A stretch of DNA of 64,000 nt from Ilex aquifolium (Eukaryota > Streptophyta > Magnoliopsida > Aquifoliales > Aquifoliaceae), in assembly GCA_951799425.1 (NCBI GenBank), contig OX637405.1, positions 17,953,089 through 18,017,088 of the forward strand, written 5' to 3'. Below the pieces are notes generated by a model. The model did not search any database, was not told the origin of the DNA, and saw nothing but the letters and a program-made list of their open reading frames with translations. Below are positions 1 through 64,000 of this stretch, piece after piece. A program made the translations under genes and the position numbers. The stretch's first letter is position 1, and each line of letters begins with the position of its first letter.

Positions 1-634
1 GAATTGGGGATAATGATACAAAATTGTTGAAAATGATATAAAATGTTGGAAATAGTTCATTGTTGAAAGTTGGTTTTACTTCTTCATTCCATATATCGAT
101 ATTGCCTAAACTTGAAATCGGATGAACTGTCACTGTTTTCTTTCAAAAGTCATATATGATATTTGTAAAATGAGACCGACGACCTTGTTTGAGTTTGGGA
201 GGATTTTCCTACAGAGCTTAGTGTCCACCCCTTACAAATAACATTTTCAGATTTTGGTCTAGAGGAAGAGCTCGGAGCTGATGAGCAGGTAGTTTGGGAA
301 GCTCAATTGGATGGAAGCGTGGATCCCGAAGGGGATGTCTAGAGTTGTTCTTTTTATGTCCTAGACTAAGGGATGTATTTTGAGGCAATGTATGGATGAT
401 ATTTTGTTTATTCCGTTGCAAGATTAAGGTTGATTTTTTTTGATGTAATTGTCATAGTTTGACATATTTTTTTTGGATGTAATGGTCATGGTTTGACATA
501 TTCTTTTAGATGATGTTGTAGATATTATGTATGATAAATGAAATTTTTTTTATATATGAATTTTATTAGTTGCTCTCATGATGTGAATGGTTTTAGATAG
601 TAATGCCGTCCAAGGTGGATTTTGGGACGTTACA
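1..634 (+). mobile_element. 3' part of a Ty3/gypsy-type LTR, cut by the window edge
   Basis: The last ~450 bases match, by eye and with many substitutions, the end of the LTR at 15932-18075. Shared stretches are the 'gattttcctacag' block, the acidic-looking block before 'tagagttgtt', the 'ttagttgctctcatga' block, and the shared terminus 'ggattttgggacgttaca', which ends in CA at 634. The element therefore belongs to the same chromodomain-type family. Its 5' part lies outside the window, so I cannot tell a solo LTR from the end of a longer element. Confidence 0.6.
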
Positions 635-2042
635 AAAACCAAACACTCAAATCAAAATAAAGGTAATGTATTTTGATTTTGAACAACCCATGATGGTATT
701 ACCAAAAAAATAAAAAACATGGAATGCAGAAGATCAATGATCACCTTATTGAGTTCCTGGTTTAGGTTGAGTTCCTGGACAACGAGCAACAATGAGAATT
801 TCGAAACTTAAGTTTGTGCCGATGAAACCAAAAAAACCTCTATCAATCGAAGAAACCTCTCACCAAATTTGAGTTTGTGCCATTGAAACCAAAAAACCCT
901 CTGTCAATCGAAGAAACCCCAAATACCAAATCCTCTGTCAGAGTCGACACCCTACCCTTTGTTTATGGAAGACAAAGAGTTGGGAAGTTTTCTCCAAAGA
1001 AGATGAACCGGTTTTGTGAGGAAGGAGTATAACGATATCCGAAAATTTTGAAATAAATATAACTAAATTTTAGCTATTAAGATAAATACATTTTGACAGT
1101 TTTTAGGAAAGACAATTTTACAAAATGGGCATTTACGTCTTTGTATCTTAGTAGTGTACTTTTTTCTAAAATATTTTTTTCTTTGTACTTTTTTACAATT
1201 ATGTATAATTTAGTGTATCAACTTCTAAATGACCCAATTTAAAAAGATTGTTTATGCACCTCAAACTCATGACGCTTAAGTCACAATGGAGTAATTTTAT
1301 CATTGAATCAAGTCCAGCCATCATATGTATCATTAATACGAATGAAAAACTGCGACAACTTACACAGACATTTAGGAAGCTGAGAGGGTAATGTGCATAT
1401 GAATCTATTCACTTGGCGGTAAAACGCAAATTTCGCGTTTCAGTGTTTCAAATAGATTATTCCCAACCATACGTCGCTTAATATTCATTCAACTAAACTA
1501 AAAAGTAGTATTTTCCGAAAAACAAAGCTAAATAGTAGTAACACATTAAATTATGGTGAATCACTCCTTATTGCACTTGTTATTTGTGCAAGTATCTCTT
1601 TTTAAATCACTGAAATGAAATAACAAAACATAGCATTTGAGCTGTATTGGTCAAGATTTTGTAGCAGTCTTGACAAGAAATAATTTGCTTACAAGCCAGT
1701 CTGGTCTGGTGAAGTACAAGGGACTAACCATAGATGTACAATAATAATAACAACGTATGACTATTAGTTTCAAATGCCCCAGTGACAGACGACGGCACAA
1801 TTGAATGGAAAATTGACAGTTTGCCCCTCAAAATAATGTAAATATTTTCGCCCAAGACATATCGAGCGCTTAGTTTTGAGTTAATGTAAAACCAATATGA
1901 ATAATCAAGCGGACAATTTGAGATACTCCATAGAAGAGAGGGTGAAGTGAGACTCAGACAATAATTTACATATGCCATCTGTAATTTGGCTAAAATAAAA
2001 AAGGGAAGAAATTATGTACAAGTGTTTGCCTTCAGTAATGAA
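635..2042. other. No gene seen; 3' flank of the DUF309 gene
   Basis: This 1.4-kb AT-rich stretch has only short open frames without recognisable domains. The part next to 2042 is the probable 3' UTR of the minus-strand DUF309 gene. Around 820-930 a short phrase, 'accaaaaaaccctctgtcaa', is repeated twice. I see nothing else. Confidence 0.5.
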
Positions 2043-5000
2043 TCAATCAAACTCAAATTCCATAAGATGTTCTTCAGATGCATGAAGGATTGGAAGTTTT
2101 ACTCTCGGTTTCTTGCTTGTGCCATAGGATCTCTCGGGGCAGAATACAATGTACACAGTTTGATTAGGGTCACTGTCCAAATAATACAGACGCTGCCCAG
2201 CAGCATAACCACCAAGAAGTTGGTAAGATCTCTCTGATTGATCCAGTGCAAGGCAAAAATCGTCTGTACCTGCGGAAAAAAAGGTGGAAGAATTGGAGAA
2301 ATTGCATATTAAGAGACCATTTGCACAAAATCAGTGGATGTCTAACAGCATTGGTAAAGCTTCCTACTTGCTGGCAAAATGTGCAACCCATTTTGTGTAT
2401 TTAATCACCTAGTAAATGGTGGCACTGTGACCATTAAGTTGACTGAGCTTCGGATGAGGCTGACCACCCTGAGAACAACAGTGTAGGAATAGCATCTCAA
2501 GAAGACATGCACCACATACAAAAAACTAGAAAAAGAACATAAGAATAACCAGAGGAAGAAAGAAATGGAGGCAAAATGGTTATTCCATTAAATTTGTGCA
2601 TGATCAACTAACAATGGAGCACTATGTCCACAAGGCAAAGCATCATAGAGATGCTAAAAATATCAAAAGATGATAGAATTGAACCAACAGTATTGGCTTA
2701 GCAATTAGGTCTAGTAAGTCCCATTACATCGCTTTTTGTATAGTAAGGATATCTGATAAAAGAAGTTTTGTTTTTAACAAAAATAGCCTAAGCCTCTTTT
2801 AATGACTAAAGGAGCTTACACTATACTACCGTCTCAGGTTGTTTTGCAAGGATGTCAATGTGCGTGGGTGGGCTGATGGTCCTGCACACACACACACGGA
2901 GAGAGATGATGGGGAATATGAGAGGAATACAGTGCACATGCTTACCCAATCCATGAATTTCCTCTTTCTACATATGTTCCCGTGCTGTATCAATAGGGTT
3001 CAGACTGTTTAGGCACCTGCTTACCTGCATCTCTTAACCTCCCTTCATAGGAGAGGAGAAAGTACTCTCACATAGATCAATATACACCAATATTAAACTC
3101 ATAAACCTTTGCGAGTCTTGCCAAACAATGAATCTATCAGTTTTTTTTACCAAACTGTCGTCTTATGATCAATTTTTTTGCTTACGTATGAATTCATTGA
3201 CGTCTAGATCTCGAGCTAAGAAAATCAAGATATCCCAGTATAAAATTTAAAGATCCCAGAAACTGTAGAAAGCATTGTCATTGTAATAGCACCACTTCGA
3301 CATGTTTGAATAGTCTGTGGAAAGAGCAAAAAGATGCAGTATGGATTGAAATCTGGAAGATGATGCTTCTAGTAAATGGTGGAAATATAGGTGTTCCTAA
3401 CAACTTAGTATCTCTCCATTGATCGCATATGTATTTGTAAAATTATAGGCTGCCTTGCATTTGTCACATTGCCTAATCCGCACTCTTTCCTTTCTTGTTG
3501 GGGCCCCTTAACTTGAACGAACTCACCTTTAGTGGAGTAATAGTCAGCTCTCAATGAAAATTACATAAACAATCTCAGTTGATATTTGCCTCCTCTGTCC
3601 ACACATTAAGCGAACATCAATGAAAAATAAATCCATAATGCTTTTGTTTCTAGTCTATTTGTGTCTGAAGTTGCAACCCATTTATTTTAGCACCTTCATT
3701 TTTCCCTGCCCAATCAAATCCAGATTCCTTATTCTACAAAAATCATGGTTGGCGATATAGCAACTTGATGAAAATTTTCTTTCTGTTTATAGGCAGGCAT
3801 TCTATATGTTATGTGAAGCCTAAAGGAAATCCCCCAAAAACGACCCCAACCCAGAGGGAAAAAAAAAAAGTGACATCTAAATAGGCATCAATAGAACAAG
3901 ACAACCAAATCACTGTACCTATGGCAAAACCACCTCTTACATGATTAGGAACAATCCCAGGATATCAAATTTCTTGATGTATTTTTTATGGATATTTTTG
4001 TTTTTCTTTGTTATTGTCAAGGAGAGTGGTAGGGTTTGGAGAAGAGAGGAAAAAGAGAAGAAAGAGGGGGGAGAAACCAGAGTGAGCGTCGGAGAGCTTG
4101 AACTACCTTCTGGAAATTAAGCTTGAACTACCTTCTCCCTACATATAAGTATGAAAAATACTGGACCCTTAGGGATATAGGTATTACATTCATCCTACTC
4201 ACATATATATATTCTAACACTCCACTCAAGTTGGTGAATATATATCATATAATCACAGTTTGGAACAAGTATCCCTTAACCGAGCCCTATTCAATGATTT
4301 AGTAAATATATCAACAAGTTGATCCTCATACTTGGCAAATGGTGTGATAATATCCCCAAGCAACACCTTCTCTGGAACACAGTGACAGTCAACTTCAATA
4401 TATTTTGTTCAGTCATGAAACACAGAAGTAGATGCAATACGAACAGCGGCTTGACTATCACAAAATAACTCAAGCAAAGTCTCTCGTGGAATGCCAATTT
4501 CCTGAAGGACATATTGTATCACATTAACGCACGTGTAAATTTGTGAATCATTGCCCTTTATTTAGCTTCTGCACCAAATCATGCCACCATTGCCTGTTTT
4601 TATTTTACATGTAACCAAATTACCTACCAAAAAGATACAAAATCTTGTAGTATATCGTCTATCTAAGAGCATCTCCAATCCTTACCTTTTTTTAAACTCA
4701 AATTTAAATTTGAGTAAAAAACTCAATGCTAGACTCATACCCATATCATATGAAGGGAGACTCTTTTTTTTACTCAAAAAAAGAGACTCAAATTTATACT
4801 CAAATCTTTAACGGTGAGATTTCACCCTCCTTTAAAGATCCAATGGTCATATTTTATCCTCATTTTAATTTGAGTTTGTTCTCACTTAAATTTGGGTTTC
4901 TCTTCTTTAAATTTGAGTTTCTCCATTGGAGAGGTTTATACTAAATTAAGCTTTTTATCCTTTTTTGTACTCAAATTTGGGTAAGGATTTGGGTTTCCAT

Positions 5001-8000
5001 TGGAGATGATCCAAGGGAGAACCTACCCAATTAACATCTATGAACCTTTCCAACCGCAGGTTTCCATGGGATTAATACAACAATCCAAGTCTTGAAACTC
5101 GCTTAAGATATCTGATAATATGAATAACAACATCCTAAAGTGGTACTCATGGAACTTCTATAACCTAACTTACTATGCTCATTGGATATGATATATCTGA
5201 TTGGGTAATAGTAAGATAATTCAACTTCGCAACTAATTGATGGTACTGTCCAGGATCTGAGAAATATTAACCTTTAGCCACTCAGAGTTTATGATTTGAA
5301 TTCATTGAGATATCAACTGGTCGACCATATAGAAGACAAGTCTCCTGTAAAAGGTCAAGCAAATATTTTCTTTGGGACAAATTAATGCTCTATTTGGATC
5401 TAACAACTTCGCAACGAAGCATATATCTAAGTTAGCCTAAATCTTTAGTATGAAATCAATACTGCAAAAACTCTTTCAACTTGACAATACCCATAAAATC
5501 GTCACATGTAATCATAATATCATCAGCTAAACCACTAAAAAGATATTATGTGCAATAGTATGTAAGTGAAATACCGAATGATCCATCTGGCATCTACGAA
5601 AACCAAAATCCAACACTGTCTCTCGCAACTTCTCAAACCAAGCTCATCAGATTTGTTTCAGCCCATATAATGCTTTCTTCAATTTGCACACACGGCCCTG
5701 ATACTCCACTAAGTACCAATCTCATATGGTTGCTCCATATAGACCTTTTCGGCCAAGTCACAATGTAAGAAGAAAGCATTCTTAACATGTACTTGGAATA
5801 AGGGCAAATCAAGATTAACAACCCTTTAAAATCCGTTGTTGTGGAGAAAAAGAAAAATTCCAAGGTGCTTAATAATTCTGATGAGCCAGAATTTGAAACA
5901 GATATTTTAGAACCTCTTGATGTGGGTGAGATCAATTTTGATGATTTGAATAATGATCATTTTGTGGGTGTTATCCCTCCTCTACAACCAATCGTGCGTT
6001 TGTCGGGGATAATAACACTAATTTCCAAGTATCAGTCTTATGTAAAGCAGCAAGCTCCTCATGCATTGCACAATAAAATTGGAACGTCAACGATGATGAA
6101 CGATATTGAGAGAACATTATCCATGAATAGTACTTGGAGAATAGTACCAGATGAATAGTAACCAGCGACACTATTGTGCATAACTTCTTACGCTCACCAA
6201 ATAGGCTCTGATATCAATTTGTTGTGACGAGCCCCTTATTTGAGCACCGGGGTAGACAAGTGACAACAACAAATTAGGCACACACAAAGAAGAGAGATTT
6301 ATGTAGTTCAACAGAAATATGCCAACTTTCGCGGATCATGATCAAATCTGCCATGAGAAAATTTGAGAATATTGGTACAAACTAACCACCCAGATTTTAA
6401 TCCATAAACCCAAGCTCTTAAACTCTTGTACACCCCTCTCAACTCGCATTCTCATACCTGATAAGAAAACAAGGCATTTTTACTCTTGCTATGCTCAATT
6501 CTCACTTCTGAGCTTGATACTTCAACTGGCAAGTGATGCAACCTATATATAGGAAAATGCAACACATATTTGTCGCAAATTCTAGGGGCTACTCTTCGAA
6601 CAACTTGCCTACCAAGTGCACATAAATGTATGTTATTTTCTTCACCAACCCTCAGCCTTTTGTCCATTGTTGACAATTAAGTCAAAAAAGCTGGCTTGCA
6701 AAATGCAAGCCACATAATACAACAAGAATTTTTCATCTTACATCTTGGTCTACACAAGTATGCTCAAGGAAAATTGGTTTCTATTTTTTATGAAAATGAT
6801 TCCACGAAACTAATGCCTATTATGCACAAGGAAACTATACATATGCAGTAATAAGCACCAGATTGTATTTGGCTATACTATTTACAAAACAAGGCCCCTT
6901 AAACTATTTTAAAGGTCCACGAGAAAACGCTTTCTATTAAACACGAGGGTGCTAATAAGGGTTGTAAATCGAACCAAATTTCCTGAGCATTGGTATGCTC
7001 ATACTTGTCTCAATTTGCCTACCACAAGCTTGAGCTAGGCTACGAGTTTTGTTTTTTTGCCACGATTTCTTGATTATTAGCCATGTGGCTTTACCATTAA
7101 GCTATTGGTGCTAATTTTTAATTTTTTCATCATGAAAATTATTAATGCATTAGAATATAAATCAATTGAGCTTCAGCTTATCAAGCATGGTTCATGATTA
7201 TGGTATTGGCTATCGACTTGCTGGGTACTGATATACATTGGTTGCCGCTTCGCGGCACCATATCAGTCGATATGCTTAAAATGCTAGATAGAAGGCCAAA
7301 GAAAAAACAACAATGGCATATCATATCGGCAAAATACATCATTAAGCCATAATCATTACCACATTTAATGCAAATATTTGTACATAAATTATAAATTGAA
7401 TCTAAATCTAATGCAAAGTATTTTATTTTGTCAGCTAAGAAATTAAAAACTGCAAATATATTTGATATATGAAAAAGAAAATTTACCCAAAAGACACAAA
7501 AAAATTTACTGAAAAGCTAAAAATGAATAGTAGCAACAGAGCCCAAAAAAAATCAATGTCTTTAGTGATAGTTTATCTTTGGGCATGTGCACCGATGCAA
7601 ACAATACTTTTGACTGACGGTAGCTTCTTTTGGATGCTTCGTCCCTTTTGTCTTCTCCAAACACATGCATGCAGAGAACTTCAAAGAGACAAAAAACTCA
7701 CATCCTAAGGGGAATAGGAAATATCAGTCACTAGGAAGAAGAAAGATGAGGCTGGGTTGGATGTTGCCTGTTGTGCGGCTGCTTTGCGGAAGGAGGAGGA
7801 AGAACTCCCAGTATTTGATTATGCAGGGACTTTTTGTGTTCGATTCTACAAATATGTTAGCGATCTATATAATTGCAAGGGGTTGATAGTTTTTACAATT
7901 ATGGGTCTTAGCATTTCTTCCTTTCTTTTCGCTTTTGGGTTTTTGTTGTTTGTTCAAGAACTTGGAGATTTTGCACAAGATTTCATCATCTCTAACCGAT

Positions 8001-10165
8001 TCCGATATGAATGGTTTGAGTCAACCGAGTTAACTCCAAGTCGGGACAGATACATTCGAGTCATGACCGAGTTAGTGTCGATTCTAGTGTACCTCACAAG
8101 AATTATGTATCATGTACCAGTATCGAATCAGAAGTGACCAAGTCGTATTGGACTTAGCCGATACTTGGAACCCTACAATCAAGTCGATTACAAATTACTC
8201 GCGTTCAGCTTGAATACAAGAGTAATTCTATTTGGACTTAAAAATCCGACCCCATTTACGGACCTGCTGATATAATTTCATTGAAACCATTAGATGAAGA
8301 GCAAGTTTCAATGTTTGATGAAGTCCACAATCAATCCAAATTTCATAATGAATCGGGTTGGTAAATAAAGTCAAATTTTTAGGTCCAAATAGCATTACTC
8401 TAAAAATAAAGCATCTTAATTGTATGATAATACATGGTTCATTTTTTAATACGAAGACAAGCCTGATCAAGCTAGAATCAAGCCAAGCTCTAGAGACTTA
8501 ATCAATGTATTCACTCAATTGGTGATAATGGATGTGGAGGTATGGGAAACATAAATCGCTTAATTCATCCAACCTTTCTCAAGTAATGCCCAAAATTGAC
8601 AAACACTTGCATTTTGGACCATGAACTCTATCAACGAATATTCAGAATAGGGAAAGGCAAATCCCATGGTACTACCTCTCTCCTCAATATACAAAATCAA
8701 AAGTTTAAAAAATGAAAAATTCAATAATAAAGCATCACGAAAAAAAGATTCAAAATTTTTCTCAAACAATATATTGTATATCTTTTCCCCCTTATTTTTT
8801 GTTAGAGCATCCAAACCCAAAACTAATTGGCTATGGGTGGAGTGGTCCTTCAAGTATACAATCCAACCATTATTCTATTTATTTTTATTGTGGGATAGCT
8901 CTCTTCAAACCCTGCCTCACGTGTGACCTGAACTCGTACACATGCTAATAAACCAAACTGAAATAGACAGACAAACTGAAGCCGAATAAAATTAGATAGC
9001 TAAACATAAATGAAAATTCAACTGGGTGAGATACTTGGCCTCCTAACCAACCAAGGCAATCGGTGGAGTGACATTTCAAGTACATCAGCCAATCTTGTGA
9101 CTACTTAATCGTTTAATGTGTAATAGCTCTCTTGACATTTTCCATGTCGACCAAACAAAAAAAATTAATTTCTTTTCCATTTTAATTAGCCTTTCTTAAT
9201 TGAATTCATGAACCAAACGAAGCTCATGAGTTTGCAGAATCAAGCAGAACTCTCTTGATTTCAAATTTTGTCAACTTTGATAAATTGGATCACTCACCCT
9301 TAAATTAATTGGTTCCTACTAGTGGGTTTAGAGGGATTCCACTTACGTTAATTCGAGCCTAGTGATGAAATATTCCACTCGACTCAGACTGAAAATTTTT
9401 GAAACTGAGAGGATTCATATCCAGATAAAGCCATGTGACATAAAAACAAAGCAATTTCAGAAAATAGGATTAAAAAACTAATATATATGGCATATAAACT
9501 CACAGGCAGCGAGCTCTAACTGAGTCTGATAGATGAAATCCAGAACCGCAGAAATATCTTTCTCAAACTGGTGAAATGGTCCGGTCTCGAAGTTCATCTT
9601 CCGCAGCTTACAGAGTCCCTCTCCCAACTCCATCATGGCTCCTCTATGGTTCTGACAAAGAAAGAAAACAAAGGAGGGCATTATTATCCTTCTTTCCTCA
9701 TTGGGTCATTAGACAGAATGCATTACGTTCAAAATAGGTAAGGATTCATAAATACAATACTGAACCAACCTGGTTGAAGAGGTGATGGAAACCCACGGCG
9801 CATTGTAGAATCCCGTGAATGAGGGTACGTGTGGGCTCTTGGGATTTGTTCCAGAGGGCCTCTAGGTAGTCGTGGCATCTGTAGTAATCCCTGCCGTTGA
9901 ACAGCGCAACGGCTTCCTCGAAGCTGCCGCAATCAACGGCATCGTCGCCGCCTTTGACAAAGTCTCCAGAGTAATACCGATGGGATGCTTTTGTGTGGAA
10001 CGACGACGGGTGTGCGCGATTTGGGTTTGAAGATGACAAAGAAGCAAAGTTCTTATAGTTACTGAGAGGCAGTGCAGTTGGAGAGGATGATGGCGATATT
10101 GGAAGAAGAATGAATTGCGTCAGAGACGGAAATTTGACGAGAGAAGTTGAGAGAGTAATAACCAT
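2043..10165 (-). CDS. DUF309-domain protein, probably plastid-targeted; three exons
   Basis: Minus-strand gene with exon 1 10165-9770, exon 2 9651-9504 and exon 3 2269-2043, giving 771 nt and a 256-residue protein. Junctions are CAG|GTTGGT to TTGTCAG|AAC (phase 0) and CCT|GTGAGT to CCGCAG|GTA (phase 1), and the frames join exactly. The N-terminal ~75 residues are rich in Ser, Pro and Asn and low in acids, as in a plastid transit peptide. The DUF309 core follows: 'FNGRDYYRCHDYLEALW', 'LIHGILQCAVGFHHL' and 'NHRGAMMELGEGLCKLR'. The third exon supplies a 'YQLLGGYAAGQRLYYL' segment of the plant form. DUF309 proteins are small helical proteins of unknown biochemical role with a conserved His-rich core. 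I chose the Met at 10165 because the residues before it (from 10267) do not look like a transit peptide; the longer start is possible. The 7.2-kb second intron is unusual. Confidence 0.85.
4265..6090 (-). pseudogene. Decayed Ty1/copia pol (RT and RNase H)
   Basis: Read on the minus strand, broken frames show Ty1/copia landmarks in order. An 'AMHEELAALHKTDTWKLV' block lies near 6080-6030. Around 5830-5640 are RT remnants resembling copia 'AFL.GDL.E.VYM.QP' and 'LKKALYGLKQ'. A 'DVNWVGSPLD' block is near 5040-5010. RNase H remnants at about 4560-4270 include 'ETLLELFCDSQAAVRIAS' and 'EDQLVDIFTKSLNRARL'. Many stops and frame changes mean it is dead. A MITE splits it at 4667-5011. It lies antisense to nothing: it has the same orientation as the host gene and is confined to intron 2. 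I did not find its LTRs with confidence. Confidence 0.75.
4667..5011. mobile_element. MITE inserted in the copia copy (PIF/Harbinger-like, tentative)
   Basis: About 345 bp with terminal inverted repeats: GAGCATCTCCAAT at 4667-4679, and at 4999-5011 the complement of GATCATCTCCAAT (12 of 13 match). The copia reading stops at its left edge and resumes at its right edge, so it is an insertion. The flanks TCTAA (4662-4666) and TCCAA (5010-5014) suggest a short, imperfect target duplication. The interior holds several 'ctcaaatttaaatttgag' type self-complementary stretches and no coding capacity. Confidence 0.65.
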
Positions 10166-11834
10166 TGAAAATTTGTTGTTCCTTGCACCCGAAAAGAAGA
10201 TCTTGTAATATTGGCCGGGACCAAAATTTGGATAACTTACTTGGGTAGCTCTTTCTTTGAGGGTCAAAATTTGACTATCTCTTAACTAAAATTTAGGTAG
10301 TTTATGATCAAAATTATATAATTTGAGCAGCTCTTTTGTTCAAAATTTGGTTTAGAGTTGTTCAAAATTTGGTTAAGAGTTGTTCAAAATATTTTTTTAT
10401 CTATATTTAGGTATTAAGATTTATAATAAAAAATTGTTAACAATTTGAATGTTGTAAGAATCACATAAAAATATATTTAATACTTCATTGACTAAAATGA
10501 TGCAATTGAAATATTATGACTTGTTTGGATGAATTTTGGGAAGGGGTTTGGATTAGCTTCTCTAAACCCTTCCAAACTCAAACCTTTTTTTACAAAAATG
10601 GAATTGAACATTTAATTTGGTTCATACTCATATTTGGTATGCAATACATACACATGTAGGGCCCACAAATATATCATAATTAGTAATAACTATTTGTCAT
10701 GTAAATAACTATTTTGCTTTTGATCAATTCAATTTATACTCATGTTAAGAGGTACAATTGTCTTTTGTATCCTTAACCTATCTTCCCAGACTCACCCACT
10801 CCCTAGATTTGACGAAACTCATGATCATGAATTTAATCTTCGGACCAGCTATGGGCCGAGTTTGAAAACCCGGGATTCAATTTTCAATCTAAACATGGAA
10901 TTTGGAGGTCCTTTAGACTATTTTTCTCAAACCCATCTTACCAAACCCCCCTAATACCCTTTTACCAAACAGCCCCTTAGAAATTAAAATGAGATAAACT
11001 CTATATTTTAGAGACCTCCAATACAATTAATCATACTTTATATTTTAAACAACTAAAATTTACATATCACCCTCAATCATACAAAAATATAACAATGTGG
11101 TCTATTTTTTTAATAAAATTAGGTATAAAATCTATATCATAAAGTAGAGCTAAATTTAAATCCCAAAATTTATCTTAAGCTTTTCTTAGTTTATGTTATT
11201 TTGAGTTTTTCGCGATTTAGATCAACTCAAAAATATTAATCCACAAATCAAATTTACTCTTAAATTTTATTTCCCCTCCACATAATTTTTTATGCATTGA
11301 ATGTCATTAACACCTCCTACTCCCAATATTCACGTCTATCTTTTCTAAAAATACCTCATCTCTTTTCTCTAACTTCCCTTATCACATTTATTACGAATTC
11401 AAAAGATCCCCTTTCCATACCGGTGATCCCCAAATCTCCATGTCTCTATCAATTCAATCACTAATGTCTCGCTAATATCCTCTCCCTCCCTCGGTATCAA
11501 AGTGACTAATTCCAACCGCTACTCTCTCTCTCTCGCTGCCTGTATCTTTCTTTACTGCTCATTTCTCCCTCAGTTGCTTATACCGCACAGACTCTCTACT
11601 AGAACTCCTCGCTACACCAACTGATTCCAAGTACGCACTGAAACTCTATTTCTCTCCCTCGTTAACTTCTTTCTCACTGCCTCTCTCTCTACTTCTCTAT
11701 CCCAAAACACTCACATCGCACAACGTCCATAAGGTGTTCAATCAAATGCCATAAAGGTGTTCCATACACAATGCACACATAACACTCACTATTGCCATAA
11801 TTGGAGGGTCCAATAATGTATGGATTTCTAACAC

Positions 11835-11872
<38 letters not shown>

Positions 11873-12348
11873 GCACATTTTGATACAAAAAAGGTTGAGA
11901 TTTACAATCAACTCTACGAAATTAGTTAACTACAAATATGATCTAGCAACTGAGTACATAAATAGTGTTTATGATTTAGTATTTCCTGGGGTTATTTTTT
12001 TTGGGGGAAAGTTTTTCTATTTTTTTAAATAGTGAACTTTAATAGATTGGTGATTTTTCTCAATTTTTTTCTAATTTTTAATTATTTTTGGTGTTACATT
12101 ATGCCTTCAGGTACGGTGTAATAAAAACAAAAAATTTAAACAAAACATGGATATAAGCGATGTGAGTCACTATCGTGTTTTATTATATACAAAATTTTAA
12201 CAATGCACAATTCAATAAAACAGACTAAACCAATATCTTAAAATTAATAATCCGGAAAGAAGAAAAAAAACCCATCATCCTAGCATTTAAATACACAGAG
12301 AAACAAAAACCAAATAAAAAGTAAACAATAAAAAAAAATAGTCATATA
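10166..12348. other. AT-rich spacer, no gene seen
   Basis: This is the upstream flank of the DUF309 gene. Short open frames only. A segment from about 10505 to 10975 begins 'cttgtttgga' and ends 'ccaaacagcccctta', an inverted pair typical of small non-autonomous DNA transposons, but I could not fix its ends. Pyrimidine-rich CT runs lie at about 11518-11720 and a microsatellite at 11831-11876. Confidence 0.45.
11831..11876. repeat. Microsatellite (ACATAC)n / (AC)n
   Basis: About five units of ACATAC followed by an AC run. A simple repeat with no other signal. Confidence 0.9.
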
Positions 12349-13485
12349 TGTTGAGTATATAATATTGCATATTTTTTAGTTTTAATCCATCCATTTTACG
12401 CATGTGCTTAATGTTTAATACTTTAAATTAAGTTAATATTGGAGTAATTGTGTGTATTTGGGTTTGTAGGTGTAAAAGGAGAGAAGAGGAATATGTTGGA
12501 ATCAAGCAAAATGGCATGAGAAAGTATTGGAATGAGAACGAGTTGAACTAGAGGAGCAGAAAAGGAAAACTTAGAAAAAAAAAACCCACTTCAACCGGTT
12601 CATCAGGATACAGGAAAGGCTTCAACCGGTTGAATAAGGGTTCAATTGGTTCATTAGAACTATGCCAAGATGATGCATACACTTTAATCGGTTGAACAAA
12701 GGTTAAACCTGTTCATCCGAGTTTTGTCAGGTATTGCATGGTCTTCAATAGGTTCAATACAGCTTCAGCTTATTCAAGTCCAAACAGAAGACACTTCAAC
12801 CGGTAGAACATCTTGTCAACTAGTTCTTCACACACATGTATAGCGCACAAGTCCTAAGCTCGCATCCCGTTGTCGTGAAGCTTTCTCCTGTCAACTTGCA
12901 CACCTTGAGGGAGGCTACCAATTCCTAGGACATGATTTTGATTGGAGGATGTCACCTCCACTCGTAATCAATCCATATCAATTCTCTAATAGATTCTAAC
13001 AGAAAGAATGCTTTGTAGTTAGGAAAAACCAATTTTGGAAACTCGTTGTTGTGTGATCACTTTGATTTCTCGTCGACAGATCTTCCAGCATAGGTAAATA
13101 TACATCGAAGTATTTACCTTTTTAGCTAGTATTTTCTATCCACAAAGCTACATATTGTTCAAATATGGTTTTTAGTTGAATATTTTTCATTTGAGCAAGT
13201 TTGATTATAAGTTCTGATGAGTTATAAATGACAATATAATAGCTTGATTACAGTGAGATGATTTCCAAGGATTAACCGTCATTTTTCATTTGATTTTACT
13301 ACATTAGTTGCTACTCTCACAATTTTCCATAAATCTAAGACTTTTCATTTTATTTTTCAACACATCACCATTAGGATTGCCATTGTTCATTGAGGATACG
13401 ACCTTGAATTTTTCTAAGTTACTACACTACACACACTTCCTACGCTTGTGAAATACATTTATATATTTCAGAGGTGCGACAATAT
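12349..13485 (+). mobile_element. LTR of an Athila-like element, plus orientation
   Basis: It starts TGTTGAGTATATAATATTGC. It contains a U3-like stretch with several copies of the palindrome TTCAACCGGTTGAA or its variants (12580-12830). It ends with a U5-like 'attgaggatacgaccttg' block (~13395), comparable to the 'tggattcgactccgg' block that closes the LTRs of the elements to the right. The first ~520 bp (to 12869) match the inverted copy at 13577-14090. No PBS or coding part follows, so it looks like a solo or broken LTR. The right end is approximate. Confidence 0.55.
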
Positions 13486-14090
13486 TTTAAGAGGAAGAAT
13501 TGAATCATTTTGGGATTACTACAATTTTGATAAAGTAAAGCATCTTTGGAAGGCAAGCATTTTTTACATCATTGCATGGGATGCGAGCTTGGGACTTGTG
13601 CACCGTACATGTGTGTGAAGAATTGGTTGAAGAAGATATTCAATCGGTTAAAGTGTCGTCCGTTGGACTTGAATGGGTTGAAGATGTGTTGAACCTATTG
13701 AAGACCATGCAATATCAAACAAAACTTGGATAAACAGGTTGAACCATTGTTCAACCAATTGAAGTGTACGAGCATCTTGGCATAGTTTTGATGAACATGT
13801 TGAACCTTTGTTCAACCAGTTGAAGCCTTTCTTGTATCCTGATGAACTGGTTGAAGTGGATTTTTCTAATTTTTCCTCTTTTGCTCTTCTAGTTCAACTC
13901 CTCCTCATTCCAATGCTTTCTCATGCCCTTTTGCTTGATTCCAACATATTCCTTTTCCCCTCCTTTGCACCTACAAACCCAAATACACAAAATTAGTCCA
14001 ATCATAATTTAATTCAAAGATTTAAACATTAAGCACATGTGTAAAATAGATGGATTAAACAATAAAATATGCAATGTTATGCACTCAACA
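12349..14090. repeat. Inverted repeat, arms ~520 bp, spacer ~710 bp
   Basis: Left arm 12349-12869 and right arm 13577-14090 are reverse complements with many mismatches. Landmarks are 'gcatgtgcttaatgttt' versus 'aaacattaagcacatgtg', and 'gctcgcatccc' versus 'gggatgcgagc'. The arms are U3 ends of two LTR copies in opposite orientation. A transcript across it could fold into a long imperfect hairpin. Confidence 0.7.
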
Positions 14091-14290
14091 TACCCCCAAC
14101 TTAAGCTTTGCTAGTCCCTAGCAAACCAAACATAGAAAATATGCATTCATAAAACACACAATAATAACATAAAACCACTTTCGTAGGATTCAAGATTGCA
14201 TTTAGTATATGCAACAAGTCGTTAAAGACGAGTTTTATTTCGTAAAAGTTTCAGTGAAGGTACCTATAAACTTCTTTTTATTGCATCCTG
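13577..14290 (-). mobile_element. Truncated LTR plus 3' untranslated end of the same family, minus orientation
   Basis: On the minus strand this reads: a 3' untranslated tail ('gcatatactaaatgcaatc', 'ctagggactagcaaagc'), a polypurine tract 'aagttggggg' (about 14101-14092), then an LTR starting TGTTGAGTGC at 14090 and running left to ~13577, where it breaks off. The tail resembles the 3' end of element A (about 52360-52440). The LTR part is the inverted partner of 12349-12869 and carries the same AACCGGTT-type palindromes in degenerate form. Confidence 0.55.
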
Positions 14291-14379
14291 AAATTTAGAA
14301 CATATTATTATATCCTAATTAATAATGAGATTTAAGAAAAATCCCCCATCTACTCATGTTGTTAATAGGTGGAAGACGA

Positions 14380-15922
14380 AGGCTTTGGAGGAATTTGACC
14401 TACTGGTGGATAAATAGAAGGATCGATCATGCTTATTTAATCTTGTAGCTCAACTAATTCTCTAACAAAGGATTATAGAGTTGCAACAATTAGATATAGA
14501 TTTGAAACTATCCGGGGTAGATTGGAGAAGAATGAGATTGTTGAGAACCTGTCTGTATATAATGATGAGTTACAGTTTCGTGGAAGACTATGTGTACCAA
14601 ACAATGACCAAGTAAGGGAAGAAGTGTTGGAGGAGAGCCATCATTCAAAATTTTGTATACATCCCGAAAGTACTAAGATGTATAGAGACATGAAACGTCA
14701 ATATTGGTGGAAAGGAAAGAAACAAGACGTGGCTAAGTACATTGCAAAGTGCACAGTGTGTCAACAGGTAAAGATTGAGTATCAAAGACCGGGAGGATCA
14801 TTACAATCCTTACCGATTCCTATGTGGAAGTGGGACCATGTTATTATAGATTTTGTGTTAGGGTTACCCAGAAACTTCAAGGGACATAATGCGATTTGAG
14901 TGGTGGTTGATAGATTGACAAAGACTGTCCACTTTATACTTGTTAAGACCATAGATAATTTGGTAACCATAAGCTAGTTATGCATCTGGGAAATAGTGAG
15001 GTTACATGGGGTACCGTTGTCGATTGTGTCTGATTGAGATAGTCCCTTTGTGGCTAAATTTTGGTAGAGCTTACAGAAGGCTTTGGGAACAGAGTTACAT
15101 TTCAGTACAGTCTTTCATCCTCAGACAGAAAGAACAATCGGACAGGGGTGATCCAAATTGTGGAAGATATGTTTGAGGACATGTGTTCTTGACCTCAAGG
15201 GTAGTTGGAGTGAATATCTCCCATTGGTGGAATTCGCCAATAATAACAGCTATCAGGCAAGTATCAGAATGGCTCCCTACGAGGTATTTTATGGAAGACC
15301 ATGTAGGTCCCCGACTTGTTGGTTAGAAGCTGGAGAGAGTAGCTTGTTTGGACCAGAAATTGTTCGAGAGACTACTGAGAAAATTCAACTAATCAGGGAA
15401 AGACTACGCTCGGCTCAGAGTAGAAAGAAAAGCTATGCGGATAGAAGAAGAAGACCATTGGAATTCCAAGAGGGAGATTATGTGTTCCTCAAGGTGTCAC
15501 TGAAAAAGGGAGTGTTCAGATTTGGCAAGAAATGGAAGTTAGCCCCAAGGTACACTGGACCATTTGAAGTGATCAAAGTTGTGGGTAAAGTGGTGTATCA
15601 ACTTAGGTTACCAGCCCAGTTGTCAGGGTACACAGCATGTTGCATGTATCAATGTTAAGAAAGTGCAAATTCGATACAATGCATGTCGTGGAGTTGGAAG
15701 GGATTGAAATTCAAGAGGGAGTAACCTATGAAGAACAACCGGTGAAGATTCTCGATACCAAAGAGAAGGTGCTTCGCAATAAGGTAATCCAATTGGTGAA
15801 GGTTTTGTGGCAACATCATGGGGTGGAGGAAGCTACCTTGGAACCAGTGTTGGAGATGCGAGAGAAGTACCCTCATTTGTTCTCTACACAAGGTAAGTTT
15901 CGAGGACGAAACTTTCTTTAAG
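14380..15922 (+). pseudogene. Ty3/gypsy chromovirus pol 3' half: integrase and chromodomain (decayed)
   Basis: The readable part starts with the end of RNase H/tether (~14380-14520). The integrase zinc domain follows (14522-14899: 'LEESHHSKFCIHPESTKMY' then 'CTVCQQVK', an H..H..C..C pattern). Next are core remnants with several stops (15000-15140, including 'HPQTE') and the C-terminal part from 15158 ('LVEFANNNSYQASI', 'APYEVFYGRPCRSP'). A chromodomain lies at about 15730-15880 ('PVKILDTKEKVLRNK', 'VLWQHHGVEEATLEP', usual Trp of EEATW replaced by Leu). The end 'FRGRNFL' before the stop is typical of the Tekay/Del lineage. Stops and frame changes make it inactive. RT, protease and gag are absent. 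Confidence 0.85.
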
Positions 15923-15931
15923 GGGGTGGAT
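15920..15931 (+). promoter_or_regulatory. Polypurine tract of the chromovirus
   Basis: A purine-rich AAGGGGGTGGAT lies directly after the pol stop and directly before the LTR start TGTAAACC. This is the expected primer site for plus-strand DNA synthesis. Confidence 0.7.
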
Positions 15932-18075
15932 TGTAAACCCCTATATGTTGATCTTAATATAGTGACGTAATAATCTTATAATGCTCATATACGTAATGAC
16001 GTAAGAATGATCCATGTAGTTTGTAAGAATAGAAATAAAAACTTTGGGAGATGTAATATGGGGTGTATTAGAAGTTAGGAAGTATTCCGGAGTTAAAGCG
16101 CATTTCAGAAAGAATTCATGTAGGAAGGAATTTGACACTATTCATGTATTTGGACCTTAAATCTCCACCCCAATGTCCGTTAGAATTGAAATTTTTACAA
16201 TAGACTCTAGACTTCCCAGGTTACAAAAGTGTAATTCACGAAAATTTCCTACAATGACCACTAACTAGGCCAAAACTTCTTTGGAAGTTCAAGTAAAAAC
16301 TGGAGTCCGTCCGAGCGCAAATGGATCCGCTCGAACGACAGTTAGTCCCAGTACATTGGTGTCTGATAGAAACTCAAAGGACTGGGAGCAAACAACATTC
16401 TAATACCCAATACTATGTTCAAAAGCCCTATAGATAGTTCGAACGTCAAGCCTCTAGTTCGAACATACTGTCGCGATTTTGAATATCATGTCTGCACAGA
16501 TTAGACTGTTTTCTCATCCTATAAATACCTAAGGACGTCTCCCCTAGCCATATTCATCAGTTCTTAACCCTAGAGAACCTTAGAGAGAAAGAGAGAAGAA
16601 AAGAAACACAATATTAAAGGGGGCTTCTCACGTTGGAACAAATCAAACACGCTAGGTTTACACACAAACTACCGAATCAAGGTACGAGATTCTTCTTGAG
16701 TTCTTTCATTTAGACTTAGGGTATTAGATATGTATGTTTTCAATCTTCTTGATATTTATATGATTTATACTTATGAGTTGATTTCTTTATAATTGCAACA
16801 TAGTTTTGAACAAAATACATGTTTGGGGTTCAAGGAATACTTGCTCTTGAATTTCCAAAACCCTATTTTGCTAAATACATGTTTGATTGTGAAAAATACA
16901 TGGATTCTTGATTTCTAAAGTCCTATACTTGATTAAATTATGTTTTCATCTAATACTTGTTCTTGTTCCAACAAATTATAATTTTTGGCAAAACCATAGA
17001 AATTGAATATCGAAATTCGCAAGGTTTTCTTGATATGATCTCTTGCATATTTTAATTCTTTTATTACTATAGTATATTGAGAATTGTGCAATTGTGATAC
17101 TTTAATTGTTCATGGAAATTGTGATTGGTTGAAATTGTGTTTTCATCTCTTGAATGGTTTGGGTGTGATGGACTTGAATTGCCTTCGAGAGCTATCGTAG
17201 AGTGTTAGAGGTTAATCTATCCTAGTGGGGATGAGATGGTTCCCTAACACTTGTAGTGGATTGTTTGTGAGAGAAACCACTATTGTTCACGTAGGTTCGA
17301 GATTGAGGGATGGTATACCTTTCCTGTGAAGGATTCGTCAATGCCGTGGGAGATGGTATACGCCCTTCCTAAAATGGTTTGTGATTTGGCCCTGTGGGGA
17401 ATGATTGAGATTGTGTGGTTGTGGTGCGTGAATGAGATAGAATCATGGTGTAGATTCCTAAGAAGCAACCAACATACATGAGAATATGGGATGATGTTAT
17501 TGAGTTATTTATTGATTGCTTTGATTTCTTGAAAGTTTATCCCAATCATTGATCTCAATTGTATTCCATACACTTGATATCATTATAATTGTCATGATTT
17601 TACTCTCAAAAATTATATATGCTATTTTTCAAAAGAGACTTTCCTTCTTTATGTTGTTTTAAAACCTTTTTTGAATTTGAGAGGGATTTCCTACAGGCTT
17701 TTGCTCACCCCCTATAACACACTTATAGATTTTGGCATAGAAGAGGATGTCAATGTGGATGAGCACGTTGATTACGAGTCGTTGGAGGATCAAGATGTGG
17801 AACCTATCTTAGAGGAGTAGAGTTGTTTTATTTTTGGTTTAGAGTTGAGAGATTTCTATGAGATAATGTTTCAACTAATTTTTATTATTCCGCTGCTAGA
17901 TACTATTTGATTTTGAATTATAAGTTAGAGAAGTTACCATGTTTTATTGACTTTAGTATTTATTCTTTGCTAGATGGATAAATAGTTGATTATTTAATGG
18001 TTATTGTTAGTTGCTCTCATGATTGGATAGTTTTTAGATAGTAATGCCTTCTAGGGTGGATTTTGGGACGTTACA
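15932..18075 (+). mobile_element. 3' LTR of the Tekay-like chromovirus (about 2.14 kb)
   Basis: It starts TG after the polypurine tract and ends TTACA at 18075, giving TG...CA ends. The terminal ~450 bp match 180-634. U3 holds four degenerate copies of a TTCGAAC-type motif (about 16312-16465: 'ccgctcgaacgac', 'agttcgaacgtc', 'agttcgaacata'). A TATA-like 'ctataaatac' is at about 16520. The 5' LTR is not in the window. Confidence 0.75.
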
Positions 18076-18301
18076 TAAAATAATTATCATCTTCCCAAAT
18101 AACTAAACAGTTTATAAGCCGGTAGATGTAAGCTTCCAAGTCTCTCTAGCAACCATCCCAAAATACATCAATACATCCTAGCATCCAATAGGATTATATG
18201 AGTATTCGCCACATAGGCCCTTTCTACCACAAGGGCAATTTTTACCACACAAGCTACATAATTATCATTTATCAATATCTACCATGCAGGCCATGTAACT
18301 G

Positions 18302-19831
18302 TGTAACACTCGGGAAAATTAAAACTTGATTAAAAGGCACAAAATGGTAATTAGTTGTTACGATGAGGGTTGAAAACCTAATTTTTTGCTAGAACTCGGA
18401 TGACGAAAAAGACCTCACGGTTGGATTCGTATCGCAAAATCTAACTACCCAGTCAGTTTTCCTTGAATTCTAAGACAGTCGGATTTTTAACGTTTTACGA
18501 GGCGATCAGAAGTCGCGCGACCAAAATAAACAGGATCAGATTTTATTCACTAGACCCGAAAAATAATTTAAATTTGGTTCAATAAAAATATACTAAACTT
18601 AACATGGGACGAGATTTAATTGATTCATAATAAAATTGGACTAGATAAACTAGGATGTGTCGCGCGTTGTGAGCCAAGCATTCAAGGAGTATATAAAGGG
18701 CAAAAAATCAGATTTTTTCCCCATTCTTGGCTACCATTTTCGAAAGTAGAGAGAGAGAGAGAAAAGAGAGAAAACTCAAAGTGCTCCCACCTTCCTCCTC
18801 CGATCTACGAAGATCCAACCATTGGATTGTTTCGAGCTAAGAATTAAAGTAGCTCTACGCAACGAGAGCTACACAACCATACCGAAAATCATGAGTTTCT
18901 CCAAAATCTCAAAGACGGGAATTTTAGGATAAAGTTTGGAAGGCTTGATTTTGCGTTGTTGGGGCTCTACTATGCGGGCATATGCTACAAGAGATTGGGT
19001 TCCCTCCTATCTAGGTTTATTTTCAACCTAGGGTTGTTTTTATGAAATGGGTAGGATGATAGAAATGAATTCTTATGTATAGCACACACCTAGTGTAGCT
19101 AGAGTATGGAAAATGAGTATGAGAATGTGTTTAAACCAATTCTTGCATGATTTGGGTTTAATGAAATTGCTTGGTTTGGACTTTATAAATGGATTAATGG
19201 GCATGCTATGAGTTTACATAATTTTACCTACTAAGCGTTTGATAAAATCTTTAGGAATTCAAGTATGTTTATTGGATGGATATGACACATAACATGCTTA
19301 GGAATGTTTGTGGAAAAATGGAAATGATCATTATATGTTATATGATATGATGAGCATGGTAGTATGAATTTGCATTTTACACAATTTAATTGCTTATGAA
19401 TGGGTAGCATCACATTCATGGGCATCCGACATAGTGTGAGTGTGTATACATATTTTTGATCAAACACCATCCTTGGTGGGTTGATAAGTGGGCTCTGGAA
19501 GATTGGGCCGAGGTTCGACTGAGTCGCACGGATTACATTGCAAATATGTGTCGGGTATAGTAAGAAGGGATAGATTTTCCCTCGGACTTGATGCATGACT
19601 ACCTGGTTCACTCACTTGACCAGCGGTGAAATTCTAGAAAAGTGTACCGGTGTACAAGGAACCAGAGGTGTGATGCCCTCAAATGCAGTTCCAAATTGGT
19701 AGACTTTTGGTGTGATGTCCATAAATTACCTACCCAAAAAGACAAGATTTTGTAAAATAGTCATTGAATGTCTAACATCAATGGCGGGCCCAGATGCATA
19801 CACATGACATAACATGTGTTATGAAAACCAG
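18302..19831 (+). mobile_element. LTR-like fragment, Ty3/gypsy type
   Basis: It begins TGTAACACTCGGG, a common start for chromovirus LTRs, has a clear TATATAAAG at 18690-18697, and no coding capacity to ~19830. No PBS or polypurine tract was found next to it, so it may be a solo or truncated LTR. The right boundary is a guess, placed where a second LTR-like start (TGTGAAGCCCC) appears. Confidence 0.4.
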
Positions 19832-20949
19832 TTGTGAAGCCCCAAAATCCGGGGGTTCTTTCTCAACCCGTTGATCCCCCATCAACCCGCAGAAATACTC
19901 GTGAGTACCGTATAACCCAATACTACGTCATTACACTCTATTCACTGGGATCATAACCAAAATGGGATTTGGGCAGAGTCTCCTTTGTACGGGAGCTCTA
20001 CCCAATACGTAACATTTGCATACATTAATCATACGACCATGCCAAGGTCCACATCCCAAAGTATAGGCTTAAAATTTAACCATTTATATCTTCCAAAGAA
20101 AAAGCTCAAGATGTGAAGGCTCGACAATGTTACAATTAAAATATCAATTTTTTTAGAAGAGGTACCGGTACCTAGGTAAGGAGTACTGGTACCTAGGAAT
20201 TTTGGAAGATAGGTACCGGTACTTGTAAGACTTGGTACCTGTACCTGGGGTCTGGACAGCTTGGTACCGGTACTTGTAAGACTTGGTACCGGTACCTGGG
20301 GTCTGGACAGCGTGGTGCTGGTACCTGTGAGCATAGATACCGGTACCTGAGCCCACTGTCAGTGGGGTATCGATACCTATGAGCCTAGGTACAGTACCTG
20401 AGCTCTCTAGATGCCAGATACCTGTGAGGTACCGATACCTAGAACCCAGGTTTCCTCCAAACTCCCTCGAACCAACTCTTAACCTAATAAACTCATGCAA
20501 CACCAATTCCATTCATTTGTTTTATAAAAAGAATAATGTCCCATTATACGCCATTGTCAAAATACAAGCTTTGTACATAATTTACACAAGGCCAAATCAA
20601 AATTATACATGAAATTAGAAAAGGTAATTTAAGAGCCACATCCCGGTTCTGTCATCAACACGGGCCCAAGTGAGGGCCGTCCACCGAAGCTTGTCTAACA
20701 TCTGAAATATATCCCTATAAAAGGTGAGTCATGCTCAATAGGATATCTCTTAAAAAGGTCATTCCCCAACCCAGATACATATGAAATGTCGCATGCAAGC
20801 CATCATATTAAGCATTCATTAAAATAAATACATTTCATAAATGAATGCTACAATTTCATGCCATATCATGAGATGGAACTCATGCATGCAATGCAAACTC
20901 GAGCCCTCCACCAGCTCATGATTAGCACAAAAACATTACATATATTATA
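19832..20949. mobile_element. Second LTR-like fragment with a palindrome array
   Basis: It begins TGTGAAGCCCCAAAATCC and has no protein-coding domain. It includes the GGTACCGGTACC array (20161-20437). The part from 20640 on ('gtgagtcatgctcaatagg', 'catcatattaagcattc') resembles text I associate with plant gypsy LTR or leader sequence, but I cannot place it firmly. It ends where element B's LTR starts. Confidence 0.35.
20161..20437. repeat. Array of GGTACCGGTACC palindromes
   Basis: Perfect 12-bp copies lie at 20161-20172 and 20285-20296. Variants with one or two changes are at about 20187, 20212, 20234, 20263, 20336, 20367 and 20418. Spacing is irregular (about 20-50 bp), and 'gtctggacagc' recurs between some units. 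Confidence 0.85.
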
Positions 20950-22505
20950 TGCTAATATGCCCTTTTATACTTGCTTTTGTCGTGAAATTGGGGAGAAATG
21001 TGTTTAATCTTCTCTTTGATGGAGTTTTGTGTAAATGCAGGTAAAAAGATGTAAATGGTTTGAGTTTGGCCCCCATTGAAGTGTTTGAAGTCAATAAAGA
21101 TGAGGGGATGGCTTAAAAGAAGGTTTGGAGGGTGAAGAAACCAAGAAAAATGCAGTTTGGATGAAAACCTTTCGGAAGGTTTTGCCTTGGTCTGCTTATT
21201 CACTGCCAAAACCTTCCGAAAGGTTTTGCCCAGATTGCCCAGATAGCCTGCAACTAAAGCTCTACCATTTAGGGGTCCCACCTACACTTCTCCCCTGACA
21301 TCCCTTACACATCTATATGCCTCCCATCACCCATGCTTGGACTTTGAAGGCTTGGGCATTTATGAGGAGAGAGAAGAGGAAGAGCTGGGAGATGAAGGCT
21401 AGGCTTGTCCTAGCCTGCCCAATACTATCAAGTCAACCCCCTTTTGATTGGAAGGCTTGTCACACACCCATGAAGCTCTCCATGGACGAAAATGTATCAT
21501 TCATTATGATTATTCAGTTTGTATTGCATTGTAGATAGAGGAGCTCTAGGTAGAAGACACAGTTAAAGAGAGAAAGCTTAGTTTTTTTACATTTCTTCCA
21601 CCCATTTCACTTGTAATCTTTCTCAAGACTCTTGTAAGCTTCATTTAATGTCTTTAATGTCATTTATTACAAGTACTTTGCAAGTTTAGTTCTACATTTT
21701 GGATTTCACCATTGTTGCAGGAAGTTTTCTTCATTTCAAGTTTTAAAATGGGTAATGATGTTTTTATTGCTAGTTTAAGTTTCCTTGCATTAAACTAAGT
21801 TTCAATCTTCATTTCGTTACAATGTCTGTTTATTACATTTATGTTCTTGCTTTAATTATGAGTAGCTAAACTTTAAGTTGGCTAATCCAAGGGAGAACTC
21901 CTCTTGGGTATGCCATTTCAACTCATTTTCATTCCTCCTCGTAGTGTATGTTGATTCGGTTTGACTGGGTTGAGTGTGGACATGGTTGTGAGTCTTTGAT
22001 ATCCCGTAGACTTGTCACGGGGTATGCTTGGATCCTCACCTCCACCCTAGTCCCTCGCTTCCCACGAATCAATCGAACATCTAGACACCATTGGGGGAAG
22101 GTCTCGAGTTGAGTTGGCATTCCCATTGGAATGACCCCTTCGGATTAGCCAACACTTGTTCCCATTTCAATTTCATCAAAACACAATCACAAACCAAACT
22201 CAAACATCAAAAGATTTTTTCACTTTTCTTTTTGTTCACCAAAATCACTTTCAACATTATTTATCTCCTTCCCTGAGGAGACGACCTTGGAATACGATTT
22301 TCAAGTAAAACAAGAAACTCAAAAGTCTCCCTGCACTTGGGGAGCACTTTTGTTCACACACACACACACATTTCATTCCACATATCCGTTTTCCCATTTC
22401 TTGTATTGAACCCAAGTGAGAGTGACACTCACCCGCACACATAAGTCATATACACATTGAGGGTTCATGTACGGAGATTAGGAATACAACAAAAAACATC
22501 AAACA
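20950..22505 (+). mobile_element. 5' LTR of element B
   Basis: It starts TGCTAATATGCCC and ends near 'catcaaaca', just before the PBS. It shares with the LTRs of A and D the early block 'tttgatggagttt' and the late 'cctgaggagacgaccttgg' type U5 block (22271-22290). Two near-palindromes of the AAAACCTTCCGGAAGGTTTT type lie at 21164-21183 and 21208-21227. Start and end are each uncertain by a few bases; no target duplication could be checked. Confidence 0.55.
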
Positions 22506-22510
22506 TTTTT

Positions 22511-22528
22511 TGCGCCGTTGCTGGGGAA
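22511..22528 (+). promoter_or_regulatory. Primer-binding site of element B (tRNA-Asp type)
   Basis: TGCGCCGTTGCTGGGGAA differs at only a few positions from the intact site of element A at 41951-41968, which is complementary to the 3' end of plant tRNA-Asp. It lies just after the inferred LTR end. Confidence 0.65.
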
Positions 22529-22691
22529 GGCAAAGCGTTGAATCAAGAAGGTGATTTTAGGACGACGGAGGTAAGTCCCGTGAATTCTCATCACGGGCTG
22601 AGGTACGTCGCTCCTTGTATATACTTTTGTGTATTTGTTTTTCATTTATAGATGTTTTTTTTGTATGTGGGGACGGGACGACCAAAATTGA

Positions 22692-23931
22692 TTGGTTAGA
22701 CAACCCTTAGGCCCTAACATAAATCCCGACCAAGACCTACCCGAGGATGCCGATGACAACTTTGAGGAGTTGGGTGTCAATGCTAATGTCCCAAGGGGAG
22801 GAGGAGTGCAAGAACCTAGAATTCCAAATCCTAGAATACATTTCCCCCCTAGGAATGAAGGGAACAATATTCCCATTGATCCTCCGGCGAGGTCAATGCG
22901 AGATTTTCTCCAACCCACATGTAGCACCACTCCCTCATGCATTCTCTTGCCTGTCCAAGCTCATGCCTTCCTAGTTAAGCCGGGAATGTTGCAACTACTT
23001 CCTACATTCCACGGAATTGAAAAGAAAAATCATTATTTACACATTAAGGAATTTAAGGATATAGTTGCAACCTTCATCACTAACTATGCTATGGAAGACA
23101 AAGCTCGTTTGAAATTGTTTCCCTTTTCCTTTAAGGACAAAGCCAAAACATGGTTAAATTCCTTGTGGCCTCAATCCATCACCTCTTGGGCTCAAATGCT
23201 TTCTGAATTTTTGAATAAATTTTTCCCGGTGCATAGAACCACCACTCTAAAAAAGCAAATTCAAAACTTTTCGAAAAAGCCCAATGAGTAGTTCTATCAC
23301 TGTTGGGATCGCTACAAGGAATTGCTCCAATCCATACCACATCATGGTTTCGAATCGTGGAAATTGGTGAGTTTTTTCTATGAAGGAATCACACCGAGCC
23401 ATAGAAAATTCATTGACATGATGTGTAATGACGAGTTCTTAAACAAGGACCCTGATGAGGCCCTAGACTACTTTAGTACATTGGCACAAAATGCCCAATC
23501 TTGGGATATCATGGATCCTACCGATGTACCGAGGTTTTCTCCTCAGGGTAGTAATCAAGCATATGGGGGAGGGATGTATGATTTGAGAGACCAAGAAGAC
23601 TTGCTTTCCAAAATTGTCAAGTTGTCTAGCAAAGTGGAGAGTCTTGAGGTCAATAAGAGACACGAGGTGTCCAATGTTTCAAAGACCGAGGAGTCTTGCT
23701 CGATTTGTGAGAGTGTGGAGTATTCCATATTGGAATGCCCCTAACATTCCGACACTTAAGGAAGTGTACCACGAGCAAGTTCATGCCTTCAACCAAACAA
23801 GGCAATCATTTTCTCCACACTCAAGCAATTACAATGCGGGCTGGAGTAATCACCCGAAATTTAGTTGGAGAAATGAGAATCCTACTCCTCATGGCTCTAA
23901 TGCTTATTCACCTCTCATGCCTCTTAAGTAA
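22692..23931 (+). pseudogene. Element B gag (broken)
   Basis: Athila-type gag with the conserved block 'LLPTFHG' and 'FSFKDKAKTWLNSL' (about 22990-23160) and 'FFPVHRTTTLKKQIQNFS' (23220-23270). A TAG stop sits at 23289-23291, after which the same frame stays open to ~23740. The zinc knuckle (about 23697-23740) reads C-x2-C-x4-Y-x4-C, so the usual His is Tyr. A frame change at about 23738 follows, with the next frame open to 23931. It matches the gag of element A throughout. Confidence 0.8.
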
Positions 23932-24261
23932 GTCAATACCAAGGCCAAGGTCAAGTGTCTAGCTCCCAATACACCTGGTCCAATCCGCAAGGGTATTCGT
24001 CGAACCCACCTAAATAGAATTTTTCCCAAGGTCCACCTCCACAAAGCTTTTCACAACAGGGACCGTCCAATCCTCCCACCTACCAACCTCCTCATAAGAG
24101 GAATTTGGAGGATGTGCTTTACAATTTCATTCAAAGCCAAACCACCTTTAACAACAACATTTCAGTGCAAGTCACAAAACTGACCAATGCCATAGGGATA
24201 TCACAGCAAGAGAAGGGAAAATTCCCCCCCTCAACCGCAAGAGAACCCGAAAGGCCAACAC

Positions 24262-24980
24262 GTGATTGAGTCATCCGAACCCGTAAAGGAGAGTTGTGAG
24301 CAACTCAAAGCGGTCACCACCCTTGAAAGTGGAAAACAAGTTGATAAAACCATTGTGCCAAAAGTCTCTCCTAATGCCGCATTGCCAATAGAGGATGAGA
24401 CTAAGGGTGACACCGAGGGGGGTGAGGTGAGTGAGAAAGAGAAAGTGGTTGATGAAAGTGTTCATGCATCCCCCATTCCTCCCCCTTTTCCTAATCGTTT
24501 AAAGCCACCCGTCAAGGTGGCTGATTATTCTGACATAATTGAGATGTTCAAGCAGGTAAAAATCAATATTCCACTCCTTGATGCTATAAAGCAAATCCCA
24601 TCTTGTGCCAAGATCTTGAAGGACTTGTGTATCGTGAAGAGAAGGGTAAATGTGCACAAGAAGGCATTCCTCACCAAGTAAGTGAGCTCCGTCTTGAGGA
24701 CAAACACCCCACCAAAGTTCAAGGATCCCGGATGCCCTACCATTGCTATCACAATCGAAAATTTTCGGGTGTAGCAAGCTCTTCTTGATTTGGGGGCAAG
24801 TGTCAACCTCCTACTGTACTCGGTGTATCAACAACTCCAGCTTGAAGAGTTGAAGCCAACTCCAATCAGTCTTCAGTTGGTGGATCGTAGTGTCAGAACA
24901 CCGAGGACGAGGAGAATAGTTGAGGATATTTTAGTGCAAGTCGATAAATTTTACTTTCCTTTTGATTTCATTGTGCTTGA
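24262..24980 (+). pseudogene. Element B gag-protease linker and aspartic protease, cut by element D
   Basis: A linker region (24262-24681) with '[19 protein letters not shown]' is conserved with element A. The retropepsin part starts at about 24784 with the active-site block '[10 protein letters not shown]' and continues to 24980, where element D is inserted. The reading frame resumes in phase after D at 33361. A stop at 24679-24681 and a frame change separate linker and protease. Confidence 0.75.
24976..24980 (+). repeat. Target-site duplication CTTGA, left copy (element D)
   Basis: CTTGA precedes the D 5' LTR and recurs at 33356-33360 directly after the 3' LTR. Confidence 0.9.
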
Positions 24981-25159
24981 TGATTAGTACTTAAAGTTGA
25001 CATATTATTATGACATTTTAAGACTAATTATACTTTAATGGAGTTTAAGTGATGTCATTTCAGGCCCTAAACTGAACAAGGACCCAAGAACAACAAGTAC
25101 CACACTTGGATGCAGTACCAGTACATTAGAGCCCAAAATTGGAGAAGCTTGGAGCACAG

Positions 25160-25535
25160 CCAGAACGTTCGAACGCCAACTCACGTTCGAACGTCCACAA
25201 TACACTGTAGCAGACTCAAATGCTGAAGAGAAGGCGTGTTGCAGTTAGGAAAGAAGACTGGAGCTCTGAAGTACTTGAGTGTCACGTTCGAACGCCAACT
25301 CACGTTCGAACGTGCACTTGAGTTGATGGAAGACCAGAACACTGCAGAGAGTTGGAACTGCACTTCACAGGAGACCAACAGATCACTCGAGTGAAAGGGG
25401 TCAGAGCAAATCTGGCGTTCGAACGCCCTCAGTGCAAAAACAGAAGAAACGTTCGAACGGCAGTCAACGTTCGAACGCCCTCAGTGCAAAAACAGAAAGA
25501 ACGTTCGAACTCCAACTCACATTCGAACGTCATTC
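25160..25535 (+). repeat. CGTTCGAACG palindrome array in D LTR U3 (nine sites)
   Basis: Sites lie near 25163, 25184, 25282, 25303, 25416, 25449, 25467, 25500 and 25522. Several occur as pairs about 20 bp apart, e.g. 'acgttcgaacgccaactcac' followed at once by another copy. The full form ACGTTCGAACGT is a perfect 12-bp palindrome. The 3' LTR repeats the array at about 31580-31950. Confidence 0.95.
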
Positions 25536-25621
25536 ACAGAATGGTAGCAGAGTTGTTGACTGTTCACTTGGACTTGGGCGGCAAACACTATTCTTTCACC
25601 CCCCCTTTCTCATCCTCTTGC

Positions 25622-25631
25622 CTATAAATAC
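25622..25631 (+). promoter_or_regulatory. LTR promoter TATA box of element D
   Basis: CTATAAATAC lies about 90 bp downstream of the palindrome array. The matching box in the 3' LTR is at about 32039-32048. Confidence 0.7.
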
Positions 25632-26944
25632 TCCCCTTGTTGGAGAGCTAAAAAAAAAAAGCATAGTAGGAAGTAGAATAGTGATGGAGGCTTAGACTCC
25701 CACTCTCATTGTAGTTAGTTCATTTTCCTTATGAAGTCTTTATTTTAGAGATTAGTTTGGCTTTAGCCCAACATCTCTTGCTTGTTATAACAGTAGTTTT
25801 ATGCTTATGCTTATGTTTATGCTTTCATTTCTCATGCATAGAAGAGAAATAGCTCACATCTTGGTTGAGGAAGCAACCCTCCAATTCTTGGTTGAGGAAG
25901 CCACCCTCCAAATGTGACTAGCTTTCTTCTACTTTTATTGTTCATGCATTTCACTTCCATTGCTTGAGCTTCCTTCTTTCTTAGAAGAGTGAAACTCTTC
26001 CACTTTTCCAGAGCTTTATTAAAGCCGTGAAGGGTGGAACGTGATTCACCCATTCTTTGTGGAAGATTAGCTCCGTGTTTGTTGTTACTTTATCTTTTAA
26101 AGTTCTCCACTTGGAGGGATGAGCATCACTCACTTTTCTAGCTTTACCCAAGCCATGAAGAGTGAGTAGTTTCTCATTCACTCTTTAGTGAGAGGAGAAG
26201 GGCATGTATAAGTTATCCGAGAATCACATTTGTGCAATGTTCTTTTATGCTTAACGTTTATTTCTTCTTGTTACCGGATGATTGATTGCATCTAGCAAAG
26301 CTAAGGTACTTTGTATAATTGTGAGCTCTTTCTATGACATGGATGACTCCTGCATAGAAAGACTCATCAGTTCAAGGCAAGTACCCCGGCTAGATCCTCA
26401 TGACTACCCTTCAATCTCCCCCCTTATTGTACTTCATTTAAAGAATGGACTATTAATATCATGATTGGATGTCTTGTAGAAACACTTGCTTGTTTGTAGA
26501 CGGGTTAAGTCTCGGCACAGGCAATTCTTGTAAACTTCTAGAAAGACATCGGAATCATGTTCTTAATTCTCACAATCCATCTTTATCTTCCGATTAACTT
26601 GCTGTTGACACGGGAGTTAATTGAGTTATCAAGCACAATTATGACAAACCGGATAACTGACTACATGTCCAGATCCTTGCACTAAAGAGTGACTCTTTTT
26701 AATTAGCATTTATCTCCTATTTTGTTAAGAAAATCCTCCTGGAAAGAATCTTATATTCTATCCAGCAAAACCCATATCTCACAGCAAATCTAAAAGGTTA
26801 CAATCAAAAGGTCTCTACCACTGCTTGCCTTAGAAATACCAACAAAAGTTCCCTGTGGATTCGACTCCGGACTCAAACCGGATTATTACTACAGCTTGAC
26901 CGCCTGCACTTGGGTGTACACATTGGATCAAGCCATCAAGTTTT

Positions 26945-26962
26945 TGGTGCCGTTGCCGGGGA
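26945..26962 (+). promoter_or_regulatory. Primer-binding site of element D (tRNA-Asp)
   Basis: TGGTGCCGTTGCCGGGGA differs from the site in element A by one base (TGGC to TGGT), six bases after the LTR end. Confidence 0.9.
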
Positions 26963-27284
26963 ACCTTTGAAAGGTGCTTTAAGGTAAAAGGTCTCAGCGG
27001 TGAACAGATCTCTACCATTCAACCTCGTCTCGACACTCCATGAACCTGTAAATTCGAAACATTGGGGACAATGTTCAGTTTAGGTTGGGGGGTATGATCA
27101 GTTCATCAGTTCATTTTCGTTCATAATTTTCGTAATTTTTTTTTTATTTTTTTTATTATTGTCGTAGTTGATCATGGTTGAACATTGATTGTATAAATTG
27201 ATTATGCTTATGAATCAGCTTCAATCGTCTTTGTGACTGGCAGACGTTAAAGAACCAGATAGTGAGTCTTAAAATTTAGCAATC
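26963..27284 (+). promoter_or_regulatory. D leader with putative splice junction and polypurine-like block
   Basis: The short leader ending 'aaggtaaaag' (26990) is followed directly by 'gtctcagcggtgaacag'. Further on lie 'cattggggacaatg' (27060) and a G-rich 'aggttggggggt' (27082-27093) resembling the 3' polypurine tract. A small hairpin CGTCT-N11-AGACG (27226-27246) lies about 40 bases before the ORF start and is conserved at the matching place in A (twice) and C. Confidence 0.7.
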
Positions 27285-27695
27285 ATGGATGTAAATCTTT
27301 TTTGGTTTAGCCTAGGAATCCTACGTACTTTTCCACCTGATGTACATACCATGATCATGAGAAAAACAAGATTAGTAAAGAAGGCTGAAATCAAAGAAAA
27401 ACAAGCGAAACCCCTCTGTGGCAGAAGTAGCTTTGCCAAACGCCGTCGTGCAAAAAGGCTTGGTGCTTGTAAACAGTGTGGCAGATACTTTCACGAAAAA
27501 AGGTACAACCAGTGTTCTGAACCAATTTCTGGTCGCGCACTTGATCGATTAGACTGGATAGTGAATGGGCTGAGTAAGGATTACCCTGATACGCCATGCT
27601 ATTCCGGTATTGTCCTTAACTGATTTGTGAGAGAGGAAGTTGGGAGAGTTACTGGTTGTCCATTTTACACAGACACAGAGGGAGACTCAGATTAG
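27285..27695 (+). pseudogene. Basic Cys/His-rich protein of element D, with a late premature stop
   Basis: The frame from 27285 encodes the family seen at 48293 and 50125. It has an N-terminal 'MDVNLFWFSLG' block, 'DVHTMIMRK', a basic 'KRRRAKRLG' stretch, and C-x2-C-x4-H-x6-C in 'GACKQCGRYFHEKRYNQC', then 'GLSKDYPDTPC'. A TGA at 27621-27623 (one change from the codon in element A) cuts the last 24 residues; the frame would otherwise run to 27695. The zinc-binding core is before the stop, so a 112-residue product is possible. Function unknown. By its motif it is likely a nucleic-acid-binding protein. Confidence 0.75.
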
Positions 27696-27811
27696 ATAAT
27701 CTTCTGTAGGAAAAGTATACTTTTGTTGGGGGAGTGAATGCCAAAGGTCCGAATTTGTTGTAAAAAGTGTAAAAATATTTTTGTATAAATTTCTTTTTGA
27801 CTGAAATGAAA

Positions 27812-27890
27812 ATATGGGCCGAGTAAGGAATGCCCCAAAATACCAACCTGAAGCGTGGGTAGGGGTTCATCCTGAGACGCCTTAGTTTTT
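27812..27890 (+). other. Conserved block downstream of the Cys/His ORF
   Basis: 'tatgggccgagtaaggaat', then 'gtgggtagggg' and 'cctgagacgcc'. The same block occurs twice in element A (50665-50735 and 50795-50865) and once in C (minus, about 59775-59850). Part of it echoes the coding stretch 'gggctgagtaaggattacc' inside the ORF itself. The role is unknown. Confidence 0.7.
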
Positions 27891-27959
27891 GAATTAAATT
27901 TGTGTGTTTTGTCTTCTTTGATTGTATATAGTGCAATAGAGAAAAATTTTAATTTTTGG

Positions 27960-28249
27960 TTCAACGTTCGAACGCCAGGTAACGTTCGAACGTTGACTGC
28001 TTACAGTACTCAGCCTCTGATGAAGCTTCTGCTGGAACTTGAAAGTACTGGGAGCTCAGTCCGTTCGAACGCCAATAGACCGTTCGAACGAAGAGTACTT
28101 ACAGTACTTTGGCCTCTGACAGAAACACAAAAGTACTGGGAGCTCACCACGTTCGAACGCCAAACCACGTTCGAACGATTTGTTTAAATTCCTTCTACCC
28201 ACGTTCGAACGTCACCAACGTTCGAACGTTACAACTCAGGCTATAAAAG
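27960..28249 (+). promoter_or_regulatory. Internal promoter for the env-position ORF of element D
   Basis: Eight CGTTCGAACG-type sites (near 27963, 27982, 28061, 28080, 28150, 28168, 28202, 28219) lie upstream of a strong TATA box, TATAAAAG at 28242-28249. The ORF starts 227 bases further on. The layout copies that of the LTR promoter (palindrome array, then TATA). A diverged ~90-bp unit with 'agtactgggagctca' and 'cagtact..gcctctga' repeats between the pairs. Confidence 0.75.
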
Positions 28250-28451
28250 CCTGGCTCGTCTTCTTCATTTCAAAACCCTCCAAAACTTCTGAAAACCCGA
28301 AAAACCTTGGAGACCCTGCACTACCCAGACCCCAAAACCTCAACCATTCTCCATCTTTAACAAAAATCAACACTCCCAAGACATTTTCCACTTCAAGAAG
28401 ATCCATCTTCACAAAGAAATCAAAAATTTCAAAACCATCCAGCTGAAAAAC

Positions 28452-28476
28452 AAAAAAAAAAAAAAAAAAAAAAAAA
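28452..28476 (+). repeat. A25 run touching the env-position start codon
   Basis: A run of 25 A residues, the last being the A of the ATG at 28476. Element C lacks the run at the matching place. Confidence 0.95.
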
Positions 28477-29570
28477 TGCCAAGAGTCAAGCTTCCTGCCA
28501 GGAGGAACCCAAACACCCAAGAGCCAAACTTTGTCGAAGAAGTGGTGGAGGTGAGAGAAGGATTACCACCACTCACAAGGAGATACGACAAGACTCGGTT
28601 TCTCACAGCTCTAAAAGCAGACAGGTATGAAAATTTCTACCAAAACAAAGCCATTGTTTGTGAAAGAGATGTGATTTTGGCTGATTTTGCGGATTTGGGG
28701 ATTTTTGCAGAAATGGAAAGGAGGGGATGGTTGTTTTATTTGAGGAACGGCGGTGAGGCCGTAGTCGACTTGGTGCGGGAGTTTTACTCCAACGCCGAGA
28801 TTATCGACGGGGAAATTCGAACTTATGTAAGGGGAGTCCATGTGGACGTTGATAAGGATTATATTTGGGGGGCAAGGCAAGAAGTGCCTCGGGTCCCAAA
28901 TCCCGTTTATCCCCCAAGGAAGAATGTGGCGATGAATGAGGTGGGGAGAGAACTAACGGGAGTACCCAACTTTTCATGGGCAGGGAAGAAATTTTTTAGA
29001 CAAGGGGAGCTTAGTGATAAATACAAAATGTTAAATTTGATTGCGGTGTCAAACTTTGCCCCAATTGGAAGAAAAAATGAAATTCTCCCCGACATGGCCC
29101 GATTGTTGTATGCTAATGGAAAAGGGCAAAGCATTGACATCCCCTCCCTAGTGTTGAATGAGATGAAGAAGGGGTGTGATGTGAAGAGGAATTCGCTTCC
29201 CTTCGGCACCCTCGTGACTAAGATATGCAAGGAGCATGGGGTGAGGGTAAAGCCTGAGATGGAAATCCAAAAGCCAATGGGGCCACTGAACAAGACTTCC
29301 TTCCGGAGAAGCCAAAGTCATAGTGGCGGCCCAGCGGCAAGGCAAGAAGAGCCCCCGGCCCACGGAGTGGATGAGGTACAAGAGGAGCTTGATGAGATGG
29401 AGAGAGAGGGAGATCAGCCGGCAGAGGCGGAACCTAGCACCAGCACCAGCACCCGACGCTCCTTATTGGACGTCATGCTTAGCATTGAAGCTAAGCAGGA
29501 TGAGATCCTTAGGCTTTTGAGGGGTGGACATGGTGGACATGGAGGAGATGGTGCACAAGGAGGAGAGTGA
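28476..29570 (+). CDS. Env-position ORF of element D (plant putative transposon protein domain)
   Basis: 364 residues in one open frame, intact. A central domain (about residues 80-250) contains 'RRGWLFYLRNGGEAVVDLV', 'REFYSNAEI', 'RGVHVDVDKDYIWG' and 'NEMKKGCDVKRNSLPFGTL'. It is the domain widely labelled putative plant transposon protein in Athila-like elements (I recall Pfam PF20167; unverified). The C-terminal third is acidic and coiled-coil-like ('DEVQEELDEMERE'), then Ser/Thr-rich, ending in a Gly/His tail. No signal peptide or membrane segment is evident, so it is not an obvious envelope protein in spite of its position. Its own promoter appears to lie at 27960-28249. The same ORF is broken in C and diverged in B. 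Confidence 0.85.
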   Translation: MPRVKLPARRNPNTQEPNFVEEVVEVREGLPPLTRRYDKTRFLTALKADRYENFYQNKAIVCERDVILADFADLGIFAEMERRGWLFYLRNGGEAVVDLVREFYSNAEIIDGEIRTYVRGVHVDVDKDYIWGARQEVPRVPNPVYPPRKNVAMNEVGRELTGVPNFSWAGKKFFRQGELSDKYKMLNLIAVSNFAPIGRKNEILPDMARLLYANGKGQSIDIPSLVLNEMKKGCDVKRNSLPFGTLVTKICKEHGVRVKPEMEIQKPMGPLNKTSFRRSQSHSGGPAARQEEPPAHGVDEVQEELDEMEREGDQPAEAEPSTSTSTRRSLLDVMLSIEAKQDEILRLLRGGHGGHGGDGAQGGE

Positions 29571-31384
29571 GAGAGAGGATTTCTGTTCTTGTTCTTGTTT
29601 TTATGTTTGTTCGAAGTGTTTCTTTTTATGAATTTCTTCTTTGATAGTTGTAAGTTTTTGTGTGGTTGTGAATGAATTGAACTGTTGATGTTAAAAGACG
29701 ATATTTTGAAATGAATGGTTCCATTTATCACTTTTCTTTGTTTTAATGCATTTGTAGATTTAGCATAAAAATTAAAAGGTGATGGAACAAATGTGGATGT
29801 TAAGAATGCTTGCTAGAGTAAATATGCACATGATCGGTTTGACACCTCCATTTATCAACCGAGACTTAAAACCACATTTCTTGAAAATATTGGTATTCTC
29901 TCTATACTTAAATTGTCATATGTACATCGATATTTGTTATTTTAAAAGTACAGGAGGATCTGACTCGCAAATGGAATTGGTATATAACCAATACCCCCTG
30001 GAAAACCCGACATACACAGTGGAGATAACAAAGAACACCAGGGTGAGTTTCGAACCTAACGATGCTTTCGAGAGACAATCAATGTTTACTCAAGTAAATT
30101 CTTTTCAAATCTCAATTTTTGAATGATCTCATTAACCGTGCTTTGATTAACGCACTTAAAAGTGATCTATTGACATATCCCACACGGAACCATCGCATAC
30201 GACACATACATGTGCACATGCTTGAGAAATGATCTTAGGCCATCTTTGATATAATATTGAGCCTTAGACCTTTCTTTGAAAAAAATTTTTATCCTTCGTT
30301 AGCCGTGTTTGAGCCATCAATGTATAAAGTTTTCTTTGATAAACCTACATGATTACCAATCCACAGGAAAACATACTTGACATACCTTGGCTATCTAATT
30401 TTCTTACATCCTCTTTGTAAGATGACACAGAAAAAGGAAAAGAAAAAGGAGCATTCGAGATTATCATCCAAGAAGAGTTGATTGGAACAATTGAAACAAA
30501 ACAGATGCAAAAAGGCAAGAACTTGCCAAGAAAGTGAAAAAAATGAGAAAAATGAAAGAAAGAAATGTCATCTCTCGGCAAAATATCAAGAAGTTAGAAA
30601 AAGGTGTGCTACAATACGCAAACAACAGATAGCTTTTGAAAATCTCTGACGTCGTTTCGTTAGCCACTGACCTCTGGCCACGCTACAACCCATGAAAAGT
30701 CCTAATTGATCTCAAGTATGTTACATGCATGTGTTGTTAATCACAATTGGGATATGGTAAATAGCATTCCTTTTAATTGCATTAATATTCTTTCATGAGA
30801 TTATGCCAAACATAAGTAGTTGCTTCTTTAAAATTTCACTCCTTTCCTAAATTGTGCATGTGATTTTTCGATTGGCCATCTTCTGATCACATGATCTGTG
30901 AGAAACAAGTCACTATAATCAGAGTGAACCTTTGCTGAGAGTATACTGCGTGAGGTTTGTGAAATCGAAACTATCCATGGAAGGTAATAAAAGGGAGTAT
31001 TTGTTACATAACAATTCCTGTTGCTTGAATGATCATTTCTACTGCATTGAGAATTTCAAATACCAATGTAACAAATGATAATTTTTGCATAGAATGAATA
31101 CCTGTGAAATAAGGACGTGTGAGACATAAGTCAAAAATTGAAAATATGGTGTCCCAACGACCATGATGCTAATTTACTTTAGTTAGCATTCTCCTATGCA
31201 CATCTGTTGGACTGAAGTTTGTGGGTAGCTTCTCTGGAAACCCTCACGAGACAACACTCGTCCGCTAGGGTAAACCTAGTGGTTCAACGGCTTGTTGCAT
31301 AAGCTAAATGCAACCGGATGACCTACGAAAATGGCATTAGGAGTAGAATTTTCTTTTTCATATTACTAGAGACTAGCAATATTT
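29571..31384 (+). other. 3' region of element D
   Basis: A long transcribed-looking but mostly noncoding tail shared with A (about 51000-52430) and C (56206-57840, minus). Shared blocks include 'atcttaggccatctttgat', 'cttcatgagattatgccaaac', 'tgtgatttttcgattggcca' and 'cacgagacaacactcgtcc'. It contains one open frame conserved with C (29779-30126). The tail otherwise shows only short frames. Confidence 0.7.
29779..30126 (+). CDS. Small conserved ORF in the 3' region of element D, unknown
   Basis: 115 residues. An open frame of 113 residues in the same place in element C (57477-57818, minus) is closely similar, e.g. 'YNQYPLENPTYTVEITKN' in both. In A the stretch is degenerate. An internal ~95-nt segment (about 29955-30048) is flanked by 'aaagtacag' on the left and 'gtgagtttc' on the right, resembling a small exon. 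So the conserved part may be an exon and the long ORF an accident. No domain recognised. Confidence 0.35.
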   Translation: MMEQMWMLRMLARVNMHMIGLTPPFINRDLKPHFLKILVFSLYLNCHMYIDICYFKSTGGSDSQMELVYNQYPLENPTYTVEITKNTRVSFEPNDAFERQSMFTQVNSFQISIFE

Positions 31385-31397
31385 AGGTTGGGGAGTG
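31385..31397 (+). promoter_or_regulatory. Polypurine tract of element D
   Basis: AGGTTGGGGAGTG lies directly before the 3' LTR start TGATTAG. Confidence 0.85.
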
Positions 31398-33355
31398 TGA
31401 TTAGTACTTAAAGTTAACATATTATTATGACATTTTAAGACTAATTGTACTTTAATGGAGTTTAAGTGATGTCATTTCAGGCCCTAAACTGAACAAGGAC
31501 CCAAGAACAACAAGTACCACACTTGGATGCAGTACCAGTACATTAGAGCCCAAAATTGGAGAAGCTTGGAGCACAGCCAGAACGTTCGAACGCCAACTCA
31601 CGTTCGAACGTCCACAATACACTATAGTAGACTCAAATGCTGAAGAGAAGGCGTGTTGCAGTTAGGGAAGAAGACTGGAGCTCTGAAGTACTTGAGTGTC
31701 ACGTTCGAACGCCAACTCACGTTCGAACGTGCACTTGAGTTGATGGAAGACCAGAACACTGCAGAGAGTTGGAACTGCACTTCACAGGAGACCAACAGAT
31801 AACTCGAGTGAAAGGGGTCAGAGCAAATCTGGCATTCGAACGCCCTCAGTGCAAAAACAGAAGAAACGTTCGAACGGCAGTCAACGTTCGAACGCCCTCA
31901 GTGCAAAAACAGAAAGAACGTTCGAATGCCAACTCATGTTCGAACGTCATTCACAGACTGGCAGCAGAGTTGTTGACTGTTCACTTGGACTTGGGCGGCA
32001 AACACTATTCTTTCACCCCCCCTTTCTCATCCTCTTGCCTATAAATACTCCCCTTGTTGGAGAGCTAAAAAAAAAAAGCGTAGTAGGAAGTAGAATAGTG
32101 ATGGAGGCTTAGACTTCCACTCTCATTATAGTTAGTTCATTTTCCTTATGAAGTCTTTATTTTAGAGATTAGTTTGGCTTTAGCCCAACATCTCTTGCTT
32201 GTTATAACAGTAGTTTTATGCTTATGCTTATGTTTATGCTTTCATTTCTCATGCATAGAAGAGAAATAACTCACATCTTGGTTGAGGAAGCAACCCTCCA
32301 ATTCTTGGTTGAGGAAGCCACCCTCCAAATGTGACTAGCTTTCTTCTACTTTTATTGTTCATGCATTTCACTTCCATTGCTTGAGCTTCCTTCTTTCTTA
32401 GAAGAGTGAAACTCTTCCACTTTTCTAGAGCTTTATTAAAGCCGTGAAGGGTGGAACGTGATTCACCCATTCTTTGTGGAAGATTAGCTCCGCGTTTGTT
32501 GTTACTTTATCTTTTAAAGTTCTCCACTTGGAGGGATGAGCATCACTCACTTTTCTAGCTTTACCCAAGCCATAAAGAGTGAGTAGTTTCTCATTCACTC
32601 TTTAGTGAGAGGAGAATGGCATGTATAAGTTATCCGGGAATCACATTTGTGCAATGTTCTTTTATGCTTAACGTTTATTTCTTCTTGTTACCGGATGATT
32701 GATTGCATCTAGCAAAGCTAAGGTACTTTGTATAATTGTGAGCTCTTTCTATGACATGGATGACTCCTGCATAGAAAGACTCATCAGTTCAAGGCAAGTA
32801 CCCCGGCTAGATCCTCATGACTACCCTTCAATCTCCCCCCTTATTGTACTTCATTTAAAGAATGGACTATTAATATCATGATTGGATGTCTTGTAGAAAC
32901 ACTTGCTTGTTTGTAGACGGGTTAAGTCTCGGCACAGGCAATTCTTGTAAACTTCTAGAAAGACATCGGAATCATGTTCTTAATTCTCACAATCCATCTT
33001 TATCTTCCGATTAACTTGCTGTTGACACGGGAGTTAATTGAGTTATCAAACACAATTATGACAAACCGGATAACTGACTACATGTCCAGATCCTTGCACT
33101 AAAGAGTGACTCTTTTTAATTAGCATTTATCTCCTATTTTGTTAAGAAAATCCTCCTGGAAAGAATCTTATATTCTATCCAGCAAAACCCATATCTCACA
33201 GCAAATCTAAAAGGTTACAATCAAAAGGTCTCTACCACTGCTTGCCTTAGAAATATCAACAAAAGTTCCCTGTGGATTCGACTCCGGACTCAAACCGGAT
33301 TATTACTACAGCTTGACCGCCTGCACTTGGGTGTACACATTGGATCAAGCCATCA
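31398..33355 (+). mobile_element. 3' LTR of element D
   Basis: 1,958 bp, the same length as the 5' LTR, with about 20-25 differences by eye. Several are C-to-T or G-to-A, e.g. 'ctggcgttcg' to 'ctggcattcg', which breaks one palindrome. It ends GCCATCA, followed by the target duplication CTTGA at 33356-33360. Confidence 0.92.
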
Positions 33356-33360
33356 CTTGA

Positions 33361-36300
33361 CACTCACTCGGTCGCAAACCTAAACTCCCAAATTCCTGTC
33401 ATACTTGGTAGACCTTTTCTTGCTACATCTAATGCTGTGATTAATTGCAAAAATGGTCTTATCAAGCTTGTATTTGGGAATATGACTATGGATCTTAATG
33501 TGTTCAACTTAACTAAACAACCGGGGGATGATGAGGAAGTGCACAAAGTCAATAGGATTGAATCCTTGGAGGAGGAGCACTTGGAGCTGTTGGGCATGTT
33601 AAAGGAAGAGGAGGAGAATGTTGATATAAAGGAGGATGATGAGCAAGAGAAGTTGGAGAGTTTGAGTGGGGTAGAAAAATGGACTCCTACATTTGAGAAA
33701 CTTCCACACCAAGACAAGAAGATCTTCCCATCGAATGAGCAAAAACCAATCTTGGAGTTGAAGCCATTACCATCCAATCTCAAGTATGCATACCTTGGGG
33801 ATGACAAGACCTTTCCGGTGGTAATTTGCTCAACCTTGGAAGAAAGCCAAGAAGAGGATCTTTTGAAAGTATTGAGAAGGCATAAGGGAGCGATTGGTTG
33901 GACAATTGCTGACATCAAGGGGATAAGCCCCCTCATTTGCACACTCCGCATCTACCTTGAAAAGGACTCCAAGCCATCCCGACAACCACAAAGAAGATTG
34001 AACCCAATTATGAAAGACGTGGTGAGAGATAAGGTGCTAAAGCTACTTGACGTGGGCATCATCTTTCCAATTGTCGATAGTAAGTGGGTTAGCCCCACGC
34101 AAGTAGTACCCAAGAAGTCAGGAGTCACTGTGGTGGCAAATGAGGAGAACGAGCTCATTCCAACAATGGTAATCACCGGATGGAGAGTGTGCATTGATTA
34201 CCGAAAGCTCAACTTATGCACGAGAAAATACCACTTCCCATTGCCATTCCTCGACCAAGTGCTGGAAAGAGTAGCCGGGCATTTATTTTACTGTTTCTTG
34301 GATGGCTACTCCAGGTACAACCAGATTGAGATTGCTTTGGAGGATCAAGAGAATTCCACCTTCACTTGCCCGTACAATACCTTTGCTTCCCAACGCATAC
34401 CTTTCGAGTTGTGTAATGCCCCAAGAACCTTTCAACGCTGCCTGATGGGGATCTTCAGTGATATGGTGGAGAAGATCGTGGAAGTGTTTATGGATGAATT
34501 CTCAGTGTTTGGGGATTCGTTTGATGGATGTTTGGAGAACTTAGAGAGAGTTCTGGAAAAATGTGAGGAGGAGAACTTGGTCCTCAATTGGGAAAAGTGT
34601 CACTTTATGGTGATGCAAGGAATTGTGCTCGGCCACATCGTCTCGACGAAGGGGATCGAAGTTGCCAAATCAAAGGTGGATGCAATTTCCAACCTCCCTA
34701 CGCCAAAGGTCATCAAGGATATCAGGTCGTTTCTTGGCCATGCTGGTTTTTATCGTCGTTTTATTAAAGATTTTAGTGCATTGGCCCGAACTTTGACCAA
34801 TTTACTTTCTAAGGATGTCCTATTTTAGTGGTCGAATAATTGTGATGCATCATTTAAAAAAATTAAAAGTATGCTCACTACACCTCCGATTTTGCGACCA
34901 CCCAAGTGAGACTTACCTTTTGAGCTTATGTGCGACGCGAGTGATTACGCGGTCGGCACTGTGCTCAGTCAAAGGGAAGAAAAGAGACCTTATGTAATAT
35001 ACTATGCTAGAAAAACCCTTAACGAGGCACAAATGAATTATACCACCACCGAAAAGGAATTGTTAGTTGTAGTATTTGCATTGGATAAGTTTCGGTCATA
35101 CATCATTGGTTCACCTATAGTAGTCTATACCAATCACTCTGCTTTGAAGTATTTGTTGTCTAAGCAGGATAAAAAACCGAGACTCATTGGGTGGATACTC
35201 CTCCTACAAGAATTCAATTTGACTATCAAAGACAAGAAAGAAGTTGAGAACGTGGTGGCGGACCATTTATCCTGATTGGTGGTGCAAGAGGCCAATGAGC
35301 ACATTCCTATCCCTGATTTTTTTCCCTGATGAGTAGTTACTTTCAATTCATTATGTTTGTCCTTGGTATGTTGACATATGTCATTATCTTGCAACAAGAC
35401 AAATTCCACCGCATTGGAGCCCGAAAGATAAAAGGAGGTTTATGGCGGACGTGAAGTACTTTTACTTCAACAACCCGTATATGTTCAAGTACTGCACTGA
35501 CCAAGTCATGTGGAGATTTGTACCAGAAATTGAACAACGGGAAGTCCTTGCATTCTGCCATTCGGAGGCGTGCAGTGGCCATTTCTCTGCAAAGAAGACT
35601 TCGGCAAAAATTCTACAGTCAGCTTTTTATTGGCCCTTCTTGATAAAATATTGTATCTCTTTCTATAATGAGTGTAATAGGTGCCAAAGATTGGGTAGTG
35701 TGACCCGAAGGAACATGATGTCCCTCTCCCCTGTACTTGTTATTGAAATATTTGATTGTTGGGGCATCGATTTCATGGGTCCCTTCCCCGGGTCGTTTGA
35801 CTACCTATACATTCTACTGGCAGTGGACTACGTGTCCAAATGGGTGGAGGCTATCCCAACCAAGACCAATGACCACCAGGTCATGGTCAAGTTTCTCAAG
35901 GAGAACATTTTTTCGAGGTTTTGGATGCCTCGTGCTATGATAAGCGATGGTGGATCACATTTCTGTAATAGGCTTTTGCAGCATAAGTATGGCGTCATAC
36001 CCAAGGTGTTCACCGCATATCACCCACAGACCAATGGCCAAGCCGAGTTGGCCAATAGGGAGATCAAAAATATCCTAGAAAAAATGATGAACCCGAATAG
36101 GAAAGATTGGTCATGTAGACTGACCAATGCCCTATAGGCTTACCACACTGCCTATAAGACTGTCTTAGGTATGTCTCCCTACCGGCTCGTCTATGGCAAG
36201 GCTTGCCATTTTGCCAGTTAAAATGGAACAAAAGGCCTATTGGGCCATAAAGACCTTGAACTATAATTTGAGAATGGCCAGAGAAAATAGGAAACTAGAA

Positions 36301-36592
36301 ATGAATGAATTGGAAGAGATTCAAAAAGATGCATATAAGAGCTCAAAAATTTCAAGAGAGCGGGCTAAGATCTTTCATGACAAATCCATTGTAAGGAAGT
36401 CATTTGAGCCCGGACAAAAAGTGCTCTTATACAACTCTCATCTCTTAATCTTTCAAGGCAAACTCCAATCCCATTGGGATGACCCCTATCTTGTCAAGGT
36501 GGCCTACCCCAATGGTGCTGTGGAAGTCACGAACCCCGAAGATGGTAGGACATTCAAGGTCAATGGCTAAAAGACTTCAGTCATTCTTTGAG
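33361..36592 (+). pseudogene. Element B pol: end of protease, RT, RNase H, integrase (broken)
   Basis: The protease end ('[18 protein letters not shown]') resumes in phase after D. The RT frame is open 33437-34828 with '[14 protein letters not shown]', '[11 protein letters not shown]' and '[17 protein letters not shown]'. The active-site box reads FMDE instead of FMDD. A TAG lies at 34826-34828. RNase H is open 34928-35275; the usual 'TDH' block reads 'TNH', losing an acidic residue. Integrase (35442-36137) keeps the HHCC domain and the D, D, E positions ('[10 protein letters not shown]', 'SDGGSHF', '[11 protein letters not shown]'), but a stop (TAG 36135-36137) and a frame change follow. The C-terminal part is open 36193-36570. 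Clearly inactive. Confidence 0.85.
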
Positions 36593-38760
36593 GGTTTTGA
36601 AGGACAAGGAATGGAGGAGGATTTGATGGTCCGGTTTACCCGGACTTGTTGGAGGATTAACTGTTCTTATGATTTTTAGTGTACAGTCATTTTTGTTTAC
36701 TTTAACTGTTCATGTCACATACCTTATCTTTTCGTATAGTGTTGTTTTTCTTAGTTACAGATGTTGGTGTTTTGTCAAAAGTTCAATTGCGAGGTGTTCT
36801 CTAACCCTACTCATCTTTTTACAGTCCTTCATTGCATATCATATCTTTTTTGTTGCATTGAGGAAAATGCATGAATCAAGTTGGGGGGGTGAGGTGCACC
36901 ATTTGTATGATACACCAATGTTTGTGAAAATTTTTGTTGATAATACAAATTTTTGTGGTGAAAAAATTCACCTTTCACATAGCATACAAATTTTTGTTCA
37001 CAATAGTTGCAAATTATGTGAAAATTTTGAAAATTTTTGAGAAAATATTTAAATGTTGATCTTTATTCCCTCATTAAGAGTGCTATGGGTTGTTGACATG
37101 TTGATCTTTGCTTTGAACTTTGAATATATGAGGACATTATAGAAGTTCATCCTATGCTTGAGTATCACTTATGTATTTGCTTTTGAACTCACCAATATGC
37201 ACACCTTGAATGTGTAATTGCATCAATTTACGGATTGAGTTCACATTTTAGTGCTTGACATGAATAGTAGAGATGAGTAAGAACCCATGAGAGCTTTAGT
37301 GTCAATCCTTGTTGGAGGGGACTTACATTTACTCAAGGAACAATTCTTCAAATTTCAAATGTGTTTAATAATCTCATTCTGCTTGTTTCGGTTAGGTGCA
37401 TTTGTGTAGTTGATTGACTTGTCTTGAAATGCATAATGCTCCCCATGCTTATCTAGAAGTGATCTTAGGCCGTCGTTGATTTATTTTGAGCCTTAGCCCT
37501 TTTCTTGTGAAAATTTTATCCCTAGCATCGTGTTTGAGCCTTAATCGTAAATTCGTTTCTATACCACACATTTGACCAAACCAGTGAAAAATAATAAAAA
37601 AATTTCCTCACCTTGGTTATTCCTAGAGCTGAAAATGAGTGATCATAAAAAAGAAGGAAGTATGGTGTGGAAACTTAAACAAGAGGGATGAATGATGTTG
37701 AAACTCGAAGAGTTGAATGGAAAAAGAATGGAAATCCAAGAAAAGGAGAAAAAGGGAGTGCATAGAAGAAAAGAATGACAAAAGAAAAGGAAAATGTTAA
37801 GGAAAAGAAAGAAAATAAACAAAGAGTGTGGTGATGGTGTTGGACTGAAAATCCCATGAAAAGGGATATGTTTTTGAAATAAAAGTCGCTCACTTGGAAC
37901 AACCCTCTTTGTCATCCTATATCCTTCATTTCATTTGCTTCAATATCACCCCAAGGCCCCATTATAACCCATGAAAGTCCTAAATGATCTAGAGAAGCAT
38001 GGGAGATGCATACTTTTAAAGAAAAAGAGAAGTCGGTTTGCTATCTAATGCCTTAGCATTCCTTTCATGAGATTATGCCAAGGTTGTTTCATGTTCATGC
38101 ATGAACTTCATTTTTGGATTATAAGTGAGTATATTTCATTTTGTGCACAAAATTCTATCTCATATATACACATGGAGAGCATGCCAGGATAACTAGAGTG
38201 TGATTTATTGTTGAGAGACACCCTTGGTGAGGTTGCATCGAAGCTTAAGTTGGATAGCCAAGTGAATGTGAACCCCATTGTGTAAATCCTAAAATTGCAT
38301 GTTCATTTGCACACACACACGAGTTTGAAAATGAATGTATAGGTGCATACTCTAGACTAGCATTTAAAGCCATGGTGTTGCTTATGTGTGCTTGGTTCGG
38401 ACATTTGAACAATGTGTTAGGAAGCCCTATGCTTAAAGGATAGGGGAATATTGTTCAACTTTCGATATTTGATAAGATTTAGGAATGCACTTGCTATTTA
38501 AATTTATGGTTTGCATTTTGTGTATTCATTTTGGTAGTTTAAACTAGAAATCCATGTTTTGTAGGTTGAAAACATCAAAATCATAAATCATGTTGCAATT
38601 TCAGAAATGACTTTGGGTATGATCATTCAATTGAGGTTCATAGGGGTGGTTCAAGTTTTTGGTAGGTTAGATGTCCTAGAAAGGGAATTGAATTGTGTTG
38701 GAGTTGAGGGAAGTTGGAGTGGATGTGAATTTTTGAATAAAGGAATGGTTTTGCGGCAAA
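36593..38760 (+). other. Post-pol noncoding region of element B
   Basis: No convincing ORF. At 36856-36895 a 'cattgagg.aaatgcatgaa' block is followed by G-rich 'agttgggggggtgagg', which also occurs in A at 48991-49027. Blocks at about 37450-38120 ('gatcttaggccgtcgttgat', 'catgagattatgccaagg') match the 3' regions of A, C and D, so in B the 3'-type text lies before the env-position ORF. Confidence 0.6.
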
Positions 38761-38764
38761 GACA

Positions 38765-38990
38765 AAACTTTTTGGAAGGTTTTGTATAAACCTTTCGGAA
38801 GGTTCTGTCCAATGAACAAAACCTTCCGGAAGGTTTTCAACTGGACAGAGGTGTCTCAGCTGTAAGCAAAACCTTCCGGAAGGTTTTGATCGACATTCCG
38901 GAAGATTTTGCCTACTGGAATTTTTGCCTCAGGCAGTAAGCAAAACCTTCCGGAAGGTTTTGATCGACCTTCTAGAAAGTTTTGCCCAGA
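38765..38990 (+). promoter_or_regulatory. Palindrome array upstream of B's env-position ORF
   Basis: Three perfect copies of AAAACCTTCCGGAAGGTTTT lie at 38818-38837, 38868-38887 and 38942-38961. Degenerate copies are at about 38764, 38788, 38895 and 38970. Element B's LTR has two near-copies (21164-21183, 21208-21227). The position, just upstream of the env-position ORF, matches the CGTTCGAACG array of element D. Confidence 0.85.
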
Positions 38991-39261
38991 AACCTAAAAA
39001 TGAGGGTTTTAAGTTCATTTTTTTTTTAGAAACCCTTCGCATTTCCCCCAAATTTCAACTCTCTCCTCTCCCTCAAACCTCTTCCAATCTTCAAAAAATT
39101 TCACCAAAGCTCAAATTCCTCATTCCTTTGCTTGAGTCAAGTTGATTTTGGAGTGTTTTAGCCAAAAATTGTAAGAGTTCTCCACAAAACCCTAGGTTTC
39201 CATTTTCTCCCAAATCACTCACCCTCTTTGATCTTTCCTAAACTTACTTGACTCCATTACA

Positions 39262-40240
39262 TTGGTGAGGATGAATGGGATGTCCATGGTTATTTTTGAG
39301 CATGTGAAGAGTCTATGGTGGATTATTTTGACATTTCTAGGTCTTGGGGCACTGTTGTCCCTCATGGCCCGCACGAAGAGGACTGGCCCGGACACTCCTC
39401 CACCTACGGGCTCTAGCTCTCGGAAGAGGAGTGGAGAGGGCCCTAGTGGCCAAGAGGAGAGGAGGACTAAGGCTAAGCATGACGCACGTAGACAACAGAT
39501 TGAGGAAAAAGGTGTCACGTGCGAGAAATACGTGGATAGAGTCTCTCTCGGGCCAAACAATGAGGTTGTGAGAGTGATCGAGGCACGGGGTTTGACTTTG
39601 TGGTTTGAGGAGGTTAAGGGATATAATTTGGGGATGTGTCGTGAATTTTACCAAAAGTTGTCAGTGTTTGGTGAGGACGGGGGAAGGCTAAGGACCAATG
39701 TGAGGGAAAAAACCTTTGAGGTGACCCCTGACACAATTGCTACGGTGATGGGGTATGAAAGGCCTCTCCCGACTACCCCGGTCTACCCACACAACGTGGA
39801 TGGGGGTAGGACTCTTAGTGATTATGTAGTTCTTACCTATGAGGACCCGACCACGTTCAAAGGAACGACGTTGGTCGGGGGCCTCAAGCACTCGTATGGG
39901 GTGATGAACAAAGTACTGCACTACAACCTGATGCCCCAGGGTTCAGAAAAGAACCCGAATATTGAGAAATTGGCCCTCCTCCATGCATTTATGATGGGTG
40001 TGGCGATTGATGTGGGGTACTTGATTTTTTAGGAGATGCAGGAGTTCGCCAAGGCTGCAAAGCCGAAGGCAAACCTCCTCTTTGGCAGCCTCGTCACTAG
40101 ACTGTACAATCACACCAAGGTAAAGTACTATGCTCATGATGCTTTACTTCCCTAGAGACTGGAGCTATAGGAAATTCAAGCAGCAGCAAGAGAGCTTCCA
40201 GGACTGGGGGAGAGGTCTAGAGCCTCGAGGCCAGAGTCGT
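39262..40240 (+). pseudogene. Env-position ORF of element B, stopped and split by element A
   Basis: The frame is open 39262-40032. The likely start is the Met at 39364 ('MARTKRTGPD'). The 34 codons before it encode a hydrophobic stretch ('SLWWIILTFLGLGALLSL') that could be a signal anchor if the upstream Met were used. The domain is the same as in D but diverged: 'FEEVKGYNLGMCREFYQKLS', then 'VREKTFEVTPDTIATVMG'. A TAG at 40030-40032 interrupts it; the frame then resembles the family again ('KANLLFGSLVTRLYNHTKV'). Element A is inserted at 40240/40241 and 112 bp of B continue at 54154. Confidence 0.75.
40236..40240 (+). repeat. Target-site duplication GTCGT, left copy (element A)
   Basis: GTCGT precedes A's 5' LTR and recurs at 54149-54153 directly after its 3' LTR. 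Confidence 0.92.
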
Positions 40241-40433
40241 TGATTAGCACTCAAAAGTAGCATATTGTTACACTCTTTTTGGACTAATTATACTTTGATG
40301 GAGTTTAAATGATGATATTTTAGGTTCTAAAGTGAAGGAAAGTCCAAAGGCATCCAAGAAGTACATCTGAGGGACAAATGCCGAATTAACGCAAGACCAA
40401 GGGAGCAATGTCAGGAGAATGCAAAGAATGAAG

Positions 40434-40492
40434 GACAAAGTGTAATAAAAGAAGGACAAAGTGTAATAAAAGCAGGACAAAGTGTAATAAAA
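40434..40492 (+). repeat. Tandem repeat in A LTR U3, three units of ~19 bp
   Basis: Three copies of GGACAAAGTGTAATAAAAG with one-base variants, repeated in the 3' LTR at about 52638-52696. This is where D and C have palindromes. Confidence 0.9.
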
Positions 40493-40573
40493 GCATTTGA
40501 AAAATCAGCATTCAGCAACACCACCGTTCATTCTCCACTTGCCCACTTGCCCACTTGCCCAGCCTTCCTACGC

Positions 40574-40583
40574 CTATAAATAG
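40574..40583 (+). promoter_or_regulatory. LTR promoter TATA box of element A
   Basis: CTATAAATAG inside the self-complementary context GCCTATAAATAGGC, downstream of the tandem repeat. The 3' LTR copy is at about 52778. Confidence 0.75.
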
Positions 40584-40894
40584 GCTGCTCCTTCTGCATT
40601 TCAAGGGGGGATCTGAGGGTGGAATTGATGGAAAAACCAAGAGAGGAACTAAGAGTTAGGAGAGATTTTAGAAGAGTTTTTAGAGAGCAAATTTTCTTTC
40701 ATCTTTTGTAGCTTCCATTTCAATTCATGTATTGAAGATTTTATGCTTATGTTCTTATGGTAAGAGTTCTTTCTTCTAATTGTCATTTCTTTATAGCTTT
40801 TATATTTACTTGCTTGTATAAATATAATGGAAGGCTGAGCCTCCTCTTCTAATTGTCATTTCTTTATAGCTTTTATTATTTTCTTTTTATTATA

Positions 40895-41062
40895 TCTTGG
40901 TTGTGAATTAAACACCAAGTAGTTATTGTTTTCTTTTATGTATTTTTATTTCTTGGTTTTGAATTAAACACCAAGTAGTTATTGTTTTCTTTTATGTATT
41001 TTTATCTCTTGGTTGTGAATTAAACACCAAGTATTTATTGCTTTCTTTTAATTTAAGTATTG
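40895..41062 (+). repeat. Three 56-bp tandem units in the A LTR
   Basis: Units begin at 40895, 40951 and 41007 with 'tcttggtt' and contain 'gaattaaacaccaagta'. The same three occur in the 3' LTR (about 53099-53266). Confidence 0.9.
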
Positions 41063-41950
41063 TTTTCTTTTACTTCCATTGTTGGAGCTTCCTTCTTCCC
41101 CTTAGAGGAGTGAAACTCTTCCACTTTTCTAGAGCTTTACCAAAGCCGTGAAGGGTGGAACGTGATTCACTCATTCTTTGTCGAAGATCGGCTCCTTGTT
41201 TAGCTAATTTACTTTAAAGCATTTTACTTCTAGTGCTTGAGCATTTTACTTTGTAACACCTTTTGGGGATGAGTACCATTCATCATTCTAGCTTTACCAT
41301 AGCTATGAAGGGTGAGTAGTCCTCATTCACTCTTTGGGAAGGGATGATAGATATGTAAAAGATTAATCTGGACATTATGTTTGTGTATCACCTTTATGCT
41401 TAAATGTTCTATACTCCACTTGATTTTTGGGTGATTGAATGCACCTAGCAAAGTAAAGGTACTTTGTATAATCAACGGATCTTTCTATGATAAATGGATG
41501 ACTCCTACATGGAAAGATCCATTGATTCAAGGCAAGTACCCTAACTAACTCTTCATGACAAACTTTCAATGTCCACCATTATTGCACTTCATTCCTATCT
41601 TCCGATTAATTTGCCGTTGACACGGGAGTTAATTGAGTTATAAAGCATAAACATAATGCACCGGATAATCAACTACATATTCTGATTCCCGAACCAAAGA
41701 GTGTTTGTTACATTTAATCATCTTATATTTTGTCTAGAAAAATACCCATTGGAAAGAATTTTACATTCTATCCAAAACTTCCCACAACTTCAAAATCATA
41801 ATATTTCCAGTTACAAGTCTTTCTCACTATTTACTTCAAAGAACACCAACCATAGTTCCCTGAGGATTCGACTCTGGACTCAAACCAGATTATTACTACA
41901 ACTTGACCGCCTACACTTGGGTGTACACATTTCGGATCAAGTCAAGTTTT

Positions 41951-41968
41951 TGGCGCCGTTGCCGGGGA
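41951..41968 (+). promoter_or_regulatory. Primer-binding site of element A (tRNA-Asp)
   Basis: TGGCGCCGTTGCCGGGGA, complementary to the 3' end of plant tRNA-Asp, six bases after the LTR. Confidence 0.93.
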
Positions 41969-41991
41969 ACCATAAAAGGTGCTCTTTTTAG

Positions 41992-42025
41992 AAAAAGGTG
42001 AAAAAAAAAAAAAAAAAAAAAAAAA
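41992..42025 (+). promoter_or_regulatory. Putative splice donor and A25 run in the gag-pol leader
   Basis: AAAAAG|GTGAAA (junction 41997/41998) fits a plant 5' splice site and aligns with the point where D's leader ends (26990). It runs into 25 A residues at 42001-42025, about 40 bases before gag. Confidence 0.6.
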
Positions 42026-42066
42026 CCTCTCTTTTAGTATATATTTTTGCCTTATTGTGAATAATT

Positions 42067-45000
42067 TTGTTTTTTTTTATGACTGACACCAAACGTCTCT
42101 TTCAAAATTTGCCTGCTGAATCTTCTGGGTCTGTAAATCAACTTGAACCACCTTCACCCAAATCAGAAGCCGATTCTTGTAACTTCAATATGGCAAATAT
42201 TGATAGGCAGGGTGAAGATCATGTGAGAGAGGGGGAAGTACCCAACATTCGAACATTGCGAGATTACTTACATCCCACAAGGAATAGTGTCCCCTCTTGT
42301 TTTATTTTTCCTGAAAATGCTCCCCTCTTTACTGTAAAGCCGGGGACAGTGCATTTATTGCCCGTGTTTCATGGATTGGATGCAGAAAATCCGTATCTGC
42401 ATATCAAAGACTTCGAAGAAGTGTGTGGAACATTTCAAGACAATTCTGAATTGACAAAAATGAAATTGTTTTCTTTCTCTTTGAGGGATAAAGCCAAACA
42501 ATGGTTACATTCTTTAAAATCTCTTTCAATCCCTAATTGGCAGGCTCTACAGAATGAATTTTTCAGAAAATTCTTTCCTCTGCACCGCACTAATACACTC
42601 AAAAGACAAATCATGAATTTTTCGGTCAAAGAAGGGGAAACTTTTTATCAAAGCTGGGAGAGATTCAAAGATCTTCTCCAATCTTGTCCACACCATGCTT
42701 TTGAAAATTGGACTTTGACAGGTTTTTTCTATGATTCCTTGCCCACTAGGTTACGACAGTTTGTCGAAATGATGGCTCAAGGAGAGTTCATGGGAAAAAG
42801 TCCGGAGGAGGCATTCAATTTTTTTGATACCATATCTGACAGTTCTCAAATGTGGGACTCAGCATCTCCTACCACTGTAGAAGCCAAACCACCTACTTTC
42901 CAAGGGGGTAAGTATGTCTTGAGAGAAGATGATGATCTTAGAGCAAAAATGTCCACTTTGTCTCGAAAGCTTGAAGCTTTAGAGATGAAAAAGGTCCATC
43001 AAGTTGATGTTGTCCCTCCCACAGAACAAGTGTGTGGGATTTGTGCGCTAACAGGGCATCCTACTGGGGAATGCCCGACCATACCGGCATTCAAAGAAGT
43101 TTTGTTGGAACAAACAAATGCCATTTCCAATTTCAACAAGCCTTACTCCAACCCATACTCTGAAACATACAATCCAGGGTGGCGGAACCATCCAAATTTC
43201 AGTTGGAGAAACACACAACCAACCCCCATGAATCAGCAACAAAGTCCACAACAACCACCTCAAGGACCTCCACAATATCCTCAGCAACAAGGGCCACCAC
43301 ATCCATCTCAAGTACCTCCACAATATCCTCCATATCAACCACCACACAAAAGGAACCTTGAAGATACATTGAATCAATTCATGCAAACCCAAATGAGCTA
43401 TAACAATAGTTCTACTCAGGCTTTTATTGATTTCAAGGCCCAGACCACACAATCTTTTGAGGATCTCAAAGGCCACATTCAAAAGCTGACCCAGTCCATG
43501 AGCACACATGAGAAGGGAAAATTTCCTGCCCAACCAAAGCCTCCACAAGGCCAATTTCAGGTGGAAAATCCATCAACTATGGAAACTCCACAAGACCAAG
43601 CCAAAACTGTCACCACATTGAGAAGTGGCAAAAAGATTGACAAGTCCATCAGAAACATGCTGATTCCAGACCCAAAACCAGTCTCAATTCCAGCCAACCC
43701 ATTAAGTGAGCCAGAACTTGAAAAAAAAAATGACTGTGATCCCATGATTGAACAAGAACCAGAGCCATCAAGGGAAGAAGAACCCTCGTGTTCTATTCCT
43801 GCTCCTTTCCCTCATAGACTCAAGAGCATACAGAAAGCAAACAATCAGTCTGAAATTTACGAGCTTTTCAAGCAAGTAAAAATCAACATCCCACTTCTGG
43901 ATGCAATTCAACAGGTTCCAGCTTATGCCAAGTTTCTAAAAGACTTGTGCACAGTCAAAAGAAGCCAAAATGTTCAAAAAAGAGCCTTCTTCACAGAACA
44001 AGCCAGTGCCCTACTTCAACAAAAAATTCCTTCAAAGTGCGAAGATCCAGGGTGCCCCACTGTGTCATGTGTCATTGGAAATTTCAAAATTGAGCAAGCA
44101 TTGTTAGACCTTGGAGCTAGTGTCAACTTGCTTCCTTTCTCTGTCTACCAGCAGTTGGGTTTAGGTGAACTGAAACCCACTTGCACCACACTCCAATTGG
44201 CAGATAGATCTGTAAAAATTCCTAGGGGTATTGTTGAAGATGTACTTGTCCAAGTGGATAATTTTGTCTTCCCTGTAGACTTCATTGTTCTAGATACTCA
44301 TCCAGAAGTTCATTCAGAAACTCCAATTCCTGTCATTCTTGGTAGACCTTTTCTAGCAACCTCCAATGCACTAATCAATTGCAGGAATGGTATTATGAAA
44401 TTGAATTTTGGGGATATGACTCTCGAAATGAACATCTTTGACATTGCAAAACACCCAAGAGAGTACGAGGAGGTAGGAGAAATAAATTCCATTGAGTCAT
44501 TAATACAAGCACATCTGAATGACTCATTCTGTGAGGATCTTAGTGAATCAACTTTGTCAAAATCTGACTCATCTGACTCTCTGGAACAAAACTCCATTGA
44601 GTGTCCTACCTTCAATGTGGGGACATGGGCTCCTAAATTTGAAGAAATTTCATCAAGTGGTACAAAACCACTATCTTCAAGTGAAAGGCCACCAAAGCCT
44701 GAACTGAAACCGCTCCAATCTGATCTCAAGTATGCATTTTTAGGTGAGGATAAATCTTACCCAGTGGTAATTTCTTCAAAAATCACAGACTTGCAAGAAG
44801 CTCAATTAATTGAAGTTCTTAAAAGTCATAAAAGCACCATTGGGTGGACCATCGCTGATTTGAAAGGTATAAGCCCGTTAATTTGTAATCATGCCATATA
44901 CCTTGAAGAGGACTCAAAACCCTCTCGTCAAATGCAGCGACGATTGAATCCTCACATGAAAGAGGTTGTGAGACTGGAAGTGCTCAAACTCCTGGATGCA

Positions 45001-47679
45001 GGGATAATTTTTCCTATCTCCGATAGCAAATGGGTTAGTCCAACCCAAGTTGTACCAAAGAAATCTGGAGTCACAGTAGTCAAAAATGATGCAAATGAAC
45101 TCGTGCCAACACGAGTCGTCACAGGATGGCGAATGTGCATTGACTATCGAAAACTCAATCTGGTGACTAGAAAAGACCATTTTCCTCTTCCCTTCCTTGA
45201 CCAAGTCCTCGAGAGAATAGCAGGCCATGAATTTTACTGTTTCCTGGATGGGTATTCCGGATACAATCAAATTGAGATAGCTCTGAATGACCAAGAAAAG
45301 ACCACATTCACATGTCCATTTGGCACTTTTGCATTCAAAAGGATGCCATTCGGACTTTGTAACGCTCCTGCAACATTTCAAAGATGTATGCTGAGCTTGT
45401 TCAGTGACATGGTCGAAAAATTTTTGGAAATCTTCATGGATGATTTCTCGGTATATGGTGACTCATTTGATTTGTGTCTAGTTAACCTAGAAAAAGTTTT
45501 GATGAGATGCAAAGAGGCAAATCTGGTGCTTAACTGGGAGAAATGTCATTTCATGGTGAATCAAGGCATTGTCTTGGGTCACATTGTGTCGTCTGAAGGT
45601 ATGAAAGTTGATAAAGCAAAAATTGATTTGATAAGGAATCTTCCTGCTCCTAGGGTTGTGAAGGATGTTCGATCATTCTTAGGTCATGCAGGATTCTACA
45701 GAAGGTTCATAAAAGACTTCAGCACCATAGCAAAACCTATGTGTCATCTTTTGAGTCAGGATGTCATTTTTGACTGGAATGAAGCGTGCCAAAAATCCTT
45801 TGACAAACTCAAAGGCATGTTAATTTCTGCCCCAATAATGCAACCTCCTGACTGGACTCTACCCTTTGAATTGATGTGTGATGCTAGTGACTATGCTGTA
45901 GGTGCTGTTTTGGGACAAAGAAAAGATAAGAAGCCACATGTGATTTACTATGCAAGTAAAACTTTAAATGATGCCCAAATGAATTACTCAACAACTGAAA
46001 AGGAATTACTTGCTGTAGTATTTGCATTGGAAAAATTTCGATCTTATCTTGTTGGTTCTTCTGTTACTGTATTTACTGACCATGCAGCACTGAAATTTTT
46101 GCTTACAAAAAAAGATGCCAAACCAAGGCTCTTGAGATGGATCCTCTTGCTCCAAGAATTTGATTTAGTCATTAAGGACAAAAAGGGTGTGGAAAATGTG
46201 GTGGCAGATTATCTGTCGAGATTAACTTATGAATTTCATGAGGATGGACTGCCAATCAATGAAAAATTCCCCGATGAACAACTATTCAGGATTGATGAGA
46301 CCCCATGGTATGCTGATATTGCTAATTTCCTTGCTACCGGAACACTTCCTCCATTTTTCACTCCCATGGACAAAAAGAAGTTTCTGAGGGAGGTCCGCAA
46401 TTTCTTTTGGGAAGATCCCTACGTATTCAAGTACTGTAAGGATCAGATCATAAGACGTTGCATCCCCGCTCAGGAAAGTAGACAGGTAATAACATTTTGT
46501 CATTCAGAAGCATGTGGTGGTCATTTTTCATCTCGAAAAACCGCTGCAAAAATCTTGCAGTGTGGATTTTACTGGCCCACACTTTTCAAAGATGTCCATG
46601 CTTTTTGCGTAACTTGCGATAGATGTCAAAGGTTGGGAAACATTTCAAAAAGAAACATGATGCCCTTAAACCCAATTTTGGTAATCGAAATTTTTGACTG
46701 TTGGGGTATCGATTTTATGGGACCATTTCCCCCCTCCTTTGGCTATCTATACATTTTAGTAGCCGTAGACTATGTATCCAAATGGGTTGAAGCAATTCCA
46801 TGCCGAAATAATGATCATCAAACAGTGATCAAGTTTTTAAAAGAAAATATTTTATCTCGGTTTGGAATTCCAAAATCCATTATAAGTGATGGGGGTTCTC
46901 ATTTTTGCAATCGTCCCTTCTGGAATTTAATGAAAAAATACTTGATTTTTCACAAAATTGCAACCCCTTATCATCCACAGACCAGTGGACAAGCTGAGTT
47001 AGCTAATCGGGAGATCAAATTAATTTTGGAAAAAACGGTGAACCCAGATCGCAAAGATTGGTCATTAAGACTAACTGATGCGCTCTGGGCATACCGAACT
47101 GCTTTTAAAACAATTTTGGGCATGTCTCCCTATCGATTAGTCTATGGAAAGCCATGTCACTTGCCTGTGGAATTGGAACATAGGGCATACTGGGCTATTA
47201 AAGCAATGAATTTTGACTTAGACAAGGCTGGACTGTCACGGAAGCTTCAGATTAATGAATTGGAGGAATTGAGAAATGAAGCATATGAAAATGCTAAGAT
47301 TGCAAAAACCAGGATGAAAATTTTTCATGACAAGAACATAGTGCGAAAATCTTTTGAACCTGATCAAAAGGTTCTACTTTTCAATTCGAGACTTCGCCTA
47401 TTTCCTGGTAAGTTGAAATCAAGATGGACTGGACCATACATTGTTAAAAAGGTATTTGAACATGGGGCAGTGGAAGTGGAGAACCCATCAAACGGTAACA
47501 TTTTTACCGTCAATGGTCAGCGATTAAAACCCTTTGTGGAGAATTTTGTCCAAAATGTGGAGACCATTTTTTTTATGGATCCAGAAAGTATCTCCGGAAA
47601 TCACTCCGGAGATTACGCTTGCCGACACAAAAAAGGGTCGGGTCAATCAGACACCCGACACGATGGACTGCCTTTATAA
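42067..47679 (+). CDS. Gag-Pol polyprotein of element A
   Basis: 1,870 codons, no stop. Gag lies at about residues 80-300 ('[20 protein letters not shown]', '[19 protein letters not shown]'). A zinc knuckle at about 323-336 is C-x2-C-x4-H-x4-C ('[14 protein letters not shown]'). A Pro/Gln-rich linker follows. The aspartic protease has '[11 protein letters not shown]' at about 680 (DLG where most relatives have DTG or DSG). RT has '[11 protein letters not shown]' and FMDD at about 1122. RNase H starts about 1265 ('[17 protein letters not shown]', 'FTDHAAL'). Integrase has an HHCC domain from about 1478 and a D, D-35-E core ('WGIDFMGPF', 'ISDGGSHF', 'GQAELANRE'; 35 residues between the last D and E). 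No chromodomain. One frame for gag and pol is usual in this lineage. The start may be the second Met (42079). All catalytic residues I can see are present, so this is the likely source of activity for its non-autonomous relatives. Confidence 0.95.
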
Positions 47680-47800
47680 GGCTCCCATCGTTTTTTTTTT
47701 TCCTTTTTCTTTTCCCCACCGCCTTTACTCTTTTCTTTTCTTTTTCTTCTTCTTTTTCTTCTCTTTTCTTCTTCTTCTCCACTGCATCTGGTCTTCTGTA
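47620..47800 (+). promoter_or_regulatory. Internal promoter 1 of element A, overlapping the pol stop codon
   Basis: A TGCCGACAC motif at 47620-47628, then GCCTTTATAAGGC at 47670-47682, in which the pol stop TAA (47677-47679) is part of the TATA-like core. A ~115-nt pyrimidine-rich patch (47688-47800) follows, as in many plant core promoters. C has the same arrangement (minus, 61025-60860), and a weaker copy precedes module 2 (49251-49400). Confidence 0.55.
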
Positions 47801-47825
47801 CCACGATCCAACCCATAACAGTACC

Positions 47826-47972
47826 ATGTCTGCATTTTTCGATGACCCTATCCTCCTTCTCATGATCTACATTTGTTTGTATTATTTACTTATGGCTGTT
47901 CTTCTTCGGGCCGCACTGATGATCAAGGGTTTTTGTCCCAATGAAAACCCAGACCACCCCAAAGATGCTTAA
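47826..47972 (+). CDS. Small membrane peptide, module 1 of element A
   Basis: 48 residues: 'MSAFFDD' N-terminus, one strongly hydrophobic segment (about residues 8-33, 'PILLLMIYICLYYLLMAVLL'), then a short basic/polar tail with 'NPDHP'. Peptides of the same plan and size occur at 49462-49593 and in C at 60687-60833 (minus). All three share an N-terminal polar start, a single membrane segment and an 'NPD' tail, and each sits between the internal promoter and a splice acceptor. I recognise no family. It could anchor a complex at membranes. Its small size means chance must be weighed, but three positionally matched copies support it. Confidence 0.6.
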   Translation: MSAFFDDPILLLMIYICLYYLLMAVLLRAALMIKGFCPNENPDHPKDA

Positions 47973-47977
47973 TCTCT

Positions 47978-47994
47978 GTTTTTTTTGGTATAGG
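47978..47994 (+). promoter_or_regulatory. Putative 3' splice acceptor 1 of element A
   Basis: T-rich 'ttttttttggtatag' ends with AG at 47992-47993, followed by 'gtcatcggcgattgaacag', which corresponds to the start of D's body at 26991 ('gtctcagcggtgaacag'). Confidence 0.6.
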
Positions 47995-48063
47995 TCATCG
48001 GCGATTGAACAGATCTCCACAGTTAACTGCGTATTCAAGCTCTACAAACCGAAAAAATCGAAA

Positions 48064-48098
48064 CATTGGGGACAATGTTCAGTCTAGGTTGGGGGGTG
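48064..48098 (+). promoter_or_regulatory. Internal polypurine-like block 1 of element A
   Basis: CATTGGGGACAATG, then 'aggttggggggtgag'. The G-rich part is nearly identical to the true polypurine tract at 52432-52444. Confidence 0.6.
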
Positions 48099-48292
48099 AG
48101 ATCTACAGTTTACAGTAGTTGATCTGCAGTTTATAGTAGTTGATCTGCGCAGGTTGAACCCGTAAAATTTTCTGTAAATTTTTTTTGTTTTTATTGTTGT
48201 ATCTGTTCAGATTATGTACCTTGTATTAATGATAATATCTGTGAGTCAGTTTTGATCGTCTTTGTGACTGGAAGACGTAAAAGAACCAGATA

Positions 48293-48724
48293 ATGGGTCA
48301 TAGAGTAGCAATCATGGATGTAAATCTTTTTTGGTTTAGTCTAGGAGTCCTACGTACTTTTCCATCTGATGTACATACCATGATCATGAGAAAAGCAAGA
48401 TTAGTAAGGAAGGCTGAAATCAAAGAAAAACAAGCGAAACCCCTCTGTGGCCGAAGCAGTTATTCTAAACGTCGTCGTGCTACACGACTTGGTGCCTGTA
48501 AACAGTGTGGCAGATACTTTCATGAGAAAAGATACAACAAATGTTCTGAACCAATTTCCGGTCGCGCAACCGATCGATTAAACTGGATAAAACATGGGCT
48601 GAGTAAGGATTACCCTGATACGCCATGCTATTCCGGTACTGTGCTTAACCGATTTGTGAGAGAGGAAGTTGGGAGAGTTACTGGTTGTCCATTTTACACA
48701 GATACGGAGGGGGAATCGGATTGA
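48293..48724 (+). CDS. Basic Cys/His-rich protein, module 1 of element A
   Basis: 143 residues (the conserved start may be the Met at residue 8, 48314). Layout: 'LFWFSLGVLRTFPSDV', 'IMRKARLVRKAEIKEKQ', a Cys at 52, a basic run 'KRRRATRLG', then C69-x2-C72-x4-H77-x6-C84, 'DRLNWIKHGLSKDYPDTP' and an acidic C-terminus. Single-knuckle zinc proteins with a basic arm usually bind RNA or DNA. The order (basic arm, C-x2-C knuckle, then a W-I..G....P segment) recalls the small cysteine-rich nucleic-acid-binding proteins of carlavirus-like plant RNA viruses; this is resemblance of layout only. A hairpin CGTCT-N11-AGACG lies upstream (48257-48277). Close relatives are at 50125, 27285 and 59969-60375 (minus). 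Confidence 0.8.
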   Translation: MGHRVAIMDVNLFWFSLGVLRTFPSDVHTMIMRKARLVRKAEIKEKQAKPLCGRSSYSKRRRATRLGACKQCGRYFHEKRYNKCSEPISGRATDRLNWIKHGLSKDYPDTPCYSGTVLNRFVREEVGRVTGCPFYTDTEGESD

Positions 48725-48879
48725 CCTCTGTGGAAAAGTGTACTGAGGTTGGGAATGAAAGCTGAAGGTCCGAGTCTGTAAAAAAATTTATTTTATTTAA
48801 TTTTATGTTATTTTTTTATGTTCTGTACAAACTCTGTTATTTTTAATGCATGTCACTTTTTTTGTTGTATAGTTTTGTT

Positions 48880-49085
48880 GTTCCTATTTTCAGATATCGG
48901 TGCCAGGTCAAAGCTCAAGGGCAAGGTGTTCTCTTACCCTACTCATTTTTTTTTTTATTGTGCGTCATTAATTATCATATCTTTTTGTTACATTGAGGAC
49001 AATGCATGAACCAAGTTAGGGGGTGAGGTTGCATTATTTGTGGGAATATTCTGCATGGATATCCACTCTGCCGACACTGCGCACC

Positions 49086-49131
<46 letters not shown>

Positions 49132-49259
49132 AGCCTGCACCATTATTGTGCCTGCTGCCATGATTTGCGTCTGCCGACACTGCCGAAAGTAAAAAGGGGG
49201 GGGGCCTCCCATTCTTTTTCTTCTTCTTTTTCTTTTCTTATGCCAACTCCTGCCGACAT

Positions 49260-49290
<31 letters not shown>

Positions 49291-49461
49291 TCTGAGGAAT
49301 GCCTTTATTAGGCCTTCCACCTTTTTCTTTTTCTTCCACCATCACCGGTGTTGGTTCCCCCTTTTCTCTTTCCCTTCTCTTCTTCTCTTTCTTTTTCTTC
49401 TCTTGTTCTTCGTCGTCGTTCTTTCTGTTCTCTGTAAAAACAACTCACCCCCTGTAAATCC
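48880..49461 (+). other. Spacer between modules 1 and 2, with A-runs and promoter-like parts
   Basis: 48890-49035 matches B's post-pol region (36775-36900), including 'cattgaggacaatgcatgaa' and 'agttagggggtgagg' (48991-49027). Then A38 (49089-49126), TGCCGACAC copies at 49069-49077 and 49172-49180 with TGCCGACAT at 49251, A24 (49267-49290), a degenerate 'gcctttattaggcc' box (about 49301) and a pyrimidine-rich patch to ~49430. It reads as a second, less perfect internal promoter. Confidence 0.55.
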
Positions 49462-49593
49462 ATGACCATATACGCCGACGATCCAGTCTTTTGTTTAATA
49501 ATTTGTCTTATATGTTTGTATGTGTACCTGGGTGCTCTTTGTGTTCTCACACTTAGGATGAGGAGTTTCCAGAGAAACCCAGATATTCCTTGA
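49462..49593 (+). CDS. Small membrane peptide, module 2 of element A
   Basis: 43 residues: 'MTIYADDP', a hydrophobic segment of about 24 residues ('VFCLIICLICLYVYLGALCV'), then a tail ending 'FQRNPDIP'. 'DDP' before the membrane segment and 'NPD' in the tail match the module 1 peptide at the same positions; the middle is diverged but equally hydrophobic. It is followed after 29 bases by a splice-acceptor-like site. Too short to call by itself; the support is positional and by family. Confidence 0.55.
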   Translation: MTIYADDPVFCLIICLICLYVYLGALCVLTLRMRSFQRNPDIP

Positions 49594-49605
49594 GTTGAGT
49601 AATTG

Positions 49606-49623
49606 TTGTATTTTGTTTGTAGG
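49606..49623 (+). promoter_or_regulatory. Putative 3' splice acceptor 2 of element A
   Basis: 'ttgtattttgtttgtag' with AG at 49621-49622, then 'gtttcggcagatgaacag', corresponding again to D's body start at 26991. Confidence 0.6.
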
Positions 49624-50124
49624 TTTCGGCAGATGAACAGATCTGTACCTTACAACCTTATCTCCACTAGCCCACTAGTGCTAGTGTTGTAAGTATTGCT
49701 TGTTTGTAATTTCATTTATATATATATTTGAAATTTGATATCTACAGCTTGTGATTCTCATGGCTATTTGTCTTTATAAGATTCCTTGTGAATTTGCTAT
49801 GCCCTCCAATGACTATGTTGTAATTGCTGTTACAGTAAGATCTGATAATTTGCCAAATAATCCTCCTCAATCCTATGTATTCTGGGTTTATTCCTTCTTC
49901 GTTAATTTGTTTGTTTCATCCTAAATCTTCTTCCTTCCGCTTGTATTTTGGTATACTTTCTCTAGTTTCGTATTTGTAATTTTAGTTTTAGATCTGAAAA
50001 AAAAAAAAAAAATTTATTTTTTCTGGATCGCGTTCTTTTAAGTATTTGTACCTGTATTTCATGATCACATCGGATGCAGCTTCAACTGTCTTTGTGACTG
50101 GCAGACGTTAAAAATCCAGATAGA

Positions 50125-50550
50125 ATGTCTTTAGTCTTAGCAAGCATGGATCCTAAACTTTTTTGGTTTAGTCTAGGAGTTCTACGCATTTTCCCATCTG
50201 ATGTGCATGCTGTGATAATGAGAAAAGCAAGGGATGTGAGAAAAATTGAGATCCGAGAGAAACAACAACAACCATTGTGTGGCAGAAGCAATTTTGCTAA
50301 ACATCGTCGTTCCAAACGACTGGGTGCTTGTTACCATTGTGGCAGGATATTTCATATGAAAAAACATAATCAGTGTTCTGAACCAATTTCGGGTCGTGCA
50401 ACCGATCGATTAAACTGGATAGTGTATGGGCTGAGTAAGGATTATCCTGACACGCCATCTTATGCCAGTCCAGGACTTACAAGTTATGTGCGACAAGAAG
50501 TTGGAAGGGTCACTGATAATGACATAGATCCAAGCAATGACTCGGATTAG
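50125..50550 (+). CDS. Basic Cys/His-rich protein, module 2 of element A
   Basis: 141 residues, same family as 48293 with substantial divergence: 'LFWFSLGVLRIFPSDVHAV', 'KHRRSKRLG', C69-x2-C72-x4-H77-x6-C84 ('CYHCGRIFHMKKHNQC'), 'DRLNWIVYGLSKDYPDTP'. It keeps Cys52 but lacks the two late cysteines (112, 132) of module 1, so those are not part of the zinc site. The conserved hairpin is at 50087-50107. Both copies are open, which suggests that divergence between them has been under constraint; a codon-based test is needed. Confidence 0.8.
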   Translation: MSLVLASMDPKLFWFSLGVLRIFPSDVHAVIMRKARDVRKIEIREKQQQPLCGRSNFAKHRRSKRLGACYHCGRIFHMKKHNQCSEPISGRATDRLNWIVYGLSKDYPDTPSYASPGLTSYVRQEVGRVTDNDIDPSNDSD

Positions 50551-50949
50551 ATTTTGACTATTAAAGACAAAGCTGTGGAAAAATATGTTTTGGAATGAAG
50601 GTTAAGGGTCTGAACTCTTTTGTAAAATATTTTTGTACAAAGTCTGGTTGTTGAAATAAAAATATGGGCCGAGTAAGGAACGTCCCGAACTACCAACTAA
50701 CAGTGTAGGTAGGGATTTGATCCTGAGACGCCATAAATTTCCAAGTTCAATTTGTGCATTTTATCTTCTTTCAATTTTCATAGATAAATGAGTATGTGGG
50801 CTGAGTAAGGAATGTCCTAAAATGCCAACCTGTAGTGTGGGTAGGGACTTATCCTGAGACGTCATAGTTTTTCAAGTTTAATTGGTGCATCTAGTCTTCT
50901 TTCAATTTTCATAGATAAATGAGTATGTTTATAATTTTGAATTTTATTT

Positions 50950-50990
<41 letters not shown>

Positions 50991-52186
50991 ACTTCTTTGA
51001 AAAATGGTATTTTCTCTATGCTTAAATGTCAAATGTATATTGCTATTTGTTATTCTTAAGGTACAGAATGACCAGACTCAAAAATAGAATCGGTATATAA
51101 CCGACATTCCATGAAAAACCTGACATTACCAGTAGAGATGATAAAGAATACCATGGTAAGTTTTGAGCCTTACCATACTTTTGAGAGATAATTAACATTT
51201 ATTCAAGTAAGGTCTTTCATTCTCTATTTTTGAATAATCTCATTAAATTTGCTTTGATTGACGCAACTAAGGTAATCTGTTGACATATCCCCAAGAAATC
51301 TGTTCATACGACACATACATGTTCACATACTTGAGAAAGGATTTTAGGCCATCTTTGATTTGATATTGAGCCTTAGCCATTTTTTCTGCAAAATTATTTC
51401 CCTAGTCAGCCATGTTTGAGCCCTCAATGTATGATTTCTTCTTTGATAAACCCAAATATTTACCAAGCCACAAGAAAACATACTGGACACACCATTGCTA
51501 TCTAATTTTCTTGCACACTCTTATTAATCAATATGACACAGAAATGCAAAGAAATGGGAAAACTGTGGAGATTACTTTTCGATGATAAGGAGAATCAATG
51601 GGAACAAAAAAAAAAAAAAAAAAAGAAATCATTTCTGGGCAAAATGTCGAAAAGCTAGAAAGAAGTGTGCTACATTACAGAATGAAAAGATAGCTTTTGA
51701 AAACCTCTGACGTCATTTCATTAGCCACTGACCTCTGGCCACGCTACAACCTATGAAAAGCCCTAATTGATCTCAAGTCTGTTACATGTGTGTGTTGTTA
51801 ATCAAAATTGGGGTATGGTAAATAGTATTTCTTTAAATTGCATCAATATTCCTTCATGAGATTATGCCAAACATGATTAGTTTGTTTCCTTAAACTTCAC
51901 TCCCTTCCTAATTGTGCATGTGATTTTTCGATTGGCCACCTTCTGATCACATGCCCCGTGAGAGACAAGTCACTATAATCGGAGTGAATTTTTGCTGAGA
52001 GCATTCTACGAGAGGTTTGTGAAATCGAAGCTATCCATGGAAGGTAGTAAAGTGGAGTGTTTGTTATATAACAATTCTTGTTGCTAGAATGATCATTCTT
52101 ACTACATAGGGAATTTCAAATACCAATATAACAAGTGTTTATTTTTGCATATATTACGTACCAATGACAGAAAAGTGTTTTATTTT

Positions 52187-52225
<39 letters not shown>

Positions 52226-52431
52226 TTTGGCGTCTCAACTATTATGGTGCTAATGCATATACACATTTTTTCAAATGGAGTTTGTAGGTAGCTTCACTGA
52301 AAACCTTCACGAGACAAAACTCGTCCACTAGGAATCACCTAGGGGTTTAACGGCTTATTGCATATGCTAAATGCAATCGTGTTATCTACGAAAGTGATGT
52401 TGTTATTTATTACTAGGGACTAGCAATGTTT
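50551..52431 (+). other. 3' region of element A; no env-position ORF
   Basis: It holds two copies of a ~75-bp block (50665-50735, 50795-50865; 'gagtaaggaa.gtcc', 'gtagg.a.tt.atcctgagacg'), an A31 run (50957-50987) where D has its env-position promoter and ORF, then the shared 3' tail. A17 at 51608-51624 and A31 at 52191-52221 interrupt text that runs on without them in D. The small conserved ORF of D/C is degenerate here (about 51040-51190). Confidence 0.65.
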
Positions 52432-52444
52432 AGGTTGGGGGGTG
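52432..52444 (+). promoter_or_regulatory. Polypurine tract of element A
   Basis: AGGTTGGGGGGTG directly before the 3' LTR start TGATTAG at 52445. Confidence 0.88.
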
Positions 52445-54148
52445 TGATTAGCACTCAAAAGTAGCATATTGTTACACTCTTTTTGGACTAATTATACTTT
52501 GATAGAGTTTAAATGATGATATTTTAGGTTCTAAAGTGAAGGAAAGTCCAAAGGCATCCAAGAAGTACATCTGAGGGACAAATGCCGAATTAACGCAAGA
52601 CCAAGGGAGCAATGTCAGGAGAATGCAAAGAATGAAGGACAAAGTGTAATAAAAGAAGGACAAAGTGTAATAAAAGCAGGACAAAGTGTAATAAAAGCAT
52701 TTGAAAAATCAGCATTCAGCAACACCACCGTTCATTCTCCACTTGCCCACTTGCCCACTTGCCCAGCCTTCCTACGCCTATAAATAGGCTGCTCCTTCTG
52801 CATTTCAAGGGGGGATCTGAGGGTGGAATTGGTGGAAAAACCAAGAGAGGAACTAAGAGTTAGGAGAGATTTTAGAAGAGTTTTTAGAGAGCAAATTTTC
52901 TTTCATCTTTTGTAGCTTCCATTTCAATTCATGTATTGAAGATTTTATGCTTATGTTCTTATGGTAAGAGTTCTTTCTTCTAATTGTCATTTCTTTATAG
53001 CTTTTATATTTACTTGCTTGTATAAATATAATGGAAGGCTGAGCCTCCTCTTCTAATTGTCATTTCTTTATAGCTTTTATTATTTTCTTTTTATTATATC
53101 TTGGTTGTGAATTAAACACCAAGTAGTTATTGTTTTCTTTTATGTATTTTTATTTCTTGGTTGTGAATTAAACACCAAGTAGTTATTGTTTTCTTTTATG
53201 TATTTTTATCTCTTGGTTGTGAATTAAACACCAAGTATTTATTGCTTTCTTTTAATTTAAGTATTGTTTTCTTTTACTTCCATTGTTGGAGCTTCCTTCT
53301 TCCCCTTAGAGGAGTGAAACTCTTCCACTTTTCTAGAGCTTTACCAAAGCCGTGAAGGGTGGAACGTGATTCACTCATTCTTTGTCGAAGATCGGCTCCT
53401 TGTTTAGCTAATTTACTTTAAAGCATTTTACTTCTAGTGCTTGAGCATTTTACTTTGTAACACCTTTTGGGGATGAGTACCATTCATCATTCTAGCTTTA
53501 CCATAGCTATGAAGGGTGAGTAGTCCTCATTCACTCTTTGGGAAGGGATGATAGATATGTAAAAGATTAATCTGGACATTATGTTTGTGTATCACCTTTA
53601 TGCTTAAATGTTCTATACTCCACTTGATTTTTGGGTGATTGAATGCACCTAGCAAAGTAAAGGTACTTTGTATAATCAACGGATCTTTCTATGATAAATG
53701 GATGACTCCTACATGGAAAGATCCATTGATTCAAGGCAAGTACCCTAACTAACTCTTCATGACAAACTTTCAATGTCCACCATTATTGCACTTCATTCCT
53801 ATCTTCCGATTAATTTGCCGTTGACACGGGAGTTAATTGAGTTATAAAGCATAAACATAATGCACCGGATAATCAACTACATATTCTGATTCCCGAACCA
53901 AAGAGTGTTTGTTACATTTAATCATCTTATATTTTGTCTAGAAAAATACCCATTGGAAAGAATTTTACATTCTATCCAAAACTTCCCACAACTTCAAAAT
54001 CATAATATTTCCAGTTACAAGTCTTTCTCACTATTTACTTCAAAGAACACCAACCATAGTTCCCTGAGGATTCGACTCTGGACTCAAACCAGATTATTAC
54101 TACAACTTGACCGCCTGCACTTGGGTGTACACATTTCGGATCAAGTCA
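52445..54148 (+). mobile_element. 3' LTR of element A
   Basis: 1,704 bp, equal in length to the 5' LTR and differing at about four positions by eye. Ends AAGTCA, followed by the target duplication GTCGT (54149-54153). Confidence 0.93.
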
Positions 54149-54153
54149 GTCGT

Positions 54154-54265
54154 CTGTAGCTGGTCCATCCTTGTCAGCACCTCTACCACCTGCACCTGCT
54201 CCTGCCTGTACTATGTCGCAGTGTATGGACGCACTGGAGTCCACCATGCACGGGCTGTTTGTTCT
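54154..54265 (+). pseudogene. Remnant of element B's env-position ORF between A and C
   Basis: 112 bp rich in CTGCACCTGCTCCTGC-type codons (Ala/Pro-rich), continuing B's interrupted ORF after A. At 54266 the sequence switches abruptly to the reverse complement of an Athila LTR end (element C). Confidence 0.65.
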
Positions 54266-56192
54266 TGATCCGAAATGTGTACACCCAAGTGCAGGCGGTC
54301 AAGCTGTAGTAATAATCCGGTTTGAGTCCGGAGTCGAATCCACAGAGAACTTTTGTTGATATTTCTGAGGTAAGCAGTGGTAGAGACCTATTGATTGTAA
54401 CCCTTGAGATTTGCTGTGAGATATGAGTTTTCCTGGACAGAATATAAGATTCTTTCCAAGAGGATTTTCTTAACAAAACAGGAGATAAGTGCTAACTAAA
54501 AAGAGTCACTCTTTAGTGCAAGGATCTGAACATGTAGTTAGTTATCCAGTTTGTCATAATTGTGCTTGATAACTCAATTAACTCCCGTGTCAACAGCAAG
54601 TTAATCGGAAGATAAAGATGGATTGTGAGAATTAAGAACATGATTCCGATGTCTTTCTAGAAGTTTACAAGAATTGCCTGTGCCGAGACTTAACCCGTCT
54701 ACAAACAAGCAAGTATTTCTACAAGACATCCAATCATGATATTAATATTCCATTCTTTAAATGAAGTACAATAAGGGCGAGGATTGAAGGGTAGTCATGA
54801 GGATCTAGCCGGGGTACTTGCCTTGAACTAATGAGTCTTTCTATGCAAGAGTCATCCGTGTCATAGAAAGAGCCCACAGTTATACAAAGTACCTTAGCTT
54901 TGCTAGATGCAATCAATTATCCAATAACAAGAAGAAATAAACGTTAAGCATAAAAACAATGCACAAATGTGATTCCCGGATAACTTATACATGCCCTTCT
55001 CCTCTTACTAAAGAGTGAATGAGAAACTACTCACTCTTCATGGCTTGGGTAAAGCTAGAAAAGTGAGTGATGCTCATCCCTCCAAGTAGAGAACTTAAAA
55101 GATAAAGTAACAACAAACACGGAGCCAATCTTTAACAAAGAATGGGTGAACCACGTTCCACCCTTCACGGCTTTGGTAAAGCTCTAGAAATGTGGAAGAG
55201 TTTCACTCTTCTAAGAAAGAAAGAAGCTCAAGCAATGGAAGTGAAATGCATGAACAATAAAAGTAGAAGAAAGCTAGTCACATTTGGAGGGTGGCTTCCT
55301 CAACCAAGAATTCGAGGGTTGCTTCCTCAACCAAAAGATGAACTATCTCTCTTCTATGCATGTAAAATGAAAGCATAAGCATTAACATATGCATAAAACT
55401 AATTTATAACAAGGAAGAGATGTTGGACTAAAGCCAAAATAATCTCTAAGATAAAGACTTCATACAAGGAAAATAAGCTAAATCTACAATGTGAGTGGGA
55501 GTCTAAGCCTCCATCAACTTTTCTACTTGGCTCCTTTAGCTCTCCAACAAGGGGAGTATTTATAGCCAAGAGGAGGTGAAGGAATAGTGTTTGCCGCCCA
55601 AGTCCAAGTGAAAAGCCAACCACTCTACTGCCAGTCTGTGGAGAACGTTCGAACGTGAGTTGGCGTTCGAACGTTGTTTCTGTTTTTGCACTAAGGGCGT
55701 TCGAACGTTGACTACCGTTCGAACGTTTCTTCTGTTTTTGCACTAAGGGCGTTCGAACGCCAGATGTGTTCTGACCCTTTCACTCGACTGGTCTGTTGGT
55801 CTTCTGTGAAGTTCAGTTCCAACTCTATGCAGTAGTCTGGTCTTCAATCAACTCAAGTGCACGTTCGAACGTGAGTTGGCGTTCGAACGTGACACTCAAG
55901 TGCTTCAGAGCTTCAGTCTTTTTTTCTAACTGCAACACGCCTTCTCTTAGCAGTTGAGTCTGCTACAGTGTAATGTGGACGTTCGAACGTGAGTTGGCGT
56001 TCGAACGTTCTGGCTGTGCTCCAAGCTTCTCCAATTTTGGGCTCTAATGTGCTGGTGTTGCATCCAAGTGTGGTACTTGTTGTTCTTGGGTCCTTGTTCA
56101 GTTTAGGGCCTGAAATGACATCACTTAAACTCCATCAAAGTACAATTAGTCTTAAAACGACATAGTAATATGCTAATTTTAAGTGCTAATCA
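54266..56192 (-). mobile_element. 3' LTR of element C
   Basis: About 1,927 bp. Minus strand starts TGATTAGCACTT at 56192 and ends TTTCGGATCA at 54266. TATA box CTATAAATAC near 55565-55556. CGTTCGAACG-type palindromes lie at about 55644-55760, 55861-55895 and 55979-56010, in the same paired layout as in D. Confidence 0.88.
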
Positions 56193-56205
56193 CACTCCCC
56201 AACCT
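56193..56205 (-). promoter_or_regulatory. Polypurine tract of element C
   Basis: On the minus strand AGGTTGGGGAGTG directly precedes the LTR start TGATTAG; identical to that of D. Confidence 0.85.
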
Positions 56206-58051
56206 AAATATTGTTAGTCTCTAGTAATATAAAAAAATAGAAAAATCTACTCCTCATACCATTTTCGTAGGTCATCCGGTTGCATTTAGCTTATGCAACA
56301 AGCCGTTGAACCACTAGGTTTACCCTAGCGGACGAATGTTGTCTCGTGAGGGTTTCCAGGGAAGCTACCCACAAACTTCAGTCGAACAGATGTGTATGTG
56401 AGATTGCTATTTAAAGTAAATTAGCATCATGGTCGTTGGGACACCAGATTCTCAATTTTGACTTATATCTCACATGTCCTTATTTCACAGGTATTCATTC
56501 TATGCAAAAATTATCATTTGTTACATTGGTATTTGAAATTCTCAATGCAGTAGGAATGATCATTCAAGCAACAGGAATTGTTATATAACAAATACTCTCT
56601 TTTACCACCTTCCATGGATAGTTTCGATTTCACAAACCTCACGTAGTATACCCTCAGCAAAAGTTCACTCTGATTATAGTGACTTGTTTCTCATAGATCA
56701 TGTGTTTAGAAGATGGCCAATCGAAAAATCACATGCACAATTAGGAAAGGAGTGAAATTTTAAAGAAGCAACTACTTATGTTTGGCATAATCTCATGAAA
56801 GAATATTGACGCAATTTAAAGAAATGCTATTTACCATATCCCAATTTTGATTAACAACACATGCATGTAATAGACTTGAGATCAATTAGGGCTTTTCATA
56901 GGTTGTAGCGTGGCCAGAGGTCAGTGGCTAACGAAACGACGTCAGGGATTTTCAAAAACTATCTTCTGTTTACGTATTGTAGCACACCTTTTTCTAACTT
57001 TTTGATATTTTGCCTAGAGATGACATTTCTTTCTTTCACTTTTCTCATTTTTCACTTTCTTGGCAAGTTCTTGCCTTTTTGTTTCTTTTCTGTTTCAATT
57101 TTTCTCATTGATTCTTCTTGCCATTGAAATGTAGCTTCCACAGTCTTCCCCATTTCCTTGCATTTCTGTGTCATATTGATTTACAAGAGGGTGCAAGAAA
57201 ATCAGATAGCAATGGTATGTCCAGTATGTTTTCTTGTGGTTTGGTAATCATTTGGGTTTATCGAAGAAGAAATCATACATTGAGAGCTCAAACATGGCTG
57301 ACTAGGGAAATAATTTTTGTAAAAGAAATGGCTAAGGCTCAATATCAATTCAAAGATGGCCTAAAATCATTTCTCAAGTATGTGCATATGGATGTGTAGT
57401 ATGTGAAGTTTTTCTGTGGGATATGTCAATAGATCGCTTTTAATTGCATCAATCAAAGCAAGATTAATGAGACTATTCAAAAATTGAGAGTGAAAGACTT
57501 TACTTGAGTAAACATCGATTGTCTCTCGAAAGCATCGTAAGGCTCAAAACTCACCCTGATGTTCTTTGTTATCTCCACTGTGTATGTCGGGTTTTCCAGG
57601 GGGTATTGGTTATATATCAATTCCATTTTCGAGTCAGATCTTCCTGTACCTTTAAAATAACAAATATCGATGCACATATGACAATTTAAGTATAGAGAGA
57701 ATACCAATTTTTTCAAGAAATGTGGTTTTAAGTCTCGGTTGATAAATTGAGGTGTCAAACCGATCATGTGCATATTTACTCTAGCATGCATTCTTAACAT
57801 CCACATTTGTTCCATCATATTTTAATTTTATGCTAAATCTACAAATGCATTTAAAACAAATAAAAGTGAAGAGTTGAACCATTCATATCTCCAGATATCA
57901 TTTCTTAGCATCAACCTTAATGATTCAATTCATCCACAATCACAATCACAAAAACTTACAATATCTTTAACAACTACCAAAGAAGAAATTCATAAAAAGA
58001 AGCACTTTAAACAAACATAAAAACAAGAACAAGAACAGGGATCCCTCTCTC
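56206..58051 (-). other. 3' tail of element C
   Basis: Minus-strand equivalent of 29571-31384 in D, colinear and very similar. It contains the small conserved ORF (57477-57818) matching D's 29779-30126, 113 residues and open. Plus-strand open frames here (56924-57399) are antisense shadows. Confidence 0.7.
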
Positions 58052-59144
58052 TCACTCTCCTCCTTGTCCACCATCTCCACCATGTCCACCCCTTATAAGC
58101 CTAAGAATCTCATCTTGCTTAGTTTCAATGCTAAGCATGATGTCTCGTAAAGAACGTCGGGAACTAGTGCTAGGCCCTGCCTCCTGTGGTTGATCTCTCT
58201 CTTTCTCCATCTCTCTCTCCTCCATCTCATCAAGCTCCTCTTGTACCTCATCCACTCCGCGGGCAGGGGGCTCTTCTTGTCTTGCCGCTGGGCCGCCACT
58301 ATGACTTTGGCTTCTCCGGAAGGAAGCCTTGTTCAGTGGCCCCATCGGCTTTTGGATTTCCATCTCGGGCCTCACCTTAATCCCATGATCCTTGCATATC
58401 TCAGTCACTAGGGTGCCGAAGGGAAGTGAATTTCGCTTCACGTCACACCCTTTCTTCATCTCAGTCAACACTAGGGAGGGGAGGTCAATACTTTGCCCTT
58501 TTCCAATAGCATACAACAGTCGGGCCATGTTGGGTAGAATTCATTTTTCCTTCCAATTGGGGCAAAGTTTGACACCGCAATCAAGTTTAACATTTTGTAT
58601 CTGTCAGTTAGCTCCCCTTGTCTAAAAAATTTCTTCCCAGTCCACGAAAAATTGGGTACTCCAGTCAGTTCCTTCCCCACTTCATTCATCGCCACGTTCT
58701 TCCTTGGGGGATAGGCGGGACTTGGTACCCGAGGCACCTCTTGCCTTACCCCCCAAATATAATCTTTATCAACGTCCACATGGACTCCCTTTACATATGT
58801 TCGAATTTCCCCGTCGATGATCTCGGCGTTGGAGTAAAACTCCCGCACCAAGTCGACTACGGCCTCACCGCCGTTCCTCAAATAAAACAACCACCCCTTC
58901 TCTCCATCTCTGCAAAGATCCCCAACTCCGCAAAATCAGCCAAAATCACATCTCTTTCACAAACAATGGCTTTGTTTTAGTAGAAATTTTCATACCTGTC
59001 AGCTTTTAGAGCTGTGGGAAATCGAGTTTTGTCGTATCTTCGCGTGAGTGGTGACATTCCTTCTCGCACTTCCACCACCTCCTCGACGAAGTTGGGCTCC
59101 TGGGTTTTTGGGTTACGCCTGGCAGGAAGCTTGACTCTTGGCAT
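58052..59144 (-). pseudogene. Env-position ORF of element C (broken)
   Basis: Start ATG at 59144 ('MPRVKLPARRNPKTQ'). It matches D's intact ORF but is broken at least twice. A stop after the 'DRYENFY' block (about 58977) leads to an alternate frame open from 58890, and a frame change lies near 58530. The last frame is open 58528-58052 to the Gly/His tail. The domain blocks ('REFYSNAEI', 'GVHVDVDKDYIWG') are preserved. The A-run before the start in D is missing here. Confidence 0.85.
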
Positions 59145-59358
59145 GGTGGTTTCGGTTTTTGAGTTTTGAGGGCTTTGAAATCTTGAATTTCTTTGGGACA
59201 ATGGAGGTTTTTGATATGGGAATGGTCTTGGGAAGGTTGATTTTAGGAAAAAATGGAGAATGGTAGGTGTTTTGGGGTCTGGGTAGTGAAGAGTCACCAA
59301 GGGTTTTTCGATTTTTCAAGAGTTTTGGAGGGTTTTGAAATGAAGAAGACGAACCAGG

Positions 59359-59705
59359 CTTTTATAGCCTGAGTCGTGACGTTCGAACGTGTGTAGAAGG
59401 ATTTTAAACAGATCGTTCGAACGTGGTTTGGCGTTCGAACGTGGTTTGGCGTTCGAACGTGGTTTGGCATTCGAACGTGGTGAGCTCTCAATACTTTTGA
59501 GTTCTGTCAGAGGCTAAAGTACTGTAGGTTCTCTTCGTTCGAACGTTCTATTGGCGTTCGAACGTTAATCTCGTTCGAACGGTCTATTGGAGTTCGAACG
59601 GACTGAGCTCCCAGTACTTTTAAGTTTCATCAAAAGCTTCATCAGAGGCTGAGTACTGTAAGCAGATGACGTTCGAACGTCACCTGACGTTCGAACGTTG
59701 AACCA
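59359..59705 (-). promoter_or_regulatory. Internal env-position promoter of element C: TATA plus palindrome array
   Basis: On the minus strand a CGTTCGAACG-type array (59700-59380, about ten sites; one part is a run of units of 'cgttcgaacgtggtttgg' in plus-strand text, 59412-59480) precedes TATAAAAG at 59366-59359. It is the counterpart of 27960-28249 in D; copy number differs. Confidence 0.75.
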
Positions 59706-59968
59706 AAAAATTAAAATTTTTCTCCACTACACTAAACACAATCAAAGAGGGCTAAACACATAATTTTAAATCAAAAACCTATGTCGTCTCAGGATAAGCC
59801 CCTACCCACGCTTCAGGTTGGTATTCTGGGACATTCCTTACTCGGCCCATATTTTCATTTCAGTCAAAAGAATTTATACAAAAAGATTTTTACACTTTTT
59901 ACAACAAATTCGGACCTTTGGCTTTCACTCCCCCCCAACAAAAGTACACATTTCCTACAAAAAATTAT

Positions 59969-60375
59969 CTAATCCGAGTCTCCCTCTATGTCTGTGTAGA
60001 ATGGACAACCAGTAACTCTCCCAACTTCCTCTCTCACAAACCGGTTAAGCAAAGTACCGGAATAGCATGGCGTATCAGGGTAATCCTTACTCAGCCCATT
60101 CACTATCCAGTCTAATCGATCAAGCGCGCGACCGGAAATTGGTTCAGAACACTGGTTGTACCTTTTTTCGTGAAAGACTCTGCCACACTGTTTACAGGCA
60201 CCAAGCCTTTTGGCACGACGACATTTGGCAAAACTGCTTCTGCCACAGAGGGGTTTCGCTTATTTTTCTTGGATTTCAGCCTTCCTTACTAATCTTTTCT
60301 CATGATCATAGTATGTGCATCAGATGGAAAGGTACGTAGAAATCCTAGGCTAAACCAAAAAAGTTTTACATCCAT
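59969..60375 (-). pseudogene. Cys/His-rich protein of element C (broken)
   Basis: ATG at 60375 ('MDVKLFWF' block). A 2-base deletion in the 'ATGAGAAAAGCAAGA' stretch (near 60298) shifts the frame into stops, and a nonsense change follows a few codons later. The C-x2-C-x4-H-x6-C region is recognisable at about 60210-60150. The same family is intact in A. Confidence 0.75.
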
Positions 60376-60561
60376 GATTGCTAAGTTTTAAGACTCACTA
60401 TCTGGTTCTTTAATGTCTGCCAGTCACAAAGACGATTGAAGCTGATTCATAAGCATAATCATCAATTTATACAATCAATGTTCAAACATGATCAACAACG
60501 ACAATATAAAAATTTTAAAAATTTACGAAAATATAAACTAATAAACTGATGAACTGATCAT

Positions 60562-60597
60562 ACCCCCCTACCTAAACTAAACATTGTCCCCAATGTT
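60562..60597 (-). promoter_or_regulatory. Internal polypurine-like block of element C
   Basis: On the minus strand CATTGGGGACAATG followed by 'tttaggtaggggggtatg', the counterpart of 27060-27093 in D and 48064-48098 in A. Confidence 0.55.
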
Positions 60598-60664
60598 TCG
60601 AATTTACCGGTTCATGGATTGTGGAGACGAAGTTGAATGGTAGAGATCTGTTCACCCGCTGAGA

Positions 60665-60685
60665 CCTACAAATAAAAACACAAAA
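60665..60685 (-). promoter_or_regulatory. Putative 3' splice acceptor of element C
   Basis: Minus strand 'ttttgtgtttttatttgtag' with AG at 60667-60666. The next bases (60665 on) 'gtctcagcgggtgaacag' match D's body from 26991 almost exactly. Confidence 0.65.
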
Positions 60686-60686
60686 A

Positions 60687-60833
60687 TTACTCATCTGTGC
60701 ACAGATCTGGATTTCGGGTAGGCTGAAAATCTTTATGTGTGAGTGCGAATAAAAGAAGAACACCCATGAGCAAATATAAGATTAAAATGCAAAACATGAA
60801 GCAAAATATAGTGTTTGTGGAGTGTGTGGTCAT
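60687..60833 (-). CDS. Small membrane peptide of element C
   Basis: 48 residues from the Met at 60833: 'MTTHSTN', a hydrophobic segment of about 24 residues ('FCFMFCILILYLLMGVLLLF'), then a tail with 'RNPDLCTDE'. Length equals that of A's module 1 peptide. 'LYLLMGVLL' lines up with 'LYYLLMAVLL', and the 'NPD' tail is shared. Although most of C is broken, this frame is open. It is preceded by a pyrimidine-rich tract and the TATA/stop overlap, and followed by the acceptor. Confidence 0.6.
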   Translation of the reverse strand: MTTHSTNTIFCFMFCILILYLLMGVLLLFALTHKDFQPTRNPDLCTDE

Positions 60834-60859
60834 GGGTGGTTTCTCGGATAACAGAGAAC

Positions 60860-61025
60860 TCGAAGACGAACAGAAGGAAGAAGAAGAAAAGAAAAAGAAG
60901 AAGAAGAAGAAATTGGGGGGGGGCAACTGCGGCGGCTGGGAGAAAAAGTGGGTGCCTTATAAAGGCGCCCCAGTGAGTCGGTTTGGAGTAGATTTTTCCT
61001 GACCCGATCCACTGGAGTGTCGACA
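60860..61025 (-). promoter_or_regulatory. Internal promoter of element C overlapping the pol stop
   Basis: Minus strand: TGTCGACAC (61025-61017), then CCTTTATAAGGC (60966-60955), where TAA is the pol stop (60959-60957), then a pyrimidine-rich patch to ~60860. Same order as at 47620-47800 in A, although the pol tail between them has diverged. Confidence 0.55.
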
Positions 61026-63900
61026 GGCGCGAATTTCGGTGGAGTACTCTGGTTCCATTAAAAGAATGGTTTCCACATTTTTAACAAAATCCTCCAAAAA
61101 TGGTTTTAACCGCTGACCATTAACAGTAAAACTATTACCGTTTGTTGGGTTTTCCACTTCAACTGCTCCATGTTCAAACAATTTTTTGACAATGTAAGGC
61201 CCAGTCCATCTTGATTTCAACTTACCAGGAAAGAGGCGGAGTCTTGAATTAAATAGCAAGACTTTTTGAGACGGCTCAAAAGATTTCCGCACAATGTGTT
61301 TGTCATGAAGAATTTTCATCCTAGTTTTAGCAATCTTAGCATTTTCATATGCTTCATTTCTCAATTCCTCCAATTCATTTATCTGAAGTTTCCTTGTTAG
61401 ACCAGCCTTGTCCAAGTCAAAATTCATTGTTTTGATGGCCCAGTATGCCCTATGTTCCAATTCCACAGGCAAGTGACATGGCTTTCCATAGACTAATCGA
61501 TAAGGAGACATGCCTAAAATTATTTTAAAAGCAGTACGGTATGCCCAGAGCGCATCAGTTAGTCTTAACGACCAATCTTTGCGATCTGGATTCACCGTTT
61601 TTTCCAAAATTAATTTAATCTCCCGATTAGCTAACTCAGCTTGTCCACTGGTCTGTGGGTGATAAGGGGTTGCAATTTTGTGAAAAATCAAGTATTTTTT
61701 CATTAAATTCCAAAAAGGACGATTGCAAAAATGAGCACCCCCATCGCTTATGATTGATTTCAGAATTCCAAACCGGGACAAAATATTTTCTTTCAAAAAT
61801 TTGATCACTGTTTTGTGATCATTGTTTCGGCATGGAATTGCTTCAACCCATTTGGATACATAGTCTACAGCCACTAAAATGTACAGATAGCCAAAGGAAG
61901 GGGGAAATAGTCCCATAAAATTGATGCCCCAACAGTCAAAAATTTCAATTACCAGAATGGGGTTTAAGGGCATCATATTTCTTTTAGAAATGTTTCCCAA
62001 CCTTTGACACCTATCACAAGTTAAACAAAAGGCATGGACATCTTTGAAAAGTGTGGGCCAGTAAAATCCACACTGCAATATTTTTGCAGCTATTTTTCTT
62101 GATGAAAAGTGGCCACCGCATGCTTCAGAATGACAAAAATGTTATTACCTGTCTACTTTCATGAGCAGGGATGTAACATCTTATGATTTGATCTTTACAG
62201 TACTTGAATACGTAAGGATCCTCCCAAAAGAAGTTACGAACCTCCCTCAGAAATTTCTTTTTGTCCAACATGGTAAAGGATGGAGGGAGTGTACTAGTAG
62301 CAAGAAAGTTAGCAATGTCTGCATACCATGGTGTCCTATCAATCATGAACAGTTGTTCATCGGGGAATTTCTCATTAATTGGCAGTCCATCCTCATGAGA
62401 TTCATAGGTTAGTCTGGACAGATGATCTGCCACCACATTCTCGACACCTTTCTTGTCCTTGATGACAAGATCAAACTCTTGGAGCAAAAGTATCCATCTC
62501 AAGAGTCTTGGTTTGGCGTCCTTCTTTGTGAGCAAAAATTTTAGGGCTGCATGGTCAGTGAATACAGTAACAGAAGAACCAACAAGATAAGAACGAAATT
62601 TTTCCAGTGCAAAAACTACAGCAAGCAATTCTTTCTCAGTTGTCGAATAATTCATTTGAGCATCATTCAAAGTTTTGCTTGCATAGTAAATCACATGGGG
62701 TTTCTTATCTTTTCTTTGTCCCAATACAGCACCTACAGCAAAATCACTTGCATCACACATTAGTTCAAAGGGAAGATTCCAGTCAGGGGGTTGCATTATT
62801 GGTGCATAAATTAACATGTCTTTTAGCTTGTCAAAGGCTTTTTGGCATGCTTCATTCCAATCAAAGATTACATCCTGACTTAGGAGGTGACACATGGGTT
62901 TTGCTATGGTACTGAAATCTTTTATGAATCTCCTGTAGAAACCTGCATGTCCTAGGAATGATCGAACATCCTTTACAGTCTTAGGGGCAGACAAATTTCC
63001 AATCAGATCTATTTTTGCCTTGTCAACTTTCATACCTTCAGACGACACAATGTGACCAAGGACAATGCCCTGTGTTACCATAAAATGACATTTTTCCCAA
63101 TTGAGCACTAGGTTGGCTTCCTTACATCTGATCAGTACTTTCTCCAGATTGGTTAAACACAAATCGAAGGAATCACCATAGACAGAGAAGTCATCCATGA
63201 ATACTTCCAAAATTTTTTCAACCATATCACTGAACAAGCCTAGCATACATCTTTGGAATGTTGCAGGAGCGTTACAAAGTCCAAATGGCATCCTTTTGAA
63301 TGCAAAGGTGCCAAAGGGGCATGTGAATGTTGTTTTCTCCTGATCATCTAGGGCTATCTCAATTTGTTTATACCCTGAATACCCATCTAAAAAACAGTAA
63401 AATGCATGGCCTGCATATTTGAGGTCAGATGGGAGAGGTTTCAATTCAGGCTTTGGTGGGCTAACACTTGATGAGACTGGCTTTGTGCCAATTGGTGAAA
63501 TTTCTTCGAATTTGGGTGCCCATGTCTCAACAGTATGAGTAGGGCCACTTGGTGGATTTGGGTCATCATCTGTTGTTTCTGATGAGATGAGTTCTAACAG
63601 AGATGATTCAGTAGGATCCTCACAGAATGTATCATCCAGATGTTCCTGTATCAAAGATTCTGTGGAGTTTACTTCCCTTTCTTCCTTTTCTTCTTCTGGA
63701 TGTTTAGCAATATTGAAAATGTTCAGTTCGAGAGTCATATTCCCAAAAGTTAATTTCATGACTCCATTCCTGCAATTGATTAAGGCATTGGAAGTTTCTA
63801 GGAATGGCCGACCAAGAATGACGGGAATTTGGTTCTCCGAATTTATTGCTGGTTGAGTATCCAGAACAATGAAGTCAACAGGGAAGACAAAACTATCTAC
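60957..63900 (-). pseudogene. Pol of element C: protease end, RT, RNase H, integrase (broken)
   Basis: Open frames 63759-62125 and 62078-60957. RT keeps '[17 protein letters not shown]' and FMDD. RNase H keeps 'FTDHAAL'. Integrase keeps D, D, E but has 'WGINFMGLF', changing the first Asp position context (D to N). About 162 codons before '[10 protein letters not shown]' are missing relative to A (44737-45222 there), removing the RT finger region in frame. One extra T near 62138 shifts the frame in the integrase HHCC domain. A TAA lies near 63903 in the protease. Not functional as it stands. Confidence 0.88.
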
Positions 63901-64000
63901 TTAGACAAGCACATCTTCAACAATCTCTCTGGGGGTTTTGACAGATCTGTCGGCCAACTGGAGTGTGACACAAGTGGGTTTAAGTTCACCCAAACCTAAC
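63901..64000 (-). pseudogene. Protease region of element C, cut by the window edge
   Basis: The minus-strand reading matches A's 44160-44270 ('[19 protein letters not shown]', then 'GIVEDVLV'), followed by the stop at about 63903. The active-site block is beyond the edge. Confidence 0.7.

Follow-up and report, generated by a model that had tools for sequence, protein, structure and literature searches.

Gag-pol-less copies in an Athila-like retrotransposon family as probable reinsertions of spliced RNA, formed many times

Element D, which lies in the analysed 64-kb stretch of DNA (the window), and its kin elsewhere in the genome are best read as LTR copies of a spliced subgenomic RNA that formed many separate times, a reading to which we assign a probability of about 0.88 from the DNA sequences. 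Since the spliced copies are dispersed among full-length elements and their derivation from a single clade is rejected, packaging, copying and integration of the spliced RNA most likely took place on repeated occasions. The original prediction had held that spliced RNA of this family was reinserted and gave rise to a non-autonomous line; the reinsertion stands, on the GT at the junction, the fixed joins and the varied target duplications, whereas the single line gives way to the many events seen on the trees. If the reading is right, a plant LTR retrotransposon repeatedly converts spliced RNA into new insertions, by a route earlier proposed for the one-step loss of gene blocks; the origin of some gag-pol-less copies would be explained, and the genome would hold a fossil record of splice-site use in the family that can be consulted without RNA.

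The full LTRs, primer-binding site (PBS), polypurine tract and target duplication that had been claimed for D are all present, with LTRs 98.8% identical and cttga on both sides, and the coordinates given for its leader, A-like up to the closing AAAAG and followed directly by the exon, were confirmed. The features of D, all on the plus strand, are:

24976..24980, target site duplication cttga, left copy, read at both ends of D
24981..26938, 5' LTR, 1958 bp (self BLAST with the 3' LTR)
26939..26990, spacer, primer-binding site and leader, ending in AAAAG
26987..26994, splice-like junction 26990/26991, AAAG/GTCT
26991..28475, second exon start, CATTGGGGACAATG / GGTTGGGGGG motif and spacer, from the alignment with C
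27285..27623, 112-aa ORF with Viral_NABP/Carla_C4 domain (Pfam)
28476..29570, 364-aa ORF in env position, Transposase_32 (PF20167; Pfam)
31385..31397, 3' polypurine tract
31398..33355, 3' LTR
33356..33360, target site duplication cttga, right copy

The exon side of the join, from 26991, opens with GTCTCAGCGG, and positions 26989-28091 of D align with 60667-59571 of the full-length element C at 91% identity (self BLAST). D is devoid of gag-pol and of a 48-aa membrane peptide, both of which otherwise lie between leader and exon, and comparison with C and with the related element A bore out the claim that the missing stretch is the predicted intron. By its sequence, the structure of D equals what splicing of a full-length relative would yield. 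A PBS-like TGGTGCCGTTGCCGGGGA starts 5-6 bases past the LTR of D, and an Athila-like PBS presumably pairs with tRNA-Asp. A PBS about 5 bp past the LTR, a spacing like that of D, is described for Calypso and Diaspora in the available part of PMC1142308. An Rfam search of D at the gathering threshold and a tRNA scan of the 64-kb window gave no match.

For A, a GT donor after the leader (AAAAAG/GTGAAA, 41997/41998) and two matching acceptors at 47993 and 49622 had been proposed, and for C an acceptor-like sequence before the exon at 60665 (minus strand); all were found in place. The first acceptor of A reads TTTTTTTTGGTATAG then GTCATCGGCG (border 47993/47994), the second TTTTGTTTGTAG then GTTTCGGCAG (border 49622/49623). 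In C the exon starts at 60665 (minus), with TTTTTATTTGTAG directly ahead of the border and GTCTCAGCGGGTGAACAG after it, and the acceptor reads TTTGTAG.

41998..47993, plus strand, predicted intron of A from the donor to the first acceptor, containing gag-pol
49612..49622, plus strand, second acceptor of A
60666..60686, minus strand, acceptor of C, TTTTTGTGTTTTTATTTGTAG

The leader of C lies just outside the window and was read from the genome (L029); it runs AACCTTTAAAAGGTGTTTTAAGGTGAAAG then GTAAAAAGACC, with GT exactly at D's junction, in what we take to be a good donor context. Full-length leaders of the C/D type had been expected to carry GT at this junction, and all four that were read without selecting for it do so (C, L049, L050 and L051, the last three located via the exon, not via the leader). 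The leader holds three successive GTs: site 1, AAAG/GT; site 2, TTTAAG/GT; and site 3, AAAG/GTAAAAAG. In D, sites 1 and 2 (26973/26974 and 26983/26984) are unused and site 3 (26990) is used. On the acceptor side, four full-length elements from the DNA search or inside the window were read without asking for AG, and show TAG in C, L047 and L048 and AAG in L046, with a T-rich tract before each. The exon was located in 14 of 18 further full-length elements, again with a T-rich tract ahead of it; the pattern used for these 14 itself demands A[GA] in front, so their AG is no evidence. The exon was unlocated in L057, L061 (mutated exon), L063 and L068, and at least one full-length copy, L053, has a decayed acceptor (TAA). 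All three donors and the acceptor have AGGT in common, so that the join may lie anywhere within these four bases. L055 is interrupted shortly after the leader.

The genome (800 Mb) was searched with the leader and exon of D, spliced copies thus being selected by similarity to D. Among the 40 matches listed, 37 are joined (D and 36 others) and three are unspliced, starting at the exon. The exon position is identical throughout the 36 fetched joined copies, and the leader ends at site 3 in 28 (a count that takes in L021 and L044, with mutated leaders), at site 2 in four (L022, L023, L024, L030) and at site 1 in four (L033, L037, L038, L039). An exact-pattern scan of the genome, requiring AAG ahead of the exon, found 26 joins (13, 4 and 9 at sites 3, 2 and 1) and none in the reversed control; six of them, all at site 1, were new relative to the fetched copies. 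With a looser pattern that admitted any leader end within 30 bases, 18 joins were obtained, at the three GTs only (9, 3 and 6), and again none in the reversed control. Altogether at least 43 gag-pol-less joins, 29 at site 3, four at site 2 and 10 at site 1, lead to a single acceptor; the breakpoints, whose scatter would have spoken against the original prediction, are thus not scattered. Variants with one additional exon base at the site-3 join occur at seven places in the pattern scan, all within fetched copies. In L018 and L028 the exon opens with GACTCG, not GTCTCA.

A leader pattern including site 3 has 490 matches in the genome at up to two mismatches, and among the 100 of these that were listed at least five are, by their coordinates, spliced copies (L011, L012, L016, L017, L020). 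Forty leaders were sampled (every fifth of the 100-match list, plus 20 from its start, one known copy omitted); 39 of them run into gag, one is spliced and none is joined elsewhere, in a sample that retains site 3 and is blind to joins ahead of it. Because the search pattern already contains the site-3 GT, this sample is no test of the GT itself.

Insertion of D and its kin took the LTR route, with two LTRs and a 5-bp duplication. The eleven copies in which both ends are readable (D, L009, L012, L015, L016, L017, L019, L023, L024, L027, L028) have eleven distinct 5-bp target duplications, in line with the expectation that gag-pol-less copies would differ in this respect. Of 21 stretches compared, 17 yielded LTR pairs, partly incomplete, with a divergence of 0.2-2.2%, and four yielded no pair. 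An origin as processed pseudogenes made by LINEs was ruled out by the LTR pair and the 5-bp duplication.

Trees were computed for two regions, one of 430 bases from the LTR end with 33 bases of leader and one of 640 bases from the exon, with C, L046-L048 and 18 elements from the systematic leader sample (14 of them with the exon) as full-length rows; L033 (long branch) and A1 were left out of the clade tests. Spliced copies are dispersed among full-length elements on the LTR-end, exon and combined trees. A single clade of spliced copies was rejected for the exon (36 spliced against 18 full-length rows, p-AU 2e-35), the LTR end (21 against 22 rows, p-AU 1e-50) and both regions combined (21 against 18 rows, p-AU 6e-80), and again when the four full-length rows C and L046-L048 alone were retained (p 3e-4, 3e-9 and 1e-5); descent from a single founder is rejected on these trees. 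The label spliced or full-length changes 14 times on the tree, against a mean of 13 for shuffled labels, with changes counted in both directions and many inner branches weak; the well-supported branches alone require at least eight changes. Some spliced copies do cluster together (L018 with L028) and may have amplified themselves. Most, as far as their sequences tell, do not look like members of one line.

Next to the join, spliced and full-length copies have three pairings of a leader variant with an exon variant in common, in a comparison for which 32 of the 37 spliced copies could be parsed (all except L026, L034, L037, L039 and L040):

GTGTTTT..GTGAAAG with GCGGG, spliced L017, L019, L025; full-length C and six others
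GTGCTTT with AGTGG, spliced L010, L012-L015, L024; full-length L070, L071
GTGCTTT with GCGG, spliced D, L009, L022, L023; full-length L054, L064

For the third lineage, the L031 group of 11 copies, the sample contains no full-length partner.

These shared pairs bear on the stronger of two rival accounts, in which one old founder, spliced or deleted, passed its gag-pol-less middle on to full-length elements when reverse transcription switched templates between RNAs packaged together; the flanks would then resemble many subfamilies because the middle had been exchanged. Such switching is active in the family: two versions of the Transposase_32 ORF (ORF2; 28476-29570 in D), about 79% alike, are dispersed over the tree (L009, L013, L019, L020, L023, L028) and point to recombination or template switching between subfamilies. 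The clustering of L018 with L028, copies whose two flanks belong to different subfamilies, also fits a founder, as do the 11 copies, out of 21, whose two flanks have different nearest full-length relatives, although mostly within one subfamily. Yet two switches near the join, one on either side, would be needed again and again, and the variant pairs beside the join are those of full-length copies. In the remaining 10 of 21 copies the nearest full-length element is the same for both flanks (for D it is L064, at 1.1% and 1.9%; for L015 it is L070, at 1.1% and 1.4%), and distances to full-length elements, taken from the 5' and from the 3' flank, agree as closely for spliced copies (mean rho 0.55) as they do among the full-length elements themselves (0.52). 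A founder alone would, moreover, leave the three donor sites unexplained, and we regard this account as improbable. The second rival account invokes deletions that arose again and again through microhomology at AGGT, either in the DNA or while the RNA was being reverse-transcribed, and without splicing. It draws on the recurrence of the four bases at every donor and at the acceptor, and we consider it very improbable. When 110 leader bases of C are compared with the 582 bases ahead of its NABP ORF, 308 joins with at least four homologous bases are available (97 with at least five), only four of them at the acceptor; none of the sampled site-3 leaders, in which joins ahead of site 3 are invisible, is joined anywhere but to the exon; and the acceptor looks like the end of an intron, with T-tract and AG, in C and twice in A.

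A further proposal concerns the number of donors and is compatible with the spliced-RNA explanation, so that its standing is judged apart from that of the two accounts above. Joins at sites 1 and 2 might be slippage products of site-3 copies between AAGGT repeats, with only one true donor. The repeats lie 7 bases apart, AAAAGGT repeats lie 17 bases apart in one subfamily, and the site-2 copies L022 and L023 group with D, a site-3 copy; against this, the site-2 copies (L022/L023, L024, L030) occupy three positions on the trees, with partly weak support. We hold slippage to be a possible, if somewhat doubtful, source of these joins.

According to the spliced-RNA explanation, full-length elements would transcribe R-U5, PBS and leader, and splicing from one of three adjacent GT donors in the leader to the single acceptor behind pol would take out gag-pol and the membrane peptide, as the DNA joins indicate. 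The product would retain R, U5, PBS, the polypurine tract and the 3' R, could be packaged with the help of Gag-Pol from full-length elements, as its genomic products imply, and would then undergo reverse transcription, presumably tRNA-primed, and integration with the 5-bp duplication seen in the end product. On the trees, this would have happened repeatedly and from different full-length subfamilies. It suggests a packaging signal independent of the interval between donor and acceptor. We think it unlikely, though worth stating, that packaging and integration of spliced RNA are a regular side-product of the family's cycle and that the copies are satellites, which would express the NABP-like and Transposase_32 proteins unspliced and perhaps help or regulate full-length elements; with a donor no more than about 50 bases past the LTR, packaging signals would be kept in the spliced RNA.

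The family of D, A and C appears from its sequence to be Athila-like Ty3/Gypsy, of the plant endogenous retrovirus lineage. A has Retrotrans_gag, Asp_protease_2, RVT_1, RT_RNaseH and Integrase_H2C2 above the Pfam cut-off, in Gypsy order, and rve at 28 bits, under the cut-off of 32.6, with the domain split by a piece end; the search used three 500-aa pieces, with residues 501-600 and the final 270 outside them. Bagy-2, a plant Ty3/Gypsy element, is reported to splice its env RNA; that report is said to concern the transcript only, whereas the D family offers integrated DNA copies. For Diaspora of soybean, packaging of a misspliced subgenomic RNA was proposed as a one-step loss of env, and the available part of the paper gives no junction (PMC1142308); the D family, in contrast, has lost gag-pol, at exact junctions and in many events. 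The Arabidopsis Athila families that lack pol are described, in the accessible portion of PMC2410132, as non-autonomous, with intact ORFs, and as taken to move in trans; they resemble D in being non-autonomous and differ in keeping gag and in being treated as families, and splicing is mentioned in the reference list only. The SDARE of murine leukaemia virus, as described in the part of PMC2925334 at hand, derives from an alternatively spliced SD' RNA that is packaged, reverse-transcribed and integrated and is then directly transcribed as a defective element. The likeness to D is a spliced RNA leading to an integrated copy, which in the D family is deduced from DNA products; SDARE concerns a virus in cell lines, the D family a plant genome with tens of copies. 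The D-family donor lies in the leader, unlike SD', which is reportedly inside gag. In the open-licence papers searched, no plant LTR element was found reported to have spliced copies reinserted; the relevant items among those listed were the Diaspora proposal and SDARE, and reinsertion of spliced retroelement RNA was found described there only for the mouse retrovirus.

The first ORF past the D join matches Pfam Viral_NABP (2e-9) and Carla_C4 (5e-6) and ends 24 codons before the first NABP copy of A would. The corresponding frame in C runs on the minus strand from 60375 downward and is broken; A has two:

48314..48724, plus strand, first NABP ORF of A, 136 aa, Viral_NABP 8e-11
50146..50550, plus strand, second NABP ORF of A, 134 aa, Viral_NABP 5e-12

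A retrotransposon ORF thus appears to be related to the nucleic-acid-binding (cysteine-rich) protein family of carlaviruses. Its dN/dS is 0.28 among spliced copies (n=8), 0.45 among full-length copies (n=8) and 0.23 for the first copy of A against the rest, calculated from frames of 136 codons, which make up 17 of the 32 located, broken frames being excluded. A profile search with NABP returned 360 proteins at E <=0.01, and the 120 of these that were listed include proteins from the genomes of Rhamnella, Orobanche, Xanthoceras and Populus. No retrotransposon with a carlavirus-type protein was found reported in the open-licence literature; an AlkB domain is described in orchid Gypsy elements in the available part of PMC9289625.

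The membrane peptide of C has no Pfam family above cut-off. Its frame measures 48 codons in 12 of the 13 full-length copies with a located start, and in C it lies between pol and the acceptor, within the predicted intron:

60687..60833, minus strand, 48-aa membrane peptide ORF of C

A carries two units of acceptor plus NABP ORF (47994-50550), with a small hydrophobic ORF before each acceptor, and a motif of CATTGRGGACAATG and a G-run, resembling the 3' polypurine tract, stands past the first acceptor, with a second instance near 48990.
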